Shown here: in pieces, positions 1 through 64,000 of the stretch
Position numbering within the stretch: the first letter of the stretch is position 1
How the letters are laid out: each line of letters begins with the position of its first letter
Assembly: GCA_016874005.1 (NCBI GenBank)
Contig: VGVQ01000005.1
Span: 1 to 64,000 of the forward strand
Length of the DNA stretch: 64,000 nucleotides
Source of the DNA: Gemmatimonadota bacterium
GTDB taxonomy: Bacteria; Gemmatimonadota; Gemmatimonadetes; Gemmatimonadales; GWC2-71-9
Direction: 5' to 3'
The notes under the pieces: model-generated
The model's input: only the letters and a program-made list of their open reading frames with translations
What the model was told of the DNA's origin: nothing
The model's database searches: none
Made by a program: the position numbers and the translations under genes

Positions 1-84
1 TACTACGACACCCTCCTTGGCCGCTTCGACGAACGCACCCACCTCATCACCGGGGCTCACTTCCGCAAGGAGAAGAAGTGTTAA
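1..84 (+). CDS. C-terminal tail of a probable IS transposase (partial at left edge)
   Basis: Reading frame 1 is open from the first base and ends at TAA (82-84), giving only 27 residues that end in a basic tail (HFRKEKKC). The residues themselves are not diagnostic. The reason to suspect a transposase is what follows: two 19-base direct repeats of the ATGTCCCCGG type overlap the stop codon and run to 122, an arrangement often seen at the ends of IS481-like and related DDE integrase elements. Most of the gene lies outside the window. It could instead be the end of any other ORF; family assignment is tentative. Confidence 0.35.
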   Translation, partial: YYDTLLGRFDERTHLITGAHFRKEKKC

Positions 85-122
85 CCATGTCCCCGGACAC
101 TTTGTCAGCTATGTTCCCGGCT
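80..122. repeat. Tandem subterminal repeats of a putative IS end
   Basis: Two 19-base direct repeats, GTTAACCATGTCCCCGGAC (80-98) and GTCAGCTATGTTCCCGGCT (104-122), agree at 14 of 19 positions and are spaced 24 bases start to start. The first contains the stop codon of the left-edge ORF. The downstream Cys-repeat gene ends only three bases further on, so the element appears to abut that gene's 3' end. Seen directly; interpretation as an IS terminus is inference. Confidence 0.5.
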
Positions 123-124
123 GT

Positions 125-1408
125 TCATTCGCTCGTCAGCGCGGCGCCGTACCGGCAGGCCGCCAGACCAACCGGGTCCGCCTTGGCGCACTCGCGAGTC
201 CGATCTTCGACCATCGGGAACAGCACGGCGATCTGTTCCCCGACGGCGACATAGCAGGCGGTTGCCACGGCCGGCTGGTCGTGGACCCGGGTGCAGAAGT
301 CGAGTCCGTCCTTGGGGACCGCGGTAACGTCGATGAAGTTCTTCACCACCCCGACGAAGCACCATGCTTTGTAGTCGGGGTGCCCCCGGTTGCAGTGACC
401 CTCGGATTTGGCCGGATCTCGGACCGTGAACCCGCTGACATAGGTACCGATGCCCTGATAGCAGGAGGGCCGCAGCCCGGGTGGGGCTTGATCGCACGCT
501 TTGGCGATCTTGCCGAAATCGGCCCCGGTGTTCTCGATGACGATGCCCGCCAACATGCCGTAGCAGGAGGCCTGATACTTGGGGCCAACCACCGAGCAGG
601 GAAAGAGGGGGTCATTCGGATCGCGGATGGGAAACGAGTCGGCGGGCTCGTGATGGGCGTGATCGTCGCCATGGTCGGTCGGCTTGGCGGCGGCGGTCTT
701 GCCGTGGGGATGGTGCGACTGGCCCCGCCCGGCGACGATGAACTCCATGAACGCCCCGCCGTAGCAGGAATTGGCGTCCCAGCCGTCGACGAGCCAATCG
801 CAGCCCGCCAATGCCTTGGGCAGGTGCAGCGAGGTATTCTGAACCAGTCCGTGCCCGATTCCGTGAACGCACTGGAACCGGAGCCACATGTTGGTGGTCG
901 CGGCCTTGATCAGGTTGCAGACCGAAGCGACGGTGGAGCTGTCGGTACCGTTGGCGTCGAGGTAGGCCTGGACGACTCCGTGGTAACAGCCGGACTGATA
1001 GAGACCGGTGCACGACTGGTACACCGCGCCGACATCGAGCCCCGGCTTCCAGCCGTTGATGCCGACCACGTGGGTCAGATCGTGACCGCGAGCCACCGTC
1101 CCGGGGTCGAGGCGGCCGAGGACGGAGAGGGCATCCATCGCCAGGCGGACCTGGCCTCGTTCCACCAGAGCGAGGAGGATTTCTTCGTAGCAGGCTTGCT
1201 GGCTCTTGCCGCGGACCAGCCGGCAACGGTTGTGGGCGAAGGTCGCGACCTCGAGCGAGTCCCCCCGGCGGGCCGGGCCGTCGAGCGCCGCCGCCAGCGG
1301 CAGCGGCGGCAGGCCCGGGATCTGGGCGCCCCGGGACCGCGCGAACGCAATCCCCACCGCGAGCAGCAGCCCGAGCCCCGCCAGTCCGAACACTATTCTC
1401 CGAGTCAT
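125..1408 (-). CDS. Membrane-anchored Cys-pair repeat protein with His-rich loop, function unknown
   Basis: This encodes 427 aa from the ATG at 1408; an upstream in-frame extension to 1468 looks like leader. Residues about 5-23 form one hydrophobic segment, so the bulk is probably periplasmic or extracellular. I do not recognise a named family. Nine Cys pairs recur: 62/73, 133/141, 164/180, 203/215, 271/282, 305/316, 339/350, 372/385 and 407/418. The second Cys is usually followed by an aromatic residue and then Gly (CYHG, CVHG, CYGG, CYGM, CYQG, CFVG). The second Cys of the last five pairs are 33-35 residues apart, the length of a TPR/Sel1-like helical hairpin. A His-rich insertion (about 232-254, with HHPHG and HAHHE) sits where one repeat is missing and could bind metal. 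A disulfide-stapled solenoid is my inference. Confidence 0.8.
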   Translation of the reverse strand: MTRRIVFGLAGLGLLLAVGIAFARSRGAQIPGLPPLPLAAALDGPARRGDSLEVATFAHNRCRLVRGKSQQACYEEILLALVERGQVRLAMDALSVLGRLDPGTVARGHDLTHVVGINGWKPGLDVGAVYQSCTGLYQSGCYHGVVQAYLDANGTDSSTVASVCNLIKAATTNMWLRFQCVHGIGHGLVQNTSLHLPKALAGCDWLVDGWDANSCYGGAFMEFIVAGRGQSHHPHGKTAAAKPTDHGDDHAHHEPADSFPIRDPNDPLFPCSVVGPKYQASCYGMLAGIVIENTGADFGKIAKACDQAPPGLRPSCYQGIGTYVSGFTVRDPAKSEGHCNRGHPDYKAWCFVGVVKNFIDVTAVPKDGLDFCTRVHDQPAVATACYVAVGEQIAVLFPMVEDRTRECAKADPVGLAACRYGAALTSE

Positions 1409-1456
1409 TGCCTTGACGCTCCGCCCGTCGTGTCGGGAAGATAGGGCGAAATGCCG

Positions 1457-1489
1457 AACGGCCGCCACCCTCGTGGGGCGGCGGCCGTT
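1457..1489 (-). terminator. Hairpin between the AP2-like and Cys-repeat genes
   Basis: AACGGCCGCC (1457-1466) pairs perfectly with GGCGGCCGTT (1480-1489). It lies 25 bases past the stop of the minus-strand AP2-like gene and 48 bases before the start of the Cys-repeat gene. On the minus strand the stem is followed by a modestly T-rich stretch (CATTTCG), so it could be a weak intrinsic terminator or an mRNA end-protecting hairpin. Confidence 0.55.
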
Positions 1490-1513
1490 GGGATCGTCGA
1501 CGGAGGCCCGAGG

Positions 1514-1798
1514 CTACTTCTTCTTGGGCGGCTTGCCGTTGCGCTGGACGGTCTTGAGCCAGGTCAGCGCCTTGTCGAAGGCCTTCTTCTTGCCGCCGTT
1601 GGAGGCATCGCCGAAGAACGCCGTGAACCGGGGCCGAGTGCCGCTCGGCGTTGGCCGGTAGCCGAAACGGCAAAACCACCCGAAAGTACGAGTCGAGGCC
1701 TGGTCGATACGGGAAATGCCGGGGACCTTGGAAACCGAGCGGCTGCGTGTGGCTGTCTTGGTAGTACGAGACCGGGTCGAAGTTCGACGAGTAGCCAT
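1514..1798 (-). CDS. Small AP2/ERF-like DNA-binding-domain protein
   Basis: This 94-aa protein has a basic Ser/Thr/Arg-rich N-terminus (residues 1-25), a compact domain (about 27-85) and a Lys-rich tail (PPKKK). The domain shows the bacterial AP2-like pattern: GISRID, then GWFCRF (strand with Trp and aromatic), then an FF-D-x4-GGKKKA turn, and a final amphipathic helix with ALTWL. AP2 domains bind DNA in plants and in bacterial homing endonucleases. Stand-alone bacterial copies of this size are usually uncharacterised. It is monocistronic, starts with an ATG at 1798, and faces the Cys-repeat gene across a hairpin. A nucleic-acid-binding role is inferred from the fold-like pattern only. Confidence 0.65.
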   Translation of the reverse strand: MATRRTSTRSRTTKTATRSRSVSKVPGISRIDQASTRTFGWFCRFGYRPTPSGTRPRFTAFFGDASNGGKKKAFDKALTWLKTVQRNGKPPKKK

Positions 1799-1971
1799 GC
1801 CAATGGTCCGATGCGGTTAGGTGTATGAGGTCGTGAGCCGGCCCTATTATGCGCCCATTTCCGGTGGAGCGGAAGGGGGGCCCGGCGGGGCACCGGACTC
1901 CACTTTACCCTAACGCTCCGATTCCGCAAGGGGTGGGCCGGACCGAGCCGTTCCCGGCCCGGCCCGCCCCC

Positions 1972-3942
1972 TCACCGGCGCCGGTGATCGCCCCGCAAAT
2001 GCCGGTCGAAGAACTCGGCGATGTCCAGGAGAACCTGTCGCGAGTTCTCCCGGCCAGTCACGTAATAGCTCTCGCCCGGGTAGGTCTTGAGCTGGACGAC
2101 CTTGTTGAGCCGATCGAGGGCGTGCGCGAACTCGAGCGACGCGGTAATTGGATACACTCCTGGACGCCAAACTTGGTCGAGGCCGGCGCCTTGAATGAGA
2201 AGGACGGGTGTGGTGACCCGATGGGCCGAGAAGATCGCCGAGTTCCGCCGGTAGACGGCCGCGCTATCGGGGTAGGGGCCCCACTCGTAGGCGTTGAGCT
2301 TGCTGTGCTGCAGCTCGGTGTTGTAGTCCTGGAAGCTGATCCAGTTGGCATAGCCGGATTGCGGCGCGGCCGCCCGAAACACACCCGGCGCGTGGGCCAC
2401 CGCGCCCATGCTCATGATCCCGCCGTAGCTGTTGCCGGTGATCCCCATGTTGGCGGTATCCACTCCGGGCAGCTTCTTGAGGTACTCGACGCCCGCGACC
2501 ACGTCCCGGAGATCGCAGTGGGTCCAGCAGGGGTTGTTGGCGTCCTCGAACGCCTTCCCGTACCCGGAGCTGCCGCGGATGTTCGGAGCCAGCACGAGGT
2601 AGCCGGCCCGGGCCAGGAACTGGGCCTGGGGGAGGTAGCTGTCGGCGAACTGGCTGGTCGGCCCGCCGTGGATGTACATCACCCCAGGGTACGGCTGGCC
2701 GGGCGTGCCGGCCGGCGGACGGAACAAGTAGCCGGAGATCGAGAGCTGGTCGCTTTGATAACGGATCTTCTCGGGGACCACCATGGTCCGCTCGATGGCG
2801 GGATCGATCGACTGGGTCAGCCGGATGGGTGCCGGGGCGGTCCCCGCCGCCGGCGCCGGCGCCACGAAGAGATCGTTAGGCGCCGTCGGGGTGCCGAACA
2901 GGTAGGCCAGCTTGCTGCCGTCGGGCGACCATTCCGGCGCGCTCGCGAGGCCGTGACGGGCCCCCCCCGAGCCGTCCGACGCCACCCCACGGCTTTGGGT
3001 CACCGCGGTGGGATGGTCGAGCCGAATCGCGGTCCCTCCCGCCACCGGCGCGATCACGATCCGCTGGGTGCCGTCGTCGATCGAGGCGAACGCGACCCGG
3101 CTGCCGTCGGGAGACCAGCGAGCGTCGCTCTGATCGGCTGCCTCCGCCGCGAGCGGTCGGGCCGCCCCCCCCCCCCCGGGCGGGGCCCGCCCGACGTTGA
3201 TCCAGCCGCTCCGATGGGATTTGAAGAGCACCTGCTTCCCGTCCGGGGACACCAGCGGATACCCCATCTTCGATCGGGTCCCGATCGTGCCATAGTCGAA
3301 GAGATCGCGATCGGACGCCACCAGCCGGGACTCGCCACCGGTCACCGAGATCGCCATCAGGTCGTGATCGGCCCAGCGATCGTCGGAGCGCCAGTAGTAG
3401 AGCGTCCGGCCGTCGGGGGCCCAGGCTGGGGAGGTCTCGAATCGGGGATCGCTCGTTAGGCGGCGCGCCCGACCCGAGGCGACCTCGACCAGGTAAACGT
3501 CGAACTGGCCGAACAGGAGGGCCGACAGCGCGATCGTTCGGCCGTCCGGCGACCACGAGAAGGCGTTGATCCGCGCCCCCAAGTCGGTGAGCCGCCGCTC
3601 GCTGGCGTCCGCCACGGTCCACAGCCAGATCTCCGGGTTACCGCTCTTGTCGCTCAGATAGGCGAACTGCCCGCCACTGGGCGACAGACGAACCAGGCCG
3701 GTCGCTACCTCGCGAGCCACCCGCGTCGCGGTCCCCCCTCCGGCCGGGACCGACCAGATCCCGCCGAGCGACGAGCCGAAATAGATCCGTTGGCCGTCCG
3801 GAGCCCAGATCGGGCCCTCACCCGCCAGCAGCGAGCCGACGGCCGTCACCCGGTCGGCGAGGACCGGAAGCGAGGACTCCTGGGCCAGGAGCGCCACGGC
3901 GCCGGTGCCGCCGAGTGCCGCGGCCAGCAGGAGGCGTCTCAT
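1972..3942 (-). CDS. Secreted S9-family peptidase-like protein (TolB propeller + alpha/beta hydrolase), degenerate triad
   Basis: The product is 656 aa. It has a signal peptide (residues 1-20, cut near LLA|QESS), then PD40/TolB-type beta-propeller repeats (several SPDGR/WAPDGQ motifs, about 30-390), then a C-terminal alpha/beta-hydrolase domain with the HGGP oxyanion motif, RGSSGYG and nucleophile motif GNSYGG (Ser about 505). The usual G-x-x-D-D-x-V segment is GAGLDQV, with Leu at the expected Asp position, and the usual GEGH is GESYY, so the His is replaced. It may be a pseudo-peptidase or use other residues. The start codon overlaps the upstream paralog's stop by ATGA, so the two are translationally coupled. 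The gene contains a run of 13 C (G on the coding strand) at 3165-3177. Confidence 0.9.
   Translation of the reverse strand: MRRLLLAAALGGTGAVALLAQESSLPVLADRVTAVGSLLAGEGPIWAPDGQRIYFGSSLGGIWSVPAGGGTATRVAREVATGLVRLSPSGGQFAYLSDKSGNPEIWLWTVADASERRLTDLGARINAFSWSPDGRTIALSALLFGQFDVYLVEVASGRARRLTSDPRFETSPAWAPDGRTLYYWRSDDRWADHDLMAISVTGGESRLVASDRDLFDYGTIGTRSKMGYPLVSPDGKQVLFKSHRSGWINVGRAPPGGGGAARPLAAEAADQSDARWSPDGSRVAFASIDDGTQRIVIAPVAGGTAIRLDHPTAVTQSRGVASDGSGGARHGLASAPEWSPDGSKLAYLFGTPTAPNDLFVAPAPAAGTAPAPIRLTQSIDPAIERTMVVPEKIRYQSDQLSISGYLFRPPAGTPGQPYPGVMYIHGGPTSQFADSYLPQAQFLARAGYLVLAPNIRGSSGYGKAFEDANNPCWTHCDLRDVVAGVEYLKKLPGVDTANMGITGNSYGGIMSMGAVAHAPGVFRAAAPQSGYANWISFQDYNTELQHSKLNAYEWGPYPDSAAVYRRNSAIFSAHRVTTPVLLIQGAGLDQVWRPGVYPITASLEFAHALDRLNKVVQLKTYPGESYYVTGRENSRQVLLDIAEFFDRHLRGDHRRR
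3165..3177. repeat. Homopolymer C13 inside an S9 peptidase gene
   Basis: Thirteen consecutive C (13 G on the coding strand) encode a Gly run in the propeller domain (APPGGGGAARPL). The neighbouring paralog has APIAGGSARPV there without a homopolymer. The frame is intact at this length, but slippage of one base would truncate the protein. Confidence 0.9.
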
Positions 3943-5873
3943 CGACCGCTCCCGGTGGCAACGCCAGTGCGTCCGGGTTCCTGGTCCTTCAAGTACCGGT
4001 CGAAGAAGTCGAGCATGTCGAGAAACATCTGGCGTTGGTTGGGGAGGCTGTTCACGTAGTAGTTCTCATTGGGATAGGTCTGATAGCGAAACACCTTGTA
4101 GTGGCGCTCCAGCTCGTCGGCGAATTTCTTCGAGGCCTGGGAATTGGGGAACCGGCCGGTTCCATGGAGGAGCATTACCGGGGTCTGGACTCGACCGATG
4201 CTGAAGTACGGGGACGATCGCCGGTAGATCGCCTCGGTGGCCGCCGACAAGGGCCCGAACTCGTAGTCGAGGAGCTTGACGTGGCGGTACTCCTGCTCGG
4301 TGTAGAAATCGAGCCAGTCGCCGTACCCCGCCCCCGCGACCGCCGCCTGGAAGTAGCCAGGCGCGAAGGCGATCGCCGAAAGCGTCATGCAGCCGCCGTA
4401 GCTCGTCCCGGTGATCCCGAGCCGCTCGCCGTTTACGTAGGAAAGGCGTTTGAGATACTCGGCGCCGGCCTTCACGTCGTCGAGGTCGCCGTGCCCCCAA
4501 TCCTTGTTGTTCGCGTCTTCGAAGGCGCGCCCGTACCCCGAGCTGCCTCGGATGTTCGGCAGCAACACCACGTATCCTTGCTGCACGAAAAACTGGACTT
4601 GGGCCTGGTAGGTGTCGCTGAACTGGGCGGTCGGCCCCCCATGGATGTACAGCAGCGCCGGCAGCCGTTCTCCTGGCGCGATGGTGGCGGGCCGGTACAG
4701 GTAGGCGTTGATCTCGAACGAGCCGCTTTGATAACTGATCTTTTCCGGCGCGACGATCGACCGGACGATGTTCCCGCCCGGTACCGAATTGGTGAGCCGC
4801 CGAGGCGGGCCGCCGCTGGCCGCCACCAGATAGAGATCGGCGGCCTCGGTGGGTGACCCCAATGTGTAGGCGATCCGGGTCCCGTCCGGCGACCAGGCCG
4901 GGTTGGCGACCGTCCCGGCCCCGGTCGGGGCGACCAGGACCCGTGGGGTCCCGCCGGCCGCGGCCACGGTTCGAAGGTCCTGGGTCCCGTTCCGGTTGGC
5001 GAGATAGGCGATCGACTTGCCGTCCGGCGACCACCGCGCCGAGCTTTGGTCGGCGGATTCGGGAGCCACCGGCCGGGCCGAGCCCCCCGCGATCGGCGCG
5101 ACCCAGTAGTTGATCCACCCGCTCCGGTGGGAACGGAACATCACCCAGCGTCCGTCCGGCGACACCATCGGGTATCCGAAGGTCCGGCCGGCCCCGTAGT
5201 CGAAAAAGTCCGTGTCGCGGGTCACCAGCCGCCCGGTCCCGCCAGTTGCCGGGATCGCCATGATGTCGTGGTCGACCCAGCGATCGTCGAGCTGGACATA
5301 GAGGATGGTGCGGCCATCGGGGCTGTACGACGGGAACACCTCGTACCGGCCGTCGGTGGTCAACCTGGTCACCTGGCCGTTAGGTACCGCCACGCTCCAG
5401 ATGTCGTAGGACCCGTACCGGTCGCCGGCGAAGGCGATCGACCGGCCGTCCGGCGCCCACGACATCGAGTTGATCCGGGTCTGGCCGAGTCGGGTCAGCT
5501 GGAGGTCGCGACCGTCCTTCGGCGACCAGATCCAGATCTCGGTGGCGCCGCTCTTGCCCGAGGCATAGGCGATCCACTCGCCGGTGGGGCTGTATTGCGG
5601 CATGTAATTCGACTGATACGGGACCGTGCCGAGATTGGGCACCAGCCGGGTCGGGAAGCCGCCCTCCGCTCCGACGGCCCACAGCCCCGACCCTCCGCCA
5701 AGGCTCGACTGGAACATGATGGTCGAGCCGTCGGGGCTCCATTCGGGCTGTTCACCGCCGACCGCCGACCGGATCGAAAGGACCTGATCCGCCGAAACGG
5801 AGGGACTTGGCTTGGGCTGAGCGGCGAGGGAGCTGGCGAGCACGGCGACGAAAGCGCCTGCGTGGCGGACCAT
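3939..5873 (-). CDS. Secreted S9-family peptidase-like protein, paralog of the downstream gene, degenerate triad
   Basis: Translation is taken from the ATG at 5873, giving 644 aa with a signal peptide (MVRHAGAFVAVLASSLAAQ); the open frame to 6065 is an unsupported extension. Domain order matches its neighbour: propeller repeats (PEWSPDGSTI, WAPDGRS, WSPDGKS), then hydrolase with YIHGGP, RGSSGYG and GTSYGG (nucleophile Ser about 491). The Asp segment is LLHGTGRFPNSQ, without Asp. The His segment is YPNENYYVN, without His. Both genes share the distinctive xENYYV/ESYYV ending, so loss of the triad is a subfamily trait rather than a local mutation. Adjacent tandem copies with an ATGA overlap point to duplication within one operon. 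Confidence 0.9.
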   Translation of the reverse strand: MVRHAGAFVAVLASSLAAQPKPSPSVSADQVLSIRSAVGGEQPEWSPDGSTIMFQSSLGGGSGLWAVGAEGGFPTRLVPNLGTVPYQSNYMPQYSPTGEWIAYASGKSGATEIWIWSPKDGRDLQLTRLGQTRINSMSWAPDGRSIAFAGDRYGSYDIWSVAVPNGQVTRLTTDGRYEVFPSYSPDGRTILYVQLDDRWVDHDIMAIPATGGTGRLVTRDTDFFDYGAGRTFGYPMVSPDGRWVMFRSHRSGWINYWVAPIAGGSARPVAPESADQSSARWSPDGKSIAYLANRNGTQDLRTVAAAGGTPRVLVAPTGAGTVANPAWSPDGTRIAYTLGSPTEAADLYLVAASGGPPRRLTNSVPGGNIVRSIVAPEKISYQSGSFEINAYLYRPATIAPGERLPALLYIHGGPTAQFSDTYQAQVQFFVQQGYVVLLPNIRGSSGYGRAFEDANNKDWGHGDLDDVKAGAEYLKRLSYVNGERLGITGTSYGGCMTLSAIAFAPGYFQAAVAGAGYGDWLDFYTEQEYRHVKLLDYEFGPLSAATEAIYRRSSPYFSIGRVQTPVMLLHGTGRFPNSQASKKFADELERHYKVFRYQTYPNENYYVNSLPNQRQMFLDMLDFFDRYLKDQEPGRTGVATGSGR

Positions 5874-5940
5874 GGGATCCTCGAGTTGTTGGGCGCGGGT
5901 CAAGTCTACCGCCCGACGGGCGGGATCCGCGAGGGCGGCC

Positions 5941-6570
5941 TCAGAGATCGACGACGATCGGCGAGTTGATCGGGCGATAGCCGAGGTCGCAAACCGCCGC
6001 GTTGACGAAGGTGCGCCGGCCCTGCCGCACGGTACCGTAGCCCTCGTGAATGTGGCCGAAGACATGAACTCGGAGGCGTTGCAGCTGCCCGATCCGTTCG
6101 GCCAGGGCTTCGCATCCCACCGGCTCGCCCCGGGCGGTGCGGTCGAGGATCCCCTCCGGCGGGCCGTGGGTGATCAGCACCTCGGTGTCGTCGGGAATCA
6201 AAGCCCATTTCGCCGCGATCTCGGTACCGCGCTCGAGGTTGAAAGCCCAATCGTAGAACCACGGCTGCCATGGCGATCCCCAGAAGGAAACCCCCGCCAA
6301 GGTCACGCCGCTGTCGAGCAGATACTCGACGCCCGATGGCACCAGCCGGCTCGCGAGGGCCCGGTCGCGCTCGAGCCCGAAATCATGGTTGCCCGCGATC
6401 ACCAACTTGTTCCCGTGCGGTTGGTCGCCGAACCAGCGGAAGAACTCGGCCAGCTGATCCGGGGTGCCGGCGTTGGAGACGTCACCGGCGTGGATCAGCA
6501 CGTCGCCAGCCGGAAGCGGGGCGAGCTCGCGGTGCAACCCATGAGTGTCGCTGATCAGGACCAGTCGCAA
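5941..6570 (-). CDS. Calcineurin-like metallophosphoesterase
   Basis: The ORF encodes 209 aa and starts most plausibly at the TTG at 6570, because the conserved first strand begins directly there (LRLVLISDTHG) and the longer ATG frame to 6747 adds Arg-rich antisense-type sequence. Metal-binding motifs appear in the usual order: D-T-H (SDTHG, about 9-12), GDV (HAGDVSN), GNHD (IAGNHDFG), H (ITHGPPEG) and GH-x-H (VFGHIHEGYG). The family hydrolyses phosphoesters with a dinuclear metal centre; this compact form resembles YfcE/MJ0936-like and MPPED-like phosphodiesterases. The substrate cannot be told. The TTG lies four bases after the preceding gene's TAG, so it is translationally coupled. Confidence 0.88.
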   Translation of the reverse strand: MRLVLISDTHGLHRELAPLPAGDVLIHAGDVSNAGTPDQLAEFFRWFGDQPHGNKLVIAGNHDFGLERDRALASRLVPSGVEYLLDSGVTLAGVSFWGSPWQPWFYDWAFNLERGTEIAAKWALIPDDTEVLITHGPPEGILDRTARGEPVGCEALAERIGQLQRLRVHVFGHIHEGYGTVRQGRRTFVNAAVCDLGYRPINSPIVVDL

Positions 6571-6574
6571 CGGC

Positions 6575-7114
6575 CTAGCCCTTGGCGAGCGGACGGCTCC
6601 AACTGAGCAGCCAGCCGAGCGTCGCGAAGCCGATTCCCAGCAGAACCAGGGCGAATTTGGGATAGGCCGCCGCCGCCGCAACCGTCGGCCACGGGGCGGT
6701 CGCGCCGAGGGCGAGGATCCGCCACAGCGCCACGTTCTCGATGGCATCGAGCGCGATGCAGAGGGGGACGGCCAGGGCGATCGCGGTGCCGGCCAGGCTC
6801 AGGCGCGGCCACCGGGCCGCCAGGCGGCGGGCCACGATCCGACAGGCGAGCGAGATGGTGATGGGGTAGAGGAAAAGAAACAGGAAGTCGAGCCCGAGAC
6901 CGAACGCGGCCGCCTCCCGCTGGCGAGGACCCCAACTCGCCAGGATCGAATCGGCCCGAGCGACGGTGCCGGCCAACTCGAACGACACGATCCCGGCTGG
7001 GGCGGCCGCCGTCCTGAGCGGGGCATCCGCGACCGAGAGCAGGAGCCACACGGCCAGCGTGAGACCGAGCGAGGCCAGGAACGCGACTGACATTCGGCCG
7101 CCGGGGTCCGTCAC
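6575..7114 (-). CDS. Four-helix integral membrane protein, function unknown
   Basis: The product is 179 aa from a GTG at 7114 (GTGA overlap with the previous gene's stop), or 172 aa from the ATG at 7093. Four hydrophobic segments are visible: about 9-27 (AFLASLGLTLAVWLLLSV), 70-92 (LGLDFLFLFLYPITISLAC), 105-125 (AGTAIALAVPLCIALDAIE) and 145-170 (PKFALVLLGIGFATLGWLL). Charged or polar residues within the helices (DxE in LDAIENVALWR, YP in helix 2) recall small uncharacterised membrane proteins found in many soil bacteria. No catalytic motif is evident. It sits between a DUF4105 gene and a phosphoesterase gene, with overlaps or four-base gaps on both sides. Confidence 0.75.
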   Translation of the reverse strand: MTDPGGRMSVAFLASLGLTLAVWLLLSVADAPLRTAAAPAGIVSFELAGTVARADSILASWGPRQREAAAFGLGLDFLFLFLYPITISLACRIVARRLAARWPRLSLAGTAIALAVPLCIALDAIENVALWRILALGATAPWPTVAAAAAYPKFALVLLGIGFATLGWLLSWSRPLAKG

Positions 7115-7953
7115 GAGCCGCTCCGAATCCGGTGGGAGAAATCGGGCTGGCCAAAGGCCCGGCGGGCCAGATCGTTGATCCGGTAGCGCTGGCGGGTCGC
7201 TTCGATCGACATGGTGCTGTCGATCAAGCCGAGCTGCCGAGCCACCTCGTCGGCGTACCCGGGGAAGATCAGCTTGAGCCCGCCGGGGATCCGATTCGGG
7301 ACGATGGCGTTGACGTGGCGGACCAGGTTGGAGGTGCAGCTGTTGGTGATGGTGTGGTAGAACTCGGGAGCGGCCCGGAGCCGATCAGCCCGACGGAGCA
7401 TGTCGACGAACACCGCCCGGGCCCGCTCCGGCGAGGTCCGCACCGGGTAGAGATAGACGTCGAACTCCCCCAGGGCCGCCCGCCTCCCGATCAAGTCGGC
7501 TTCCTCCCCGATGACGTAGATCAACTCGTAGTTGCGGCCCAGGCCCTCGAACACTCCGTAGCTCTCGCCTTCCTCGCGGCGGGCTTCGATCGAGATCGCG
7601 AGGTAGGTCGAGTCGGAAAACCCGAATGTCACGAAGCTGTGAGCCGGTCCCCGCCATGTCGTCGAGAACGGCGTCAGGACGAACCATACCGACTCGAGGC
7701 CATCGAGCCGAACGGTGCGGGTCTCGTAACGAGGTTCGAACTCCTCGGCGGTACGATAACGGAAATTCCGGACGTTCGCGATCCGGACGATCGAGTCTCC
7801 GAAGACGATCTCGGGCATCTCGGCGTGGTCCGCGGCCCAGCCGCGGGTCGCCGATGGTCGCCTGGTGCCGATGATCGCGCCGAATCCAACCACCGCGCAC
7901 AGGAACGCGAGGGCCATGATGCGCCAGAAGGTGAATCGGGCTCGAGTTGGCAC
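7111..7953 (-). CDS. DUF4105 / Lnb N-terminal-type periplasmic domain protein
   Basis: The gene encodes 280 aa from a GTG start (7953). Residues about 12-32 are hydrophobic (LAFLCAVVGFGAIIG), an anchor or uncleaved signal. The body matches the DUF4105 (Lnb N-terminal) pattern: an early AADHAEMPEI segment, RIANVRNFRYRT, RYETRTVRLDGLESVWFVLTPF, SFVTFGF, then YVIGEEADLI and YPVRTSPERARAVF, and the Cys-containing NSCTSNL motif characteristic of the family. The domain has been proposed to be a cysteine-type hydrolase on the outer face of the membrane; the NSC motif would carry the nucleophile. A TAGATT box ends eight bases before the start. Confidence 0.8.
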   Translation of the reverse strand: MPTRARFTFWRIMALAFLCAVVGFGAIIGTRRPSATRGWAADHAEMPEIVFGDSIVRIANVRNFRYRTAEEFEPRYETRTVRLDGLESVWFVLTPFSTTWRGPAHSFVTFGFSDSTYLAISIEARREEGESYGVFEGLGRNYELIYVIGEEADLIGRRAALGEFDVYLYPVRTSPERARAVFVDMLRRADRLRAAPEFYHTITNSCTSNLVRHVNAIVPNRIPGGLKLIFPGYADEVARQLGLIDSTMSIEATRQRYRINDLARRAFGQPDFSHRIRSGS

Positions 7954-7961
7954 GGAGGCGG

Positions 7962-7967
7962 AATCTA
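7962..7967 (-). promoter_or_regulatory. TAGATT box before the DUF4105 gene
   Basis: On the minus strand TAGATT reads from 7967 to 7962; its first three bases are the stop codon of the acyl-CoA ligase gene. Eight bases separate it from the GTG at 7953. By analogy with the other TA(G/A)ATT boxes here it may be a -10 element for an internal, near-leaderless transcript. Confidence 0.4.
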
Positions 7968-9464
7968 TCCGGCTCGAGACGAAAGGAGTTCTCTGACGGC
8001 GGGCTTGAGCACCTTACCCATGGCGTTGCGGGGTAGGTCGTCGACCACCATGATGTCCCTGGGGACCTTGTACCGGGCCAGCCGTTCCTCGAGCCATTGC
8101 CGCAGCGGCTCGGGCTCCACGGACTCCGAGACCACGACGGCCGCGCCGATTCGTTCGCCCAAATCGGGGTCGGGACGACCGACGACGGCGCAGTCGATGA
8201 CGGCGGGGTGCTGCCGAAAGGTCTCTTCGATCTCGAGCGCCGAGATCTTGTACCCGGCCGACTTGATGATGTCGGTGCTCTGGCGTCCGAGGAGTCGCCA
8301 GTAGCCATCTTCCACCGCCGCGACGTCTCCGGTGGCGAACCAGCCGTCTCGAAACGCGGCCGCCGTCTCCCCCGGCCGGTTCCAGTACTCGAGAAACACC
8401 TGCGCCCCGCGGATCTGGATCTCGCCGGGGCCGCGATCCAGCGGGTAGCCGCTCTCATCGACCAATCGCGCCTGGACCCCCGGAAGCGGCTGGCCAACGG
8501 TGCCGGCACGCCGTTCGCCGGCGAGCGGATTGGCCAGGGCCATCCCGATCTCCGTCATCCCATATCGTTCGAGGAGTCGGTGACCGGTGAGGGCTTCCCA
8601 TCGTTCCAGAACGCTCACCGGCAAGGCCGCCGACCCCGAGCACATCAGGCGCGCGGCTCGGGCGCCCTGGCGCCATCGGTGGCGGTCGGTGTCGGACGCC
8701 GCATCATGGGCCGCGATCAAGCGGGCGTAGATCGTCGGGACGGCCGTGAAGAACGAGATCGCTCCCGACCCGAGCCGCTCCCAACAGCGGACCGGGTCGA
8801 AGGGATCGAGAAACTCGACGGCCGCACCGACCCACAGTGGACAGCAGAGCGCGTTGACGATCCCGTGGACGTGGTTGAGCGGAAGGACATGGAGACCGCG
8901 GTCGGGCGCCTGCCACGCCCATGCTTCGACCAGGGTGGTGATCTGGGCCTGGAGCATGCCGTGGGTGGTGACGACTCCCTTGGGACGGCCCGTCGTGCCG
9001 CTGGTGTACACCATCATGGCCCGTCGGTCCGCCCCGAGGATGGGCTCGATCCGTCGAGCGGCGGGCGCCGATATCTCGCTCGACACGATGGTGCTGATTC
9101 CGCGACTCTTGGCGATCGGGCCGATGCGCTCGGCGAACGCCGCGGTGGTGACGACGGCGATCGGGGCGGCATCGTCGAGGGTGTAGGCGATCTCGGCGGC
9201 GGGGTAGTTCGGCGCGATCGGCACCGCCACGGCCCCCGCCCGCCAGACCGCCCACTGGGTGGCGACGTGCTCGAACCCGGGCGGCACCAGAAAGGCCACC
9301 CGGGCTTCCTCGAGGTCCCCGGACGCCGGATCGAGCACCCTGGCGATCTGGGCCGAGCGGGCGAGGAGGTCTCGGTACCGATATTGGCCCGACCCGTCGA
9401 CGACGGCCAGGCGGTCGGCCGTCGCCCCGGCGCGATCGATCAGGGTGCTGATGGGGTTGGTCAC
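7965..9464 (-). CDS. Class I adenylate-forming acyl-CoA ligase, malonyl-CoA synthetase (MatB/ACSF3)-like
   Basis: The protein is 499 aa, starting at the GTG at 9464 because a GGAGG lies five bases upstream (CCTTGGAGGACCC then GTG). Core motifs: P-loop-type MMVYTSGTTGRPKGV (about 155-170), RYGMTEIGMALANPL, the switch GWFATGD, the hinge region KSAGYKISALEIEE and the C-terminal catalytic Lys in PRNAMGKVLKP. The run from MTEIGMALANPL to the VGQPLPGVQARLV segment closely resembles MatB and ACSF3, which make malonyl- or methylmalonyl-CoA from the free acid. This would detoxify or assimilate malonate. Specificity is inferred. It is first in a minus-strand run with DUF4105, membrane protein, phosphoesterase and S9 genes. 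Confidence 0.8.
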   Translation of the reverse strand: MTNPISTLIDRAGATADRLAVVDGSGQYRYRDLLARSAQIARVLDPASGDLEEARVAFLVPPGFEHVATQWAVWRAGAVAVPIAPNYPAAEIAYTLDDAAPIAVVTTAAFAERIGPIAKSRGISTIVSSEISAPAARRIEPILGADRRAMMVYTSGTTGRPKGVVTTHGMLQAQITTLVEAWAWQAPDRGLHVLPLNHVHGIVNALCCPLWVGAAVEFLDPFDPVRCWERLGSGAISFFTAVPTIYARLIAAHDAASDTDRHRWRQGARAARLMCSGSAALPVSVLERWEALTGHRLLERYGMTEIGMALANPLAGERRAGTVGQPLPGVQARLVDESGYPLDRGPGEIQIRGAQVFLEYWNRPGETAAAFRDGWFATGDVAAVEDGYWRLLGRQSTDIIKSAGYKISALEIEETFRQHPAVIDCAVVGRPDPDLGERIGAAVVVSESVEPEPLRQWLEERLARYKVPRDIMVVDDLPRNAMGKVLKPAVRELLSSRAG

Positions 9465-9530
9465 GGGTCCTCCAAGGTGATCGGGCGCACCGGACCTCCG
9501 CAACCCACTCGCAACGGCCGCAACATGGTG

Positions 9531-9536
9531 TAGATT
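9531..9536 (+). promoter_or_regulatory. TAGATT box upstream of the GNAT gene
   Basis: TAGATT followed by C lies 38 bases before the ATG at 9575, in the 110-base gap between the divergent ligase and GNAT genes. It is a candidate -10 element; I see no convincing -35 hexamer at the expected distance. Confidence 0.45.
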
Positions 9537-9574
9537 CAGTCACTGACTCCTCCGGACAGCGTGGCTTCGCGTCG

Positions 9575-10162
9575 ATGAACCCAACCCCGGTCGTCCTTTA
9601 CGGCGAGCAGGTCCGGCTGGAGCCGCTCGACCACGCCCATGCCGACCATCTGCTCGAAGAAGCGGGCGATGACGAGATCTGGCGCTACATGCCGATCCCC
9701 CGGCCGATGACTCGATCTGACGTCATCGGGATGATCGACAAGGCATGGAAGGCGGCGGCCGAAGGACTCGAGGTCCCGTTTGCCATCATCTCGGACAAGA
9801 CCGATCGGGCCGTTGGCTCGACTCGGTTCATCGACATCCATCGTCCCGACCGGCGCCTCGAGATCGGTTGGACCTGGCTTGGGGTCGGCTCCCAGCGGAC
9901 GGCGATCAATACCGAGACCAAGCTGCTGCTGCTCCGGCACGCCTTCGAGGACCTCGGCGCCCTTCGGGTCCAGCTCAAGACCGATGGCCGCAACGAGCGG
10001 TCGCTGCGGGCCATCGAGCGGATCGGGGCGGTGAAGGAAGGGGTGCTTCGAAAGAGCCGCTTGACCTGGGACGGGGTGTTCCGGGACACGGTGTACTACA
10101 GCGTCCTCGACACCGAGTGGCCGGCGGTGAAGGCGCGCCTCGGAGGGTTGCTGGAGCGGTAG
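9575..10162 (+). CDS. GNAT N-acetyltransferase, RimJ/RimL-like
   Basis: This 195-aa protein has the RimJ/RimL layout: an N-terminal strand (VRLEPLDHAHADHL), DDEIWRYMP, then SRFIDI-like beta-strands (VGSTRFIDIHRPDRRLEIGWTW), an acetyl-CoA-binding helix region (INTETKLLLLRHAFEDL) and the ERIGAVKEGVLRK C-terminal segment. The family acetylates protein N-termini, amino acids or small amines using acetyl-CoA. The substrate cannot be deduced. It is divergent from the acyl-CoA ligase gene and eight bases upstream of the sirtuin gene, so acetylation and deacylation functions are co-transcribed. The pairing invites, but does not prove, a substrate relationship. Confidence 0.85.
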   Translation: MNPTPVVLYGEQVRLEPLDHAHADHLLEEAGDDEIWRYMPIPRPMTRSDVIGMIDKAWKAAAEGLEVPFAIISDKTDRAVGSTRFIDIHRPDRRLEIGWTWLGVGSQRTAINTETKLLLLRHAFEDLGALRVQLKTDGRNERSLRAIERIGAVKEGVLRKSRLTWDGVFRDTVYYSVLDTEWPAVKARLGGLLER

Positions 10163-10170
10163 TTTTCCGG

Positions 10171-10923
10171 ATGATCCCTACCCAGTTGATCGACATCCTG
10201 CGTGAGGCCTCGCACGTCGCGGTGCTCACGGGGGCCGGCGTGTCCGCCGAAAGCGGGATTCCGACCTTTCGTGATGCGCTGACGGGTCTGTGGGCGAACT
10301 ACCGGCCCGAGGAGCTGGCTACGGAGGCCGGGTTCCGGCGGGACCCGGAACTGGTCTGGAACTGGTACCGAATGCGCCGCCAGGCGATCGCGGCGACAGA
10401 GCCCAACGCCGGCCATCTGGCGCTCGCTCGGCTCGGCGGGCTGGTGACGACGACGCTCATTACCCAGAACGTCGACGGGCTCCATGCCCGGGCCGGAAGC
10501 CCCGACCCGATCGAGCTTCACGGCAATATCACGCGGGTCAAATGCGCGGATTGCGGCATCCCGGTCGACCCCGCCCCGGACCAGGAGCGGGTGCCTCGCT
10601 GCTCCGGATGCGGTGGGTTGATCCGGCCCGACGTGGTCTGGTTCGGTGAGCTACTTCCCGCGGGGGCGCTCGAACGAGCTCGAGCCGCCGCCTTGGATTG
10701 CGATTTGTTTCTCTCGGTGGGCACCTCGAACCTGGTGGAACCGGCCGCCTCGCTCCCGTGGATGGCGGGCCGCCGGGGAACCCCGGTGATCGTGATCAAC
10801 ACGAGCGACGAAGGGCAGCGCACCGGGCCCTCCATCCGCCATCTGATCGGGCCGTCGGCGACGCTGTTACCGGCCTTGATCGGCGCGGCGTGGCCCGCCG
10901 CTCGAGGCGGCCTGCCCGGGTAG
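10171..10923 (+). CDS. cobB: Sir2-family NAD-dependent protein deacylase (class III, CobB/SIRT5-like)
   Basis: The protein is 250 aa. The NAD-binding motif GAGVSAESGIPTFRD (about 21-35), TQNVDGLHARAG and the catalytic His in ELHGNI are intact. The structural zinc site is present as two C-x2-C pairs (CADC and CSGC). Residues WYRMRR carry the Tyr-x-x-Arg pair that, in CobB and SIRT5, favours acidic acyl groups such as succinyl and malonyl. It therefore probably removes acetyl or acidic acyl groups from lysines, cleaving NAD. A malonyl-CoA-synthetase-like gene lies just across the divergent gap, which would fit a role in reversing lysine malonylation; that link is inference. The stop codon is part of the TAGATT box before the next gene. 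Confidence 0.93.
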   Translation: MIPTQLIDILREASHVAVLTGAGVSAESGIPTFRDALTGLWANYRPEELATEAGFRRDPELVWNWYRMRRQAIAATEPNAGHLALARLGGLVTTTLITQNVDGLHARAGSPDPIELHGNITRVKCADCGIPVDPAPDQERVPRCSGCGGLIRPDVVWFGELLPAGALERARAAALDCDLFLSVGTSNLVEPAASLPWMAGRRGTPVIVINTSDEGQRTGPSIRHLIGPSATLLPALIGAAWPAARGGLPG

Positions 10924-10926
10924 ATT
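10921..10926 (+). promoter_or_regulatory. TAGATT box five bases before the ptrB start
   Basis: TAGATT overlaps the sirtuin stop codon (10921-10923) and is followed by five bases (GCGGC) and the ATG at 10932. There is no room for a Shine-Dalgarno, so a transcript from this box would be leaderless or nearly so. Confidence 0.55.
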
Positions 10927-10931
10927 GCGGC

Positions 10932-12971
10932 ATGCATCAACCACCGATCGCCGCGCGGCGTCCCCATCGCGTGGTCTTTCATGGCGAACAACTCGAAGAC
11001 GACTACCACTGGTTGCGGGACCGGTCCGATGCCGCCGTGGCCCGGTACCTCGAGGGGGAAAACGCCTACGCCGAGGGAGTGCTGGCCCCGCTGGCGGCGC
11101 TCGAAGCCGATCTGTACCGGGAAATGCTCGGTCGGATCCAGCAGACGGACTTGACCGTTCCCTACCGCCGGGGGGAGTACTGGTACTATCAGCGCACCGA
11201 GGAAGGCAAACAGTACCCGATCTACTGCCGCAAACGAGGTTCCCTCGACGGGACGGCCGAGGAGATCCTGGTCGACCTGAACCTCGAGGCGGTGGGTCAC
11301 TCCTTCTGCGGTCTCGGGGCCTTGACGGTGAGCCCGGACGGAAGCCGACTCGCCTACTCCATCGACCACACCGGCTTCCGCGAGTATACCCTGCGGGTCA
11401 TCCGTCTCGCGGACCGAGTCGCGCTCACCGCCCCGATCGAGCAGAGCGGCTCGGCGGCCTGGGCGGCCGACAACGAGACGCTCTTCTACACCCTCCAGAA
11501 TGCCGCCAAACGAGACGACCGGTTGCTCCGACTGCGGCTCGGCTCCGAGCCCGAGCTGGTCTTCGAGGAGCCCGACGAACGGTTCCGGGTCTGGGTCACC
11601 GAAACGAGGAGCCGTCGCTATCTGGTGGCCTACTGCGCCAGCCATCTCACGACCGATGCCTGGGTGCTCCGATCGGATCGGCCCGCCGACCGATGGGAGA
11701 CCTTGATCCCGAGGATCCACGATCGCGAGTATGACCTCGACGACTCCGGCGACGGGTTCCTGGTTCGGATCAACGACCGGGGCCGCAACTTTCGGGTGGT
11801 GCGGATCGAGCGGCCGGGAGCGCCGGAGACCGAGTGGACCGAGATTGTCCCTCACCGAGACGACCGCATCATCGAGGGCGTCGAGTGTTTCGAGCGATTT
11901 CGGGTCACCTGGCTTCGGATCGGCGGCCTTCCCCGGGCCACGATCACCTTGGCTGGCGGTGCTGCGGAGACCGAGATCGGGTTTCCCGAGGCGGTTTACG
12001 ACGCCCGACCGGGCGTCAACCCGGAGTGGACCACCGAGACCTATCGCTATCAATACGAGTCGTTCGTCACCCCGACGTCGGTCTACCAGCGCGAGGTGGC
12101 GACCGGCGAGACCCGGCTCCTCAAGCAGAAAACCGTCCTCGGCGGCTACGACCCCGCTCGGTACCGGAGCGAGCGGCTCGAGTTCCGGGCGGCCGACGGG
12201 ACTGCCGTGCCGGTCTCGCTGGTCCGGCTGGCCGACGCGCCGGCCTCGACCCCGGTGTACCTGACCGGCTACGGGGCCTACGGGATCTCCTATCCGATCG
12301 GCTTCAGCTCGAATCGGTTTTCGCTGATCGATCGGGGGGTGACCTTCGCGGTGGCCCACGTCAGGGGCGGTGGCGAGTTAGGGCGATCGTGGCACGACGC
12401 CGGGCGAATGGACCGCAAGGAGACCACCTTTGCGGACTTCGTCGCGGTGGCCGACGGGTTGATCGCGGCCGGCCGGACCAGCGCCGACCGGTTGGTGATC
12501 GAGGGGGGCAGCGCGGGCGGGCTGTTGATCGGCGCCGTGCTCAACGCCCGACCCGATCTCGCCGCGGCGGCGATTCTGCAAGTTCCCTTCGTCGACGTGC
12601 TCAACACCATGGCCGACCCGACTTTGCCGCTGACGGTCGGAGAGTACGAGGAGTGGGGCAATCCGACCATCGCCGAGCAATACCGGTGGATGCGGGCCTA
12701 CTGCCCGTACACCAACCTCCGCCGAGGCGACCTGCCGGCCCTGTTGGTGCGCGGGTCGCTCAACGACAGCCAGGTCATGTACTGGGAACCGGCCAAGTAC
12801 GTGGCCCGGCTCCGGACCATCTGGGATACCGATCGCCCGCTGCTGCTGATCACCAACCTCGGTGCCGGGCACGGTGGCGCCTCGGGGCGGTACGATCGGT
12901 TGAAGGAGATCGCCGTGGATTACGCGTTCGTGCTCTGGCGATTGGGCCTCGCGAGCGGAACGCCCGCCTGA
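10932..12971 (+). CDS. ptrB: Oligopeptidase B (S9A prolyl oligopeptidase family)
   Basis: This 679-aa cytosolic enzyme has no signal peptide. The N-terminal segment DYHWLRDRSDAAVARYLEGE (about 23-42) and a seven-bladed propeller (about 70-400) precede the hydrolase domain. That domain has YGAYGIS, HVRGGGELGRSWH, nucleophile GGSAGG (Ser about 533), Asp in GSLNDSQVMYWEP and His in GAGHGG. The EYEEWGNP and YCPYTNL segments are typical of oligopeptidase B, which cleaves short peptides after Arg or Lys. The complete triad contrasts with the two S9 genes at 1972-5873. It probably uses a leaderless start just after the sirtuin gene. Confidence 0.93.
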   Translation: MHQPPIAARRPHRVVFHGEQLEDDYHWLRDRSDAAVARYLEGENAYAEGVLAPLAALEADLYREMLGRIQQTDLTVPYRRGEYWYYQRTEEGKQYPIYCRKRGSLDGTAEEILVDLNLEAVGHSFCGLGALTVSPDGSRLAYSIDHTGFREYTLRVIRLADRVALTAPIEQSGSAAWAADNETLFYTLQNAAKRDDRLLRLRLGSEPELVFEEPDERFRVWVTETRSRRYLVAYCASHLTTDAWVLRSDRPADRWETLIPRIHDREYDLDDSGDGFLVRINDRGRNFRVVRIERPGAPETEWTEIVPHRDDRIIEGVECFERFRVTWLRIGGLPRATITLAGGAAETEIGFPEAVYDARPGVNPEWTTETYRYQYESFVTPTSVYQREVATGETRLLKQKTVLGGYDPARYRSERLEFRAADGTAVPVSLVRLADAPASTPVYLTGYGAYGISYPIGFSSNRFSLIDRGVTFAVAHVRGGGELGRSWHDAGRMDRKETTFADFVAVADGLIAAGRTSADRLVIEGGSAGGLLIGAVLNARPDLAAAAILQVPFVDVLNTMADPTLPLTVGEYEEWGNPTIAEQYRWMRAYCPYTNLRRGDLPALLVRGSLNDSQVMYWEPAKYVARLRTIWDTDRPLLLITNLGAGHGGASGRYDRLKEIAVDYAFVLWRLGLASGTPA

Positions 12972-13087
12972 GCGCGTCGTCGCTCGGCGTTTCGGCTCCG
13001 AGCTACATTCTCGGGCGAGCGATCCACGGCATCGTCGCCACCGTCGATCCGATCGTCGGGTTGGCCGGCTAACGCGAAGGAGCCCCC

Positions 13088-13954
13088 GTGCTGCAACCGC
13101 TGTTCTACCTCCAGGTCATCCTGGCTCTGTTCACCTTGGCGCTGGTGGTGACCTGGATTCGAATCGGGCGCCCCGCGGGCGACGAGGATCGCGGCTGGCC
13201 GCGTCCGGCGCACCTCGGAGTCGGATTCGTCACCAACTTCTTCGACACCCTCGGGATCGGGTCGTTCGCCCCCACCACCGCGATGTACCGATTGTTCAAG
13301 CTGGTGCCGGATGAGCGGATCCCGGGCACGTTGAACGTCGGTCATGCCTTGGCCACGATCCTCCAGGCGTTCATCTACACCAGGCTCATCGAGGTGGAGT
13401 TTCGAACCCTGGCGACCCTGATCGCCGCCTCGGTCATCGGCGCGTGGCTTGGCGCCGGGATCGTGGCCCAGTGGCCTCGGCGCCGGATCCAGATCGGGAT
13501 GGGTGCCGCCCTGCTGGTCGCCGCCCTGCTGTTCACCTTGACCAATCTGGGGGTGGTGGCCGGAGGCGGCGAGGCGATCGGCCTGACCGGGTCCAAGCTC
13601 GCCCTCGCCGCGGCCGGCAATTTCGGGCTCGGCGCCTTGATGACGCTCGGCATCGGGCTCTACGGTCCCTCGCTGATCATGATCAGCCTGCTCGGGATGG
13701 ACCCCAGGGTTGCCTTCCCGATCATGATGGGCTCCTGCGCCTTCCTGATGGTGGTGGCGGGGATCCGATTCCTCAAGGCCGGCGCCTACCGCCAGCGGCC
13801 TGCCCTGGGGCTGGCCATCGGTGGGCTGCCGGCCGTGCTGATCGCGGCTTTCATCGTCAAATCACTCTCCTTGACCACGATCCGCTGGTTGGTGGTCGTG
13901 GTGGTGTTGTACACCGCCGTGACCATGCTGCGGTCGGCGGCGCGCCGAGCCTGA
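13088..13954 (+). CDS. TauE/SafE-type membrane transporter
   Basis: This 288-aa polytopic protein starts at a GTG preceded by GAAGGAG at seven-base spacing. It has about eight hydrophobic segments in two repeated halves. TNFFDTLGIGSFAPTTA early in the first half and the mirrored FGLGALMTLGIGLYGPSL in the second are the duplicated signature of the TauE/SafE (sulfite exporter) family. The family moves small anions such as sulfite, sulfoacetate or other organic acids out of cells. The cargo here is unknown. A possible TACATT box lies about 80 bases upstream, and the GH38 gene follows after four bases, suggesting co-transcription. Confidence 0.88.
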   Translation: MLQPLFYLQVILALFTLALVVTWIRIGRPAGDEDRGWPRPAHLGVGFVTNFFDTLGIGSFAPTTAMYRLFKLVPDERIPGTLNVGHALATILQAFIYTRLIEVEFRTLATLIAASVIGAWLGAGIVAQWPRRRIQIGMGAALLVAALLFTLTNLGVVAGGGEAIGLTGSKLALAAAGNFGLGALMTLGIGLYGPSLIMISLLGMDPRVAFPIMMGSCAFLMVVAGIRFLKAGAYRQRPALGLAIGGLPAVLIAAFIVKSLSLTTIRWLVVVVVLYTAVTMLRSAARRA

Positions 13955-13958
13955 GCGG

Positions 13959-16568
13959 ATGACGCTGGTCGTCCATCTCATCCCCCATACCCACTGGGAT
14001 CGCGAGTGGTACCTCACCGCGGCCCAGTTCGGGGCGCGGCTCGCCCCGGCCCTCGACGCGGTGGTCGATCTGCTGGAGCGGCAGCCCTCACTCCGCTTCC
14101 ACCTCGACGGCCAGGCGGTGCTGGTCGAGGACTATCTCGCCCGGCGCCCCGACGCACGAGTCCGTCTCGATCGCTTGGTCCAAGCTGGGCGGCTCGTGGT
14201 CGGGCCGTGGTACGTCCTCGCCGACGGCCTGATCCCATCGGGGGAGGCCGCGATCCGCAATCTGCTGCTGGGCAGGGATGTGGCGGCCCAGCACGGCGGG
14301 GCCGGCAAAGTGCTCTACAGTCCCGACGCGTTCGGCCAGCCAGGCACCGGTCCGCTCCTCGCGGCGGAAGCGGGACTGGTCGCCGGCGTGGTGTGGCGTG
14401 GCCTCGACCCAGCTCGGATCGGCCGGCGCGACCTGTTCTGGTGGCAGAGCGGCGAGCGCCGCCTCTTGACCCTCCACCTTCCCGCTCCGGGGTACGAATT
14501 CGGCGCCGACTTGGTCGCCGAGCCCGAACGGCTCGAGCAAACCTGGACCACGATCCGAACTGGCCTGGTCGAACGAGCGGTGTCGCATCACGTCGCGGTG
14601 CCGATCGGAGCGGATCATCACGCCCCAAGCGACCGGTTGGCGGACTTGGCGGAGCGGCTCGCTTCGATCGATCGCGGCAGCGAATTCCGGTACAGCACCT
14701 TCGAGGAGTACTTCGTGGCAGCGAGCGCGAGCATCGACGGGGCCGCCCCAACGTTCGAGGGCGAGTTGCGGCGATCCGGCGGTCACGCCTGGGCTCTCCA
14801 AGGCACCTTTGCCACCCGGTCCCGACTCAAACGCCAATACGGTGCCGCCGAGTTGACCCTGGCGCGGATCGCCGAGCCCGCGGTCGCCATCGCGAAGCTC
14901 GACCCGGGCACCCTCAGGGACGCCTGGCGCAGGCTGGTTCGAGCCCAGTTCCACGATACCCTCGCCGGGACGTGCTCGGATCCGGTTGCCCGAGAGCAGG
15001 CGGTTCGGGTGGCCGCGGTTCGCGCAGCCGCGGCGTCGGAGTTCGACCGCGGCGTGGCGCGGCTGATCGGCCACGACCCCGACGCCGTTCGAGAGCGGAC
15101 CGACCAGTCGCAGCCCCGGCTCGTGGTCTGGAATCCGGTGGCGAGAGCCCGTGGCGGCGTGACGGTGGTCGAGAGCACCTGGTTCGTTGCCGACGAGCTG
15201 GTCGGCCCCCCGGGAGGAAGGATCGCCCGGACCGGTCCTGGCGCGAAGGCGTGCGCCATTCGCGCCGGCTCTGGTGCCGCGCCGCTGGCGCTGCAGACCC
15301 TGGCCGTTCGCCGGGGACGCGAGCGGGTCGACGCCTCGAGGCACTACCCCGATCTCGACGCGGTCGACCGGGCCCATCTGGCTGTCGCGCTCGACCCGGT
15401 ACCCGGGCTTTCGGCCACGATCTACCGCATCACCGAGCCGGACGAGTCTCCGGCCGAGCCCGCCGATCCGGTCGTGGTACGGGGGCGGTCGGTGAGCAAC
15501 GGCCGGATCGGGTTCGAGGTCGACCGCCGGGGCCGGCTCGGCCTGCACGATCGGCATCGCGAGGTTCGCTACCACAATCTTGGAGCGCTCGAATGGACCG
15601 CCGATCGGGGTGACTGTTACACTCCCGAGCCCGGGCCCGCTCGCGGGTCGCTTTGGGTTGGTCCGATCGCCGCCATCGCCGCCGGCCCCCTGGTCGGCGC
15701 GCTCGCCTGGGAGTGGCGCCTCTCCGATGGGCCGGAGTCGATCGTGGGCCGAACCACGCTATCCCTCACGTCCGACAGTGACATCGGGAGGGTCCGGATC
15801 GTCCTCGAAAACCAGGCCAGCCAGCACCGGCTCAGGTGGAGTGCGCCCATCGGCGTTCGCGGCGAAGTGCTGGTAGGCGCTCCCCACGGGGTCGAACGCC
15901 GCCCGCCGGGTCGGCTCGACTCGAGTTGGCCCGGCGAGGTCGGCCTTCCGACCGGTCCCGGTCACCGGTTCGCGGCTGTCGCGGAGGGCGGTCGCGGGTT
16001 GGCGCTGTTGCTGCCCGGCTTCTTCGAATACCAGTGGACCGAAACCGGCACGCTCGCGGTGACACTGCTGAGAGCGGTAGGCGATCTCTCGCGCAACGAC
16101 CTGTCGACCCGCCGGGGGCATGCCGGTTGGGTCACCCCGACGCCGGAAGCCCAGGAACCGGGACGGCACGTCATCGAGCTGGCGCTCAAGCCGGTCGACC
16201 CGAGTGTTCTGGGAACGCCCGCCGCGCTGATCGAGGCGTGGGAGGACGCCTTTCTGCCGCCGATTCCGCTCTGGTACCGCCAGTCGCTGCCGTTGGTCGG
16301 AGGCGGCGGCTTCGAGCTCGCCGGACCGGGGTTGGTGCTGGAGGCGGTCGTCCCAGCTCGCGAGCGCCAGGCCCTGGTCATCCGCGTGCTCAATGTCTCG
16401 GCGCAGCCCGTCGAGGGAACCTGGCGGTGTCCCTGGCCGGTGGCGGAAGCGGTCCGGGTGCGGGGAGACGGAACCCCGCTCGGTCCCGTGCTGGTCCAGG
16501 GCCGGTCAGTGGGCTTCCGAGCGCAGCCGGGAGAGTTGGTGTCGGTCGAGATCGTTCCCCTGACCTAG
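13959..16568 (+). CDS. Glycoside hydrolase family 38 alpha-mannosidase
   Basis: The protein is 869 aa, close to bacterial mannosidases such as MngB. The N-terminal HTHWDREWY (about 10-18) is the GH38 hallmark and supplies zinc ligands. SPDAFGQPGTGPLL (about 118-131) carries the expected nucleophile Asp, and IGADHHAPSD adds His ligands. A helical bundle with QFHDTLAGTCSDPVAREQ (about 330) and a long beta-rich C-terminal region follow. There is no signal peptide, so it probably acts on imported mannosides or mannosyl intermediates in the cytoplasm. It marks the start of the sugar locus. Its last 63 bases overlap the convergent permease gene's 3' end. Confidence 0.93.
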   Translation: MTLVVHLIPHTHWDREWYLTAAQFGARLAPALDAVVDLLERQPSLRFHLDGQAVLVEDYLARRPDARVRLDRLVQAGRLVVGPWYVLADGLIPSGEAAIRNLLLGRDVAAQHGGAGKVLYSPDAFGQPGTGPLLAAEAGLVAGVVWRGLDPARIGRRDLFWWQSGERRLLTLHLPAPGYEFGADLVAEPERLEQTWTTIRTGLVERAVSHHVAVPIGADHHAPSDRLADLAERLASIDRGSEFRYSTFEEYFVAASASIDGAAPTFEGELRRSGGHAWALQGTFATRSRLKRQYGAAELTLARIAEPAVAIAKLDPGTLRDAWRRLVRAQFHDTLAGTCSDPVAREQAVRVAAVRAAAASEFDRGVARLIGHDPDAVRERTDQSQPRLVVWNPVARARGGVTVVESTWFVADELVGPPGGRIARTGPGAKACAIRAGSGAAPLALQTLAVRRGRERVDASRHYPDLDAVDRAHLAVALDPVPGLSATIYRITEPDESPAEPADPVVVRGRSVSNGRIGFEVDRRGRLGLHDRHREVRYHNLGALEWTADRGDCYTPEPGPARGSLWVGPIAAIAAGPLVGALAWEWRLSDGPESIVGRTTLSLTSDSDIGRVRIVLENQASQHRLRWSAPIGVRGEVLVGAPHGVERRPPGRLDSSWPGEVGLPTGPGHRFAAVAEGGRGLALLLPGFFEYQWTETGTLAVTLLRAVGDLSRNDLSTRRGHAGWVTPTPEAQEPGRHVIELALKPVDPSVLGTPAALIEAWEDAFLPPIPLWYRQSLPLVGGGGFELAGPGLVLEAVVPARERQALVIRVLNVSAQPVEGTWRCPWPVAEAVRVRGDGTPLGPVLVQGRSVGFRAQPGELVSVEIVPLT

Positions 16569-17342
16569 GCCGTCGGCGATCATGCTGCAGGCCAGCACCA
16601 GGATGACGAGCGCGATTCCGGGAGCGAGTCCTACCCAGGGCGCGTTGACGATCGTCTCGCGTCCCGAGGCGATCAAGGCGCCCCACGACGGCGTCGGGGG
16701 TTGCACCCCGAGCCCCAGGAACGACAACCCCGCCTCCAGGGTGATCGCCTGGCCCACCCCGAGCGCCGCGGCCGCGAGGACGGTGGTGCCGATGTTGGGG
16801 AGGATGTGCCGGACGACGGTGTGGCGGCGGCCGCCGCCTAACGCCTGCGCGGCGCCGACGTAGGGACGGCCCAGCTGGGCCGCCGACTCGGCGTAGACCA
16901 GACGGGCCAGCGGCATCCATCCCGTCAAGCCGAGGGTCGCGATCACCAGGCCGGCGCTGGGCTGCCAGAGGGCGGCCAGGAGCAACAGCAGGACCACCCG
17001 CGGCAAGGCCAGCGCGAAATCGGTGATCCCGAGCAACGCCGCGCGGACTCGGGGCCCGAGGATCGCGGCACTGGTCCCGACCACCACACCCATGGCCAAG
17101 GAGACGACCGTGGCGAGGAGCGCGACCGCCAGCGACACTCGCGCCCCGTGGAGCAGGCGGCTCAAGACATCCCGGCCCAGCCGATCGGTACCGAGGAGGT
17201 GGAGCACCCCGGCATCGTCCACCGCACCGGGCGGAAGGAACCGGGTCAGGACCACGTCGGTCCCGTCGAGGCTGGCCGCCGGGGCGGCCAGCGCCAAGGC
17301 CGCGAAACCCACCACGATCCCGGCGCCGAGTTTCGCCCTCAT
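16506..17342 (-). CDS. ABC transporter permease, oligopeptide/DppC type
   Basis: This 278-aa permease has about six transmembrane segments and the DppC/OppC signature: HLLGTDRLGRDVLSRLL near the N-terminus, and a C-terminal EAGLSFLGLGVQPPTPSWG. The binding-protein-dependent transport loop GAAQALGGGRRHTVVRHILPN (about 160-180) would contact the ATPase. Such permeases import peptides, nickel or oligosaccharides, and in glycan loci often carry disaccharides. The ATPase genes are not in this neighbourhood and must be encoded elsewhere or shared. The start overlaps the dppB-like stop by ATGA. The 3' end overlaps the GH38 gene convergently by 63 bases. Confidence 0.9.
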   Translation of the reverse strand: MRAKLGAGIVVGFAALALAAPAASLDGTDVVLTRFLPPGAVDDAGVLHLLGTDRLGRDVLSRLLHGARVSLAVALLATVVSLAMGVVVGTSAAILGPRVRAALLGITDFALALPRVVLLLLLAALWQPSAGLVIATLGLTGWMPLARLVYAESAAQLGRPYVGAAQALGGGRRHTVVRHILPNIGTTVLAAAALGVGQAITLEAGLSFLGLGVQPPTPSWGALIASGRETIVNAPWVGLAPGIALVILVLACSMIADGLGQGNDLDRHQLSRLRSEAH

Positions 17343-18304
17343 GATGGCCGGGTCCGCGGGTCGACCCGATGGAGAAATACCTCCGCGACCACCGAGCCGA
17401 CTACCACCAGCAACGCGCTGAGCGTGGTCGCGGCCATCACGACTGGATAGTCACGCGACTGGACGCCCTGGATCAGGACCTGGCCAACCCCCGGCCAGGC
17501 AAAGACTCCTTCGACGAACACCGCTCCCGAGAAGAGGGCGGGGAGCGACAACCCGAGCAGTGCCACGATGGGCACCAGCCCGTTGCGGAGATGATGGCGG
17601 AGCATCACCCGCGCCGGGCGCAGTCCCTTGGCCCGCGCCACCAGGAGATAGGGTTCGGAAGCGGCCGCGAGCAGGCTGCCGCGGGCGTAGCGGGCCACGG
17701 TGCCGATCCCGATCAGGGTCAGGGTCGCGAGCGGCAGCGCGAGGTGGGCCAACCGATCGGCGAGACGGCCGGCTGGAGTGAGGAACTCCGCATCGATGCC
17801 CGCCGCCCCGAACGCCGGGAACCATCGAAGGGCGTATCCGAATACCATGATCAGCAGGAAAGCCAGCCAATAGCCCGGAATCGCCGCCAGCACGACGGTC
17901 ACCGCCGACACGATCCGGTCCACCCACCGATGCCGACTCGCCGATTGGAACGCGGCCAGCAGGACGCCCACCGCGTAGGAAAGGGCGATCGACGCGCCGA
18001 CCAGGATCGCGGTCGCGGGCCAGGCCTGCCACAGCATGCTCGCGACCGGGCGGCCGGTGGCGATGCTCCGGCCGAAGTCGCCCCGGATCGCTCGGGCCAG
18101 CCAGCGCAGGTACTGCTCGGCCAGGGGTTGGTCGAGGCCCAGGGCGCGGGCCGCGATCTCGCGGTCGGTGGTGGTCGCCGCCGGTCCCAGCATCAAGGCG
18201 ATGGGATCGCCGGGGGCGGCGTGGAGCAAAAGGAACGTGAGGGTAACCACCCCGAGCACGACCAGCGGAGCGCGGAGAATGCCGAAGCCGAAGCTCGAGG
18301 CCAT
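17339..18304 (-). CDS. ABC transporter permease, oligopeptide/DppB type
   Basis: The protein is 321 aa from the ATG at 18304; the upstream extension to 18817 is antisense to the binding-protein gene. It shows the DppB pattern: an N-terminal helix (VVLGVVTLTFLLLHAAPGDP), an ALGLDQPLAEQYLRW loop, FGRSIATGRPV, the ATPase-contact loop ARAKGLRPARVMLRHHLRN and the C-terminal FVEGVFAWPGVGQ. It forms the inner-membrane channel with the DppC-like partner. A TAGATT box on the minus strand ends five bases before the ATG, so translation probably starts at the mRNA 5' end. Confidence 0.92.
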   Translation of the reverse strand: MASSFGFGILRAPLVVLGVVTLTFLLLHAAPGDPIALMLGPAATTTDREIAARALGLDQPLAEQYLRWLARAIRGDFGRSIATGRPVASMLWQAWPATAILVGASIALSYAVGVLLAAFQSASRHRWVDRIVSAVTVVLAAIPGYWLAFLLIMVFGYALRWFPAFGAAGIDAEFLTPAGRLADRLAHLALPLATLTLIGIGTVARYARGSLLAAASEPYLLVARAKGLRPARVMLRHHLRNGLVPIVALLGLSLPALFSGAVFVEGVFAWPGVGQVLIQGVQSRDYPVVMAATTLSALLVVVGSVVAEVFLHRVDPRTRPS

Positions 18305-18309
18305 GGAGC

Positions 18310-18319
18310 AATCTAAATT
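18310..18319. promoter_or_regulatory. Back-to-back overlapping -10 boxes of a bidirectional promoter
   Basis: Only 21 bases separate the divergent permease ATG (18304, minus) and binding-protein GTG (18326, plus). The ten bases AATCTAAATT hold TAGATT read on the minus strand (18315 to 18310, five bases before that ATG) and TAAATT on the plus strand (18314-18319, six bases before that GTG). The two hexamers share two bases. Both mRNAs would be leaderless, and simultaneous firing seems sterically excluded. Confidence 0.6.
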
Positions 18320-18325
18320 CAGGTC

Positions 18326-19744
18326 GTGTCGAGGCGCCTCGTCCTGTTCCTGCTGCTCGGAGCCTGTCTTCCGACCGCCGCTCGGCGGGGTCGCACGGTC
18401 GTGATGGCATCGGGGGCCGATCTCCAGAGCATGCACTCGCTGGTCACGACCCATCCCCTCGCCAAACAAGTCCAGCGGTACGCCCTGTTGACGACCTTGG
18501 TCCGCTACGACAGCGCCCTCGCGATCGCCCCGTACCTCGCCCGGACCTGGGAGTGGTCGTCGGATGGTCGGGTGCTGACCATGCGGCTCCACGGTGGTGT
18601 CCAATGGCACGACGGGGTCGCCACCACCGCCCGCGACGCGGCTTGGACATTGAACGCCGCGCTCGACTCCGCTTTCGGTTATCCCCGCCGGGGCGACTTG
18701 GCCGGTCTCGAGGGAGCCGACCCGTCGGACGACACGACTCTGATCCTGCGGTTTCTCGCGGCGCCTGGTCGGGTCCCGGATGTCCTCACGGATCTGGCGA
18801 TCCTGCCGGCGCACCACTTAGCCGCGATCGCGCCGTCGGAGCAGCGGGGCGCGCCCTGGACCCGCCGGCCCGTCGGCAACGGACCGTTCCGGTTCGTCCG
18901 TCACGAACCCAATCGGCGCTGGGTCTTCGAGGCCAATCCGGGGTTCCCGCCGTCGCTCGGTGGACGACCGCTGATCGACCGGCTGGTGATCGCGGTCGTC
19001 GACGATCCCACCACCAAACTGGCCGCGCTCGCCAGCGGGGAACTCGACTTCGCCGGGATTCAGCCGGCGCACGCCGACTTCGTCCGTCGCGACCCGGCGC
19101 TCGCGGTGGTGGATTACCCACTGCTGTTCAGCTATGTCGTGCTCTTCAACGCCAGGCGCGCGCCGTTCGACGACTGGCGGGTTCGGCGGGCCGTCGACCT
19201 AGCCATCGACCGGCAAGCGATCGTCTCCGGATACCTGTTCGGGTTCGGGACGCCAGCCTCGGCGCCGGTGCCCGGTGGCGGGGACGCCGCAAGGCCGCCG
19301 ATGTACGCACCAGGCCGCGGCAAGGCGCTGCTCGACTCGAAGCCGCTTCGGTTCGAGCTCCTCACCGTCGGTAGCGGCGAAGCCGCCATGGAGCAGATGA
19401 TCCAGCAGCAGTTGGCGCGCATCGGCGTCACCGTCAGCATCCGACAACTGGAGCTGGCCGCGTTTCTCGACCGGGTTCAGGTGGCCGGCGATTTCGACGC
19501 CGCCATCATGGGGCTGCCCGGCGACCTCGAGCTTGGCCACCTGAAGACCGTCTTCCGACTGGCCGGGATGCCGGTTCCGGCGGCGGCCGCGAACAGTGAT
19601 CTCGCCGCCCGGGTTGCCGATTCCTTGCCGGCGAGTTTTCTCTACCATGCTCGCGGCGTGCAAGGCGTCCAGCGGCGGATTCGCGGCGCCGCGTTGGACA
19701 TCCGCGGTGAGCTGGCCACGCTGCAGCACTGGACGGTCCCGTGA
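18326..19744 (+). CDS. Solute-binding lipoprotein of an oligopeptide/oligosaccharide ABC transporter (SBP family 5)
   Basis: The protein is 472 aa from a GTG start. The N-terminus (SRRLVLFLLLGACLPT) is a lipoprotein signal with lipobox LGAC, so Cys13 or so is the lipidated residue. The family-5 pattern follows: YALLTTLVRYD, LARTWEWSSDGRVLTMRLHGGVQWHDG, VGNGPFRFVRHEPN, FEANPGF, DDPTTKLAALASGELDF and VRRAVDLAIDRQAIV. It would capture a peptide or oligosaccharide outside the membrane for the two divergent permeases. The C-terminal half is somewhat shorter than in typical members (about 500 aa). Its stop overlaps the GHMP kinase start (GTGA), tying transport to sugar phosphorylation. Confidence 0.9.
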   Translation: MSRRLVLFLLLGACLPTAARRGRTVVMASGADLQSMHSLVTTHPLAKQVQRYALLTTLVRYDSALAIAPYLARTWEWSSDGRVLTMRLHGGVQWHDGVATTARDAAWTLNAALDSAFGYPRRGDLAGLEGADPSDDTTLILRFLAAPGRVPDVLTDLAILPAHHLAAIAPSEQRGAPWTRRPVGNGPFRFVRHEPNRRWVFEANPGFPPSLGGRPLIDRLVIAVVDDPTTKLAALASGELDFAGIQPAHADFVRRDPALAVVDYPLLFSYVVLFNARRAPFDDWRVRRAVDLAIDRQAIVSGYLFGFGTPASAPVPGGGDAARPPMYAPGRGKALLDSKPLRFELLTVGSGEAAMEQMIQQQLARIGVTVSIRQLELAAFLDRVQVAGDFDAAIMGLPGDLELGHLKTVFRLAGMPVPAAAANSDLAARVADSLPASFLYHARGVQGVQRRIRGAALDIRGELATLQHWTVP

Positions 19745-20727
19745 CGGTGTCCTGCCAGGCCCCCTGCCGTCTGGACTTCGCGGGGGGCTGGACCGACGTC
19801 GAACCATACCCGAGCGACCACGGTGGCGTGGTCGTCAACGCGGCCATCGCGCTCTACGCCACCGCCACGGTGACCGCCGGCCAAACCGACTACTCCATCG
19901 AGTCCCTCGACCTGAACAGGACCGCTCGATTCGCCGACCCGACGCCGCTGGCGCGGGACGAGCTGATTCTCCTCCGCGCGGCGCTCCAGCTGGCCGCCGA
20001 CGCGCCCTGCCGGCTCGTCACCCGGTCCGACGCGCCACCGGGGTCCGGGCTGGGCAGTTCCGGGGCCATGGACGTCGCGATGGTCGCGGCCCTCGATCGA
20101 GCCGCCGGACGAAGCCACTTGGCGCCGGAAACGGCCCATCGAGCCTGGCTCCTCGAGGCGGTGGTGGCCGGGCTCCCCGGCGGCAAGCAAGACCAATACA
20201 GCGCTGCCCTCGGTGGGTTCCAGCGGCTCCGGTTCCGGGGCGGCCGCCCCGAAATCGAAGCGCTGTCGCTCGAGGCCGCGTTCCGGGATTGGCTGGCCCG
20301 CCACCTGGTGGTGTGCTACACCGGGCAGTCGCGGGTCTCTGGCGAGACGATTGCCCGGGTGATGGAGCGGTACCGCCGGCGCGACGCCGCGACCTGCGCC
20401 GCCCTCGATGGGTTGACGGTCGCCGCCGAGCGGATGGCGGAAGCGCTTGCTCGCGGCCAAGTTTCCGAGATCGGACGCCTCTTGACCACCAACTGGCGCC
20501 ATCAACAAGCACTGGACGACAGCATGGCGACGCCGCTGATGCGGGAACTGGAGCGCACCATGGAAGCGGCCGGCGCCATCGGCGGCAAAGCCGCCGGCGC
20601 CGGGGCGGGCGGCACGATGTTCTTCCTGGTTCCGAAGGACCCGGAGGCCGCCGCCACCCGGGCCGCGAGTCTCGGCGTCGGTATCCTCCCCGTGGAATGG
20701 GCCATGGCAGGCGTTCGGTCATGCTGA
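19741..20727 (+). CDS. GHMP-family sugar kinase (heptose-7-phosphate/fucokinase-like)
   Basis: The kinase is 328 aa from a GTG that overlaps the previous stop. It carries APCRLDFAGGWTDVEPY, GGVVVNAAIALYATATV, the phosphate-binding loop PPGSGLGSSGAMDVAMV (about 99-115), GGKQDQYSAALGGFQ and the C-terminal GGKAAGAGAGGTMFF. This layout matches the branch that holds D-glycero-D-manno-heptose-7-phosphate kinase (HddA) and related sugar-1-kinases, not galactokinase. It should phosphorylate a free or phosphorylated sugar with ATP. Because it follows a binding-protein gene and precedes a polysaccharide lyase, the most likely substrate is a sugar imported by the same transporter. Confidence 0.87.
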   Translation: MTVSCQAPCRLDFAGGWTDVEPYPSDHGGVVVNAAIALYATATVTAGQTDYSIESLDLNRTARFADPTPLARDELILLRAALQLAADAPCRLVTRSDAPPGSGLGSSGAMDVAMVAALDRAAGRSHLAPETAHRAWLLEAVVAGLPGGKQDQYSAALGGFQRLRFRGGRPEIEALSLEAAFRDWLARHLVVCYTGQSRVSGETIARVMERYRRRDAATCAALDGLTVAAERMAEALARGQVSEIGRLLTTNWRHQQALDDSMATPLMRELERTMEAAGAIGGKAAGAGAGGTMFFLVPKDPEAAATRAASLGVGILPVEWAMAGVRSC

Positions 20728-23438
20728 CGGGCGCCGAGATCGAGCGAAGACGATCGCTCCTCGGCGAGGGCGACCTGCCCGCGTTGCTGGAGACCCTTCG
20801 GAAACGGTGCGCCGACTGGGTCGCGAAGCCGATCGTCGTTCCCAACTCAAAAGCGGAGCTGTCGATCGCGGGCGGAATCTGTCCCGCCTGCTCGGCGCCG
20901 CTGGTGTTCGACCCCGAGGCCCCGGCCGCGCACCGCTGCTCCCGCTGCGACGAGGTGGCTCGGGGAGCGCGGCACGACGGCCACTGGGTCAGGGGTCAGC
21001 ACCTCTGGGTTGCCGAACGGGCCGCCGAGCTGGCGGCGGTGGCTGCGCTCACCGATGACCAGACCCTCGCCACCTCGAGTCGGGATCTGCTTCGCCGCTA
21101 CTACCGGCTCTACCACGAGATTCCCAACCGAGACAACACCCTCGGTCCCTCCCATCTGTTTTTCTCCACCTACCTCGAATCCATCTGGGTCCTCAACTAC
21201 CTGGCCGCGGCGTTCCTCCTCCGGGAGCGTGGCTGGCTCGGCGAGGACGATCTCGAGGCCGTCAACGCCATCGCCGACGAAGCGGCGGCCCTGATCGGCG
21301 ACTTCAACGAGGGACTGAGCAACCGGCAGACCTGGAACGCCGCCGCCTTGGTGGCGATCGCGGTCTGGTTCGGTGACGAGGAGCTGGCGGAAACCGCGTC
21401 CCATGGGCGAAGCGGACTACTCGGCCATCTCACCGACGGCTTCGACGACGACGGGATGTGGCACGAGGGCGAGAACTACCACCTCTTCGCCCTCCGAGGA
21501 CTGCTGATCGGCATCGACTGGTGTCGCGCCGCGGGCATCGAGCTGCTCGAGGACGCCGCCCTGGCCGAACAGCTTCGACGAGCGTTGCTGGCGCCGTCGC
21601 TCACCGCGCTGCCGGACGGGACCTTTCCGGCCCGGCGCGACTCGCGCTACGGTGTGTCGCTCTCCCATCCAGCCTACCTGGAGTGTTGGGAACGGGGCGT
21701 GGCGCTGTCCGAGCACGAGGACAGGCAAGACGACGGCGACGACCTGGTGTCCTGGCTCGCCGAGCGGTACCGCCGGCCCAGCGCGCCGGGCCAGACCTAC
21801 GATGCCTATCTCCACGACGCCGGTCGCCCGGCGCGAGAGCGCAGCGGCCGGACCGACCTGTCGTGGTGGATGCTGCTCACGATGGCGCCGACCCTGCCCG
21901 AGGCCGCGGCTCGCTCCACCCCGGGAAGCAGACTGCTGGCGGCGCAGGGGGTCGCGGTCTTGCGCCAGCACGATCGCTACCTCAGCGTCGAATGCGGCAG
22001 CTTCGCCGGCGGCCACGGCCATCCGGACCGGTTGCACTTGAGCCTCTTCGCCGACGGGGTGGCGTGGCTCGCCGATCCGGGTACCGGCTCTTATCAGACC
22101 CGCGATCTCTTCTGGTACCGATCGACCCTGGCCCATAACGCTCCCCGGCTGGACGGCCAGTCCCAGCAGTCCACCGAATCGAGGCCGGTCGCGTTCGCCG
22201 AAAACGGCGATTGGGGCTGGGTCGTCGCCGAGCACGGCCCGATTCGTCGCGCGGTGATCCACGGTCCCGAATGGCTGCTCGACGTCGTCGACTTGGACGG
22301 CGGAGACACCTCGCGGGTACTCGAGCTTCCCTGGCATCTCGATGGGGATCTCGAGTTCGCCTCGGCCGGCGACCTCGAGCCGGCGGCGCTGGCCGACGAG
22401 TTCGTCACCGACACGGCGCGCTTCGTTCCCGCCGCCGGGACCGATCCCGTCGCGGTCGCCTCCAAGGACGGCAAACGAGTGCGGCTGCACCTGGTGGGCG
22501 GCGAGGTCCTCCGCGCGGTGGGGCCGGGTCGGCCGGGAGAGGGGCGTCGGCCGTTCGTCGTGGCCCGCCAGGAAGGAACCAAGGCGCGGCTGGTGGCGGT
22601 GGCGGATTTCTCGGGCACCGTCAGTCGGGTCGACGCGGGTGACGCGATCGTGGTCCACGGCAGGAGCCCGGTCTCGGTTCGACTGGGCGGATCGGACGCC
22701 ACGGTGACCGTGGAGGGCAAAGCGATCCAACTGGGCGGCGCCCTCGCTCGTCGCCCCGCGCCCAAGCCGCTGATGGCGGAGCGACCGATCGCCAATCGCG
22801 GCGAAGCGCTCCGAATCGTCGAGGTACCGCCGTGCGACGGCACCCTGGCCGGCTTCGAGGACTGCCCCCCGCTGGTGATGGCCGACGAAGCCCACTACTA
22901 CCGCACCGAGGAGCCCTATTCCGGCGAGGAGCAGTTCTCCGCTCAGGCCTGGGTGGGTTGGGATAACACCGCTTGGTACCTGGCGGTGCGGGTGACCAAG
23001 CCCGAGGTCTGCCTCGGTCCAGCGGTGCCGCCGCCGCTCGGCCGTGACAACGAAGCCGACGACATCCACTACGACGGGATCCAGGTCTACTACCGGGCGC
23101 TGGACGGCGCCGAGCGGGGCTACCTCATTCGCCCCGCCGAAGGCGGCGGCATCTTCGCGCGGCCGATTCCGGGATCGCCGGCGACGCCGAGCCAGCTCGA
23201 CGGGAGCGCGGCGGTGCTGGACGACGGCTACCTCCTGACGGTGGCGCTGCCCTGCCCGGAGCTTGGCTCGGCCCGAGTCGGGTCGACGGTGGCATTCGAC
23301 CTCGTCGTCAACGAGATGCGCTCCGATCGGGCGACCCGGGCCGGCCAGTTGGCCTGGGGCGGCGGCTCGGGCTGGGCCTATCTTCGGGGCGACCGTCGCG
23401 ATCCCTCGCTCTGGGGCGAACTCGAGCTGCTGGGATGA
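20721..23438 (+). CDS. Heparinase II/III-type polysaccharide lyase with C-terminal CBM9-like domain
   Basis: This 905-aa protein starts at the ATG at 20721, overlapping the kinase stop by seven bases. An early zinc-finger-like pair of C-x2-C motifs (CPAC and CSRC, about 55-75) precedes an alpha/alpha-toroid domain (about 90-390, with NRQTWNAA and HEGENYHLFALRG). A heparinase II/III beta-sheet domain follows (SVECGSFAGGHGHPDRLHLSLF and LADPGTGSY, about 425-465). Residues about 715-905 look like a carbohydrate-binding family 9/DOMON sandwich (QAWVGWDNTAWYLAVRV, DGIQVYYRA). It would eliminate uronic-acid-containing glycans. No signal peptide is evident, so it may act on imported oligosaccharides. 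It is the central enzyme of the locus. Confidence 0.88.
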   Translation: MLTGAEIERRRSLLGEGDLPALLETLRKRCADWVAKPIVVPNSKAELSIAGGICPACSAPLVFDPEAPAAHRCSRCDEVARGARHDGHWVRGQHLWVAERAAELAAVAALTDDQTLATSSRDLLRRYYRLYHEIPNRDNTLGPSHLFFSTYLESIWVLNYLAAAFLLRERGWLGEDDLEAVNAIADEAAALIGDFNEGLSNRQTWNAAALVAIAVWFGDEELAETASHGRSGLLGHLTDGFDDDGMWHEGENYHLFALRGLLIGIDWCRAAGIELLEDAALAEQLRRALLAPSLTALPDGTFPARRDSRYGVSLSHPAYLECWERGVALSEHEDRQDDGDDLVSWLAERYRRPSAPGQTYDAYLHDAGRPARERSGRTDLSWWMLLTMAPTLPEAAARSTPGSRLLAAQGVAVLRQHDRYLSVECGSFAGGHGHPDRLHLSLFADGVAWLADPGTGSYQTRDLFWYRSTLAHNAPRLDGQSQQSTESRPVAFAENGDWGWVVAEHGPIRRAVIHGPEWLLDVVDLDGGDTSRVLELPWHLDGDLEFASAGDLEPAALADEFVTDTARFVPAAGTDPVAVASKDGKRVRLHLVGGEVLRAVGPGRPGEGRRPFVVARQEGTKARLVAVADFSGTVSRVDAGDAIVVHGRSPVSVRLGGSDATVTVEGKAIQLGGALARRPAPKPLMAERPIANRGEALRIVEVPPCDGTLAGFEDCPPLVMADEAHYYRTEEPYSGEEQFSAQAWVGWDNTAWYLAVRVTKPEVCLGPAVPPPLGRDNEADDIHYDGIQVYYRALDGAERGYLIRPAEGGGIFARPIPGSPATPSQLDGSAAVLDDGYLLTVALPCPELGSARVGSTVAFDLVVNEMRSDRATRAGQLAWGGGSGWAYLRGDRRDPSLWGELELLG

Positions 23439-24592
23439 CGATCGCCGGCGGCAGCTCCACCGGGAGCAAACGGCCCGCGAGCTGGTTCGGGGCCGGTGAC
23501 GATCCCGCCCTGCCGGCGACGGTGGCGTGGTGCGGCGGGGCTCGGGTCCGGGATCAGGCCGGCCGGGAGTATCTCGATTTCGGCATGTCGTTAGGCGCGG
23601 TGGTACTCGGCTATGGCCACCCAGCGGTGACCGCGGCGGTCCGGGCCGCGATCGACCACGGAGGGCCCGGACCGTTTCCCGCCGAGTCGGAAGCCGCCCT
23701 GGCGGAGGAACTCGCGGCCGCGATCCCGTGGCTGGAACGGGTCCGGTTTCTCAAGACCGGTGCCGAAGCGATCGCGGCGGCGATCCGGCTGGCGCGAGTC
23801 CACACCGGGCGGGACCTGGTGATCGGGTGCGGCTACCACGGCTGGCTCGACGGCACCAGCGACGCCACCGGGGTCCCGGCAGCGGTCCGGGGCCTCTACC
23901 GGACCATCCCGTTCAACGACGAAACCGCCGCGCGGACAATCATTCGGGAGCATGGCAATGCCTTGGCAATCGTCATCGTCGAGCCGGTCGTGGATGGCCC
24001 TCCGAGCGCCGGCTGGCTGGCCGCCCTTCGCGAGGAAACGAGCCGAGTGGGGGCTCTGTTGGCCTTCGACGAGATCAAGACGGGATTTCGGGTCGCTCTG
24101 GGAGGCGGCGCCGAGCGCTGGGGCGTGGTCCCTGATCTCGCGGCCTATGGCAAAGGGCTCGCGAATGGATTTCCCCTCGCGGTACTCGGCGGCCGGGCCG
24201 ACGTCATGGCGGGCGTCGACCGCACCTGGATCTCCTCGACCCTGGCCGGCGAGCCGATCGCGGTGGCCGCTGCCCGGGCCACGCTCGCGATCTTCGTTCG
24301 TGATGCGGTGCCGGACCACCTCGCGGCCGTGGGCGACCGCCTTCAGGGCGGGTTGCGGGCGCTGGCGAGGCGGTTTCCCGATCTGGTGACGGGCGCCCCC
24401 GGAGTCCCCGAGATGTGTTATCTCCGGTATCACGCCGTGGAAACCGGCCAGCGGGTGGCTCGGGCCGCGGCCCGCCGGGGTCTCTTGTTCAAGCCGACCG
24501 GCTATGATTTCGTGTCGCTGGCCCATTCCGCCGCCGACATCGACCGGGCCATCGACATTCTAGGAGAATCGTTGAGCGAGGCGCGAGGCTGA
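23435..24592 (+). CDS. Class III PLP-dependent aminotransferase (glutamate-1-semialdehyde aminomutase-like)
   Basis: The protein is 385 aa and overlaps the lyase stop by ATGA. Fold-type I features are clear: YLDFGMSLGAVVLGYGHP, KTGAEAIAAAIRLARVHTGR, YHGWLDG, the PLP-pyridine Asp in LLAFDEIKTGFR (about 205-216) and the Schiff-base Lys in AAYGKGLANGFPLAVLGG (about 238-255). HemL-like members in sugar loci transfer amino groups onto sugar or hydroxyacid intermediates rather than making aminolevulinate. No other haem gene is nearby, so a role in amino-sugar metabolism is more likely. It is about 40 residues shorter than HemL at the N-terminus. Confidence 0.88.
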   Translation: MTIAGGSSTGSKRPASWFGAGDDPALPATVAWCGGARVRDQAGREYLDFGMSLGAVVLGYGHPAVTAAVRAAIDHGGPGPFPAESEAALAEELAAAIPWLERVRFLKTGAEAIAAAIRLARVHTGRDLVIGCGYHGWLDGTSDATGVPAAVRGLYRTIPFNDETAARTIIREHGNALAIVIVEPVVDGPPSAGWLAALREETSRVGALLAFDEIKTGFRVALGGGAERWGVVPDLAAYGKGLANGFPLAVLGGRADVMAGVDRTWISSTLAGEPIAVAAARATLAIFVRDAVPDHLAAVGDRLQGGLRALARRFPDLVTGAPGVPEMCYLRYHAVETGQRVARAAARRGLLFKPTGYDFVSLAHSAADIDRAIDILGESLSEARG

Positions 24593-24593
24593 C

Positions 24594-25397
24594 ATGCTGG
24601 TGGACGTCCATGCTCACTTCTATCATCCCGCCAGTCAGCGGATCGACTGGCAGGAACGCAACGAGAGCCGCCTCGCCGCCGGGGAGCGGATCGGGATCGC
24701 CTGGCACGTGGCGTCGATCCTGGGGAGTTGGGGTCGGACCTCCCCGACCTACTTCCCCTCGCCGACCGACGTCACCGTCGGCAACGACGCGTTGCTCGAG
24801 CTGATCTCGGTTCATCCGAGGCGGATCAAGGGCTATGTCTGCGTCAACCCCAACTACACCGAGCACGCGATCAGCGAGATCGAACGCTGTGTGGCCCAGG
24901 GGATGATCGGGATCAAGCTGGCCGCTAGTCGTCGGGCGGACGACGCCTTGCTCGACCCGATCGGCGAGTGCGCCGCGCACTACGGGCTTCCGATCCTCCA
25001 CCATGTCTGGCAGCACCGCCGGAAGGAATGGCCTGGCCAGGAGGCATCCGACGCGGTCGAGCTCTGCCAGTTGGCTCGACGTCACCCCGAGGTGTCGTTC
25101 ATCCTGGCTCACATCGGCGGCGGTGGCGACTGGCGCCACAGCCTCCACGCGGTCCGCCGGGCCGACAACGTCTTCGTCGATCTCTCCGGCAGCGGGGTGG
25201 ACTACGGTATGGTGGAGGCGGCCCTCGATGCCGTCGGGCACACCCGACTGCTCTGGGGAGCCGATCTCACCCTCTGCACCGGCTTGGCCAAGCTCCGCTA
25301 TCTCGACATCGTGCTGGAGCCCGCGGCGCTCAACGCGGTCCGGTGGGGGAACGCCGAGCGGATCTTCCCGGCCGGGGTGTTCGGAGCGGCGCTATGA
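24594..25397 (+). CDS. Amidohydrolase-2 family metal-dependent hydrolase
   Basis: The ORF encodes 267 aa with a TIM-barrel amidohydrolase-2 pattern: DVHAHFYHP with H-x-H at the N-terminus, GYVCVNPNY, GMIGIKLAAS, the barrel His in PILHHVWQH, FILAHIGGGGDW and the Asp in LLWGADLTLC. Members act as decarboxylases, lactonases or hydrolases on cyclic or aromatic acids and on sugar lactones. In this setting a sugar-lactone or uronate-derived substrate is plausible. The ATG lies one base after the aminotransferase stop. Confidence 0.85.
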   Translation: MLVDVHAHFYHPASQRIDWQERNESRLAAGERIGIAWHVASILGSWGRTSPTYFPSPTDVTVGNDALLELISVHPRRIKGYVCVNPNYTEHAISEIERCVAQGMIGIKLAASRRADDALLDPIGECAAHYGLPILHHVWQHRRKEWPGQEASDAVELCQLARRHPEVSFILAHIGGGGDWRHSLHAVRRADNVFVDLSGSGVDYGMVEAALDAVGHTRLLWGADLTLCTGLAKLRYLDIVLEPAALNAVRWGNAERIFPAGVFGAAL

Positions 25398-26167
25398 TCA
25401 TCGACGTGAACACCTTCCTCGGTCACCACCCGTTTCGCCGGCTCGACGGTGGGTCGCCAGCGGCGATCGTCGCCGGGCTCGAGCGGGTGGGGATCGACCA
25501 GGCCTGGATCTCGAATCTTGCCGCCGTGTTCTGGCGGGATCCGACCGAGGGCAATCGGATCGTCTACCAGGCGGCGACCCACCACGTCTGCCTCCGGCCG
25601 GTGCCCGCGGTGCATCCCGGGCTGCCCGGGTGGATCGAGGTGCTCGAGGAGGCGGTCGATCGGGAGTCCCCTTGCGTCCGGGTCGATCCGATCTCCTACG
25701 GGATCGCGCCGAGCGGTTCCGAAATGCTGGCGTTGGTCCGGGCAGCCGCGGAGCGTAACCTTCCATTGCAGCTGGCGGTGCGGCTCGAGGACAGCCGCCA
25801 GCGTCACCCCAACGACCTGACGGGAGAGCTGCCCGCCTGGGCCGTGCGGGCCCTGATCAGATCTCACCCGGAGGCCCGGCTGATCGTCACCCACGCCGAC
25901 CGCGACCTCATCGAGCAGGTCCACTTCGGGTCCACCCCGGACGAGGCCAGCCGGATTCTCTGGGACATCTGCTGGCTGTGGGGTCCGCCCGAAGATCAGC
26001 TCCAACTCCTGGTCACTACCATCGGCGCTGGCCGCTTCTGCTTCGGAACCGGGATGCCGCTTCGGATTCCCGAGAGCAGCATCGCCAAGCTCGAGCTGAC
26101 CGAATTGACTCCGACCGAGCGCCGGGCCATCGAATCGTCGAACGCCCGGTTGTTCGCCCGCAGCTAG
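25394..26167 (+). CDS. Amidohydrolase-2-like protein with altered N-terminal metal site
   Basis: The protein is 257 aa and overlaps the previous gene by ATGA. It has the same barrel order as its neighbour, but the opening DVHAH is replaced by DVNTFLGHHPFR, so the first H-x-H pair is missing. Downstream elements remain: RVDPISYGI, LIVTHADRDL and FCFGTGMPL, where the usual Asp of G-x-D-x-P is Thr. It may be a catalytically dead partner of the upstream hydrolase, or belong to the cofactor-poor branch seen beside similar enzymes in other sugar loci. Both are inference. Confidence 0.75.
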   Translation: MIIDVNTFLGHHPFRRLDGGSPAAIVAGLERVGIDQAWISNLAAVFWRDPTEGNRIVYQAATHHVCLRPVPAVHPGLPGWIEVLEEAVDRESPCVRVDPISYGIAPSGSEMLALVRAAAERNLPLQLAVRLEDSRQRHPNDLTGELPAWAVRALIRSHPEARLIVTHADRDLIEQVHFGSTPDEASRILWDICWLWGPPEDQLQLLVTTIGAGRFCFGTGMPLRIPESSIAKLELTELTPTERRAIESSNARLFARS

Positions 26168-26176
26168 CGATTCTCC

Positions 26177-27220
26177 TCAGGCCAACCAGCGATCGAGGCC
26201 CCGCGCGACGAACCGATCGTCGCGCAGCCAGGGGTAGGCACGGTGGACCCGGTCGATCTCGCCCGACTGGCCGGGGGACAGGGTCTCCCGGGGGTCGAGG
26301 CACCAGCGGCCGGCCAAGAGGCCCTGACGGCGCAGCACCTCGTGAATGCCCGGAATGCAGCCCCGGAAACCGTGCCTGGCATCGAAGATGGCGGCATTGG
26401 CGTCGGTCGTTTCCTGGGCCAGCGAACCAAGCCGGCCGGCCGAGCCGCGGACCCGGCGGAGTCGCTCGACCCACCGCACCGCCGTCCGGGTCCAGTAGGC
26501 CCAATGGCCGAGCAGGCCACCCACGAACCGGGCGGTGACGGCGCGGCCGCCGCCGGCCCGAAATCGAAACCGGGCGGTGAGGTCGGCAACGATGGCGTCG
26601 TCGTTGCCGGTGTAGAGGGCGATGGAGCGGTGCCGCCCCGACTCGACCACGGCACGAACTACGTCGAGGGTCTGGTATCGGTTGAAGGGCGCCACCTTGA
26701 TCGCCACCACCTGCTCGATCTCCGCGAACTCGCGCCAGAACCGGTATCCCAGGGGACGGCCGCCGACCGCCGGCTGCAGGTAGAAGCCCACCAGCGGCAC
26801 CACCTGACCGACCGCTCGGGCGTGCCGGAGCAGCTCGGCGTCGGTCCAATCGCCGAGCCCGCCCAGGCTGAGCAGGACGGCGTGGTAACCCAGATCGGCC
26901 GCTCGCCGCGCCTCGGCCGTGGCTTGGCGGGTCGGCCCCACCACCCCGGCGATCATGACCGGCGGCCGCCGGGTCCGCCAGGACGCCGCGGTTTCGGCGC
27001 CTAACGCCAGGACCGGATCGAACAACCCATGCCGCCGAATGGCGAATTGGGTCGTGTGGACCCCGATGGCGACCCCCGCGGCCCCCGCGTCGAGGTAATA
27101 GCGAGTCAAGGCCCGCTGGCGGCGCTCGTCGAGCCGGCGGGAGGGGGTCAGCGCCAGCGGGTGGGCCGGAATGACGCCGCCCCGCCTGAGCATCCGACCC
27201 ACCCGCTCGAGCGACGCCAT
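26177..27220 (-). CDS. DapA-family (dihydrodipicolinate synthase-like) aldolase/lyase
   Basis: The gene encodes 347 aa from the ATG at 27220; the frame's upstream extension is antisense shadow. A TIM-barrel class I lyase pattern is seen: GVIPAHPLALTPSRRLDE, AAGVAIGVHTTQF, VMIAGVVGPT, GYHAVLLSLGG and PLVGFYLQPAVGG. A Lys in QVVAIKVAPFNRYQTLDV is well placed for the Schiff base. IALYTGNDDAI and a longer than usual C-terminus (TETLSP-like LDPRETLSPGQ) follow. DapA-like members in sugar loci split 2-keto-3-deoxy acids or dehydrate sugar acids. It faces the plus-strand sugar operon convergently and is one base overlapped with the epimerase gene. Confidence 0.82.
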   Translation of the reverse strand: MASLERVGRMLRRGGVIPAHPLALTPSRRLDERRQRALTRYYLDAGAAGVAIGVHTTQFAIRRHGLFDPVLALGAETAASWRTRRPPVMIAGVVGPTRQATAEARRAADLGYHAVLLSLGGLGDWTDAELLRHARAVGQVVPLVGFYLQPAVGGRPLGYRFWREFAEIEQVVAIKVAPFNRYQTLDVVRAVVESGRHRSIALYTGNDDAIVADLTARFRFRAGGGRAVTARFVGGLLGHWAYWTRTAVRWVERLRRVRGSAGRLGSLAQETTDANAAIFDARHGFRGCIPGIHEVLRRQGLLAGRWCLDPRETLSPGQSGEIDRVHRAYPWLRDDRFVARGLDRWLA

Positions 27221-28224
27221 CAGAACCGCCCCGCCCGTTCGGCGAAATGGGTCGGCTTGCCTAACGACACCCCGCCGGCCGCGATCCAGGCGGCGACCCG
27301 GTCGAGCATCTCGTCGAGGGTCACCGGAAGGGGCCCGAACGCCTCGACGCACCGAGCCGGGTTCGAGAGCAAGGCGAGGTCGTCCTCGATTCCCGTGAAG
27401 GTCACCTGCCGGCCCAACCGCCGGCCAAACCCCTCGGCGATCGAGCGCACCGAAACGATCGCACCAGTGAGGTTGAACGTGACCGGCGGGACCGCGGCCT
27501 GGCGCAGGGCGCGAATCGCGACCGCGTTGGCGTCCCGCTGCCAGATGACGTTGACCCACCCCATCGAGAGGTCGACCGGCAAGCCGGCGAAGACCCGGTC
27601 GCCGATCTCCCGAAGCACCCCGTAGCGAGGCTCGATGGCGTAGTTGATCCGGAGGATCGCGAGCGGGGTCCGATGCCGCGCGGCGTAGAATCGGAACAAG
27701 TGCTCCCGCGCCAGGGCGGACTGAGCGTAGTCGCCGACCGGGCCGGTGAGATCGGATTCCGTCGGTCCGCCGCCGCTCGGCGCCGAGGGTGGATAGACGT
27801 TGCCGGTCGAGAACACGACCAGCCGGGCATCTCGGTAGCGGTCGGCGACCAAGGCCGGGACCGCGGTGTTGATTGCCCAGGTGCGGGCCGGGTCCGCGGT
27901 CGTCCCGAACTTGTGGCCGACGAGATACAGCACGTTCGCCGCGGTTGGGAGGGCCCGGACTTGGTTGGGGTCGAGCAAGTCCGCCGCCAGGTATTCCACC
28001 CCGCTGGCCGGCTGGGGCAGGCCCTCGGCAAATCGGGCCACCGCGACGACCCGCCGGGTGACCCCCGCCGCCCGGTCGCCGCGGACCAGCAGCTTGACCA
28101 GGGTTGGACCCATCTTGCCGCTGGCACCCAGAATCACCACCTCGCCGTCCAAGGCCGCGAGATCGGCGGCCAGCGGCTCCGGGGGCTGGCTCAGGACGTC
28201 CTCGAGTTCGTCTTCCGGGGTCAT
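27220..28224 (-). CDS. NAD(P)-dependent epimerase/dehydratase (extended SDR)
   Basis: The protein is 334 aa with a Rossmann start VVILGASGKMGPTLV (about 29-43), an ADLLDPNQ segment and LYLVGHKFG. The catalytic strand LVVFSTGNVYP supplies Ser/Thr, followed by the Tyr in GDYAQSALAREH. The residue four after this Tyr is Ala, not the Lys of the standard Y-x3-K, so either the pair is shifted or the enzyme is altered. Family members oxidise, epimerise or dehydrate sugars. The one-base overlap with the DapA-like gene (TGATG) indicates a two-gene operon serving the same pathway. Confidence 0.82.
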   Translation of the reverse strand: MTPEDELEDVLSQPPEPLAADLAALDGEVVILGASGKMGPTLVKLLVRGDRAAGVTRRVVAVARFAEGLPQPASGVEYLAADLLDPNQVRALPTAANVLYLVGHKFGTTADPARTWAINTAVPALVADRYRDARLVVFSTGNVYPPSAPSGGGPTESDLTGPVGDYAQSALAREHLFRFYAARHRTPLAILRINYAIEPRYGVLREIGDRVFAGLPVDLSMGWVNVIWQRDANAVAIRALRQAAVPPVTFNLTGAIVSVRSIAEGFGRRLGRQVTFTGIEDDLALLSNPARCVEAFGPLPVTLDEMLDRVAAWIAAGGVSLGKPTHFAERAGRF

Positions 28225-28257
28225 GCCCCAACGATAGTCGCTCCCCCGTTCCCGCTG

Positions 28258-28263
28258 TAGATT
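28258..28263 (+). promoter_or_regulatory. TAGATT box upstream of the gamma-glutamyltransferase gene
   Basis: TAGATT lies in the short gap between the divergent epimerase and ggt genes, 26 bases before the GTG at 28290. It is a candidate -10 element for ggt. Confidence 0.5.
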
Positions 28264-28289
28264 CGGGAAAGCCCTACCTCGACTCTACC

Positions 28290-29978
28290 GTGATCTCACT
28301 CCGCCGCGCCGCCGCTCTCTTCTTGGGAGGTTTGATGTTCCTCTCACAGATCAAACCCGCGGCCGCCCAGCCCAAAGCTCCCTCGCTGGCCGGTCGGTCC
28401 ACCGTCTACGTGCCGAACGGCGCGGTCGCCACCAGTCAGCCGCTCGCGACCGCGGCCGGCCTCGCCGTGCTTCAACGGGGCGGCAACGCGGTCGACGCCG
28501 CGGTGACCGCGGCCGCGGTGCTCAACGTGGTCGAGCCGATGATGACCGGGGCGGGCGGCGATCTCTTCGCGCTGATGTGGTTGGCCGGCGAGCAACGGCT
28601 GGTTGGCCTCAACGGCAGCGGCCGCTCCGGGTCGCTGCTCACCCGAGAGGCCCTGGTGAAACGAGGCCGAACCACGATGCCCACCAGCGGCGCCGAGTCG
28701 ATCACGGTGCCAGGCGCGCTCGCCGGCTGGCACGACCTGCTGGCGGCTCACGGGACCATCTCGCTGGCCGACGCCTTGGCGCCGGCGATCGCCCTCGCCG
28801 AGAACGGATTCCCGCTTACCCCCGTCATCGCGGGAGATTGGGCGACCACGGGCGAGGTGCTCGAAACCGATGAGGGCGGCCGAGCCACCTACCTGATCGA
28901 CGGATCGCGGTTCCCGGCTACCGGCGAGTGGGTCACCAACCCCGACCTCGCGGCAACCTTTCGGCTCGTCTCGCGGGAGGGGATCGGGGTGTTCTACGGC
29001 GGGACGCTGGGCAAGCGGGTTGCCGAGCGGGTTCAGCAGCTCGGGGGCTTCATCACCCTCGACGACTTGGCGGCCCATCGAAGCGAATGGGTGGTGCCGA
29101 TCTCGGTTGGGTTCAAGGGCTACCGCCTCTATGAGCTACCGCCCAACGGACAGGGGATCGCGGCGCTCGAGATGCTCCGGATTCTCGAACCCTACGACCT
29201 CAAGGGCATGGGTCACAACAGCCCGGCCTATCTCCATCATCTGATCGAGGCCAAGAAGCTCGCCTTCGCGGACCTGGAACGGTTCGTCGGCGATCCGGCC
29301 ACCATGACCACCCCGGCCGCCCATCTGCTCTCCGACCCATTCATCGCCGAGCGGCGGCTCAAGCTCAACGCTCGGCGGGCCACCGAGCGCCCCGAACCGG
29401 GTCCAGCACTGACCCGAAGCGAGACCATCTACCTCACCGCCGCGGACAAACAGGGGAACATGGTGTCGCTGATCAACAGCCTCGCCGGTGGGTTCGGGTC
29501 CGGCGTGGTGGTGCCGGGGACGGGGCTCGCGCTCCAGAACCGCGGTGCCGGGTTCACCATGACACAAGGGCTCCCCAACACGGTCGGCCCGAGAAAGCGG
29601 CCGTTTCATACCATCATCCCCGCCTTCGTGACCAAGCGGAACGCTGCCGGCCAGGAAGAGCCGTGGATGAGCTACGGGGTGATGGGCGGCGCGATGCAGC
29701 CGCAGGGTCACGTCCAGGTGCTGCTCAACCTGCTGGTGTTCGGGATGGATCTTCAGGAAGCCCTGGACGCGGCCCGGTTCCGCCACTCGAGCGGTAACAA
29801 GGTGGCGCTCGAGCCCCCGATCGGAGACTTCGTCCGAAACGAGCTGACGGCCATGGGTCACGAGGTCTCGGTCCTCCCGGCCAACTCCGCGGGCGGGGCC
29901 CAGGCGATCATTCGGTTGCCGAGGGGCTACGCCGCGGCGTCCGACCCCCGGAAAGACGGGATGGCCGCCGGCCACTGA
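28290..29978 (+). CDS. ggt: Secreted gamma-glutamyltransferase
   Basis: From the GTG at 28290 the protein is 562 aa with a full signal peptide (RRAAALFLGGLMFL ending AAAQ). The later ATG at 28335 has a good GGGAGG in front but would cut the signal, so I prefer the GTG. GGT motifs: GGNAVDAAVTAA, EPMMTGAGGDLFAL, the autocleavage/catalytic Thr in SETIYLTAADKQGN (about residue 374) and GSGVVVPGTGLALQNRG. It autoprocesses into two chains and transfers or hydrolyses gamma-glutamyl groups of glutathione and peptides in the periplasm. It is transcribed divergently from the epimerase gene and stands alone. Confidence 0.93.
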   Translation: MISLRRAAALFLGGLMFLSQIKPAAAQPKAPSLAGRSTVYVPNGAVATSQPLATAAGLAVLQRGGNAVDAAVTAAAVLNVVEPMMTGAGGDLFALMWLAGEQRLVGLNGSGRSGSLLTREALVKRGRTTMPTSGAESITVPGALAGWHDLLAAHGTISLADALAPAIALAENGFPLTPVIAGDWATTGEVLETDEGGRATYLIDGSRFPATGEWVTNPDLAATFRLVSREGIGVFYGGTLGKRVAERVQQLGGFITLDDLAAHRSEWVVPISVGFKGYRLYELPPNGQGIAALEMLRILEPYDLKGMGHNSPAYLHHLIEAKKLAFADLERFVGDPATMTTPAAHLLSDPFIAERRLKLNARRATERPEPGPALTRSETIYLTAADKQGNMVSLINSLAGGFGSGVVVPGTGLALQNRGAGFTMTQGLPNTVGPRKRPFHTIIPAFVTKRNAAGQEEPWMSYGVMGGAMQPQGHVQVLLNLLVFGMDLQEALDAARFRHSSGNKVALEPPIGDFVRNELTAMGHEVSVLPANSAGGAQAIIRLPRGYAAASDPRKDGMAAGH

Positions 29979-30013
29979 CCGCCCTTCAAGTTCTGGTCTG
30001 ATCGGACGATACC

Positions 30014-30044
30014 CCCTCCCAAGCCCCGTGAATCGCTGGGAGGG
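30014..30044 (+). promoter_or_regulatory. Hairpin that sequesters the Shine-Dalgarno of the pilin-locus gene
   Basis: CCCTCCCA (30014-30021) pairs perfectly with TGGGAGGG (30037-30044) across a 15-base loop. The right arm is the Shine-Dalgarno of the ATG at 30048. In the folded state ribosome access would be blocked, so this could be a translational switch or simply a stable leader. Confidence 0.45.
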
Positions 30045-30047
30045 TGA

Positions 30048-30716
30048 ATGACCGAGCAACGGAAGGACGAACTCGAGGACGCCCTCAACGCGGTGTTGAA
30101 CGACGCCGCGCTCTCGGGCCGTCCGGTTCGCCCAGCCGTGCCGAAGGCCGCGACGCCGCAAGCAGCCCCCGTCGCCCCCTCGGTCTCCGTCGCCCCAGCC
30201 GCCGGCCCCGCCCCTGTGCCTGCCTCTGCCGCTGCCAGCCCCGCCGAAGCCGCATCGGGACCGGCGGACCCCAAGGACAAGCGAGAGCTGCTCGCGGCCT
30301 ACGATCGACTGGTCGAGCACGAGGCCACCAAACCCACTGGACCGGTGTTGCCCATCGAGTCGAGACTCCAGCGCTACGGGGCAGCCTCGGTCGCTGCACT
30401 GTCGACCGTTCTCATGCTGTACATCTGGATTGCCAAACCAGCTTGGCTCTATCCAAGGGTAGAGTCGCTCTCGCCGCCGGCGACCGAGCTGGAGGCCGAG
30501 CAGGAGCTCGTCGCCGCGGCCGTCCTGGCAGCTGAGTTCTACGACCAGACCGGCCGATACCCTGTCGATCTCGGGGAGATCGGAATCGACTGGCCGTCCC
30601 TTTCCATTGGCCCCGATGAAGGTGGCTTTCGGATCGTCGGCGGAACTCCAGCGACCCCGATGTACCTCCGGGCCCTCCCCGGCCGGCCGCTGCGGCTCGA
30701 GACGGGGCCTCGATGA
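30048..30716 (+). CDS. Single-pass membrane protein of a pilin locus, unknown function
   Basis: The product is 222 aa, and I do not recognise a family. The acidic N-terminus (about 1-25) is followed by a low-complexity Ala/Pro-rich linker (about 26-70), a charged helix (DKRELLAAYDRLVEHEA), one transmembrane helix (about 109-127, AASVAALSTVLMLYIWIA) and a periplasmic domain. That domain (EAEQELVAAAVLAAEFYDQTGRYP) resembles the stalk and early globular part of a pseudopilin. Its stop overlaps the pilin start by ATGA. It is probably an assembly or minor-pilin-like partner of the pilin encoded next. Confidence 0.7.
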   Translation: MTEQRKDELEDALNAVLNDAALSGRPVRPAVPKAATPQAAPVAPSVSVAPAAGPAPVPASAAASPAEAASGPADPKDKRELLAAYDRLVEHEATKPTGPVLPIESRLQRYGAASVAALSTVLMLYIWIAKPAWLYPRVESLSPPATELEAEQELVAAAVLAAEFYDQTGRYPVDLGEIGIDWPSLSIGPDEGGFRIVGGTPATPMYLRALPGRPLRLETGPR

Positions 30717-31179
30717 ATCGTCGCGGCTTCACCCTGGTGGAACTGTTGGCCGTGGTCGCCGTGATCGGATTGCTCGCCTCGATCGCGTTGCCCAAGTACC
30801 AGCATCTGCGCAAGAAGGCCGTCGCCACTGAAGTGATGGCCGCGATGCACGCGGTTCGCGCGGGAGCGTTTCAGTACAACGAGACCGTCGGCGCCTAGCC
30901 GCCCTCCGCCGGGCTCGGCGTGGTGCCACGTGGTCTTGGGCCGTACCTGAACGGGGGGGGGGCGCAACGACCTTTCGAGGTGCCAACCATCGGTTTCGGT
31001 GGTCCGCGGTCAATGTCAGCGCCCCGAATCGACGCTCCCAACAAATGATCATCGCTCGGCTGACCGATGGCGTTGTCTGTCAGGGCCTGACCGGGTTGTG
31101 GGGAGGACAGTCCAACCGCGATCTCCTCAGTCGCTGCACCGCCCGGGGCGGCACCGTCACCCTCTGGGTCGACCGCTAG
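30713..31179 (+). pseudogene. Type IV pilin-like gene broken by an amber codon and a poly-G frameshift
   Basis: Residues 1-61 read as a classic prepilin: MNRRGFTLVELL with cleavage after Gly5 and Glu at mature position +5, then a helical stalk. A TAG at 30896-30898 interrupts where PPSAGLGVVPRGLGPYLN continues in the same frame. After a G10 run (30953-30962) the homologous sequence moves to another frame: ATTFRGANHRFRW, MIIARLTDGVVCQGLTGLWG, then a second Cys in SRCTARGGTVTLWVDR and TAG at 31177. Joined, these give about 155 residues, normal for a pilin, with a C-terminal Cys pair. Eleven G would restore the frame. Two lesions argue for decay; sequencing error or slippage control cannot be excluded. 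Confidence 0.8.
30953..30962. repeat. Homopolymer G10 at the pilin frameshift
   Basis: Ten consecutive G lie exactly where the pilin reading frame changes. Addition of one G would join the upstream and downstream pilin segments. Confidence 0.9.
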
Positions 31180-31229
31180 GTCCGTTCGCTCGGGCTGACC
31201 TCCGCTCCTGACGGAGGCCCGTTTCGCAG

Positions 31230-31235
31230 TAAATT
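31230..31235 (+). promoter_or_regulatory. TAAATT box five bases before the MBL-hydrolase start
   Basis: TAAATT is followed by CAACC and the ATG at 31241. No Shine-Dalgarno fits in the gap, so a leaderless transcript is likely. Confidence 0.55.
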
Positions 31236-31240
31236 CAACC

Positions 31241-32071
31241 ATGCGATTCATCCGCCTGGGCCTCCTCGCCGCGATCGGAAGCGGCCTCGTCACCTCGGCT
31301 CTCCCCGCCCAACTCGGCTACCAAGTCTATGCCGTGCAGTACGCCCAGTTGCCGGCCTTCCCTGTGAGCGCCCTGGTGCTGGGGGCGGATACCACTCGCA
31401 CCAAAGACGTCTCGATGATGGTCTGGGTGCTCCGAAGCCCGACTAGAACCATCCTGGTCGACGCGGGGTTCTACCGCGACGAGTTTCTGAAGAGTTGGAA
31501 GGTCGAGAAGTTCGTCCGGCCCTCCGCCGCCATCGCCAAACTCGATATCAAGCCCGAGCAGGTCACCGACGTCATCATCACCCATCTCCACTGGGATCAT
31601 GCCGACGGCGCCGATCTGTTTCCCAACGCCAACGTCTGGGTCCAACGGGCCGAGTATGAGCACTACCAGGCACCCGAGCGGCAACAACGAACGGGCGTCT
31701 TCCCGGTGACGATGGCGATGCTGGAGAAGTTCAAGCGGGCCGGCCGCCTCAAGCTGGTGGAGGGGGATTCCCAAGCGGTCGCCCCGGGCGTCCGGGTCTA
31801 CACCGGCGGGCGGCACACCCACGAATCGCAGTACGTGAGCGTCGCCACCGGGGGCTCCGAGGCCATCATCGCCTCGGACAACCTCTACCTCTACGAGAAT
31901 CTCGAGCGGCGCCGGCCGATCGCCGCCACCTGGGACACGGTGTCCAACCTCCGAGCCCAGGAGCGGATGCTCCGGCTGGCGGGCCCGCGCCGGCTGATCG
32001 TCCCCGGCCACGATCCGGCCGTCTTCGAGAAATTCACCCTGATCGAACCCGGCATCGCCATCATTCGGTAG
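31241..32071 (+). CDS. Secreted metallo-beta-lactamase-fold hydrolase, AHL-lactonase-like
   Basis: The enzyme is 276 aa with a signal peptide (about 1-23, ending SALPAQ). The dinuclear zinc motif HLHWDHADG (about 110-118) and the downstream ligands His (GGRHTHESQ), Asp (IIASDNLYLYEN) and His (VPGHDPAVF) are all present in order. The spacing and the SMMVWVLRSPTRTILVDAGF start strand resemble AiiA/AttM N-acylhomoserine lactonases and related lactonases. It would open lactone rings outside the cytoplasm, possibly quenching quorum signals. A true AHL substrate is not shown by sequence. Confidence 0.87.
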   Translation: MRFIRLGLLAAIGSGLVTSALPAQLGYQVYAVQYAQLPAFPVSALVLGADTTRTKDVSMMVWVLRSPTRTILVDAGFYRDEFLKSWKVEKFVRPSAAIAKLDIKPEQVTDVIITHLHWDHADGADLFPNANVWVQRAEYEHYQAPERQQRTGVFPVTMAMLEKFKRAGRLKLVEGDSQAVAPGVRVYTGGRHTHESQYVSVATGGSEAIIASDNLYLYENLERRRPIAATWDTVSNLRAQERMLRLAGPRRLIVPGHDPAVFEKFTLIEPGIAIIR

Positions 32072-32107
32072 CGGTCTCACCCGCCTCGCGTTCCGCAGGA
32101 GTCAGCC

Positions 32108-35100
32108 ATGTTCGTCGTGCTCATCCTCGCGTTGTTGTGGCCGTCGTTTGCCAGCGCTCAGCCTGGCCTGGTCTGGCCCGATTCGATCCGGGCCCCGATG
32201 AAGACGCTCGAGTTCACCACCAGCGAGGGGACCTGGATCAGCGTCGACGTCTCGCCCGATGGCCGCACCATCGCGTTCGATCTTCTGGGCAAGCTCTACG
32301 AGATGCCCATCGCCGGTGGGCCGGCCCGGGCGATTACCCGGGGCCGATCGTACGATCAGTTTCCGCGCTATAGTCCCGACGGGACCAAGATCCTCTTCAC
32401 CTCCGACCGGACCGGTCGGGACGAAGTGTGGCTCCTCCACCGGGGGACCGACTCGTTGCAGCGGGTCTCCCGCCACGACTACCGGGCGTTTCAGGGGAAC
32501 TGGTCGCGCGACGGGCGGTTCGTCTATCACGGCGGGATGGATCTCGGCGCTCGGTTCGCGGCGTACCGGGTCGATCTCCACGGCTCTCGCACCGAGTTCG
32601 CGAACGGGAGCGTCTTCGCCCCGCCGACCCAGCTGAACGAACATCCGAGGGGCAAGGTCTACTACTCGCAGCCGGGTGGCGGCGCGCTCTATCAGGGCGG
32701 CTTTCAGATCAAGAGCTACGACCTCGAGACCGGGGAGATCGCGGTCTACCGGACCCGCCCGGGCGGCGCGTCCGATCCGCGGCTTTCGCCGGACGGCAAC
32801 ACCATGGCGTACATCCACCGCGACGACCGGCGGACCGCCCTGGTGCTGCACGACATGGCCACCCAGCGCGAGCGGGTCCTCACCGCCGGGCTCGATCGCG
32901 ACCGGATGGAGTCGGGAGCGGGAACCACCTACGGGGTATACCCCAATTACTCGTGGACGCCAGACGGACGGGAGATCGTGATCTCGTACGGCGGCACCAT
33001 TCACGCGCTGAACGTGGCAACCGGCGCGGAGCGGCCGATCCCGTTCGAGGTCCGGGTGGAACGCCGGCTGGCCGAGACCATCAAGGTGCCGGTGCCGATC
33101 CCGAGCGCCGGGACCGCCGCGGCCCGATCGTACCGCTGGGGTACCAAGACCGACCAGGGGGCCCACTACGAGGCGTTAGGTGACCTCTACCTCAAGGGCG
33201 CGGGCGCCCCGGTCAACCTCACCCGGTCGCGGGCGCTGGAAACCAATCCCACCTACGACCCCCGGACCAAAACCGTCTACTACGCCAGCTGGACCGACGA
33301 CAGCTTGGGCAGCGTCTGGTCGCTCGTCCTGGGGACCCCGGCGCAGCGACCCACCAGGCTGGTGTCGCGACCCGCCCAGTACGGTGGGCTCTCCTTGTCG
33401 CGCGATGGCCGCACCCTGGCGTTTCTCAGGGGCCAGGACGACCTGAACCACGGCGAAGTTCTCGAGAGCCAGGACGTCTTCGACTTGGTCTTGTTGGGCC
33501 CCGATCGTCAGGAACGGGTCTTGACCAAGGTGGAGTGGAAATCGTCGAACCCGCTCGCGGTGCGCAACCCGCCCGCGGTCGACTTCGACCCCGATGGCGG
33601 AGTGTTCTTCACCGAGCTCGAGCGCGATACCCTTCGGCTCAAGTCGATTCGTCTCGACGGAACCAAGGAGCGAACCCTCTACCACTTCCCCCACGGCGCC
33701 CGGGCCACGGTCTCGCCGGACGGGCGGTGGATCGCCTTCCGCGAGTACTTCCGCAGCTATCTCACCCCGTTCGCCTACGCCGGCAAACCCATCACGGTGA
33801 GCGCCACCGACAAGCAGGGCGTCGCGCTCAAGGTCGGCACCGAGGACGGCGAATACCTGCAATGGTCTCCCGACAGCCGAAGCCTGTCCTGGACTCGCGG
33901 CGGCGAGCTGCTCGAGACCGACGTCGCCGACGTCGTCGCGGCCAAGGCGGCGCTCCGGCGGACCGATCTCACCGTGAGCTACCAGGTGGCCAAGCCCACC
34001 GGGCTGGTCGCCCTGACCGGCGCCCGGGTCATCACCATGGACGGCGGCCGACAGGTGCACGAACGTGCCACGATCCTGGTCCGAGACAACGTCATCGAGG
34101 CCGTCGGCCCCTCGGTCGCGGTGCCGGCCGGGGCTCGGGTGTTCGACCTCCAGGGCAAGACCGTCATGCCCGGCATCATCGACGCCCACGGCCACTACAA
34201 CCCCGACGTTTCGACCCTCAACACCCTGGAGCAAAACCACGTCGGCCTGGTGGCCAACCTGGCCTATGGCACGACCACGCTCTACGAGGTCTACGGCAAT
34301 CACCTCAAGGACTTCCTCGCCTCGGACCTCCAGCGCAGCGGCGCGATCGCGGGGTCGCGGCTGTTGTCGGTGGGACCGCCGATCTACGGTCTCCGGCAGT
34401 ATCGGCCCAAGAGCTATCGGCCCATTCTCTCCCAGGCCGACGCCGACGAGGTGGTCTCGTTCAACAAGGCCTTCGGCGCCACCGCGCTCAAAGACTACGT
34501 GCAGTTCCATCGCGGCTCCCGGATTCCGCTCTACGACGCGGCCCGCCGGATGGGGGTCAACGTCGTGGCCGAGACGGCGGTGGATTTCCAGATGAACTGG
34601 AGCATGCTGATGGACGGCGTGTCCGGGTTGGAGCACACCGTGGGTCTGACGCCGCTGTACCGCGACGTCCACGAGCTCTGGAAGGCCACCGGCGCCGGCA
34701 ACACCCCGACCCTGGTGGTGGTCTACAACGGACCCCAGGGCGAAGGTCTCTTTCATCAGGAGGAGCGCCTCTGGGAAGACGAGAAGCTGCTCCGGTTCTT
34801 CCCGAAGGACTACCTGATCCGGTTCCGCCGCCCCACCCGGTACTTCGGCGACGACAACTACGCGGTCGAGATGGCGCGCGAACTCCACAAGCTGGCCCAG
34901 TCCGGTGTCTCGATCCACATCAGTGGGCACGGCCAGATGCACGGGCTCGACAAACACTGGGAGATGGAGCTTCTCGCCCGAGGCGGTTTCACGCCGCTCG
35001 AGGTCATTGCCACCGCCACCATCAACAGCGCCAAGTACCTCGGCCTCGACCAGCAACTCGGCTCGATCGAGCCCGGTAAGCTCGCCGATCTGGTGATCCT

Positions 35101-35290
35101 CGACGCCAATCCCCTCGAGCGGATCCGGAACGCCCGAGCCATCGACATGGTGATGCAGAACGGGGTCCTCTACCGGGGGGCCGATGCGAGCCGCCTCCAT
35201 CCCAACCCGGAGCCGGCCGGGAAGCAGTACTGGTTCCGGGGTAGCCTGTCGGGATCGGCGGGGATCGATCGGCACGAGTGGTCACGCTGA
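32108..35290 (+). CDS. Secreted TolB-propeller/amidohydrolase fusion
   Basis: The protein is 1060 aa with a signal peptide (MFVVLILALLWPSFASAQ). Residues about 40-620 form PD40/WD40-like propeller repeats (SVDVSPDGRTIAFD, YSPDGTKILFTSDRTG, RLSPDGNTMAY). A composite-type amidohydrolase follows (about 650-1040): GARVITMDGGRQ, metal motif GIIDAHGHYNP, LKDYVQFHRG, barrel His in GLEHTVGLT and HISGHGQMHG, and the closing IEPGKLADLVILDANP. Imidazolonepropionase- and prolidase-like relatives hydrolyse cyclic amides or peptides; the propeller probably gates access. The substrate is unknown. A relative with the same order lies at the right edge (61597-64000). Confidence 0.9.
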   Translation: MFVVLILALLWPSFASAQPGLVWPDSIRAPMKTLEFTTSEGTWISVDVSPDGRTIAFDLLGKLYEMPIAGGPARAITRGRSYDQFPRYSPDGTKILFTSDRTGRDEVWLLHRGTDSLQRVSRHDYRAFQGNWSRDGRFVYHGGMDLGARFAAYRVDLHGSRTEFANGSVFAPPTQLNEHPRGKVYYSQPGGGALYQGGFQIKSYDLETGEIAVYRTRPGGASDPRLSPDGNTMAYIHRDDRRTALVLHDMATQRERVLTAGLDRDRMESGAGTTYGVYPNYSWTPDGREIVISYGGTIHALNVATGAERPIPFEVRVERRLAETIKVPVPIPSAGTAAARSYRWGTKTDQGAHYEALGDLYLKGAGAPVNLTRSRALETNPTYDPRTKTVYYASWTDDSLGSVWSLVLGTPAQRPTRLVSRPAQYGGLSLSRDGRTLAFLRGQDDLNHGEVLESQDVFDLVLLGPDRQERVLTKVEWKSSNPLAVRNPPAVDFDPDGGVFFTELERDTLRLKSIRLDGTKERTLYHFPHGARATVSPDGRWIAFREYFRSYLTPFAYAGKPITVSATDKQGVALKVGTEDGEYLQWSPDSRSLSWTRGGELLETDVADVVAAKAALRRTDLTVSYQVAKPTGLVALTGARVITMDGGRQVHERATILVRDNVIEAVGPSVAVPAGARVFDLQGKTVMPGIIDAHGHYNPDVSTLNTLEQNHVGLVANLAYGTTTLYEVYGNHLKDFLASDLQRSGAIAGSRLLSVGPPIYGLRQYRPKSYRPILSQADADEVVSFNKAFGATALKDYVQFHRGSRIPLYDAARRMGVNVVAETAVDFQMNWSMLMDGVSGLEHTVGLTPLYRDVHELWKATGAGNTPTLVVVYNGPQGEGLFHQEERLWEDEKLLRFFPKDYLIRFRRPTRYFGDDNYAVEMARELHKLAQSGVSIHISGHGQMHGLDKHWEMELLARGGFTPLEVIATATINSAKYLGLDQQLGSIEPGKLADLVILDANPLERIRNARAIDMVMQNGVLYRGADASRLHPNPEPAGKQYWFRGSLSGSAGIDRHEWSR

Positions 35291-35352
35291 GGTCACGCCC
35301 CAGCGGTCAATTAGGGCCGGAATCAATTGGAACCCGAGACCTTGGAGTGGCA

Positions 35353-36261
35353 ATGAGGATCCGACGTGGCTGGTGGGTGCTGGCGGCGCTCTTGATCGGG
35401 GTTTCGGCCCAGCCGGCATTGGTGCAGAAGGGAGCCCAGTACATCCGGGTCCCCGATAGCAGCGTGGTCCAGGTGGTCAAGCTCACCGATGGGTCCACCC
35501 TGGTCGGGCGGTTTCAGGATGTGGCGAGCGAGCCGCTCCAGTTTCAGACCGAAGGTGGAGTGATCTCGATTCGGCGAATCTCCATTCGCGAAGTTCGGGA
35601 GGTTCGCCGCGCCGCGGTGCGGGGCGGCAAGATCTGGCACGACGACCCCAACCCCACCCGGTTGTACTTCGGGCCCACGGCCCGAAGCCTGCCGAAGGGC
35701 CAAGCGGACTTTTCCAACACTTACCTCTTCCTGCTGAGCGGTGCGGCGGGGGTCGGCAGCAACATCCAGATCGGGGGCGGCTTCTCGGTGGTGCCGACCG
35801 ACGATTTCTCGGAGAACATCTTCTTCCTCACCGCCAAGGCGGGCATTCGTCCGAGCCCCTACGTCAACCTGGCCGTCGGCGGGCTGCTCGGCCAAGTCGG
35901 CGGCTTCGGCAGCGACTTGGGGGGCAACGACGGCGAAGGGGTGGGGGCGTTCTACGGGGTCGGCACCTTCGGAACCGAGGACCACGCCTTCACGGCCGGG
36001 GCGATCTTCCCATACGCCGCGGGTGACCTCGGCGACGATCCCGTCATCCTGGCCGGCGCCGAAACCCGGCTGGCCCGCAACATCAAATTCGTTACCGAGA
36101 ACTACTTCACCACCGGCGGCGGGAGTGACGTGGAGGGGATCTTCTCCTACGGCGTCCGGCTCTTCGGCGAGAAGATGTCGGTCAGCCTCGCCTTCTGGAA
36201 TTCCACCGAGGATCAAATCTTCCCGGGGTTGCCTTACGTGGACTTCGTGATCCGCTTCTAG
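35353..36261 (+). CDS. Putative outer-membrane protein, function unknown
   Basis: The ORF encodes 302 aa from the ATG at 35353, which follows GGAGTGG; the upstream frame to 35278 lacks a ribosome site. A signal peptide (about 1-22) is followed by a small beta domain (VVKLTDGSTLVGRFQDV, an Sm-like strand pattern) and then a Gly-rich region with alternating hydrophobic residues typical of beta-barrel strands. It ends in FVIRF, a terminal aromatic as in BAM-inserted outer-membrane proteins. I know no family for it. A transcript shared with the propeller-amidohydrolase is possible (62-base gap). Confidence 0.7.
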   Translation: MRIRRGWWVLAALLIGVSAQPALVQKGAQYIRVPDSSVVQVVKLTDGSTLVGRFQDVASEPLQFQTEGGVISIRRISIREVREVRRAAVRGGKIWHDDPNPTRLYFGPTARSLPKGQADFSNTYLFLLSGAAGVGSNIQIGGGFSVVPTDDFSENIFFLTAKAGIRPSPYVNLAVGGLLGQVGGFGSDLGGNDGEGVGAFYGVGTFGTEDHAFTAGAIFPYAAGDLGDDPVILAGAETRLARNIKFVTENYFTTGGGSDVEGIFSYGVRLFGEKMSVSLAFWNSTEDQIFPGLPYVDFVIRF

Positions 36262-36349
36262 CGAAACGCCGGCCGGGGCGGGGCGTCGTTCGGACTTGCC
36301 CTGGCCGGCACCCCCAAGTAAATCCCGGCACTCTTCGACTGGCCGGGTC

Positions 36350-37840
36350 ATGGATTTCTCGGAGTACCTTGCGCACGACGGCGTCGGCCTGGCGGGATTG
36401 GTGCGTTCCAAAGAGGTGACCGCGCTCGAGCTCCTCGAAACCGCCCTGGCCGCGGCCGACCGGTTGAACCCCGCGCTCAACGCCATCGTCCATCGGATGG
36501 ACCAGGCGGCCCGGTCGGCCGCCAGCGCGGTGTCCGGCGGGTTGCCGCTCGCGGGGGTGCCGTTTCTGGTCAAGGACCTGGTCCAGCTGGTCGAGGGCGA
36601 GCCGTACCGGGCCGGGAGCCGCTTTCTCGGCGACTACCGGCCGGATCACGACTCGGAGCTGATGGCGCGGTTCCGCCGAGCCGGGTTGATCGCCTTCGGC
36701 AAGACCAATACCCCGGAGTTCGGCCTCACGCCCTTCACCGAGCCGGAGCGGTTCGGGCCCAGCCGCAATCCGTGGAACGTTAGGCACACCACCGGCGGAT
36801 CGAGCGGCGGTTCGGCGGCGGCGGTGGCGGCGGGCATCGTGCCGATCGCGGGCGGCGGCGACGGCGGCGGCTCGATCCGGATCCCGGCCGCCTGCTGCGG
36901 GATCTTCGGGCTCAAGCCGACCCGGGGCCGCACCCCCTGGGGCCCCGACGTCGGACAGGTCTGGCTCGGCGCCGCGGTCGACCACGTGTTGACCAGGACC
37001 GTCCGGGACTCCGCCCTGGTGCTCGACGCCACCCACGGCCCGGATGTCGGGTCGCCCTATCAGATCGAACCGCCGGCCCGAGCATACCTCGAGGAAGCCG
37101 CGACCCCGCCTGGCCGGCTCCGGATCGCCTGGACCGCGCGCTCCTTTTCCGGCGGCCCGGTGCATCCGGACTGCGTGGCGGCCACCGAGGGCGCCGTTGC
37201 GCTTCTCCAGAGCCTCGGCCACGAGGTGGTCGAAGCGTCGCCACCGATCGACTGGACCGCGTTTGCTCTGTCGTTCCTCACCCAGGTCTGCGCCGAGACG
37301 GCCTCCGAGGTGAAGGCGGCCGGGGCCATGCTCGGCAAGACACCGACCCGTCGAGACTTCGAGCCGGCCACCTGGGCCCTCGTGCTCTTGGGCCGAGCCA
37401 TCTCGGCAGAAGCGTTGTCCCAGGCGCTCCGATTCCAAGGGGTGATGGGGCGCCAGCTCGGCCGGTTCTTCAGCGAGTACGATGTCCTGGTGACGCCCAC
37501 CTTGGCGGTGCCCCCGTTCGAGATCGGCGCGTTACAGCCGAAGCCGTTCGAGCGCCTCGCGCTCGAGGTGATCGGGCGGCTCGGTGCCGGGCGCCTGCTC
37601 AAGGCCGGAGGGATGCTCGAGCAGATGGCGGACCAGGTCTTCGCGGCGATTCCGTTCACTCCGGTCTTCAACGTCACCGGCCAGCCGGCGATGTCGGTGC
37701 CGTTGGCTTGGAACCAATCCGGCTTGCCGATCGGGGTCCAGGTCGTCGGCCGGTTCGGCGATGAAGCCACCCTCTTTCGGTTGGCCGGCCAACTCGAGCA
37801 GGCGGCGCCCTGGTCCCACCGGCGGCCGCCGGTTTCCTGA
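36350..37840 (+). CDS. Amidase-signature hydrolase (6-aminohexanoate-cyclic-dimer hydrolase-like)
   Basis: The protein is 496 aa with no signal peptide. The Ser-Ser-Lys triad is complete: Lys in [10 protein letters not shown] (about 77), the cis-Ser in [10 protein letters not shown] (about 170) and the Gly-Ser-rich [15 protein letters not shown] (about 146-160). [20 protein letters not shown] and [13 protein letters not shown] match the NylA-like branch, which opens cyclic amides and hydrolyses aryl or alkyl amides. The true substrate is unclear. A TAAATC box lies 25 bases upstream of the ATG. The phenylacetate-CoA ligase gene starts 29 bases downstream; an amidase releasing aromatic acids such as phenylacetate would make a sensible partner. 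Confidence 0.9.
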
Positions 37841-37869
37841 TCGTCTCAATCTCCCGAGGTCACCAATCC

Positions 37870-39252
37870 ATGGCGTCAGAACGGGCCCGACCCAAACGAC
37901 GGAAGAGCTTCGAGCTGACCAAACGTCCGGCGACTTCCCGGGCCGGCAAGACCCTCCGCGGCGAGCCGGCCCGGAAGGAGCTCGACAAGATCGAGATTGC
38001 CAGTCGAGACGAGATCGCGGCTTTGCAGCTCGACCGGCTCAAGTGGTCGCTCCAGCACGCTTACGACAACGTCCCCCGCTATCGGGCCAAGTTCAAGGCG
38101 GCCGAGGTTCATCCGGAGGATCTCGTCACCCTCGAGGATCTGGCCAAGTTCCCCTTCACCGCCAAGGACGACCTCCGGGACAGCTATCCCTTCGGGATGT
38201 TCGCCGTGCCTCGGGAGCAAGTGATCCGGGTTCACGCCTCGTCAGGCACCACGGGCAAACCCACGGTGGTCGGCTACACCGCCAAGGACATCGACACCTG
38301 GGCGTCCTTGGTGGCGCGTTCGATCCGGGCGGCCGGCGGCCGGAGAGGCGATCTGGTGCACGTCGCTTACGGCTACGGCCTCTTCACCGGCGGGCTCGGG
38401 GCTCACTATGGGGCGGAGAAACTCGGCTGCACGGTCATTCCGATGTCGGGCGGGCAAACCGACAAGCAGATCCAGCTGATTACCGACCTCCGTCCTCAGG
38501 TGATCATGTGCACGCCCTCGTACCTGCTGGTGGTCGCCGACGAGTGCCGCCGGTTAGGCATCGACAGCCAGCGGCTCTCGCTCCTGGTGGGGATTCACGG
38601 CGCCGAGCCGTGGACCGAGGCGATGCGTCAGGAGATCGAGGAGCGGTTCGCGATGGACGCGGTGGACATCTACGGCCTCTCGGAGGTGATGGGCCCGGGG
38701 GTGGCCAACGAGTGCGTCGAAACCAAGGATGGCTTGGTGATCTGGGAGGATCACTTCTACCCGGAGATCGTCGACCCCGCGACCGGGCAGGTCCTGCCGG
38801 ACGGCTCCAAGGGCGAGTTGGTGATCACCTCGCTCACCAAGGAGGCGATGCCGGTGATCCGCTATCGGACCCGCGACCTCACCACCCTCTTGCCGGGTAC
38901 CGCCCGCTCGATGCGGCGGCTGGCGCGCCTAACGGGCCGCAGCGACGACATGTTGATCATCCGGGGTGTCAACGTCTTTCCCAGCCAGGTCGAGGAGATG
39001 ATCCTCAAGCTCGGCCTCTACTCGCCGCACTACCTGCTCGAGGTGCGCCGGGAGGGCCGGCTCGACGCCCTCGACGTGGTGGTAGAGCCGCGGGACGAGG
39101 CGGTCTCGATGGAGGCGGCGCAGCAGGGGGTGAAGATCCTGGAGCACGACATCAAGACCTTCATCGGGGTGTCGGCGCGGGCCCGGGTCGAGGAGCCGGG
39201 GACGATCGCGCGGTCGATGGGGAAGGCCCGGCGGGTGATCGACCTGCGGTAG
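37870..39252 (+). CDS. paaK: Phenylacetate-CoA ligase
   Basis: The enzyme is 460 aa. The N-terminus is unusually basic for about 25 residues before a standard PaaK body: LKWSLQHAYDNVPRYRAKF, FPFTAKDDLRDSYPFGMFAV, the adenylation motif HASSGTTGKPTVVGYT (about 123-138), IYGLSEVMGPGVANEC, YRTRDLT and the C-terminal GRSDDMLIIRGVNVFPSQVEE. It activates phenylacetate to phenylacetyl-CoA with ATP, the entry step of the paa pathway. The ring-epoxidase genes are not in this window. Being next to an amidase suggests release of an aromatic acid followed by activation. Confidence 0.92.
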   Translation: MASERARPKRRKSFELTKRPATSRAGKTLRGEPARKELDKIEIASRDEIAALQLDRLKWSLQHAYDNVPRYRAKFKAAEVHPEDLVTLEDLAKFPFTAKDDLRDSYPFGMFAVPREQVIRVHASSGTTGKPTVVGYTAKDIDTWASLVARSIRAAGGRRGDLVHVAYGYGLFTGGLGAHYGAEKLGCTVIPMSGGQTDKQIQLITDLRPQVIMCTPSYLLVVADECRRLGIDSQRLSLLVGIHGAEPWTEAMRQEIEERFAMDAVDIYGLSEVMGPGVANECVETKDGLVIWEDHFYPEIVDPATGQVLPDGSKGELVITSLTKEAMPVIRYRTRDLTTLLPGTARSMRRLARLTGRSDDMLIIRGVNVFPSQVEEMILKLGLYSPHYLLEVRREGRLDALDVVVEPRDEAVSMEAAQQGVKILEHDIKTFIGVSARARVEEPGTIARSMGKARRVIDLR

Positions 39253-39346
39253 CCAGGCCCCGCCGTTTTCTGGCGCTGGCCGCGATTCGGAGCGAGCTTA
39301 GGGCCGGCCATCCAATCGAAGCCCTCGACCCAACTGGAGGCACCCG

Positions 39347-39859
39347 ATGAGCGCTCTGACCGACTCCTTTCTCGCCGCGACCGCGCAGATCAAGTTCTTC
39401 GCCGATCGCTGCCTGGCCGGCTGCAACGAGTTCTCCGAGGCGCAGCGACGCTTCCAAGTCGCGCCCGGGACCGCCACGATGCATTGGTTGGTGGGCCATA
39501 CCGCCTTCACCATCGATCGAGTCGCCTTCTCGGCCCTCGAGATCGCGCCGGGGTTGCCGGATAGTTACCAGGGGCTCTTCGGGTGGGGCACCAAGCCCGA
39601 CGGCACCAACGCGGGGTTTCCGAGCTGGGATCAGAACGTCGCGGATCTCAATACTGCGATCGACCGGTTTGCCGGGGAGATCGGCAAGCGGACCGATGCG
39701 GACTTCGCGCTGCCGCTTCCGGCCGCGCACCCGTTTGCCAAGATGTTCCCCAATCGCGGCGCGGTGGTGCCGTTCACCGCGATGCACACCACCTATCATC
39801 TCGGCCAGCTGTCGCTGCTCCGGCGGGCCCAGGGGCTGCCGTCGGGTATCGGGGTGTAA
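39347..39859 (+). CDS. DinB/YfiT-type four-helix-bundle protein
   Basis: The protein is 170 aa with the DinB-superfamily layout: a helix with FADRCLAGC, the first His of the metal triad in TMHWLVGHTAFTIDR (about 45-60), a middle helix (NTAIDRFAGEIGKR) and the final helix carrying MHTTYHLGQLSLLRRAQGLP. Two His here complete the three-His metal site. Members are metal-dependent thiol S-transferases or stress proteins. The gene is monocistronic and is followed by a strong hairpin. Confidence 0.82.
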   Translation: MSALTDSFLAATAQIKFFADRCLAGCNEFSEAQRRFQVAPGTATMHWLVGHTAFTIDRVAFSALEIAPGLPDSYQGLFGWGTKPDGTNAGFPSWDQNVADLNTAIDRFAGEIGKRTDADFALPLPAAHPFAKMFPNRGAVVPFTAMHTTYHLGQLSLLRRAQGLPSGIGV

Positions 39860-39961
39860 GGCCCGTGGTGCGGCTTTCTCGGCGAGCCGCGCTCCACTGA
39901 TCGCGCCAAAGGTCGTTGAAGCCTAAGGAGCGGCGCCGGATCGGGAGGCGGGGGGATGAAC

Positions 39962-39989
39962 AAAGGGGCCGGAAACGTCCGGCCCCTTT
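39962..39989. terminator. Bidirectional terminator between dinB-like and SWIB genes
   Basis: AAAGGGGCCGGA (39962-39973) and TCCGGCCCCTTT (39978-39989) form a perfect 12-bp stem with an AACG loop. The A/T ends provide a short U-tract in both directions. It lies between two convergent genes, 102 bases after the plus-strand stop and 27 bases beyond the minus-strand stop. Confidence 0.8.
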
Positions 39990-40016
39990 CCATTCCCTCC
40001 AACCCCGCGAGCTGAC

Positions 40017-40322
40017 CTACTTCAAATGCTTGTTCACCAGCTTGGTCATCTCGAACATGTTCACGGTGCCCTTGCCACCAAACACGGCCTTGAGCGCCGC
40101 GTCGGCGTTGATGTTCCGGCGGTTCTTCTTGTCCTGCAACCCGTTCTTCTTGATGTACGCCCACAGCTTCTTGGTCACTTCCGTCCGCGGCAACGCCTTC
40201 GAACCCACCACCGCCGACAACGCGGCGCTCGGGGTCATCGGCTTCATGAACGCGGCTGACGGCTTCCGCTTCGCGGCCTTCTTCGCCGGCTTCTTGGCAG
40301 CCTTCTTCTTCTTCGCGGCCAT
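40017..40322 (-). CDS. SWIB/MDM2-domain protein with a Lys/Ala-rich tail
   Basis: The product is 101 aa from the ATG at 40322, which follows AAGGAG. Residues 1-22 are a histone-H1-like Lys/Ala tract (AAKKKKAAKKPAKKAAKRK). Residues about 26-100 form a SWIB domain: FMKPMTPSAALSAVVG, RTEVTKKLWAYIKKNGLQD, RRNINADAALKAVFGG and FEMTKLVNKHL. In bacteria this fold is best known from Chlamydia and from environmental groups, where a DNA-compaction or transcription role is supposed. Its upstream region is unusually AT-rich and full of TTTTCCCTCG-type repeats, hinting at special regulation, perhaps by the protein itself. Confidence 0.92.
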   Translation of the reverse strand: MAAKKKKAAKKPAKKAAKRKPSAAFMKPMTPSAALSAVVGSKALPRTEVTKKLWAYIKKNGLQDKKNRRNINADAALKAVFGGKGTVNMFEMTKLVNKHLK

Positions 40323-40332
40323 AGTCCTGCTC

Positions 40333-40472
40333 CTTGGGTGAAAAACGTGATCCTTCGAGGGAAAACGGGCGACTTCCGAGGGAAAATCTAAGAAGGCCCC
40401 CGGGGAAAACAATAGGCAAATGGTCGATTTTCCCTCGAAAAACCCGATTTTGACCCCATTTTCCCCTCGGAA
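40333..40472. repeat. Cluster of six TTTTCCCTCG-type repeats in the SWIB leader/promoter
   Basis: On the plus strand three copies read CGAGGGAAAA-like (40354-40366, 40374-40387, and a weaker CCCCGGGGAAAAC at 40398-40410), plus a degenerate one at 40333-40346. Two are inverted: ATTTTCCCTCGAA (40427-40439) and ATTTTCCCCTCGGAA (40458-40472). Cores are 21, 23 and 31 bases apart, near multiples of a helical turn. One overlaps the SWIB -10 box. The set looks like a multi-site operator. Confidence 0.6.
40385..40413 (-). promoter_or_regulatory. Promoter of the SWIB gene
   Basis: On the minus strand TTGTTT (40413 to 40408) and TAGATT (40390 to 40385) are separated by 17 bases, a good -35/-10 arrangement. 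The predicted leader of about 55-60 bases carries the TTTTCCCTCG repeats and AAGGAG before the ATG. Confidence 0.55.
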
Positions 40473-40769
40473 ACGGTCTCCGAGACCCTCCCGGCCGCTT
40501 CGATCGAGGCAGCTGCGGCCACGAACGCCCCCGCGCGGCCGCCCTGCCCAGCCTAAATTTGTCACGGCTACCAGCTTCAGGCCGGGACGGTGGACCCGAC
40601 CTCGACCCCCGAGATGCCGAGCGATCCGCCGAAGACTCGCCTCTCGCCAATCCCCGGGCAGCCGAGGGTTCACCAGGCGGAGGCGTCGTTTCACCATCAC
40701 CTTCCTCCGCTTCCGGCCGCGACCAAAAACCCTACATTCCCCCCTCGGCCACCACCCGACGAGCACCCC
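40473..40769. other. Non-coding gap between SWIB and acyl-CoA synthetase genes
   Basis: Together with the SWIB leader this is the longest gene-free stretch of the window. It holds a TAAATT box (40554-40559) and a TACATT box (40733-40738, 31 bases before the GTG at 40770), both candidate promoters for the synthetase. I see no convincing small gene; open frames here have shadow-like composition. Confidence 0.5.
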
Positions 40770-42428
40770 GTGACCACGACCTCCTACGTCTCCGGCCCCT
40801 CGGAAAAACCCCTGATCGGCCGCACCATCGGAGCCGAATTCGACCGGGTCGTCCAGGCCACCCCCGACGCCCTCGCGGTCGTCAGTCGCCACCAGCAGGC
40901 CCGCCTCTCCTACCGAGACCTCCACGACCTCGTCGAAAAAGCCGCCCGAGGCTTCCTCGCCCTGGGCGTCGAGAAAGGCGACCGGGTCGGGATCTGGGCC
41001 GGCAACTGTCTCGAGTGGCTGGTGACCCAATACGCCACCGCCAAAGTCGGTGCCATCCTGGTCAACGTGAACCCCGCCTACCGCCGCCACGAGCTCCACT
41101 ACGCCCTCGGAAAGTCGGGGGTCTCGGTCCTGGTGGCCGCCCGCAACTTCCGCCAGACCGACTACCTCGAGATGCTCCGCTCGGTGGTTCCCGAGCTCCC
41201 CGGACTCGGCACCACCGTGCTCCTCGGCGAGGGCTCGGCCGGGATGCTCTCCTGGGGCGACTTCCTCGACGGCGGCGGCCCCGCCCTCGGAGCCAAGCTC
41301 CGCGACCGGGAAAGCGAGCTCGATTTCGATGATGCGATCAACATCCAGTACACCTCCGGCACCACCGGCTTCCCCAAGGGCGCCACCCTCTCCCACCACA
41401 ACATCCTCAACAACGGCTACTTCGTGGGCGAGGGCTGCGGCTACACCGCCGCCGATCGCGTCTGCGTTCCGGTCCCCCTCTACCACTGCTTCGGCATGGT
41501 GATGGGCAACCTCGGCGCCCTGACCCACGGGGCCGCGGTGGTCTACCCCGACGTGGCCTTCGAACCCAAGGCCACCCTCGACGCGATCCAGGCCGAGCGG
41601 TGCACCTCGCTCTATGGGGTGCCGACCATGTTCATCGCTCAACTCACCCATCCCGATTTTCCGAGTTACGACCTCTCGAGCCTCCGAACCGGGATCATGG
41701 CCGGCTCGCCCTGCCCGGTGGAGGTGATGAAGCAGGCGATCGACAAGATGCACCTCCGCGAGGTGACCATCTGCTACGGGATGACCGAGACCTCGCCGGT
41801 CAGCTTCCAGAGCACCAAACACGACGACCTCGAGCACCGCACCGCCACCGTGGGCGCCGTGCACCCCCACGTCGAATGCAAGATCATCGACCCCGAGACC
41901 GGCCGGACCGTCCCGCGCGGCACCCCTGGAGAACTCCTCTCCCGCGGCTACCTGGTGATGCTGGGCTACTGGGACGACGAATCGGCAACCGAGACCGCCA
42001 TCGACCAGGCGGGCTGGATGCACACCGGCGACCTCGCCTCGATGCGCGACGACGGCTACGTCAACATCATCGGCCGGATCAAGGACATGGTGATCCGCGG
42101 CGGGGAGAACATCTTCCCCCGGGAAATCGAGGAGTTCCTCTACCGCCACCCCAAGATCCAGGACGTCCAGATCGTGGGCGTGCCCGACCTCAAGTACGGC
42201 GAGGAGCTGTGCGCCTGGGTCAAGCTCAAGGAAGGGGAGACCGCGACCGAGGACGAGATCAGAGCCTTCTGCAAGGGTGAGATCGCCACCTTCAAGATCC
42301 CCCGCTACTTCCGGTTCACCGATTCGTTCCCGATGACGGTCACCGGCAAGGTGCGCAAGGTCGAGATGCGAGAGATCTCGGTGAAGGAACTCCGGCTCGA
42401 GCAAGCCGCCGCGGTGAAGACGGCTTAG
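40770..42428 (+). CDS. Medium/long-chain acyl-CoA synthetase (ACSF2-like)
   Basis: The protein is 552 aa from the GTG at 40770; the frame upstream to 40590 is Pro-rich and unlike any ligase. Motifs: [20 protein letters not shown] (about 190-209), [62 protein letters not shown] and the catalytic Lys in [11 protein letters not shown]. The PLYHCFGMV segment and overall order match the ACSF2/fatty-acyl-CoA synthetase branch. It activates fatty acids with ATP and CoA for beta-oxidation or lipid synthesis. It is monocistronic here. Confidence 0.9.
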
Positions 42429-42628
42429 TGGATCATCTCCCCGGTATCGGGCCCCGCGATCGGTGACCCGCTCCGCCCAGATCGGGGACCTCTAGGCCAC
42501 GATCGCTCGAGTGCCCCGGTTCCGCCGCGACCTCGGACCCGAGAACGTCACCAGGCGAGGCTGATCGGCTCGGAGCAGGCCGCCGCCGTGAGAATCGGCC
42601 TGGGCGGCGGCCCGAGCCCCGTGCCCCG

Positions 42629-43204
42629 CTAGCCCACGTCGATGGCGAGGGTGGCCTGCAGCTCGATGCTGATCTTGACCTCGTTCCCAACCAGCACCCC
42701 GCCGGTCTCGAGGGCTTGGTTCCAGAGCAGTCCGTAGTCGCGCCGATCGATCGAGGTGGTGGCGGCAAAGCTGGCCCGCTGGCCACCCCACGGATCGGTT
42801 CCTCGCCCCTCGTAAATCGCCTCGAGGACCACCTCTCGCGTCACGCCCCGGATCGTGAGCTGGCCGGTCAGCTTGAACCGATCGCCCGGCGTCGCGACCG
42901 GGCCGACGACGCCGGTGCTCCTGAAGTCGATGGTAGGGAATCGCTCCACGTCGAGGAAATCCGGCGAACGCAGGTGCTGGTCGCGCTGCTCGGTCCGGGT
43001 ATCGATCGACCCGGCATCGATGGTCACCGAGGCGGCGGATTCGCTCGGCGCGCCAGCGTCGAGGGACACGGTGCCGCGGACGGCCCCGAAGCGACCCTTG
43101 ACGGTGGTGATCATCAGGTGCTTGACCGAAAACTCCACCAGCGAGTGAGTGGGGTCGATGACCCAGTCGGTGCGCTTGGTTTGGTCGAGAACGGCGCTGC
43201 TCAT
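42629..43204 (-). CDS. YceI-family lipid-binding protein
   Basis: The product is 191 aa from the ATG at 43204, chosen because GGGAGG lies seven bases upstream. The YceI lipocalin-like pattern is clear: DWVIDPTHSLVEFSVKHLMITTVKGRFG, SIDTRTEQRDQHLRSPDFLDVERFPTIDF, LTGQLTIRGVTREVVL and the closing RRDYGLLW. No signal peptide is seen, so it is a cytosolic form. YceI proteins bind isoprenoid or fatty-acid chains. A MarR-family gene lies upstream on the same strand and an operator-like palindrome sits 31 bases before the start, so it is probably the regulator's main target. Confidence 0.92.
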   Translation of the reverse strand: MSSAVLDQTKRTDWVIDPTHSLVEFSVKHLMITTVKGRFGAVRGTVSLDAGAPSESAASVTIDAGSIDTRTEQRDQHLRSPDFLDVERFPTIDFRSTGVVGPVATPGDRFKLTGQLTIRGVTREVVLEAIYEGRGTDPWGGQRASFAATTSIDRRDYGLLWNQALETGGVLVGNEVKISIELQATLAIDVG

Positions 43205-43234
43205 AATTTCCTCCCAGTAAATGGTTGAACATCC

Positions 43235-43256
43235 AGTGTGATAACACTTATTATCA
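43235..43256. promoter_or_regulatory. MarR operator copy upstream of yceI
   Basis: AGTGTGATAACACT (43235-43248) is an inverted repeat whose core TGTGATAACA matches nine of ten bases of the core in the operator before the MarR gene (TGTTATAACA). It overlaps a second palindrome with TGATAA and TTATCA half-sites (43239-43256). Confidence 0.65.
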
Positions 43257-43288
43257 ACGTCATGGCTCGCTGCCACTCGCGAACTCCG

Positions 43289-43762
43289 TCAGGCCGCCTC
43301 GACTTGTCGCACTTGCGCCAACAACTCGAGCAGCTGCTGTAACTTGGCCCGGCCCAAATGGCCAAACCAGGCCCGGTCGAAGCTCCGGATCGGCTCGTCC
43401 AGCTCGTTGACCAGCTTGAGCCCCTTGGCGGTGATCCGACTAGTGACATACCGCCGATCCGGGGTGTCGCGGTCCCGGGACACCAGGCCCATCTCCACCA
43501 TTCGGTCGAGCAGTCTGGTGGCATCGGGAACCCGGGCGATCAATCGCTCGCCGACCTCATTGCGACAGAGGCCCGCCTTGCCGGCCCCGCGAAGAATCCG
43601 CAGCACGTTGTATTGGGTCCCGGTGATCCCATAGCCCTTGAGCGCTTCCGCGAGGGCGTGGCCGAAGACGGCCGCCGTCCGCAGAATCGCCACGCTGGCC
43701 TCTTCCTCCAGGGTCCCGAATGGCCGGCCCTGCTTGAGCTCGGCCTGGAGCGCTGATGTCAT
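43289..43762 (-). CDS. MarR-family transcriptional regulator of the yceI locus
   Basis: The protein is 157 aa from the ATG at 43762. A winged-helix MarR fold is evident: GYGITGTQYNVLRILRGAG (helices 2-3), a recognition helix VPDATRLLDRMVEMGLVSR (about 78-96), the wing DTPDRRYVTSRITAKG and a long C-terminal dimerisation helix. YceI-linked MarR proteins usually repress their own operon and dissociate on binding hydrophobic or oxidising ligands. The 26-base palindrome only five bases before the start supports autorepression. The yceI gene follows 84 bases downstream with a related site. Confidence 0.92.
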   Translation of the reverse strand: MTSALQAELKQGRPFGTLEEEASVAILRTAAVFGHALAEALKGYGITGTQYNVLRILRGAGKAGLCRNEVGERLIARVPDATRLLDRMVEMGLVSRDRDTPDRRYVTSRITAKGLKLVNELDEPIRSFDRAWFGHLGRAKLQQLLELLAQVRQVEAA

Positions 43763-43767
43763 GCCCT

Positions 43768-43793
43768 ACAATACATGTTATAACATCTATTGT
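43768..43793. promoter_or_regulatory. 26-base palindromic operator of the MarR gene
   Basis: The left half ACAATACATGTTA and right half TAACATCTATTGT are inverted copies with one mismatch. The centre ATGTTATAACAT is a perfect 12-base palindrome. The site begins five bases upstream of the regulator's start codon, overlapping the likely transcription start, as expected for autorepression. Confidence 0.75.
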
Positions 43794-43848
43794 CAATACC
43801 ACCCTGGCCGCGGCTTGCTCTCCGTTGCGGTCCACGGGTTGGGCCCGG

Positions 43849-44589
43849 CTACCCGGTAACCACGATCGGCCGACTCCGCGTCACCACGATGGTGTGCTCG
43901 AACGCCGCGACTCGGGCCCGGTTCCGGGTCCGCAACGTCCACCCGTCGGGCGCCTCGGCAAGGGCACCGCTGCCGGTGGTGAGGTGCGGCTCCACCGTGA
44001 TGACGAGCCCGTCGGTGAGCGGTTGGCTCGCGGTGGGGTCCCGGTGGCTCGGCACGCTCGGGGTCTCGTGGAGCCCACGACCGAGCCCGTGGCCCGGCAG
44101 CTCCTCGATGATGACGAAGCCGCCCTCGCGAGCGACCGTCTCGGCCGCGTCGCCGATGGCCGAGAGCGGCTGACCGGCCACCGCGGCGCTGATCCCCGCG
44201 TCTCGCGCCCGACGGGCCGCCGCGATCAACTCGGCGGTGGCCTTGGCGACTGGCGGGACGCCGACGGTGATCGCGGCGTCGGCGAAGTAACCGCCCTTCT
44301 CGGCCGACACGTCGAGCTTCACGACGTCGCCCGGTTGGAGCCGCCGCTTGCCCGGAACGCCGTGGGCCGCCTCATCGTTGACGCTGATGCAGGTCGCGCC
44401 CGGGTAGTTGTAGGTGAGCTCGGGGGCGGGCCGGGCGCCGTTTCGCTCGAGATAGCGTCGAGCGATCTGGTCGAGCCGGGCGGTGGTCACGCCAGGAGCC
44501 ACTTGCTCCCGCAACAGGCGCAGGGTGTCGGCCACGATCTTGCCAATGGCCTTGAGGGCCGCCAGGTCCTGCTCCGATTCCACCGACAC
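43849..44589 (-). CDS. map: Type I methionine aminopeptidase
   Basis: The enzyme is 246 aa from a GTG at 44589 (GGGGAG upstream). Metal ligands occur in order: Asp in VVKLDVSAEKGGYFADAA (two Asp), His in GHGLGRGLHETPSVP, Glu in VITVEPHL and Glu in AAFEHTIVVT. CISVNDEAAHGVPG supplies the substrate-site His. It removes initiator Met from nascent proteins. It is probably essential, unless a second copy exists elsewhere. There is no rpsE/secY-type ribosomal neighbourhood; here it stands alone, divergent from an amidohydrolase. Confidence 0.93.
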   Translation of the reverse strand: MSVESEQDLAALKAIGKIVADTLRLLREQVAPGVTTARLDQIARRYLERNGARPAPELTYNYPGATCISVNDEAAHGVPGKRRLQPGDVVKLDVSAEKGGYFADAAITVGVPPVAKATAELIAAARRARDAGISAAVAGQPLSAIGDAAETVAREGGFVIIEELPGHGLGRGLHETPSVPSHRDPTASQPLTDGLVITVEPHLTTGSGALAEAPDGWTLRTRNRARVAAFEHTIVVTRSRPIVVTG

Positions 44590-44834
44590 GTCGATTCTCC
44601 CCTCGAGAAGCTCGGCGAACCCACGCTGGTGACTGGGACCCGCCGCCGATTCGCGGCCGCTTTCCGGCCACCGCGCCGTCAGGGACGAAACATCCCCGAC
44701 GCCGCGGTGCGGTAGCAGAGTATCCCGGTTCGCGACCCAGGTCCACGGCTGGCTCGGGCGATGGGCCCATCGGGGCCGGATGCCGCGGCTCGATCCTCTG
44801 GGTCGCTCGTGGGGCAGACATCTCCGAACGGCAC
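44590..44834. other. Divergent intergenic region, map / amidohydrolase
   Basis: No gene, repeat or obvious RNA is visible in these 245 bases. The promoters of map and the amidohydrolase gene must lie here; only the TAGCTT box at the right end is recognisable. Confidence 0.5.
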
Positions 44835-44840
44835 TAGCTT
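44835..44840 (+). promoter_or_regulatory. TAGCTT box six bases before an amidohydrolase start
   Basis: TAGCTT is followed by TTCGCC and the ATG at 44847. The spacing repeats that of the TA(G/A)ATT boxes at 10921, 18314 and 31230, so a leaderless transcript is likely. Confidence 0.45.
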
Positions 44841-44846
44841 TTCGCC

Positions 44847-46271
44847 ATGGGAAAACTCATCGTCGCTCTCACCGCCGCCACTGCCCTCGGTGCCACCGTC
44901 CCCGCCGCGGGCCAGGCGCCGAGCCTCGGCGAAGAGACCCGCCGTTTCGTGGTCGAATCGAGTCCGGTCGTCGTCCTCAGGAACGCCCGCCTGATCGACG
45001 GCACCGGTGCCCCGATCCGGGCCGGTCAGACCATTGTGATCCGGGATGGCCGGTTCGTCGCGGTCGGCGATCCCAGGATGATCACCGAGCCCACCGGTGC
45101 CGCGGCGCATGACCTGGCCGGGGCCACGGTCATTCCCGGTCTGATCGACCTCCACGCCCATCAATACTTCTTCTCGCCGGCCGGGCTCACCCAGATGGCG
45201 GTGAGCGCGCCGCGCCTCTACCTGGGCGGCGGGGTCACCACGGTCCGCACGGCGGGGGCCCAGATGCCCTACGACGAGATCAACACCAAACGGGACATCG
45301 ACCGCGGTCTGGTGCCCGGTCCGCGGATGCACATCAGCGGACCGTATCTCGATGGGCCGGGTACCGGCCCGGGACGAAACCGGCGGCTGGAGTCGCCCGA
45401 GGAGGCCCGCCGAGTGGTGGCCTATTGGGCGTCCGAAGGCGCCACCTGGCTCAAGTTCTCGGGGAACGTGTCGCGGGCGGTGCTCCAGGCCGCGATCGAG
45501 GAAGCCCACCGCCACGAGATGGGGGTGACGGGCCACCTCTGCTCGGTGAGCTTCCGGGAAGCCGCGACGTTAGGCATCGACAACCTCGAGCACGGCTTCA
45601 TCACCAACAGCGATTGGGTTCCCGGCCGCGAGCCGGACAAGTGCCACCCGGAGAACATGCGGTTCCAGGAGCGGGTCGACCTCGGCTCCCCAGGCGTCGA
45701 CAGCACCATCGCCACGCTGTTGGCCGAGAAGGTCTCGCTCACCTCGACGCTCTCGGTCTACGAGCTGTTCGTCCCCGGCCGAGCCAAGCTCTCGGCCGAA
45801 GCGCTCGACGCCCTGGCGCCCCACACCCGGGCCGCGGCGGAGGAGGCCCTCGAGGCCACCAACCAACGCCGGGTGTTCACCGTCGCGCCGGTACTGTTCG
45901 AGAAGATGATGGCGTTCGAGCGGAAGTGGGTCGAGGCGGGCGGGTTGCTCGCGGCCGGGGTCGATCCGTGGGGGAACGGCAGTCTTCCGGGCTACGGCGA
46001 TCATCGGAACTACGAGCTCTTGGTCGAAGCGGGGTTCGCCCCCGAGGTGGCGCTGAAGATCGTCTCGGCGAACGGAGCCGCCGTGCTGCGGATCCTCGAC
46101 GACCTGGGGACCATCTCCGTCGGCAAGCGGGCCGACCTCGCCATTCTCGACGGCGACCCGGTTGCCAGGCCCGCCGATATCGGGAAGGTGCGATTGGTGT
46201 TCAAGGACGGGGTTGGGTACGACGCCGTGAAGCTGCGCCAATCGGTCCGCGGCATGGTGGGGGTCCGATGA
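44847..46271 (+). CDS. Secreted imidazolonepropionase-like amidohydrolase
   Basis: The protein is 474 aa with a signal peptide (about 1-22, ending PAAGQ). A composite N-terminal sheet (VVVLRNARLIDGTGAP) precedes the barrel. The metal motif is GLIDLHAHQ (about 95-103), with Lys in TWLKFSG, His in VTGHLCS and in NLEHGF, and Asp in AAGVDPWGNG. The C-terminus closes the composite sheet (ISVGKRADLAILDGDP). It belongs with periplasmic amidohydrolases that act on cyclic amides, dipeptides or hydantoin-like rings. Its stop overlaps the HEAT-cyclophilin start by ATGA, an unusual partnership. Confidence 0.88.
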   Translation: MGKLIVALTAATALGATVPAAGQAPSLGEETRRFVVESSPVVVLRNARLIDGTGAPIRAGQTIVIRDGRFVAVGDPRMITEPTGAAAHDLAGATVIPGLIDLHAHQYFFSPAGLTQMAVSAPRLYLGGGVTTVRTAGAQMPYDEINTKRDIDRGLVPGPRMHISGPYLDGPGTGPGRNRRLESPEEARRVVAYWASEGATWLKFSGNVSRAVLQAAIEEAHRHEMGVTGHLCSVSFREAATLGIDNLEHGFITNSDWVPGREPDKCHPENMRFQERVDLGSPGVDSTIATLLAEKVSLTSTLSVYELFVPGRAKLSAEALDALAPHTRAAAEEALEATNQRRVFTVAPVLFEKMMAFERKWVEAGGLLAAGVDPWGNGSLPGYGDHRNYELLVEAGFAPEVALKIVSANGAAVLRILDDLGTISVGKRADLAILDGDPVARPADIGKVRLVFKDGVGYDAVKLRQSVRGMVGVR

Positions 46272-48391
46272 GCGACCGACCAAACGCCGGTTCGTCGGGT
46301 CGCCGCAGTGGAAGCTCGACAGAGGTCGCCTTGATCGCGATGGCAGCGCTGCTCGCCAGCGTCCCCGCCGCCGCGCAGACCGCCGCGGCCACCGCGGCAT
46401 TGCGACAAGCCATGTTCGTCGCGGAGGACCACCGAGTCAGCGACGAGGCCGCGTTAGGCCCGTTGTTCCGAGGCCTCGCCAGCAGGGACCCGGCGGTGGT
46501 GATTCAGGCGGTGCGGGGCCTGGGACGAATGGAGCGGGGCGCCCTGATCGCGAAGGTGGCGCCGCTGCTCGCCGATTCCCGCCCCGCGGTCCGCGCCGAA
46601 GCCGCCCACGCGCTGGGGCAGCTTGGCCAGGACAGCCTCGGCGCCAGCGCCGCGCTCGAGGCATTGGTCCCGCTCCTCGACGTTACCGGGCAGGACCCAC
46701 TGGTGCTCGGGGCCGCGGTCCGCTCGCTCACCCGGCTTCCGATTCCGCTTCCCGAGCGGGCGACTGGTGCCATCAAGCGGGTCATCAACCGGACCGAGCC
46801 CGCGACCTTGGTGCTCGACTTGGCCCGCGGGCTCGAAGCGGCGTCGCGGCGAGCCTCGGCGGCGCAGTTCAGGGACCCCGCGACCCTCGCCCAACTCGCT
46901 ACCTGGGCCCGACTCACGACGACCGTGCCGGCGAACCTGGCTGGCCCGATCCGCCGCGCCGCGGTCCAGGCGCTCGGCCGGCTCGACAAGAACAACCCGG
47001 CGGAGTTGGCTCGGGCCGCCAGCGACGCCGACCCCTTGGTTCGCCACCTCGCGGCTCAATGGCTCGGCGATACCGCCGCGATCGAAAACCGCCGCGAGCG
47101 GCTCACCGCTCTGCTGGCCGATCCGGACTGGATGGTCCGGTTCGCGGCCTTGCGGGCCTGGGGCCGGCACTTTCAGGCCACCGATTGCGGTCCACTGGTT
47201 CGGGCTCTCAGGGACCCGGCGCCGAACGTCGGTCTTGCCGCGATCGACTTGCTGGGGCGTCCCTGTCCCGCGGCGGCCAACGCGGCCGACGCGCTCTACA
47301 CCCTGGTGGACTCGCTGGCCGGCAGTCAGCGGGGTGCCGTCTCGAGCTTGGCCCGGTGGCACCGGGGGGCTCGGGCCATGGTGTCGCTGGCCAGGATCGT
47401 CCCGAACCGGGTCCGGGGGGTGTTCGCCCGAGCGGCGATCAACGAGACCTGGCAGGTACGGATGTACGCGGCGCGGGCGGCCGGGATCGTCGGAGACGCC
47501 GACCGGCTCCGCGACTTCCTGGCCGACCGGGACGACAACGTTAGGCAGGCCGCGATCGAGGGATTGCTCCGGGTCCGGGGTCATGGGGCCGACTCGGTGT
47601 TCATGGCCCAGCTCCGGCGCCCCGACTACCAGCTGGTGATGACGGCGGCCCAGGCACTCGAGGGCACTCCCAACAAGGCCGCCGCCGGCACCGCTCTGAT
47701 CGCGGCGCTGGAGCGGATCACCGCCGAGCGCAAGGAGACCTCGCGCGACGTGCGGGTGGCGATTCTCGAGCGCCTGGCCGAGGTCGGGTCTGCCGGTCAG
47801 GCGCCGGCGGTGGAGCGGTACCTCGCCGACTTCGACCCGATGGTCGCCGGCCGAGCCGCCGAGCTGCTGACCCGGTGGACCGGCACCGCCCGAACGCCCC
47901 GCCCGACGAGGCTGGCTCCGATGCCGGTCAATTGGGCCGAAGCCCAGCGACTCAGGGGCAGTCGGCTCCGGCTGACCATGGCGGCCGCTTCGGGCGGGGG
48001 AACGTTCGAGATTTCACTCTACCCGGATGTTGCGCCTGCGACCGTGCTTCGGATGGTCCAGCGCGCCCGCCAGCAGGCATTCGACGGTCTGACCTTTCAC
48101 CGGGTCGAGCCGACCTTCGTGATCCAGGGTCTGAGCTCCGGCGCCAACGAGTACGCTGGCGACGCCCTCTACCTGCGGGACGAAATCGGCGCCCTGGCCC
48201 ACGAACGCGGCACGGTGGGGATCTCCACCCGCGGCCGCGATACCGGCGACGCCCAGCTCTTCGTCAACCTGGTCGACAACCTTCGGCTCGACTTCAACTA
48301 CACGGTCTGGGGCCGGGTGACCGAGGGGATGGATGTGGTGGACGGGATGCTGGAGGGGGACGTGGTGGAGCGGGTGGAGTGGGTCCGGTAG
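46268..48391 (+). CDS. Secreted HEAT-repeat/cyclophilin fusion protein (peptidyl-prolyl isomerase)
   Basis: The protein is 707 aa from the ATG at 46268. A signal-like hydrophobic stretch (about 20-37, VALIAMAALLASVPAAAQ) is followed by about 500 residues of HEAT-type helical repeats (AVIQAVRGLGRM, RPAVRAEAAHALGQLG, PLVRHLAAQWLGD, NVRQAAIEGLLRV). Residues about 560-707 are a bacterial cyclophilin: ISLYPDVAPATVLRMV, FDGLTFHRVEPTFVIQGL with the catalytic Arg, ERGTVGISTRGRDTGDAQLFVNLVDN and FNYTVWGRVTEGMDVVDGM. The solenoid probably docks client proteins for proline isomerisation in the periplasm. The frame's upstream extension to 45425 is shadow of the amidohydrolase gene. Confidence 0.88.
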   Translation: MSDRPNAGSSGRRSGSSTEVALIAMAALLASVPAAAQTAAATAALRQAMFVAEDHRVSDEAALGPLFRGLASRDPAVVIQAVRGLGRMERGALIAKVAPLLADSRPAVRAEAAHALGQLGQDSLGASAALEALVPLLDVTGQDPLVLGAAVRSLTRLPIPLPERATGAIKRVINRTEPATLVLDLARGLEAASRRASAAQFRDPATLAQLATWARLTTTVPANLAGPIRRAAVQALGRLDKNNPAELARAASDADPLVRHLAAQWLGDTAAIENRRERLTALLADPDWMVRFAALRAWGRHFQATDCGPLVRALRDPAPNVGLAAIDLLGRPCPAAANAADALYTLVDSLAGSQRGAVSSLARWHRGARAMVSLARIVPNRVRGVFARAAINETWQVRMYAARAAGIVGDADRLRDFLADRDDNVRQAAIEGLLRVRGHGADSVFMAQLRRPDYQLVMTAAQALEGTPNKAAAGTALIAALERITAERKETSRDVRVAILERLAEVGSAGQAPAVERYLADFDPMVAGRAAELLTRWTGTARTPRPTRLAPMPVNWAEAQRLRGSRLRLTMAAASGGGTFEISLYPDVAPATVLRMVQRARQQAFDGLTFHRVEPTFVIQGLSSGANEYAGDALYLRDEIGALAHERGTVGISTRGRDTGDAQLFVNLVDNLRLDFNYTVWGRVTEGMDVVDGMLEGDVVERVEWVR

Positions 48392-48466
48392 GCTGAGGGA
48401 ACCCGCAGTTGGGGAGTGGGGGCGGGGAGCGGGCGCCGTTGGCGTCACGCTCCCCGAACTCCCGGG

Positions 48467-48889
48467 TTACTTGCGGGCCAGCGAGAAGCTCCCGCCCGCG
48501 ACGAACGAGCCGCCTTGGAAGGCCTCGAGAGCGCCGGCGAGCTTGCCGTCGGCGCCCAAAGTCGCCTTGAAGCTGACATCGTACTCGCCGAAGACCTGCT
48601 TCCAGGTCACGGTATCGCCGGCGACGGCGAGCTCGCGGGGGTCGCCGGGAGGGGGTGCCTCGCCGGAGAGCGTGTTGCTGATGCTCCAGGGCGTCCCCGC
48701 CTTGAGGACGATGGTCATCCCGCCGGAGGGGCCGTCGGTGGTGTAGGTGCCTTCCCAGGTTCCCTCGAGTTTGGGGTTGGCGGCCGCGGCCGCCGGGGCG
48801 TCGGCCTGGGCCGACGCCTGGCCCACCACGCTCAGAGTGGCGGCCGAGGTCAGGACGGCAACGGCGAAGGCAAGGGTAGCTCGGGTCAT
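48467..48889 (-). CDS. Small secreted beta-domain protein, unknown function
   Basis: The product is 140 aa with a signal peptide (about 1-27, ending ASAQ) and an Ala-rich linker. The mature domain is a compact all-beta pattern: LEGTWEGTYTTDGPSGGMTIVLK, LAVAGDTVTWKQVFGEYDVSFKATL, KLAGALEAFQGGSFVAGGSFSLARK. Similar short secreted proteins occur in related environmental genomes, but I cannot name a family. It is monocistronic, lying between the cyclophilin and coaA genes. Confidence 0.7.
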   Translation of the reverse strand: MTRATLAFAVAVLTSAATLSVVGQASAQADAPAAAAANPKLEGTWEGTYTTDGPSGGMTIVLKAGTPWSISNTLSGEAPPPGDPRELAVAGDTVTWKQVFGEYDVSFKATLGADGKLAGALEAFQGGSFVAGGSFSLARK

Positions 48890-48961
48890 GTCTGGTCAAC
48901 CTCTGTTTGGTGATGGGACGTCAGGTCTGCTCGTACGCGAAGGCCCCGGGCTCGGTTTCGA

Positions 48962-49948
48962 CTAGAGACGGCGGAGCCGAATTTGGGTCACCTGGTGCGA
49001 CTCCCCCTTCTCCAGGACCAAGTGGGCCCGTTCCCGGGTCGGGGCGATGTTCTCCCGGAGGTTTCTCCCGTTGATCTCGTCCCAGACCCGATTGGCGAAG
49101 GCGATCGCCTCCGACTCGGGCATCTCGGCGTAGCGGCGGAAGAAGGACTTGGGGTCGCGGAACGCGGTCTCCCGGAGTTTGCGGAACCGGTTCAGGAACC
49201 AGGTCCGGATGTGCCCCTCGTCGGCGTCGACGTAGATCGAGAAATCGAAGAAATCGGACAGGAAGGGCCGGTCGGCCAGGGCCTCGCCGTCGCCGCCCTG
49301 CAGCACGTTGAGGCCCTCGATGATCAGCACATCGGGCCGCGAGACCACCTGTTCCGCGCCGGGAACGATGTCGTACACCAGATGCGAGTAGACCGGCGCT
49401 CGCACCTCGGCGGCGCCGCCCTTGAGGTCGGCCACCAGCTGGACCAGGCGGCGGACGTCGTAGCTCTCCGGAAACCCCTTGCGCTGCATCAGGCCCCGCG
49501 ACTCCAACACCGCATTAGGGAAGAGGAACCCGTCGGTGGTGATCAACGCCACCTTGGGGTGATCCGGCCAGCGGGAGAGGATCGCCTGCATGACTCGGGC
49601 GGTGGTGCTCTTCCCGACCGCCACGCTGCCCGCGATCCCGATCACGTATGGTGCCACCCCGATGGTCCTGCCGAGGAACAAGTCGGTGACCTGGGAGAGG
49701 TCGCGGGTGGCGGCCACGTGGAGGTTGAGCAGGCGCGACAGCGGAAGGTAGACCTCGGTGACTTCGTCCATCGACAACTGCTCGTTCAATCCCCTGAGCT
49801 CGGCCAAGTCCGTCTCGGCCAGCGTCAGCGGGGTATTGAATCGGAGCGCGGCCCACTCGTCGCGGCCGAAACTGGTGTATGAAGAAAAGGGCAAGAGCGG
49901 ACGCTGGTGGCGGAGTCCTCGGAAACTAACCCGACCCGACCACGCCAA
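48962..49948 (-). CDS. coaA: Type I pantothenate kinase
   Basis: The frame gives 328 aa from a TTG at 49948; a second TTG at 49894 would give 310 aa starting just before [15 protein letters not shown], which fits the usual length equally well. No Shine-Dalgarno decides. CoaA motifs: [19 protein letters not shown], the P-loop [75 protein letters not shown] and the C-terminal [16 protein letters not shown]. It phosphorylates pantothenate, the committed step of coenzyme A synthesis, and is normally inhibited by CoA. It is divergent from the acyl-CoA dehydrogenase operon, a CoA consumer. Confidence 0.93.
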
Positions 49949-49986
49949 CGAGCCCCAGGGCGACTTCCGGGAACCTGCCGCCGGCT

Positions 49987-49992
49987 TAAGTT
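49987..49992 (+). promoter_or_regulatory. TAAGTT box upstream of the acyl-CoA dehydrogenase gene
   Basis: TAAGTT lies 63 bases before the GTG at 50056 in the divergent coaA/dehydrogenase gap. It is a weaker match to the TA(G/A)ATT boxes and a candidate -10 element. Confidence 0.35.
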
Positions 49993-50055
49993 TGCGAGGG
50001 CTGGCCGATTCCTGGAGCCCAGCCGCATCCCGGCCCGCACTTTCCGGAGAACCCT

Positions 50056-51270
50056 GTGATCGCGCCGACCTTCTCGCCCCGTGCCCTCGCCCTTCGCGAT
50101 CAACTGGTCGCGTTCATGAACGAGCAGGTCTATCCCAGCGAGGCCGCCTGGCACGCCGAGGTCGCCGCCAACAAGTGGCAGCCCGCCGCGCTGACCGAAT
50201 CGCTCAAGGCCAAGGCGAAAGCGGCCGGATTGTGGAACTTGTTCCTGCCCGAATCGGCGCGCGGCGCCGGGTTGACCAACTACGAGTACGCCCCGCTCTG
50301 CGAGATCATGGGCCGCTCGGCGATGGCGCCCGAAATCTTCAATTGTGCCGCGCCGGACACCGGCAACATGGAGACGATCGAGCGGTACGGTTCCGAGGAG
50401 CACAAAGCCCGCTGGCTGGAACCGCTCCTGCGCGGCGAGATCCGGAGCTGCTTCGCGATGACGGAGCCCGACGTCGCGAGTTCCGATGCCACCAACATCC
50501 AGGCCCAGATGAAGCGCGACGGCGACAGCTACCTCATCAACGGCAGGAAGTGGTGGACCTCGGGCGCCGGCGATCCGCGGTGCAAGATCGCGATCGTGAT
50601 GGGCAAGACCGATCCCTCGGCGCCGACCCACCTGCAGCAGTCGATGATCTTGGTGCCGATGGATACCCCAGGGGTCAAGATCGAGCGGATGCTCCACGTC
50701 TTCGGGTACGACGATTCACCGCATGGTCATGGCGAGGTGTCGTTCACCAACGTCCGGGTTCCCGCCAGCAATCTCTTGCTGGGCGAAGGCCGGGGTTTCG
50801 AGATCGCCCAGGGTCGCCTGGGGCCGGGCCGGATTCATCACTGCATGCGACTGATCGGGGTCGCCGAGCGGGCGCTCGAGACGATGTGCCAACGGGTGCT
50901 CCGGCGGGTCGCGTTCGGGAAGCCGCTCGCCGAGCAGGGTACCATCCGGGCCGACATCGCCGAGTCGCGAATCGAGATCGATCAGGCTCGGCTGCTGACG
51001 ATGCACGCGGCCCACATGATGGACACCGTGGGCAACAAGGCGGCCCGGGCCGAGATCGCGATGATCAAGGTGGTGGCGCCGAACGTGACGCTCCGGGTGC
51101 TCGATCGGGCCATTCAGGCCCACGGCGCGATGGGGGTGTCGCAAGACACCTTCCTGGCCAACGCCTGGGCTCAGTCCCGGACCCTGCGGCTGGCCGACGG
51201 GCCCGACGAGGTGCACCGGGAGGCCGTGGCCAAGCTCGAGCTCAAGAAGCACAAAGCCGGCGCGCGATGA
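50056..51270 (+). CDS. Acyl-CoA dehydrogenase (ACAD10/11-like)
   Basis: The enzyme is 404 aa from a GTG start. ACAD motifs: [37 protein letters not shown] (flavin-binding), [35 protein letters not shown], the [14 protein letters not shown] loop and the C-terminal [20 protein letters not shown] with the ADGPDEVH segment that usually carries the catalytic base. The overall order matches ACAD10/11-type enzymes for long or branched acyl-CoAs. FAD-dependent alpha,beta-dehydrogenation is expected. The stop overlaps the SDR start (ATGA), indicating a short beta-oxidation operon. Confidence 0.93.
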
Positions 51271-52040
51271 ACCTCGACGGCCGGGTCGCGGTGGTGACGG
51301 GTGGCGGCAACGGGATCGGCGCCGCGATCTGCCGGCGGTTCGCCGCCGCCGGCGCTCGCGTGGTGGTCACCGACATCGATCTCGCCGGGGCCGAGCGGGT
51401 CGCCTCGGCGATCGACGGGGTGGCGTTCCGGACCGACGTGTCCCGGCAGGCCGACTTGGTCTCGCTGGTCGGTCACGTCGAACAACGAGTCGGGCCGATC
51501 GATCTCTTCTGCTCCAACGCCGGCATCGCCATCGAGGGCGGCCCCGAGACACCCGACGCCGACTGGCGCCGGATCATCGACATCAACCTGATGGCCCATG
51601 TCTGGGCGGCGCGAGTCCTGGTGCCCGACATGCTCCGGCGCGGCCAGGGGTATCTCGTCAACGTCGCCTCCGCCGCGGGTTTGGTCACTCAGCTCGGCTC
51701 GGCGCCGTACGCGGTCACCAAACACGCGGCCGTGGCCTTCGCGGAGTGGTTGGCGGTGTCTTACGGCGATCGGGGGCTCAAGGTATCGTGCGTCTGCCCG
51801 TTAGGCGTCGAGACCGCCATGCTCACGGGCGCGGACCCGCGGATCCGCGCCTTGCTCGGCCCCGAGGCGCTCTCGCCCGACGCGGTGGCCGAGGCTGTGC
51901 TCCGCGGGGTCGAGGCGGAGGAGTTCCTGATCCTGCCCCATCCCCAAGTCCGAGAATTCGTCCGCCGCAAGGTCGACGATCCGGACCGCTGGATCCGGGG
52001 GATGCAGCGACTGCAGCAGCAGCTCGACCAGATCAGCTGA
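51267..52040 (+). CDS. Short-chain dehydrogenase/reductase
   Basis: The protein is 257 aa with a classical SDR pattern: [15 protein letters not shown] (about 11-25), DIDLAG (cofactor-choosing Asp, favouring NAD), [11 protein letters not shown], catalytic Ser in NVASAAGLV, and YAVTKHA with Tyr and Lys. The active site is intact. It probably oxidises a hydroxyacyl-CoA or alcohol made by the upstream dehydrogenase's pathway. The substrate loop ([15 protein letters not shown]) does not identify it. Confidence 0.92.
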
Positions 52041-52133
52041 TGACGGCCACCATGTCGCCGGCCGGGAAGGTCGCCTTGATCAACCGGCGGGGGCCGTGTG
52101 TCGGAGATCACAGCGGCCAGGTGGCTCCCGGGG

Positions 52134-52139
52134 TAGATT
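52134..52139 (+). promoter_or_regulatory. TAGATT box upstream of a short leader ORF
   Basis: TAGATT followed by G lies 46 bases before the GTG of a 12-codon ORF and 216 bases before the MATE-pump gene. It is a candidate -10 element for a transcript with a long leader. Confidence 0.45.
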
Positions 52140-52185
52140 GCCCGACCGGCCGGCATCGGCCTCGTCCTTGGCAGGGAGTGATTTC

Positions 52186-52224
52186 GTGAACCCGATCTTT
52201 ACCACCATCGTCGAGCTCTTCTAG
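52186..52224 (+). CDS. Possible 12-residue leader peptide
   Basis: A GTG preceded by GCAGGGAGTG (good Shine-Dalgarno, AGGGAG about seven bases upstream) opens a frame reading VNPIFTTIVELF, ending in TAG at 52222-52224. The stop is the first base of a 9-bp hairpin. A promoter box lies upstream and the MATE gene downstream, so a leader peptide or attenuator is conceivable; it may also be chance or the stub of a lost gene. Confidence 0.35.
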   Translation: MNPIFTTIVELF

Positions 52225-52260
52225 TCGGACCCCGCCCCGCACCTGGTGGCCGGGTCCGAC
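52224..52260 (+). promoter_or_regulatory. Hairpin directly after the short leader ORF
   Basis: GTCGGACCC (52224-52232) pairs perfectly with GGGTCCGAC (52252-52260); the 19-base loop contains a second short palindrome (CACCTGGTG). There is no U-tract, so an intrinsic terminator is not obvious. Confidence 0.5.
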
Positions 52261-52355
52261 CGCTCGCATCCCGCGAGGTGTCGCCCGTGACCCCACCAGG
52301 TTACTCGAGCACCTTGCCACACTGACAACTGAAGCTGTTCACGAGGACTGCTCTC

Positions 52356-53780
52356 ATGCAGCCTGAGTCCGTTGAAGCATCGTCCTCGGGGGAGTCCCGA
52401 GGATTCTGGGCGACCGTACGCGAGGCCGTGTCGGGCGCGGAGGGTCGCGATTTCACCGAGGGCCCGATCGGCCAGGCGTTGCTGTTGCTGTCGATCCCGA
52501 TGGTGCTGGAGGTAGCGCTGGAGTCGGTCTTTGCGTTGGTCAACGTGTTCTGGGTGAGCCGCCTCGGCCCGGAAGCGGTGGCGGTGGTCGGCCTCACCGA
52601 GGCGATGATGAGCGTCATCTACGCCCTCGGCATGGGGCTCGGGATCGGCGCCACCGGGATGATCGCCCGGCGGATCGGCGAGAAACGCCCCGACCAGGCC
52701 GCGCGAGCGGCGGTCCAGGCCATCGTCGTGGGCATCGGCGTCTCGCTGCCGATCTCGGTGTTGGGCGGTTGGTTCGCCCCCGAGCTGCTCGGCTTGATGG
52801 GCGCCACGCCAGAGGTGGTGGCGGATGGCACCGCGTTCACCCGGATCATGTTCCTGGGGAACGCGTCGATCCTGTTGCTGTTCTTGATCAACGCGATCTT
52901 CCGGGGCGCCGGCGACGCCGCCGTGGCGATGCGGTGCCTCTGGATGGCGAACCTGGCGAACCTGATTCTCGATCCGCTGCTGATCTTCGGGATCGGTCCG
53001 TTCCCGGAACTCGGGATCGAGGGTGCCGCGGTGGCGACCACCATCGGCCGCGGAGTGGGCGTGCTCTACCAGTTCCACCGGCTCCGGGGTACCGATCGGC
53101 GGTTCGTGATCGAGCGGGAGCACCTCCGGCTCGACCCGGCGTTGATCCGGTCGTTGATGCGGCTCTCGAGCACGGGGATCTTCCAGATCCTGATCACGAC
53201 CACCAGCTGGATCGGATTGGTCAGGGTCAACGCCGCGTTTGGGGCCGCCGCGGTGGCCGGTTACACCGTGGCGATCCGGGTGGTGCTCTTCGGGATCCTC
53301 CCGGCCTGGGGCATGAGCAACGCGGCCGCGACGCTGGTCGGCCAATCGCTTGGCGCCAAGAAGCCGGAACGGGCCGAAGCGTCGGTCTGGCTGGCGGGCC
53401 GGTATAACCTGTACTTCCTGGGTGCCCTCGGGGCCCTGTTCGTGGCGTTCGCGCCCCAGCTGCTCGCGTTCGTTCGGGATCCGGAGGTGACCCGGATCGG
53501 GGTCATCGCCTTGCGGGTGATCGCACTCGGGTTCCCGTTCTACGCCTACGGGATGGTGCTGTCCAATGCCTTCAACGGCGCTGGCGATACCTGGACCCCG
53601 ACGGTGCTCAACGTGGTGTGCTTCTGGTTATGGGAGATCCCGTTGGCGTGGGTGCTGGCTAATCCGGTCGGTCTCGGGCCGACGGGGGTGTTCATCGCCG
53701 TCGCGGTGGCGTTCTCGACGATGGCGTTGCTCAGCGCTATTCTCTTTCGGCGGGGACGCTGGAAGACCAAGGCGGTGTAG
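52356..53780 (+). CDS. MATE-family multidrug/Na+ antiporter
   Basis: The pump is 474 aa with a polar N-terminal extension of about 35 residues, then about twelve transmembrane segments in two pseudo-symmetric halves. MATE features: IPMVLEVALESVFALVNVFWVSRLGPEAVAVVGLTEAM in the first bundle, AIFRGAGDAAVAMR and its counterpart NAFNGAGDTWTPT in the second half, and GQSLGAKKPERAE. These proteins export cationic drugs or flavonoid-like compounds in exchange for Na+ or H+. The 315-base upstream region contains a promoter box, a short ORF and a hairpin. Confidence 0.92.
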   Translation: MQPESVEASSSGESRGFWATVREAVSGAEGRDFTEGPIGQALLLLSIPMVLEVALESVFALVNVFWVSRLGPEAVAVVGLTEAMMSVIYALGMGLGIGATGMIARRIGEKRPDQAARAAVQAIVVGIGVSLPISVLGGWFAPELLGLMGATPEVVADGTAFTRIMFLGNASILLLFLINAIFRGAGDAAVAMRCLWMANLANLILDPLLIFGIGPFPELGIEGAAVATTIGRGVGVLYQFHRLRGTDRRFVIEREHLRLDPALIRSLMRLSSTGIFQILITTTSWIGLVRVNAAFGAAAVAGYTVAIRVVLFGILPAWGMSNAAATLVGQSLGAKKPERAEASVWLAGRYNLYFLGALGALFVAFAPQLLAFVRDPEVTRIGVIALRVIALGFPFYAYGMVLSNAFNGAGDTWTPTVLNVVCFWLWEIPLAWVLANPVGLGPTGVFIAVAVAFSTMALLSAILFRRGRWKTKAV

Positions 53781-53845
53781 CGTGCGGGCGGGTTCGCCAG
53801 GCGTTGAGAGCCCGCGCTGGTTCACCAAAGCAAGGAGGGTCCCCG

Positions 53846-54337
53846 ATGTTCCGATTTCCACGGGCCACTTCGCTCGTCGCGCTCTGGGCCATCGTCGGCT
53901 GCGGCGCCCCGGCCGCTTATTTCGACGACGCCCAGCGAGCCGCCGTGGCCGACACCATCCGGGCCGAGGCCGAAAAGGTGATCGCCGCGCTGGCCTCGAA
54001 GGACGTCAATAACCTGGTCCAGCTGTTCACCCCGGACGCGGACCTGGTCTACGTCGACAACGGCCACATCTATCCCAATCGCGACGCGCTGGCGGCCGCG
54101 GCGGGCGGGTTCTTCAAGCGGATCGGGTCGGCGGGGGGTAAGTGGGATCCGGCTCACGTCATCGCGCTCTCGCCGACGGCTGGCGCGTTCACCGGGATCT
54201 TCCGGCCCGAGATGGTCGATACCGCGGGGCAGGCCCTGTGGACATCGGGGAAGATTTGGACCTTCGTCTATCAGCGGCGGGCGACCGGTTGGCAGATCGT
54301 CCAGGCCCACGAGGTCAACGCCCGGCCCGGCGAATGA
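53846..54337 (+). CDS. SnoaL/DUF4440-like lipoprotein
   Basis: The protein is 163 aa from the ATG at 53846, behind a near-perfect AAGGAGGGT. The signal (TSLVALWAIVGCG) has a lipobox ending in Cys about 19. The mature part is an NTF2-like cone: helix DTIRAEAEKVIAALASKDVNNLVQLF, DADLVYVDNGHIYP, AFTGIFRP, and a final sheet KIWTFVYQRRATGWQIVQAHEVN. Proteins of this type are periplasmic, some are isomerases, and most are of unknown role. It has its own ribosome site 65 bases after the MATE gene. Confidence 0.85.
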   Translation: MFRFPRATSLVALWAIVGCGAPAAYFDDAQRAAVADTIRAEAEKVIAALASKDVNNLVQLFTPDADLVYVDNGHIYPNRDALAAAAGGFFKRIGSAGGKWDPAHVIALSPTAGAFTGIFRPEMVDTAGQALWTSGKIWTFVYQRRATGWQIVQAHEVNARPGE

Positions 54338-54375
54338 ACGCCGCGCGGTGACGGCGAGGGAGCCGCCGATGCCCG

Positions 54376-55512
54376 TCAGCCAGGTCGGGTAGCTGCCGCG
54401 AACCGATTGCCGACCGCGGTCACGAGCAGCAACCCCGCCGCCACCCCGAACGGGGTCGCTCCGCCGAGGACCGCGAGGCTCGCCCCTCCGACGGGCGCCA
54501 GCGCCCGGGCCGCCAGCGCGAACGCGCCGAGCCGCCCGACCGTTACCCCGTAACCCAGGCCGCCGGTGAACTCCCGAGCCGCGACCGCCCGCAAGATGGT
54601 GGCGGCACCGTTGCCTGCGCCGAACACCGCTCCCGCCACCGTCATTACCGCCAGCGATCGAGTGGTCGGGATCGTCGCCATGGCGATGGCCTGGGCCGCG
54701 AGCGAGATGCTGAACACCCGAGCCACGCCCCAACGGGTCACCAGCGAAGCCATGACGGCCCGGGCCGGAAACTGGGCCAGACCCATCGCCGAGATGACCG
54801 TGGCCGCGACCGCCAGGGAATCGCCCCGGAGCGCGAGATAGGTGGGCAAGAACGCGGAGATCAGCACTCCGCCGAACGCGGACCCGAACGCTCCGGATCC
54901 GAGCCACCAGAGCGAGGCCCCGAACGGCGGCGGGTCGGCGGGGGTGGGGAGCGTCCTGAGCCGAGCCGGCGCGAGAACCGCCCGATAGATGAGCGCCGTC
55001 GCGGCGAGCGAACCGGCAGCGCCGACCAGCATCCAGCGCCAGCCGAGGTTTTCGATGGCAATGCTCGCGATCGGGACGAAGATGGGACTCGCCAGCGCGC
55101 CGCAGAGAGTGACGATGGTGAGGGCGCGGTTCTTGTCCGTGGTGGTGTCGAACCAGCGGTCGACCAGCGCGAAGGCCGGTTCGTAGAGCGTCATCGCCAT
55201 CGCGACGCCGGCCACCATCATCGCGAGGTAGAGCCCCACGGTCGAATCGGCGACGGCCCACCCCAGCAGCGCCGCGATGCCAAACCCGATACCGCCGAAG
55301 AAGACCATCCGTTCGCGGCCGTGGTCGATCCAGCGGCCCACCCGCAGCCCGGTGAGTCCGCTGATGGCAAGGGCGAGCGAGAATGCTCCCGCGACGGCCA
55401 CCGGCGACGCTCCGAATTCCCTGACGAGGAGCGGCTGAACCAGGCCGTAGCTGTAGAAGAGCGCGCCCCAGCTCACGCATTGGGCCACTCCGAGCCAGAG
55501 GGCCCGGCCCAT
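54376..55512 (-). CDS. MFS transporter of the arsenic-type cassette
   Basis: The protein is 378 aa from the ATG at 55512 (TAATG overlap with the flavoprotein stop); the longer frame is upstream-gene sequence. About twelve hydrophobic segments are seen, with VAQCVSWGALFYSYGLVQPLL in helix 1, GRWIDHGRER as the conserved cytoplasmic loop and ATIPTTRSLAVMTV later. It resembles small MFS exporters that sit with arsO/arsN-type genes, and is therefore a candidate exporter of arsenite or an organoarsenical. That role rests on context. Confidence 0.8.
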   Translation of the reverse strand: MGRALWLGVAQCVSWGALFYSYGLVQPLLVREFGASPVAVAGAFSLALAISGLTGLRVGRWIDHGRERMVFFGGIGFGIAALLGWAVADSTVGLYLAMMVAGVAMAMTLYEPAFALVDRWFDTTTDKNRALTIVTLCGALASPIFVPIASIAIENLGWRWMLVGAAGSLAATALIYRAVLAPARLRTLPTPADPPPFGASLWWLGSGAFGSAFGGVLISAFLPTYLALRGDSLAVAATVISAMGLAQFPARAVMASLVTRWGVARVFSISLAAQAIAMATIPTTRSLAVMTVAGAVFGAGNGAATILRAVAAREFTGGLGYGVTVGRLGAFALAARALAPVGGASLAVLGGATPFGVAAGLLLVTAVGNRFAAATRPG

Positions 55513-56945
55513 TACTTCGAGCGGGCCCCGATCGAGACGCCGATCGGCTGGTCGCTGCCGCAACCGCAGCCAGCATCGCCGTCGGACTTGGCCCGAGCGT
55601 CGTCAGCGCAGCAAGCGTCGGTGCCGGCCGGAGCCGGTCCGCCGCAGCAGGCCGCCTCTGGCTCCGCCGCGATCGCGGCCGGCGCGGGCCCGCAGCAGGC
55701 GTCGCCGGCATCGCTCGAGCAGACTCCGGTTTCGGGAAGCACCAATTCCACCCGCTCGGCGCCGATCCGATCTCCCGCGAGCCATGCCACCACCGATCGC
55801 GCCTGCTCGTAGCCGGTCAACAGGAGAAACGTCGGCGCCCGACCGTAGGCCTTCATCCCGACGACGAAGAACCCGTCCTCGTCGTGACGCAACTCCTTGG
55901 CGCCATGCGGCGGAACCGTTCCGCAACTGTGAACATTCGGGTCGATCAGCGGGGCCAAGGCCACCGGCGCCTCGGTGATTGGATCGAGATTGAGCCTGAG
56001 CTCCGAGAGCATCGCCAGGTTGGGCCGAAAGCCGGTGGTGACGATCACCTCGTCGACCGGGCCGACGGTCCGCTCGGCGGCGTGAAGGTGAATCCCGTCG
56101 GATCGCCGCCCGATCCGGTCGATCCCGAAACCGGTCGCGATCCGGACTCGGCCCCGATCGAGGAGCGCTTGGACCCGGAGGCCCAGCTTGCCCCGTTCGG
56201 CCAACTGATCCTTCTCCCCGCCGCCGAACAGTTGGCGGACATCGCGCTTCCGGACGATCCAGGTGATCGAGGTCGCCGGATCCTGTTCCGCGAGCCGAAC
56301 CAGGTCGAGGAGCACATTGAAGGCCGAATGGCCGCTGCCGACCACCGCGACCCGGCGGCCCGCGTAGCGGGCCCGATCCCGGCCCGACAGATCCGGGATT
56401 CCGCTCGCGATCCGGTCGGCGGCGGCCGACTCGCCGACGGCCGGTACCCCGGACGCGCCGGCCGGATTGGGCTGGCTCCAGGTACCGGACGCGTCGATGA
56501 CCGCCCGAGCCAGAATCTCCGTCTCGCCATCAGCGGTGATCGCCCGGATCGCGAACGGCGCCAAGGTCCGGCCCGGCGTGGTCATCCGGTCGAAGCCCTG
56601 CTTGGTGATATGGATGACCCGACAGCCGAGCCGAAGCGAGGGCGCGATGGCGGGGTGCGCCGCCAAGGGGATTAGATAGCGCTCGGCCAAATCGCCGCCA
56701 GTTGGAAAGCTCTCGTCCGGCGGGCGCCGCCACCCGGTCTCGCGGAGCAGCGCCTCGGAGGCCCGGTCGATGACGAACTTCCAGGGCGAGAACATCCCAA
56801 CCTGCGACCAGGCCTTCACCGCCGCACCGGCGCTGTCGCCCTGTTCCAGGATCACGAAGGACTCACCCCGGGCGTGGAGGTGGGCGGCGGCGGCCAGCCC
56901 CACTGGGCCCGCCCCGATGATGGCCACGGGCAACGACGAGGTCAT
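55512..56945 (-). CDS. arsO: ArsO-like flavin-dependent monooxygenase with Cys-rich tail
   Basis: The enzyme is 477 aa from the ATG at 56945, overlapping the acetyltransferase stop (ATGA). Two dinucleotide sites: VAIIGAGPVGLAAAAHLHARG (about 6-26) and VAVVGSGHSAFNVLLDL (about 195). VDEVIVTTGFRPNL, PLIDPNVHSCGTVPPHG, GMKAYGRAPTFLLLTGYEQ and ELVLPETGVCS match ArsO-family enzymes found in arsenic clusters. The last 65 residues add six Cys-pair motifs (GDACCGP, AACCGG, DACCAD, GCGCGSD), likely As(III) or metal-binding. It should use NADPH and FAD to oxidise an arsenical. Confidence 0.85.
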   Translation of the reverse strand: MTSSLPVAIIGAGPVGLAAAAHLHARGESFVILEQGDSAGAAVKAWSQVGMFSPWKFVIDRASEALLRETGWRRPPDESFPTGGDLAERYLIPLAAHPAIAPSLRLGCRVIHITKQGFDRMTTPGRTLAPFAIRAITADGETEILARAVIDASGTWSQPNPAGASGVPAVGESAAADRIASGIPDLSGRDRARYAGRRVAVVGSGHSAFNVLLDLVRLAEQDPATSITWIVRKRDVRQLFGGGEKDQLAERGKLGLRVQALLDRGRVRIATGFGIDRIGRRSDGIHLHAAERTVGPVDEVIVTTGFRPNLAMLSELRLNLDPITEAPVALAPLIDPNVHSCGTVPPHGAKELRHDEDGFFVVGMKAYGRAPTFLLLTGYEQARSVVAWLAGDRIGAERVELVLPETGVCSSDAGDACCGPAPAAIAAEPEAACCGGPAPAGTDACCADDARAKSDGDAGCGCGSDQPIGVSIGARSK

Positions 56946-57403
56946 GGTTGATTCTCCGGAATGAGTCGTTCGACGATCGCGACGTCGAGCCACTCGCCAT
57001 CGAGCTCGGCATGACGCTGATACACCCCGACCCGGCGAAAACCGAGCTGATCCGCCAACCGGAGACTCGGCTCGTTGAAGGTGAAGATCCGGCCGACCAG
57101 CTTCCAACAGCCTTTGCTTCTGGCGGCCCGGTCGACATACACCGAATAATCACCTATCCCGCAGTAGCACTCCCGGGGGCGATATTCGCCGTATCCGGCC
57201 CACCCGATCACCCCGGTCGAATCCTCGGCCACCAGCATCGCCAGCCGGCTCGCCAGTGACTCGATTTGGTCGCGGATCTCCTCGCGGGTCCTGAGCCGGG
57301 TTTCGAAGGTGGCGACCCGGTCGGCGATCCCCTGGTTGTAGATCGCCACGATCGCGTCGGCATCGCGGGGCTCGGCGGCCCGAATCGTAATTGGTTGGGA
57401 CAT
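56942..57403 (-). CDS. arsN1: ArsN1-like N-acetyltransferase missing the acetyl-CoA-binding segment
   Basis: The ORF encodes 153 aa, against about 170-175 for arsinothricin/phosphinothricin acetyltransferases. Hallmarks agree: AIYNQGIADRVATFET, YRPRECYCGIGDYSVYVDRAA, GFRRVGVYQRHAELDGEWLDVAIVERLI. But the strand SVYVDRAARSKG runs directly into CWKLVGRIFTFNEPS. The expected R-G-x-G-V-G-R-x-L helix region, which holds the acetyl-CoA pyrophosphate loop, is absent (about 15-20 residues deleted in frame). The residual protein is probably inactive or altered. Sequencing error is unlikely because the frame is kept. Overlaps arsO by ATGA. Confidence 0.8.
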   Translation of the reverse strand: MSQPITIRAAEPRDADAIVAIYNQGIADRVATFETRLRTREEIRDQIESLASRLAMLVAEDSTGVIGWAGYGEYRPRECYCGIGDYSVYVDRAARSKGCWKLVGRIFTFNEPSLRLADQLGFRRVGVYQRHAELDGEWLDVAIVERLIPENQP

Positions 57404-57411
57404 GCAACTAT
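57391..57411. promoter_or_regulatory. Second GTTG-N7-CAAC operator at the arsN1-like start codon
   Basis: GTTG (57394-57397) and CAAC (57405-57408) are separated by seven bases, extended to TTGGTTG and CAACTAT. The site covers the start codon at 57401-57403. It has the geometry of the perfect repeat before the MarR gene, with two mismatches in one outer half. Confidence 0.55.
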
Positions 57412-57427
57412 CTCCAGAAAAAAAGGG

Positions 57428-57946
57428 TCAGCCGGCCACGGGCAGACGGGAGGACGGGCCGCACGAGGCCGGACCGCACCCGACGCCGGACCGCTCGGCC
57501 GCCTGCCGGGTCAACCGCTTGATGAGGGTTATGGCGCCGCGCCGAGCGTCGGCTGAGAGGTCGGCCATGGAGGCGGCCTGCTCGGCGACCAGATCCGCTT
57601 TGATGGTTTGGTAGAGGGCCAGCCCAGTCGGGGTGATCTCGAGGACCTTGGCTCGGGCATCTTCGGGGTGTTCCCGCCGGGTCAGGTATCGCTTCCGCTC
57701 GAGGGTCTGGACCACTCGGCTCGCGGTGCTCTTGTCGAGGTAGAGAAGGGCGGCCAGCTCGTTGAGGGTGCAGGGACCGTTGCGGGCCAGGGCTTCGAGG
57801 GCGTGGCACTGGGTGACCGAAACGTCGTGGCAGCAGATCCGGTCGCGGTCGCGGAACTGGTAGACGCGGACCAACGCGGCCAGTGCCTCGTAGAGCTCGG
57901 CGGCGTCGGCGGCGGTTGGGACAGCGGATCGGGTGGCGGTCGGCAT
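57428..57946 (-). CDS. Cys-containing MarR-family regulator of the arsenic cassette
   Basis: The protein is 172 aa from the ATG at 57946, or 177 aa from a TTG at 57961. Winged-helix features: CHALEALARNGPCTLNELAALL, recognition helix DKSTASRVVQTLERKRYL (about 70-87), wing EHPEDARAKVLEIT. Distinctive cysteines are clustered: RICCHDVSVTQC before the DNA-binding domain and GVGCGPASCGP at the C-terminus. Three Cys in the first cluster could form an As(III) or thiol-reactive site. An exact 21-base inverted repeat overlaps its start, implying autoregulation. The acetyltransferase start is 25 bases downstream. Confidence 0.88.
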   Translation of the reverse strand: MPTATRSAVPTAADAAELYEALAALVRVYQFRDRDRICCHDVSVTQCHALEALARNGPCTLNELAALLYLDKSTASRVVQTLERKRYLTRREHPEDARAKVLEITPTGLALYQTIKADLVAEQAASMADLSADARRGAITLIKRLTRQAAERSGVGCGPASCGPSSRLPVAG

Positions 57947-57965
57947 AGTTGGCAGTGACAACTAT
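57945..57965. promoter_or_regulatory. Perfect ATAGTTG-N7-CAACTAT operator at the MarR start
   Basis: ATAGTTG (57945-57951) and CAACTAT (57959-57965) are perfect inverted copies separated by GCAGTGA. The site overlaps the preferred ATG (57944-57946) and the alternative TTG. Binding here would block transcription initiation or early elongation of the cassette. Confidence 0.7.
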
Positions 57966-58004
57966 ATCGCGAGACGCCTGGTGCCGCAAGGGGGGTGGTC
58001 GTCG

Positions 58005-58115
58005 CTAGTTCCGGCGGTCGAACTTGATTCCTTTTTCGACGTGCTCGAGCGCTTTCCTGGTGGCCTTGATCGCGGCGACCCGGTGGCCGCCCTTGTCGCT
58101 GGTGGCCTGTTCCAG
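58005..58115 (-). pseudogene. Remnant of a small DKGGHR-motif protein
   Basis: On the minus strand an open end reads LEQATSDKGGHRVAAIKATRK followed by ALEHVEKGIKFDRRN and TAG (58005-58007). The DKGGHR-x-A-x3-T pattern followed by a helix ending in GI-x-FDRR resembles small secreted helical proteins found in several soil phyla. No ATG, GTG or TTG is in frame upstream, and the preceding codons become Pro-rich. It looks like a 3' fragment that lost its start, or a leader-shifted copy. Family recognition is from memory and weak. Confidence 0.4.
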
Positions 58116-58194
58116 ATGGGCAAGGGCGGAGGGCGAGGGCTGGGTTTGGGGTGTGGGGACAGGGAACGATATTACGACTCCTCGAGCGCGACAA

Positions 58195-59091
58195 ATGGGA
58201 CTGCATCAGGCCTCCTATCAGGACGACCCGACCCTCTGCGACCGGGTTTTCGAGCTACTCGAGCTGCCGTTCCCCGGGGTCTCCGCGGGGCGCCGGCAGG
58301 GCGAGGGATTCGGGGTTCCGTGGGAGCGATGCTCGACGCCGTTCGTGGCGCGGGAAGAGAATCGGGTGAGCTGCCATGTCGGGCTGCTCGAGGTGCCGAT
58401 TCGGGTGCTTGGCCGGGATCTCGTGGCGGGCGGGGTCCACGGCGTCGCGACCCACCCGGAGCGCCGCCGGCAAGGGCTCTTCCGCGGGGTGATGAGCGAG
58501 TTGCTCGTCCACGCCGGGACCCGATTCGATACCCTCTTTCTCACCGCCCTCCATCCCGAGTATTTCGCCGATTTCGGGTTTCGGGTGGTACCGGAGTTCG
58601 TCCATCGAACCGGCTGCCTCCCAACTCGGGTTAGCGACTCCCGCCCGTTGGATCTCGGCTCGCCGGCGGACCTGGCGCTGATGCACCGGCTGCTCGATAC
58701 CCGCAGCCCGATCTCCGATTACTTGGGGGTCGGCTCGGAGAAGGGGTGTTTCGGCTTTGTCGAGTTCGGCTCGACCATTCGGTACAGTCCGGGGCTCGAC
58801 GCCGCCGTGATCGCCGCGCCGACCGAACGCGGAGTGCGGATCTACGACGTGGTCGCCCCGACTTTGCCGGCCTTCCCGGAGGTCCTTGGCATTGCGGGCT
58901 CCGAGGGTTCCGAGGCGATCTGTTACTTTGCCCCCGATCGATTCGCCGGCTCCTTCCGTCCCGAGCCACATGATCTCACCGGCGGTCCGGATGCCCTCGA
59001 GCCGGGTACCGCGGGCTGGGTGATGATGGTGCGAGGCCCGTTTCGATGCGACGGTTTTCCGGTCATGCTGCCGAGGCCGGCCCGTTGCTGA
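58195..59091 (+). CDS. GNAT-domain acetyltransferase, Eis-like
   Basis: The protein is 298 aa from the ATG at 58195. The N-terminal GNAT half has the acetyl-CoA loop [22 protein letters not shown] (about 88-109), preceded by the [20 protein letters not shown] strand. After it come [18 protein letters not shown] and a second GNAT-like or sterol-carrier-like half ([17 protein letters not shown]). This build resembles Eis-type or enhanced-intracellular-survival-like acetyltransferases and lysine acetyltransferases of uncertain substrate. Aminoglycoside modification is one possibility. Confidence 0.8.
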
Positions 59092-59206
59092 GCCGCGGAG
59101 TCGCAACGGACGGGTTTTTCGGACCCTTCCGATGGCGGCGGTCACCTCGCCTTCCCGACCGGCGGGGGGGCGCGACGCTGGTGGTCAACCTCATGGAGTC
59201 CTGAGC

Positions 59207-59836
59207 ATGGCCTCGCCCCCGCAGCGACGTTCCGTCGAGGTATCCGCCTTTCGGCCCCATCCCTGGCACGGCCTACCGGTGGGCCCCAAGCCGCCGGACA
59301 TCGTCAACGTGTTCGTCGAGATCACTCCGTTCGATCTGATGAAGTATGAGATCGACAAGGCGTCGGGGTACCTACGGATCGATCGGCCGCAGCGCGGGTC
59401 GTCACAACCGCCCTCGCTCTACGGTTTCGTGCCGCGCACCTACTGCGCCGACCGGGTTCGCAAGCTGGCGCCCGCCGCGACTCGTGGAGACGGCGATCCG
59501 CTCGATATCTGCGTGCTGTCGGAACGGGCAATCAACCGCGCCGAGATCCTGCTTCGGGCCCGGGTCATCGGTGGCTTGCAGATGATCGACGATGGCGAGG
59601 CGGACGACAAGCTGATCGCGGTGTTGGAGAACGACCTGGTCTGGGGTCAGGCGCGGGACATCAGCAACGTGCCCCCGGTGTTGATCGAGCGGCTTCAGCA
59701 CTACTTCCTGACCTACAAGTTGGTGCCGGGTGAGCAGACCCAGGCCCGGATCGATCGGGTCTACGGGCGGGATCACGCCCGGAGAGTGGTCCGGGCGGCG
59801 ATCGCTGATTATCAGCAGGCCTTCGGGGGCGGCTAG
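59207..59836 (+). CDS. ppa: Family I inorganic pyrophosphatase
   Basis: The enzyme is 209 aa from the ATG at 59207; the upstream frame is low quality. Core residues: Glu and Lys in [19 protein letters not shown] (about 39-57), YGFVPRTYC, the metal-binding [13 protein letters not shown] (Asp cluster, about 96-108), and [14 protein letters not shown]. It hydrolyses pyrophosphate to drive biosynthesis. It is slightly longer than E. coli Ppa (176 aa) because of N- and C-terminal extensions. It stands alone upstream of the metalloprotease. Confidence 0.92.
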
Positions 59837-59951
59837 CCCGAGCGTCGACTCGGCAGCGACAGCCGGAAACCGGCGCGAGCGGAGCGGCAGGCGCCCGTGG
59901 CCGTCTTGCCTCGAGACTTTCGCGTAGTATGTAGCCCCGTCGAAGGTACCG

Positions 59952-61514
59952 ATGCCAGCCGACCGCCCGTCGCCCAATCCAGACACCACGCTGTCCCTCA
60001 CCCTCGCCCCGATTGTTTCCGCCACGCCTGGCATCGTCGCGGTCCGGATCGCCACATCCGCCCCGCCCGGTGAGATCCATCTCGAGGCCGTCGGCGACGA
60101 CGAGGTCTTCGTCGGCGAGGTGTTCGGGGACTCACCCGGAGGCGTCACGGCACGGATCGCGGTTCCCGTTGCCGGTGACTACCTGGTGACGGCGCGCTCG
60201 GCTTCCGGTGCCTCCGGGTCGACCCCGGTCAGAGTCATACCCGGACCGGCCGTCCGGTTTCGCACGATCGGGTCGGTCGATCCCCGGGGCGGTGCTCCCG
60301 AGATGGAACTGACGTTGAGAGTGGTGCTCGAGGATGGGCTCGGAAACGCCATCGATCCGCACCGAATCCGCTGCGCCGTTGGCGATCCCGAAACCGAACT
60401 CGCCTCCGCCGTGGTCGGGCACGAGGCGCGGTTCGTCATCCGAGGTACCGTGGGGTTCGTGCCGGTCACGTTGGCCGACCGCGACAGCCCGGTGGTCACC
60501 CATCTCCGGGTGGCGTTTCCCAGCGCGTGGCTCCGGTTGCCGGTCGCGGTCGAGGCCGGCACCCGATTCAGCGGGGGCCTGATGCTCGAACCCACCGACC
60601 CGCCGGCCAAGGTGACGGTCTTCTTCGATCCATACGCGGTCGCGGTGTCGCGCGTCGAGGCCAGGTCGGATGGCCTGACGATCACCACCGGGCGCGACGC
60701 GATCGAGGTCTCCAGCCGCGAGCCGATCCCGGTCGTGCCGGGCCAACCGGTGGTCGAGATCGAGTGGACCTGTCTCGGCCCCGGCAACGCCTGCTTCGAG
60801 GTGCGCAACGCCCCTCGGACCGCCGTCCGGCCGGTCTGGGAGGCGTGTCTGCCGCAGAAGGAGTTCGACCGCCGCAAGATCTGCGTCAATCTGATGGGTC
60901 CCGACACCATCGACGCGGACGACTGGGACCAGCTCAAGGACAAGATCGAGGCGAATGTGCGGGCGATTTACTCGGATCCGCTCAACGTCGGGAAGTGTTG
61001 CCCGTTCCTCGATGCCGAGGTCCACTTCGCGACGCTGACCCCGACCGAACTGCAGCAGATCACGGCCGGCCTCCCCAACGGGGCCGTCACCAACCAGGCC
61101 GATTTCAAGACTGTCTGGCGGCGCCACCTCGGCAACAAATACGCTCAGCGTGAGCTGTGCATCAACCTGCTCTTCATCGACATGGATTGGGGGCGGAAGT
61201 GCGGCCACACGTTGGTCGGCTATATGCATCCAAGAGTCCGCCGCGGGTTCGGCGTTCTCAAGTTGAGTTGCCTGCGCGGGCCGGACGGGACGTTCTCCGA
61301 TCCGGGCAACGTCGTGCCCCATGAGATCGGGCACGCGCTCGGGCTCCAGCATGCCGGCCACGACGCTGGCGACTTGATGCACCAGCCCCGGCCACACGGC
61401 ACCCGCCTAACCCTGTTCGATTGCATGACGATCGAGACGTGGTCGAGACGGTATTGGCCGTTCGACCCCCCGTACGGGGTACCCCCGAATCCGCCGGTGA
61501 CCCTGATTCGGTGA
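59952..61514 (+). CDS. Metzincin-type zinc metalloprotease without signal peptide
   Basis: The protein is 520 aa. No signal peptide is visible; the N-terminus is polar and Pro-rich. Residues about 15-200 read as two beta-sandwich (Ig-like) modules, and about 200-290 as a third beta domain. The C-terminal part contains the extended zinc motif HEIGHALGLQH (about 458-468), preceded by NVVPHE, with a Met-turn candidate in GDLMHQP nine residues after the third His. Several Cys lie around 285-410. The exact family is not recognised; matrixin- or archaemetzincin-like is possible. A secretion route other than Sec would be needed for an extracellular role. Confidence 0.72.
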   Translation: MPADRPSPNPDTTLSLTLAPIVSATPGIVAVRIATSAPPGEIHLEAVGDDEVFVGEVFGDSPGGVTARIAVPVAGDYLVTARSASGASGSTPVRVIPGPAVRFRTIGSVDPRGGAPEMELTLRVVLEDGLGNAIDPHRIRCAVGDPETELASAVVGHEARFVIRGTVGFVPVTLADRDSPVVTHLRVAFPSAWLRLPVAVEAGTRFSGGLMLEPTDPPAKVTVFFDPYAVAVSRVEARSDGLTITTGRDAIEVSSREPIPVVPGQPVVEIEWTCLGPGNACFEVRNAPRTAVRPVWEACLPQKEFDRRKICVNLMGPDTIDADDWDQLKDKIEANVRAIYSDPLNVGKCCPFLDAEVHFATLTPTELQQITAGLPNGAVTNQADFKTVWRRHLGNKYAQRELCINLLFIDMDWGRKCGHTLVGYMHPRVRRGFGVLKLSCLRGPDGTFSDPGNVVPHEIGHALGLQHAGHDAGDLMHQPRPHGTRLTLFDCMTIETWSRRYWPFDPPYGVPPNPPVTLIR

Positions 61515-61544
61515 GTGCGGCAACCGACGGATGAGCGCCAGTAC

Positions 61545-61582
61545 CCGTCTTCGCCTCCTCAGCGGTCGAGGGGCGAAGACGG
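61545..61582. terminator. Long hairpin between two convergent genes
   Basis: CCGTCTTCGCC (61545-61555) pairs perfectly with GGCGAAGACGG (61572-61582). The loop adds CCTC/GAGG pairing, giving a 15-bp stem with a one-base bulge. It lies between the metalloprotease stop (61514) and the minus-strand gene end (61597), so it can end both transcripts even without a clear U-tract. Confidence 0.7.
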
Positions 61583-61596
61583 CCGTGGCTCGCCGG

Positions 61597-64000
61597 CTAG
61601 GGCCGGGGCCGCTCGTGGTAGTCGGTGGCGCGGTCGTCGGTCCGCATCGCGGCTTGGTCGATCCACGGCCTGGCCCCGTACGCCCTTGCAGTGGGCCAGA
61701 TCTCGTCCAGCGTCGTCCCGTCGTACAGCGTGCCGCCTTTCATCACCCACCGGATGCTCTCGGTATTCCGGATGTTGACCAACGGGTTCTGGTTGAGCAC
61801 GATCAGATCGGCCAGCTTACCCACCGCGATGCTGCCGACGTCCTGTTGCGCGCCGAGCATCCGGGCCCCGCCCATCGAGGCCATCTCGAGCGCCCCATGC
61901 GCACCCAACGCCGCCGCGTAGTTCCAGATCTCCCAATGCGAGGCCAAGCCGTGCTGCTGCCCGTGCGCCCCGATCGCCGCATGGCCGCCTTCCGCGATGA
62001 GGTCCGCGACCGACTGGGCCAAGAGCGGGAAGCTGTAATCGGTGGCCGGTCGGAGCATCCGGCGACGGCTATGCGGCACCAATTGGCGCCACGGCATCCA
62101 GAGCCGGAGCTTGGGGTCCTTCCAGATCTCCCGCTCGGCGAAGTAGTACTCGTCGTTCCAGGGGCCCGCCCCACCCACCACCGACGTCGGAGAGTAGAAC
62201 GTGTTGGCTTTGCCGAAGAACTTCGAGACGTCCGAGTAGATCGGGGCGTAGGACATCGGGTGCTCCCACCCGGTTTGCCCGTCCATCATCATCCCCAGGT
62301 TGTAGGCGAGGTCGCCGCCTTCCGCGGTGACCATCAGGCCTCGCTTTCGGGCCACATCGCTGACCCACTGCCGCTGATCACGCCGCGGCTGCATGTACTG
62401 TTTCAAGGAGACCGCGCCCCAGGACTGGAGTCGGTCGATGTTGTCTTCCGCCACCTGGTAGCTGGTCAACTCGTTCTGGCGCGACGCGTCGCCCTGGTAG
62501 AGCGGGTCGCCGGTGCTGTAGGTCCGCGGCCCGATCACTTCGCCCGCCTCGATCATCTCGGCCACCGGAAAGACGTCCTGGCTCCACATCGAGTTGTCGA
62601 GGTTGGTGGTGACCCCGTAGGCGAGGGCCACGCCGGTCTCGAACAAGTGCTTCGGGAACACCCCGCGATACTCGCGGTAGAAGTGCGAATGCATGTCGAC
62701 GAAGCCGGGGATGATCGTCTTGCCCCCGGCATCGATGACCCTGGCGCCGGCGGTGCTGCACTGGCCCACGCAGGTGATCCAGGCGCCGTCGACCACGATG
62801 GTGCCGCGGTCGATGACCCGTCGGTTCTCGAGCGTGACGATCCGGGCGCCGGTGAGCGCGACTTTCCCCCTCGGAAGCGACCGGGCGACGGTGTGACGAA
62901 TGGTGGTCGTGTCGGTCCGGCCGGTGGCGGGGTCGTGGGTGAAGTACCGGTTGCCGCTGCCGAATTCGAGCACCGAGCCGCGCCAGCGGGGGTAGAGGCC
63001 GCCCTTGGTGGTCACCGTGGTGACTGGCAGGCCGCCACTCTTCTTCTCGAGCGCAATCGGCTTGGTGGCGGTGCCCAGCGGCGGCAGCGGGACCCAATAG
63101 ACGTTGTCGCCCTCGTTGAAGGCGGCCCGCTTGCCGTCAGGGGAGACCACGATCTCGTCGGCGTACGGGAACGAGAGCACCTCCCGCCGATCCGATCCAT
63201 CCGCCGCGACCGAGACCAGAACCCACCGCACCCCCTCAGCCACCCGCTGGTGATCGGGGAACCAGACCCGACCGTCCGCCGAGACGCTGGGGCGGGGGGT
63301 CTGGTGCCGGAAGGTCGAGAAGAAGGTCCCTTCGGGCACGGGGGCCCTGACCAGCTGGCGATAGGCCCCGCCGTCCGCGGGCACCGAGACGATGTCGTAG
63401 TAGGCGTCGTGGACCATCGACCAGTGATTGAGACTCGCCCCGGCGCCCCGCGTCACCACGACGGTGCGGCCATCCGGCGCCCAGGCCGGGTGAAGGTATT
63501 CGCCGGGCTCGGTGGTCAGCTGCACGGGCGGTCCACCCCCGGCGGGAGCTTTCCAGAGGTGACCAGCGGCGCTCTCGTCCACCGTCACAAACGCGACCCA
63601 GCGGCCATCGGGCGACCAGGCCGGGGCGTACTCGAGCGGACCGCTGCCGGGCGGAGTCAGGCGGCGCGGGGCGCCGCCGCGGTCGGTCAACCAGATTCGG
63701 CCGGCGGCTTCGAACGCCACTTGCCGTCCATCCGGCGAGCCGGTCTGCCAGCGATGGAACTTGGTCTCGAAATTCCCGTCGTCGATCCGGAACGGCCGAT
63801 AGGCTTGCTCGGAGATGGTCCGCTGGACCCGGGCCTGGAACGGAATCGTGGTCACCGCGCCGGTCGCCACGTCCACCCGCCGGATCTTGCCGCCCTGGGC
63901 GATGACCAATGAACGACTGTCCGCCGTCCAGCGATAACCCGGCAGCACCCGAAGCACCTTGATCGCCTCGGTCATGTCGATCTCGATCGGGTCCATCAAG
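61597..64000 (-). CDS. TolB-propeller/amidohydrolase fusion, cut by the right edge
   Basis: About 800 residues are visible; the N-terminus (signal and first propeller repeats) continues beyond the window. Propeller repeats (YAPAWSPDGRWVAFV, HPAWAPDGRTVVV, VSPDGKRAAFNEG) lead into a composite amidohydrolase: TGARIVTLENRRV, metal motif GFVDMHSHFYREY, LKQYMQPRRD, barrel His in TGWEHPMSY and AIGAHGQQHG, and VGKLADLIVLNQNP. It shares domain order and many segments with the protein at 32108-35290, so the two are paralogs. The likely function is hydrolysis of a cyclic amide or peptide in the periplasm. Confidence 0.88.
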   Translation of the reverse strand, partial: LMDPIEIDMTEAIKVLRVLPGYRWTADSRSLVIAQGGKIRRVDVATGAVTTIPFQARVQRTISEQAYRPFRIDDGNFETKFHRWQTGSPDGRQVAFEAAGRIWLTDRGGAPRRLTPPGSGPLEYAPAWSPDGRWVAFVTVDESAAGHLWKAPAGGGPPVQLTTEPGEYLHPAWAPDGRTVVVTRGAGASLNHWSMVHDAYYDIVSVPADGGAYRQLVRAPVPEGTFFSTFRHQTPRPSVSADGRVWFPDHQRVAEGVRWVLVSVAADGSDRREVLSFPYADEIVVSPDGKRAAFNEGDNVYWVPLPPLGTATKPIALEKKSGGLPVTTVTTKGGLYPRWRGSVLEFGSGNRYFTHDPATGRTDTTTIRHTVARSLPRGKVALTGARIVTLENRRVIDRGTIVVDGAWITCVGQCSTAGARVIDAGGKTIIPGFVDMHSHFYREYRGVFPKHLFETGVALAYGVTTNLDNSMWSQDVFPVAEMIEAGEVIGPRTYSTGDPLYQGDASRQNELTSYQVAEDNIDRLQSWGAVSLKQYMQPRRDQRQWVSDVARKRGLMVTAEGGDLAYNLGMMMDGQTGWEHPMSYAPIYSDVSKFFGKANTFYSPTSVVGGAGPWNDEYYFAEREIWKDPKLRLWMPWRQLVPHSRRRMLRPATDYSFPLLAQSVADLIAEGGHAAIGAHGQQHGLASHWEIWNYAAALGAHGALEMASMGGARMLGAQQDVGSIAVGKLADLIVLNQNPLVNIRNTESIRWVMKGGTLYDGTTLDEIWPTARAYGARPWIDQAAMRTDDRATDYHERPRP

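Follow-up and report, generated by a model that had tools for sequence, protein, structure and literature searches.

A helical-repeat protein family with paired cysteines, five invariant histidines and a putative metal site in Gemmatimonadota and Nitrospira

A Cys- and His-rich protein gene at a contig end

The stretch of DNA analysed here (the window) comprises the opening 64 kb of contig C5 in a Gemmatimonadota genome of 3.88 Mb and 49 contigs. At positions 125–1408 (minus strand, stop codon included) it carries a gene for a 427-residue Cys/His alpha-solenoid protein, P0001, defined by the open reading frame (ORF) call and by its relatives. About 120 bases lie between the end of the gene and that of the contig, and its own genome carries a single copy. 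Near relatives in a 28-sequence alignment open with MxRK as P0001 does, which makes 1408 the probable start. The contig start itself (1–82, plus strand) lies inside a short frame with the end YYDTLLGRFDERTHLITGAHFRKEKKC, which may be another gene's tail or the end of a mobile element.

Upstream of the gene and in the same direction are a 94-residue Arg/Lys-rich ORF (1514–1798, minus strand) and two tandem S9-type peptidase-like genes (1972–3942 and 3939–6065, minus strand). In the closely related loci L125, L127, L031, L032 and L033, the family gene again has the small ORF and one or more S9 genes beside it, and this arrangement recurs within the genus of the source genome; the pairing was absent from the more distant loci searched. 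In Nitrospira, the family gene is syntenic with housekeeping genes. A comparison across the family loci revealed no conserved, functionally telling partner outside single lineages, and metal-handling genes near family genes amounted to single cases at most. Neighbour genes were accordingly set aside as uninformative about function.

The N-terminal 25 residues (1334–1408, minus strand) form a hydrophobic segment that, by sequence and model, would be a signal peptide or a membrane anchor; residues 2–25 are a helix in the AlphaFold2 model. A strict lipobox expression matched the N terminus of 6 of 28 relatives, and some further ones show a Cys after a similar segment. These matches and the hydrophobic N terminus make export likely, the product being probably exported, membrane-anchored or lipid-anchored. 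Elsewhere in the same genome, a VKOR gene (C14, 8670–9050; L157) sits beside a DsbA-like gene (C14, 9130–9564; L158). The two genes, at C14 8670–9564, are likely the oxidative folding pair of the organism, and their adjacency makes extracytoplasmic disulfide formation plausible.

Paired cysteines along a predicted helical solenoid

P0001 contains 18 Cys residues that form nine neighbouring pairs (62/73, 133/141, 164/180, 203/215, 271/282, 305/316, 339/350, 372/385 and 407/418), with a within-pair distance of 8–16 residues in all nine. From the first Cys of one pair to the first Cys of the next, the steps are 71, 31, 39, 68, 34, 34, 33 and 35 residues. We compared this arrangement with 20,000 random placements of the Cys residues: none produced nine neighbouring pairs 8–16 residues apart, and the nine Cys–Cys distances of 33–35 residues contrast with a mean of 2.0 by chance (P = 0.00015). 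The nine pairs and the 33–35-residue period reported in a preliminary description of this DNA are thus real features of the sequence. The pairs are not confined to the C-terminal half, as had been stated there, but span residues 62–418, with four of the nine in the N-terminal half. The aromatic-x-Gly said to follow each pair is found after four of the nine; an aromatic residue directly follows the second Cys in seven pairs and a Gly stands at Cys+3 in six. There is no CXXCH motif in the P0001 sequence, and a haem c protein was rejected on this ground.

All 18 Cys are invariant in the 28-row alignment A1, in which the 27 relatives are 34–63% identical to P0001 (L021, with a cut start, and L013, in which no start was found, were omitted). 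Among 90 distinct sequences, each Cys is present in all rows having the column, or in all but one. In the 46-row diverse set A2, residues C164, C180, C203, C215, C271, C282, C305, C316, C339, C350, C372 and C385 remain invariant, C133, C141, C407 and C418 are conserved at 90% or more, and several divergent members are without the first pair (62/73).

AlphaFold2 prediction from the 28-row alignment returned an all-helical model (pLDDT 91.0, pTM 0.87) of repeated hairpins, in line with the helical-hairpin solenoid proposed in the preliminary description; pLDDT values under 50 were limited to residues 235–254. Each repeat in the model is a short helix followed by a long one. The second Cys occupies position 7 of the next helix in seven of the nine pairs, and the first Cys is the final residue of the short helix in five of the nine. 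Judged from these helix positions, each hairpin is likely stapled by its own disulfide, nine in total. The model and the Cys analysis place hairpin 1 at residues 51–83 (1160–1258, minus strand; Cys pair 62/73), and the model and alignments place C-terminal repeats with five Cys pairs at residues 266–421 (146–613, minus strand). A profile comparison of the N- and C-terminal halves aligned them in register over 87 columns (probability 74%, pairwise E 2.7e-05), which supports an internal duplication. Modelled alone from 46 rows, the domain of residues 46–232 gave pLDDT 95.8 and pTM 0.91 with a near-identical order of helices.

Foldseek searches with the full model against PDB and BFVD, and with the 46–232 domain against PDB, yielded no match with E at or below 0.001. 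The best VIA-align match was a designed helical-repeat protein both for the full model (Z 8.3, rmsd 3.7, 123 residues aligned) and for the domain (Z 7.9, rmsd 4.0, 150 residues aligned); many of the weak Foldseek matches of the domain were TPR proteins. Among the Foldseek and VIA-align matches listed there was no metalloprotein fold, nor any of Hcp, COA7 and deoxyhypusine hydroxylase, three proteins considered below. The designed-repeat and TPR matches are what one would expect if P0001 were a generic alpha-solenoid, that is, a TPR- or Sel1-type scaffold for peptides or proteins in which Cys and His serve packing only and a His-rich loop (residues 228–265) is a passive linker. That the C-terminal repeats are without the invariant His described next also favours such a scaffold.

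Five invariant histidines on neighbouring long helices

Models and alignments delimit a histidine-site region at residues 103–227 (728–1102, minus strand), which contains the Cys pairs 133/141, 164/180 and 203/215. In the model, its long helices are four consecutive ones: 103–119, which bears H109-x3-H113; 140–153, with H143 and Q147; 174–191, with H182-x3-H186; and 209–227, with M221-E222. The five His, encoded on the minus strand at 1082–1084 (His109), 1070–1072 (His113), 980–982 (His143), 863–865 (His182) and 851–853 (His186), are each invariant in 46 of 46 representatives and in 90 of 90 distinct sequences. Met221 and Glu222 (743–748, minus strand) are conserved in 46 of 46 and 45 of 46 representatives, respectively, with Gln replacing Glu222 in one; at position 147, 38 of the 46 have Gln and 7 have Glu. 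The 46 representatives of A2 are diverse, with identities down to 26%, and the five His are the feature that persists at the greatest divergence in the family. Most of them are flanked by Gly.

The resulting pattern, HxxxH / HG / HxxGH / M[EQ], is present in all 109 non-redundant family sequences (exact duplicates and matched regions shorter than 280 residues having been removed), as well as in four distant proteins found by profile search (L148, L149, L150 and L153). Among 2,728 mechanically called neighbour ORFs it occurs once, in the tandem second copy of the family gene in L045. The residues also recur at equivalent places in the hairpins: in hairpins 3 and 4, a His stands two residues past the second Cys (+2), and Gln/Glu147, His186 and Met221 stand at +6 in hairpins 3, 4 and 5, respectively, while hairpin 2, which has no Cys, carries the same H-x3-H. 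These recurrent +2 and +6 positions suggest that ligand-type residues are arranged in two stripes on neighbouring long helices.

We consider it likely, from sequence conservation, that the five scattered His form a functional centre, which the preliminary description had missed. Invariance of the His alone can be compatible with a packing role, as the TPR- or Sel1-type scaffold would have it. What speaks against that scaffold is that binding grooves tend to vary, whereas here, at an overall identity of 26%, the five His and Met221 do not change and Glu222 hardly does. We regard the scaffold as distinctly improbable.

A second possibility is a dinuclear metalloenzyme, an oxygenase or a hydrolase, whose scaffold would be a helical repeat as in deoxyhypusine hydroxylase. 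That enzyme has HE motifs, which differ from the ligand pattern of P0001, and is not known to carry disulfide staples. The six to seven conserved residues of ligand type that adjacent helices carry would be enough for two metals, and there is a precedent in deoxyhypusine hydroxylase, for which the source, in the part available to us, describes a dinuclear iron site on HEAT repeats (PMC4682802). The likeness to P0001 would lie in a helical-repeat scaffold that carries a metal site, putative in P0001. No sequence match links the two, however: HEAT or HE-motif profiles had no Pfam match in P0001 or the scanned members, and none was found among PDB sequences. Deoxyhypusine hydroxylase was also missing from the fold matches listed, and the neighbouring genes suggest no substrate or pathway. 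Such an enzyme is a rather poor prospect.

A variable His-rich loop beside the site

Between the histidine-site region and the C-terminal repeats lies the His-rich loop (residues 228–265; 614–727, minus strand), predicted to be disordered and recognized by its low pLDDT and its variable span. Measured between the columns of residues 226 and 262, it ranges from 13 to 78 residues and from 0 to 15 His in the 46 representatives, and some members have a short loop or one that lacks His. The His content is 16.1% in the loop versus 3.2% in the core, a fivefold enrichment, and the Met content 4.4% versus 2.3%; the loop is without Cys. His is found at position 232 in 36 and at position 233 in 38 of the 46 representatives. 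MDH-type (M/D/H) motifs occur in the loops of 10 of the 46 members, versus 3.1 expected from shuffles.

The preliminary description had a His-rich insertion interrupt the array exactly where one repeat is missing. The loop does fall within a double spacing (203 to 271, 68 residues), but there is a second double spacing (62 to 133, 71 residues), and that gap holds a Cys-less hairpin, with helices 87–100 and 103–119, which bears the HxxxH. Given a span of 13–78 residues across the family, the fit to the length of one repeat is a coincidence of this member. On the alignments, the loop reads as an accessory and not as a family signature.

In the subfamily L111 to L117, Cys141 is replaced by Tyr, a new Cys stands shortly before His109 and little remains of the His-rich loop, with the five His kept. 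From the aligned sequences, we interpret this as disulfide rewiring around a fixed His site.

Distribution of the family

Within its own phylum, Gemmatimonadota, the family matched 67 of 298 sampled genomes (the source genome included) in 23 of 119 genera. One scan of an 84,980-species collection confirmed 131 loci, and the analysis retained the best 80. These best 80 of 131 come mainly from Gemmatimonadetes and then from Nitrospirales and Nitrospira, the complete Candidatus Nitrospira defluvii genome among them. An A2 search of the phylum of N. defluvii matched 14 of 148 genomes, the seed counted, three of them by divergent members only; in the phylum of a gammaproteobacterial MAG, the same search matched 1 of 299 genomes, the seed itself. 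No relatives were found in viral contigs or phages, and a viral origin of the family was rejected on this basis. The sole match in a plasmid collection was a 1.1-Mb replicon of Gemmatirosa kalamazoonensis.

In a tree of 59 of the 109 sequences, those in named genome-contig loci, the Nitrospira and Gemmatimonadota groups are separated with full support. A Nitrospiraceae MAG (L048) falls among Gemmatimonadota and a 'Nitrosospira' MAG (L109) inside Nitrospira, placements that make transfer or mislabelled bins possible. A tandem duplication of the family gene is found at L045 9905–12710, in a Gemmatimonadaceae genome (the genome of L018). Very divergent Cys-rich proteins that bear the His motif are encoded at L153 6670–8157, L149 1063–2202, L148 1384–2373 and L150 3–812; by gene names assigned by eye, L153 sits behind exopolysaccharide-type genes and L149 beside a FecR-like gene. 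The sequences of these four proteins suggest a wider superfamily.

Relation to described families and architectures

Profile scans of P0001 and its relatives against Pfam, NCBIfam and PHROGs identified no credible family, with 0 Pfam matches for P0001 at E up to 10; DUF5632 on L150 was sub-threshold (E 0.00097, 19.5 bits versus a cut-off of 25). PDB sequences gave chance matches only, and profile A2 gave 0 at E up to 10. Pfam Sel1 matched neither P0001 (E up to 10) nor the 28 members nor 8 divergent or Nitrospira members, and it was not among the 10 weak families returned for the 28. TPR profiles gave no match to P0001 at E up to 10, and TPR_14 appeared in 1 of the 28 members at E 0.41. Term searches of an open-access literature collection listed nothing on the family or its combination of features.

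As an architecture, disulfide-stapled helical repeats have been described before. Hcp proteins (HcpB and HcpC, Helicobacter cysteine-rich proteins) are, according to the available part of PMC3851747, exported Sel1-like alpha-helical hairpin repeats bridged by disulfides, with Sel1-like repeats usually of 36–38 residues. They resemble P0001 in its likely export, in hairpins of similar length and in the disulfide cross-links predicted for it. They differ in repeat length (36–38 versus about 34 residues) and in the five-His site and His-rich loop of P0001, which do not appear in the part of the Hcp description available to us; no sequence match joins the P0001 family to PDB chains or to Pfam Sel1. 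In COA7, which is an assembly factor for cytochrome oxidase in mitochondria and has a solved structure (7MQZ), five disulfides tether the five helix-turn-helix repeats (PMC12114033), and paired Cys are nine or eleven residues apart (PMC6505684), as far as these sources were available. The likeness lies in hairpin repeats with one disulfide each, predicted in P0001, and in Cys spaced 8–11 residues apart. Unlike P0001, COA7 is eukaryotic, has five disulfides versus the nine predicted here and, in the available part of its description, no His-rich loop, and profile A2 matched it in PDB sequences at no E up to 10. The earlier assertion that no described family has this pattern thus holds for Pfam, NCBIfam, PHROGs and PDB sequences but not for the architecture: with the stapled repeats of Hcp and COA7 on record and no sequence match to either, P0001 is undescribed only among the sequence families searched.

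COA7 has been presented as haem-binding and as reducing disulfides in copper chaperones, in the portion of a review available to us (PMC9163361). A protein of that sort here would be a disulfide-stapled haem binder for the redox maturation of exported respiratory proteins. The architecture is of the same kind, at least in the COA7 descriptions available, and the invariant His and Met of P0001 could be axial ligands; yet profile A2 matched no PDB chain at E up to 10, P0001 lacks the CXXCH motif of haem c, no consistent respiratory genes lie nearby and the number of His, five, points beyond one axial pair. We hold a COA7-like role to be unlikely.

A putative metal site on a predicted stapled solenoid

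Beyond the family itself, its repeat pattern, its invariant residues and its predicted fold, we infer metal binding. In our judgement, the chances are about even that P0001 is an exported alpha-solenoid that binds a metal or a metal cofactor, with the site on one helix face of the stapled hairpins. In such a protein, hairpins 2 to 5 would set their long helices side by side, presenting the stripes 109/143/182 (His, His, His) and 113/147/186/221 (His, Gln or Glu, His, Met) one helical turn apart; both stripes, together with Glu222, could then make one or two metal sites. The nine predicted disulfides would keep neighbouring helices in register so that ligands of four hairpins meet. The disordered His/Met/Asp-rich arm, which begins six residues past Glu222, might capture metal and hand it over to the site. 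As to the metal, we would guess copper, given a protein exported into oxidising surroundings, ligands of the His and Met type and the MDH-type loop motifs; since the M/D/H motif occurs in only 10 of the 46 members and the loop is short or His-less in some, the case for copper is a weak one. A bolder proposal, which we put forward as a doubtful but not negligible one, is that P0001 belongs to an undescribed superfamily of exported metalloenzymes in Gemmatimonadota and Nitrospira, with a one- or two-metal site of five His, Met and Glu that is built from four adjoining helices of the stapled solenoid and fed by the mobile arm.

What was known is the stapled helical-repeat architecture; what is new is the sequence family and a plausible, putative metal site. 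The family is widespread in Gemmatimonadota and present in Nitrospira, yet absent from the protein-family libraries searched. Because the searches tied the family by sequence to neither Hcp nor COA7, disulfide-stapled solenoids may have more than one evolutionary origin, which would be useful for protein design. If the His site does bind metal, the exact residues for mutation are named here, and disulfide-pinned helical repeats would be an added type of scaffold for exported metalloproteins.

What the first reader, a model, noticed from the sequence alone, without database searches (positions are those of the whole stretch)
18302..18328. A 21-base bidirectional promoter giving two leaderless mRNAs
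The divergent permease and binding-protein start codons are 21 bases apart. Between them lies a TAGATT on one strand and a TAAATT on the other, overlapping by two bases, with five and six bases to the respective start codons. No room exists for ribosome sites or separate -35 elements. Firing in one direction should exclude the other, so the ratio of binding protein to channel could be set by promoter choice.
Basis: partly seen in the sequence, partly recalled or inferred. Interest (0 to 1): 0.7.

Follow-up and report, generated by a model that had tools for sequence, protein, structure and literature searches.

The report
Two-way promoter producing two leaderless mRNAs
In a soil bacterium (Gemmatimonadota), the whole 21-base gap between two genes of one transporter appears to be a single promoter read in both directions whose two mRNAs both start at their start codons, an arrangement kept in related species and apparently evolved more than once.

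Summary
21 bases separate the ATG of an ABC permease (minus, 18304) from the GTG of a lipoprotein binding protein (plus, 18326). They hold TAGATT (minus) and TAAATT (plus), which share one TA, 5 and 6 nt from the starts; there is no Shine-Dalgarno and no -35 match. Comparative evidence strongly supports a double-leaderless bidirectional promoter. In 58 distinct related Gemmatimonadota loci, a -10 hexamer lies 5-7 nt before the start codon in 53 cases on the binding-protein side and, with a relaxed motif, about 52 on the permease side; other distances give only a few. Five species of the genus and five of a sister clade keep the 21-nt gap and shared TA while the flanks diverge. Two other lineages (22-nt gap) reach it separately, and a LeuS/chemoreceptor pair in this genome shows the same form. 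The geometry matches the published ~23-bp class of bacterial bidirectional promoters; new are that both arms are leaderless, that the element fills the whole intergenic region, and that it recurs. No transcript has been measured. Verdict: new variant of a known kind.

The parts
18302..18304 (-). ATG start codon of permease 1 (BPD_transp_1), inferred minus-strand transcription start (+1 at 18304)
   Evidence: a -10 at 5-7 nt before the start is conserved in relatives
18310..18315 (-). minus-strand -10 hexamer TAGATT, 5 nt from ATG
18314..18319 (+). plus-strand -10 hexamer TAAATT, 6 nt from GTG; its TAA is also the in-frame stop that fixes the GTG start
18314..18315 (.). TA shared by both -10 elements (-12T/-11A of each strand); invariant in all compact relatives
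18326..18328 (+). GTG start codon of binding protein, inferred plus-strand transcription start (+1 at 18326, 22 bp from the divergent one)
17339..18304 (-). ABC transporter permease 1 (BPD_transp_1 / BPD_transp_1_N)
16506..17342 (-). ABC transporter permease 2 (BPD_transp_1), same operon
18326..19744 (+). family 5 solute-binding lipoprotein (SBP_bac_5)
19741..20727 (+). GHMP kinase, overlapping the end of the binding-protein gene (operon); order kept in a relative (L065)

Best explanation
The 21-bp gap is a complete, minimal bidirectional sigma-70-type promoter. Two -10 hexamers on opposite strands share their -12T/-11A step. RNA polymerase binds in one of two orientations, opens DNA outward from the shared TA and starts at, or within a base of, the A of ATG on one side and the G of GTG on the other, 22 bp apart. 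Both mRNAs are leaderless and are translated without a Shine-Dalgarno. One arm makes the two permeases; the other makes the binding lipoprotein, the GHMP kinase and a heparinase-like enzyme. Shown by sequence: the geometry, conservation, absence of SD and -35, and enrichment of leaderless signals. Inferred: the transcription start positions, steric exclusion, and co-expression of the two halves of the transporter from one element. In ordinary conditions the two directions probably fire independently at low rates rather than trading off.
For: 58 distinct related loci: TANNNT sits 5-7 nt before an in-frame binding-protein start in 53; by offset the counts are 15, 35 and 3 at 5, 6 and 7 nt, and 0-6 at any other distance. 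On the permease side [TG]ANNTT sits at 5-7 nt with offset counts 8, 29 and 15, and 0-3 elsewhere. Twelve loci have the two hexamers overlapping exactly by TA. Across the ten 21-nt loci, seven of ten core positions are (nearly) invariant and mean core conservation is 0.87, against 0.52-0.57 in the flanking coding DNA. These ten species form a supported clade with about 60% protein identity. L009 and L030 have the form outside that clade; one clade for all twelve is rejected (AU p 0.0001), as is a clade of L009+L030 (p 0.0016). Leaderless signals are enriched in this genome: 14 of 170 divergent-side genes at 6 nt, against about 2 per other offset; SD words peak at 4-7 nt, so lack of SD here means something. 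A second pair in the genome, leuS/chemoreceptor, has the same form while sister species have longer gaps.
Against: No RNA data exist for this MAG. Promoters inside either neighbouring gene cannot be excluded. Promoter consensus for Gemmatimonadota is inferred, not measured. More distant relatives (below about 52% identity) mostly keep the divergent gene pair but show no TANNNT at this distance.
Confidence: 0.83

Rival explanations
1. The palindrome-like core (AATCTARATT) is an operator for a dimeric transcription factor, and transcription starts elsewhere.
For: L004/L005 have a perfect 10-bp palindrome AATCTAGATT; binding-protein-dependent transporters are often regulated.
Against: Symmetry is not kept: AATGTAGACT, AAGATACCTT and AATTTACCTT keep TANNNT on both strands but not a palindrome. 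In relatives with longer gaps the two hexamers separate, each staying 5-7 nt from its own start, as expected of -10 elements and not of an operator.
Confidence: 0.07
2. Only one direction (binding protein) is leaderless from this gap; the permeases are transcribed from a promoter inside the binding-protein gene with a leader.
For: The permease -10 is weaker in many relatives (GAGATT), and only 21 of 58 meet the strict motif.
Against: The permease hexamer still peaks sharply at 5-7 nt from ATG, and there is no SD in the gap for a leadered permease mRNA to use.
Confidence: 0.08
3. Promoter choice actively sets the binding-protein to permease ratio: firing one way substantially suppresses the other.
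For: Two polymerases cannot occupy overlapping -10s; activation of one direction represses the other at E. coli bidirectional promoters (PMC12825309).
Against: The same study found basal activity too low for competition at all five promoters tested. The gap has no -35 match and no conserved extra site to drive high occupancy.
Confidence: 0.15

Closest known systems
Bacterial bidirectional promoters (Warman et al. 2021, as described in PMC10268837 and PMC12825309)
   Same: -10 elements on opposite strands share key bases; divergent starts 7-25 bp apart, with 18, 10 and 23 bp commonest. Sharing -12T/-11A corresponds by arithmetic to the 23-bp class; here the spacing is 22 bp. 24% of the E. coli ones lie between divergent genes, often functionally linked.
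   Different: Here both products are predicted leaderless, so the promoter fills the whole intergenic region, with no -35 match on either side and no 5' UTR. It is conserved between species at one locus.
Leaderless bacterial genes with a TANNNT box (PMC3160421; M. tuberculosis PMC3898074)
   Same: TANNNT about 6 nt before ATG/GTG, no Shine-Dalgarno.
   Different: Those are treated as single-direction promoters; Gemmatimonas is not mentioned in the main text of PMC3160421.
M. tuberculosis prpD / Rv1129c divergent leaderless pair (PMC3898074)
   Same: Two divergent neighbours, both mapped as leaderless.
   Different: Start sites 1254630 and 1254510 are 120 bp apart, so separate promoters rather than a shared -10.

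Membership tests
Bacterial bidirectional promoter | -10 elements on both strands sharing key positions | tested here: met
   shared TA, present in all 12 compact loci
Bacterial bidirectional promoter | divergent transcription start sites 7-25 bp apart | tested here: inconclusive
   22 bp predicted from -10/start-codon geometry; no RNA data
Bacterial bidirectional promoter | both RNAs made from the one element | not testable with these tools
   needs in vitro transcription or TSS mapping
Leaderless gene | -10 box at about 6 nt from the start codon | tested here: met
   5 and 6 nt here; conserved peak at 5-7 nt in 58 loci
Leaderless gene | no Shine-Dalgarno before the start | tested here: met
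   none in the 21 nt, while the genome does use SD
Leaderless gene | mRNA 5' end at the start codon | not testable with these tools
   needs 5'-end mapping
Palindromic transcription-factor operator | dyad symmetry kept between orthologues | tested here: not met
   symmetry lost in the AATGTAGACT, AAGATACCTT and AATTTACCTT loci

The most novel reading that the evidence does not exclude
A class of 'zero-UTR' bidirectional promoters: in leaderless-rich bacteria, divergent gene pairs repeatedly collapse to a ~21-22 nt intergenic region in which one shared TA step serves two leaderless genes, so promoter and both translation starts form one element with no room for any other signal.
Probability: 0.7. 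Interest if true: 0.6.

Novelty: new variant of a known kind. Interest (0 to 1): 0.55.

Why it matters
It is close to the smallest possible expression control for two divergent genes. It shows how bidirectional promoters and leaderless translation can combine, gives a conserved natural series (separate, 22-nt, 21-nt and perfectly palindromic versions) for testing polymerase competition without -35 or UTR effects, and offers a sequence rule for finding leaderless divergent pairs in uncultured phyla.

Tried and rejected
Rfam search of the window: nothing. Search for a -35 in either direction: 1-3 of 6 matches at any spacer, no consistent motif. Search for a further conserved operator in the gap: flanks are not conserved. 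Genus-wide pattern scans found the form at this locus in all five genus genomes that carry the close orthologue; the other hits mostly lack paired ORFs and look like chance, as the control counts are similar. The leuS/chemoreceptor compact form is not conserved in sister species. My simple gene caller picked a shadow ORF over permease 1, so its calls are used only in bulk. Literature: no held paper has both 'Gemmatimonas' and 'leaderless'; the 11 with both 'leaderless' and 'bidirectional promoter' do not, by title and abstract, describe this. Warman 2021 itself was not held, so its content is taken from the later papers.

Full report
What is there. The sequence between the divergent starts reads CAT-GGAGC-AATCTAAATT-CAGGTC-GTG at 18302-18328. 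Every number in the finding is right: a 21-nt gap, TAGATT on the minus strand 5 nt from ATG, TAAATT on the plus strand 6 nt from GTG, overlapping by the two bases TA at 18314-18315. The flanking genes are a BPD_transp_1 permease and an SBP_bac_5 binding protein. The binding protein cannot start upstream, because the TAA of its own -10 hexamer is an in-frame stop, and from the GTG it begins with a lipoprotein signal (MSRRLVLFLLLGAC).

The organism. Named relatives of the binding protein are nearly all Gemmatimonadota MAGs. The window's genome is 3.88 Mb in 49 contigs, 97% complete. In a 664-kb sample, TANNNT boxes are enriched exactly 6 nt before the starts of genes with a divergent upstream neighbour (14 of 170, about 2 at other offsets), and SD words peak 4-7 nt before starts. 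So this genome uses both leaderless and SD initiation, and the absence of an SD in this gap is informative.

Conservation. The permease and binding protein are divergent neighbours in nearly every relative examined. In 58 distinct loci of the nearer group, a TANNNT box precedes an in-frame binding-protein start by 5-7 nt in 53, with offset counts 15/35/3 and almost nothing at other distances. The permease side shows a slightly weaker hexamer, [TG]ANNTT, at 5-7 nt (8/29/15) and 0-3 elsewhere. In most relatives these two -10 elements are separate, in gaps of roughly 46-130 nt. In the window's genus (five species) and in a sister clade (five species) they overlap by the TA and the gap is 21 nt in all ten: N5-AATCTARATT-N6 in one and N6-AATGTAGACT-N5 in the other. 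The core is conserved (mean 0.87) while the flanks vary (0.52-0.63).

Repeated origin. A tree of permease plus binding protein puts the ten 21-nt loci in one clade. L009 and L030, with a 22-nt gap and the same shared TA, lie elsewhere; forcing all twelve into one clade is rejected (p-AU 0.0001), as is joining L009 with L030 (p-AU 0.0016). The form was therefore gained several times, or gained and lost. A further case in the same genome, between leuS and a chemoreceptor gene (CAT-GGTAGG-AATCTATATT-GTCGGG-ATG), is species-specific: sister species have longer gaps there. A detail supports a -10 reading: in the separate-gap relatives the permease hexamer is usually GAGATT, but in the compact ones it begins with T, as it must when -12T of one strand is the partner of -11A of the other.

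How it most likely works. The geometry is that of published bacterial bidirectional promoters: shared -10 bases and starts 7-25 bp apart, with 18, 10 and 23 bp commonest (PMC10268837, PMC12825309). Sharing -12T/-11A gives 23 bp with two 6-nt discriminators, and 22 bp here because one is 5 nt (my arithmetic). No -35-like hexamer is found on either side. M. tuberculosis offers a precedent for TANNNT promoters without a -35 motif and for leaderless divergent pairs, but with starts 120 bp apart (PMC3898074). What is new is both arms leaderless from one shared -10, so that the intergenic region is nothing but the promoter.

What is not shown. No transcript has been measured. Mutual exclusion at one instant follows from polymerase size, but regulation by exclusion does not: in E. 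coli, basal activity of all five bidirectional promoters tested was too low for competition, and only strong activation of one side repressed the other. A simpler role, keeping both halves of one transporter expressed together from a minimal element, fits as well and is my preference.

Noticed in passing
L145 / G000:C1:262076-262103: A second shared-TA double-leaderless arrangement, between leuS and a chemoreceptor-like gene (gap 22 nt); sister species have leaderless-type leuS signals but longer gaps.
   Followed up: yes
window 16506-16568: The 3' ends of permease 2 (minus) and the GH38 alpha-mannosidase gene (plus) overlap by 63 bp, tail to tail.
   Followed up: no
window 16506-18304 and L065, L071: No ABC ATPase gene adjoins the permeases here; the next gene is a GH38 gene in the window, a PD40 gene in L065 and an amidohydrolase in L071. 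The ATPase is presumably encoded elsewhere.
   Followed up: partly
window 18326-23438; L065 4332-7348: The binding-protein arm is followed by a GHMP kinase and a heparinase II/III-like gene in the window and in L065, suggesting uptake of a sugar or uronate-type compound.
   Followed up: partly
own genome C15, about 11318 (-) and 11388 (+) of the sample that begins at C15:7001: Another divergent pair with TATCTT boxes 6 and 7 nt before both starts, about 70 bp apart: a separate, non-overlapping double-leaderless pair.
   Followed up: no
window 31230-31243: TAAATT-N5-ATG before a metallo-beta-lactamase-fold-like gene at 31241: another likely leaderless start.
   Followed up: no
window 54320-54389 (-): ARAGORN reports a tRNA-like gene with a four-base anticodon (ccct); possibly a false positive.
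   Followed up: no
L142 (VAWH01000109.1): A contig labelled Actinobacteria carries this Gemmatimonadota locus and sits inside their tree; probably a binning error.
   Followed up: no
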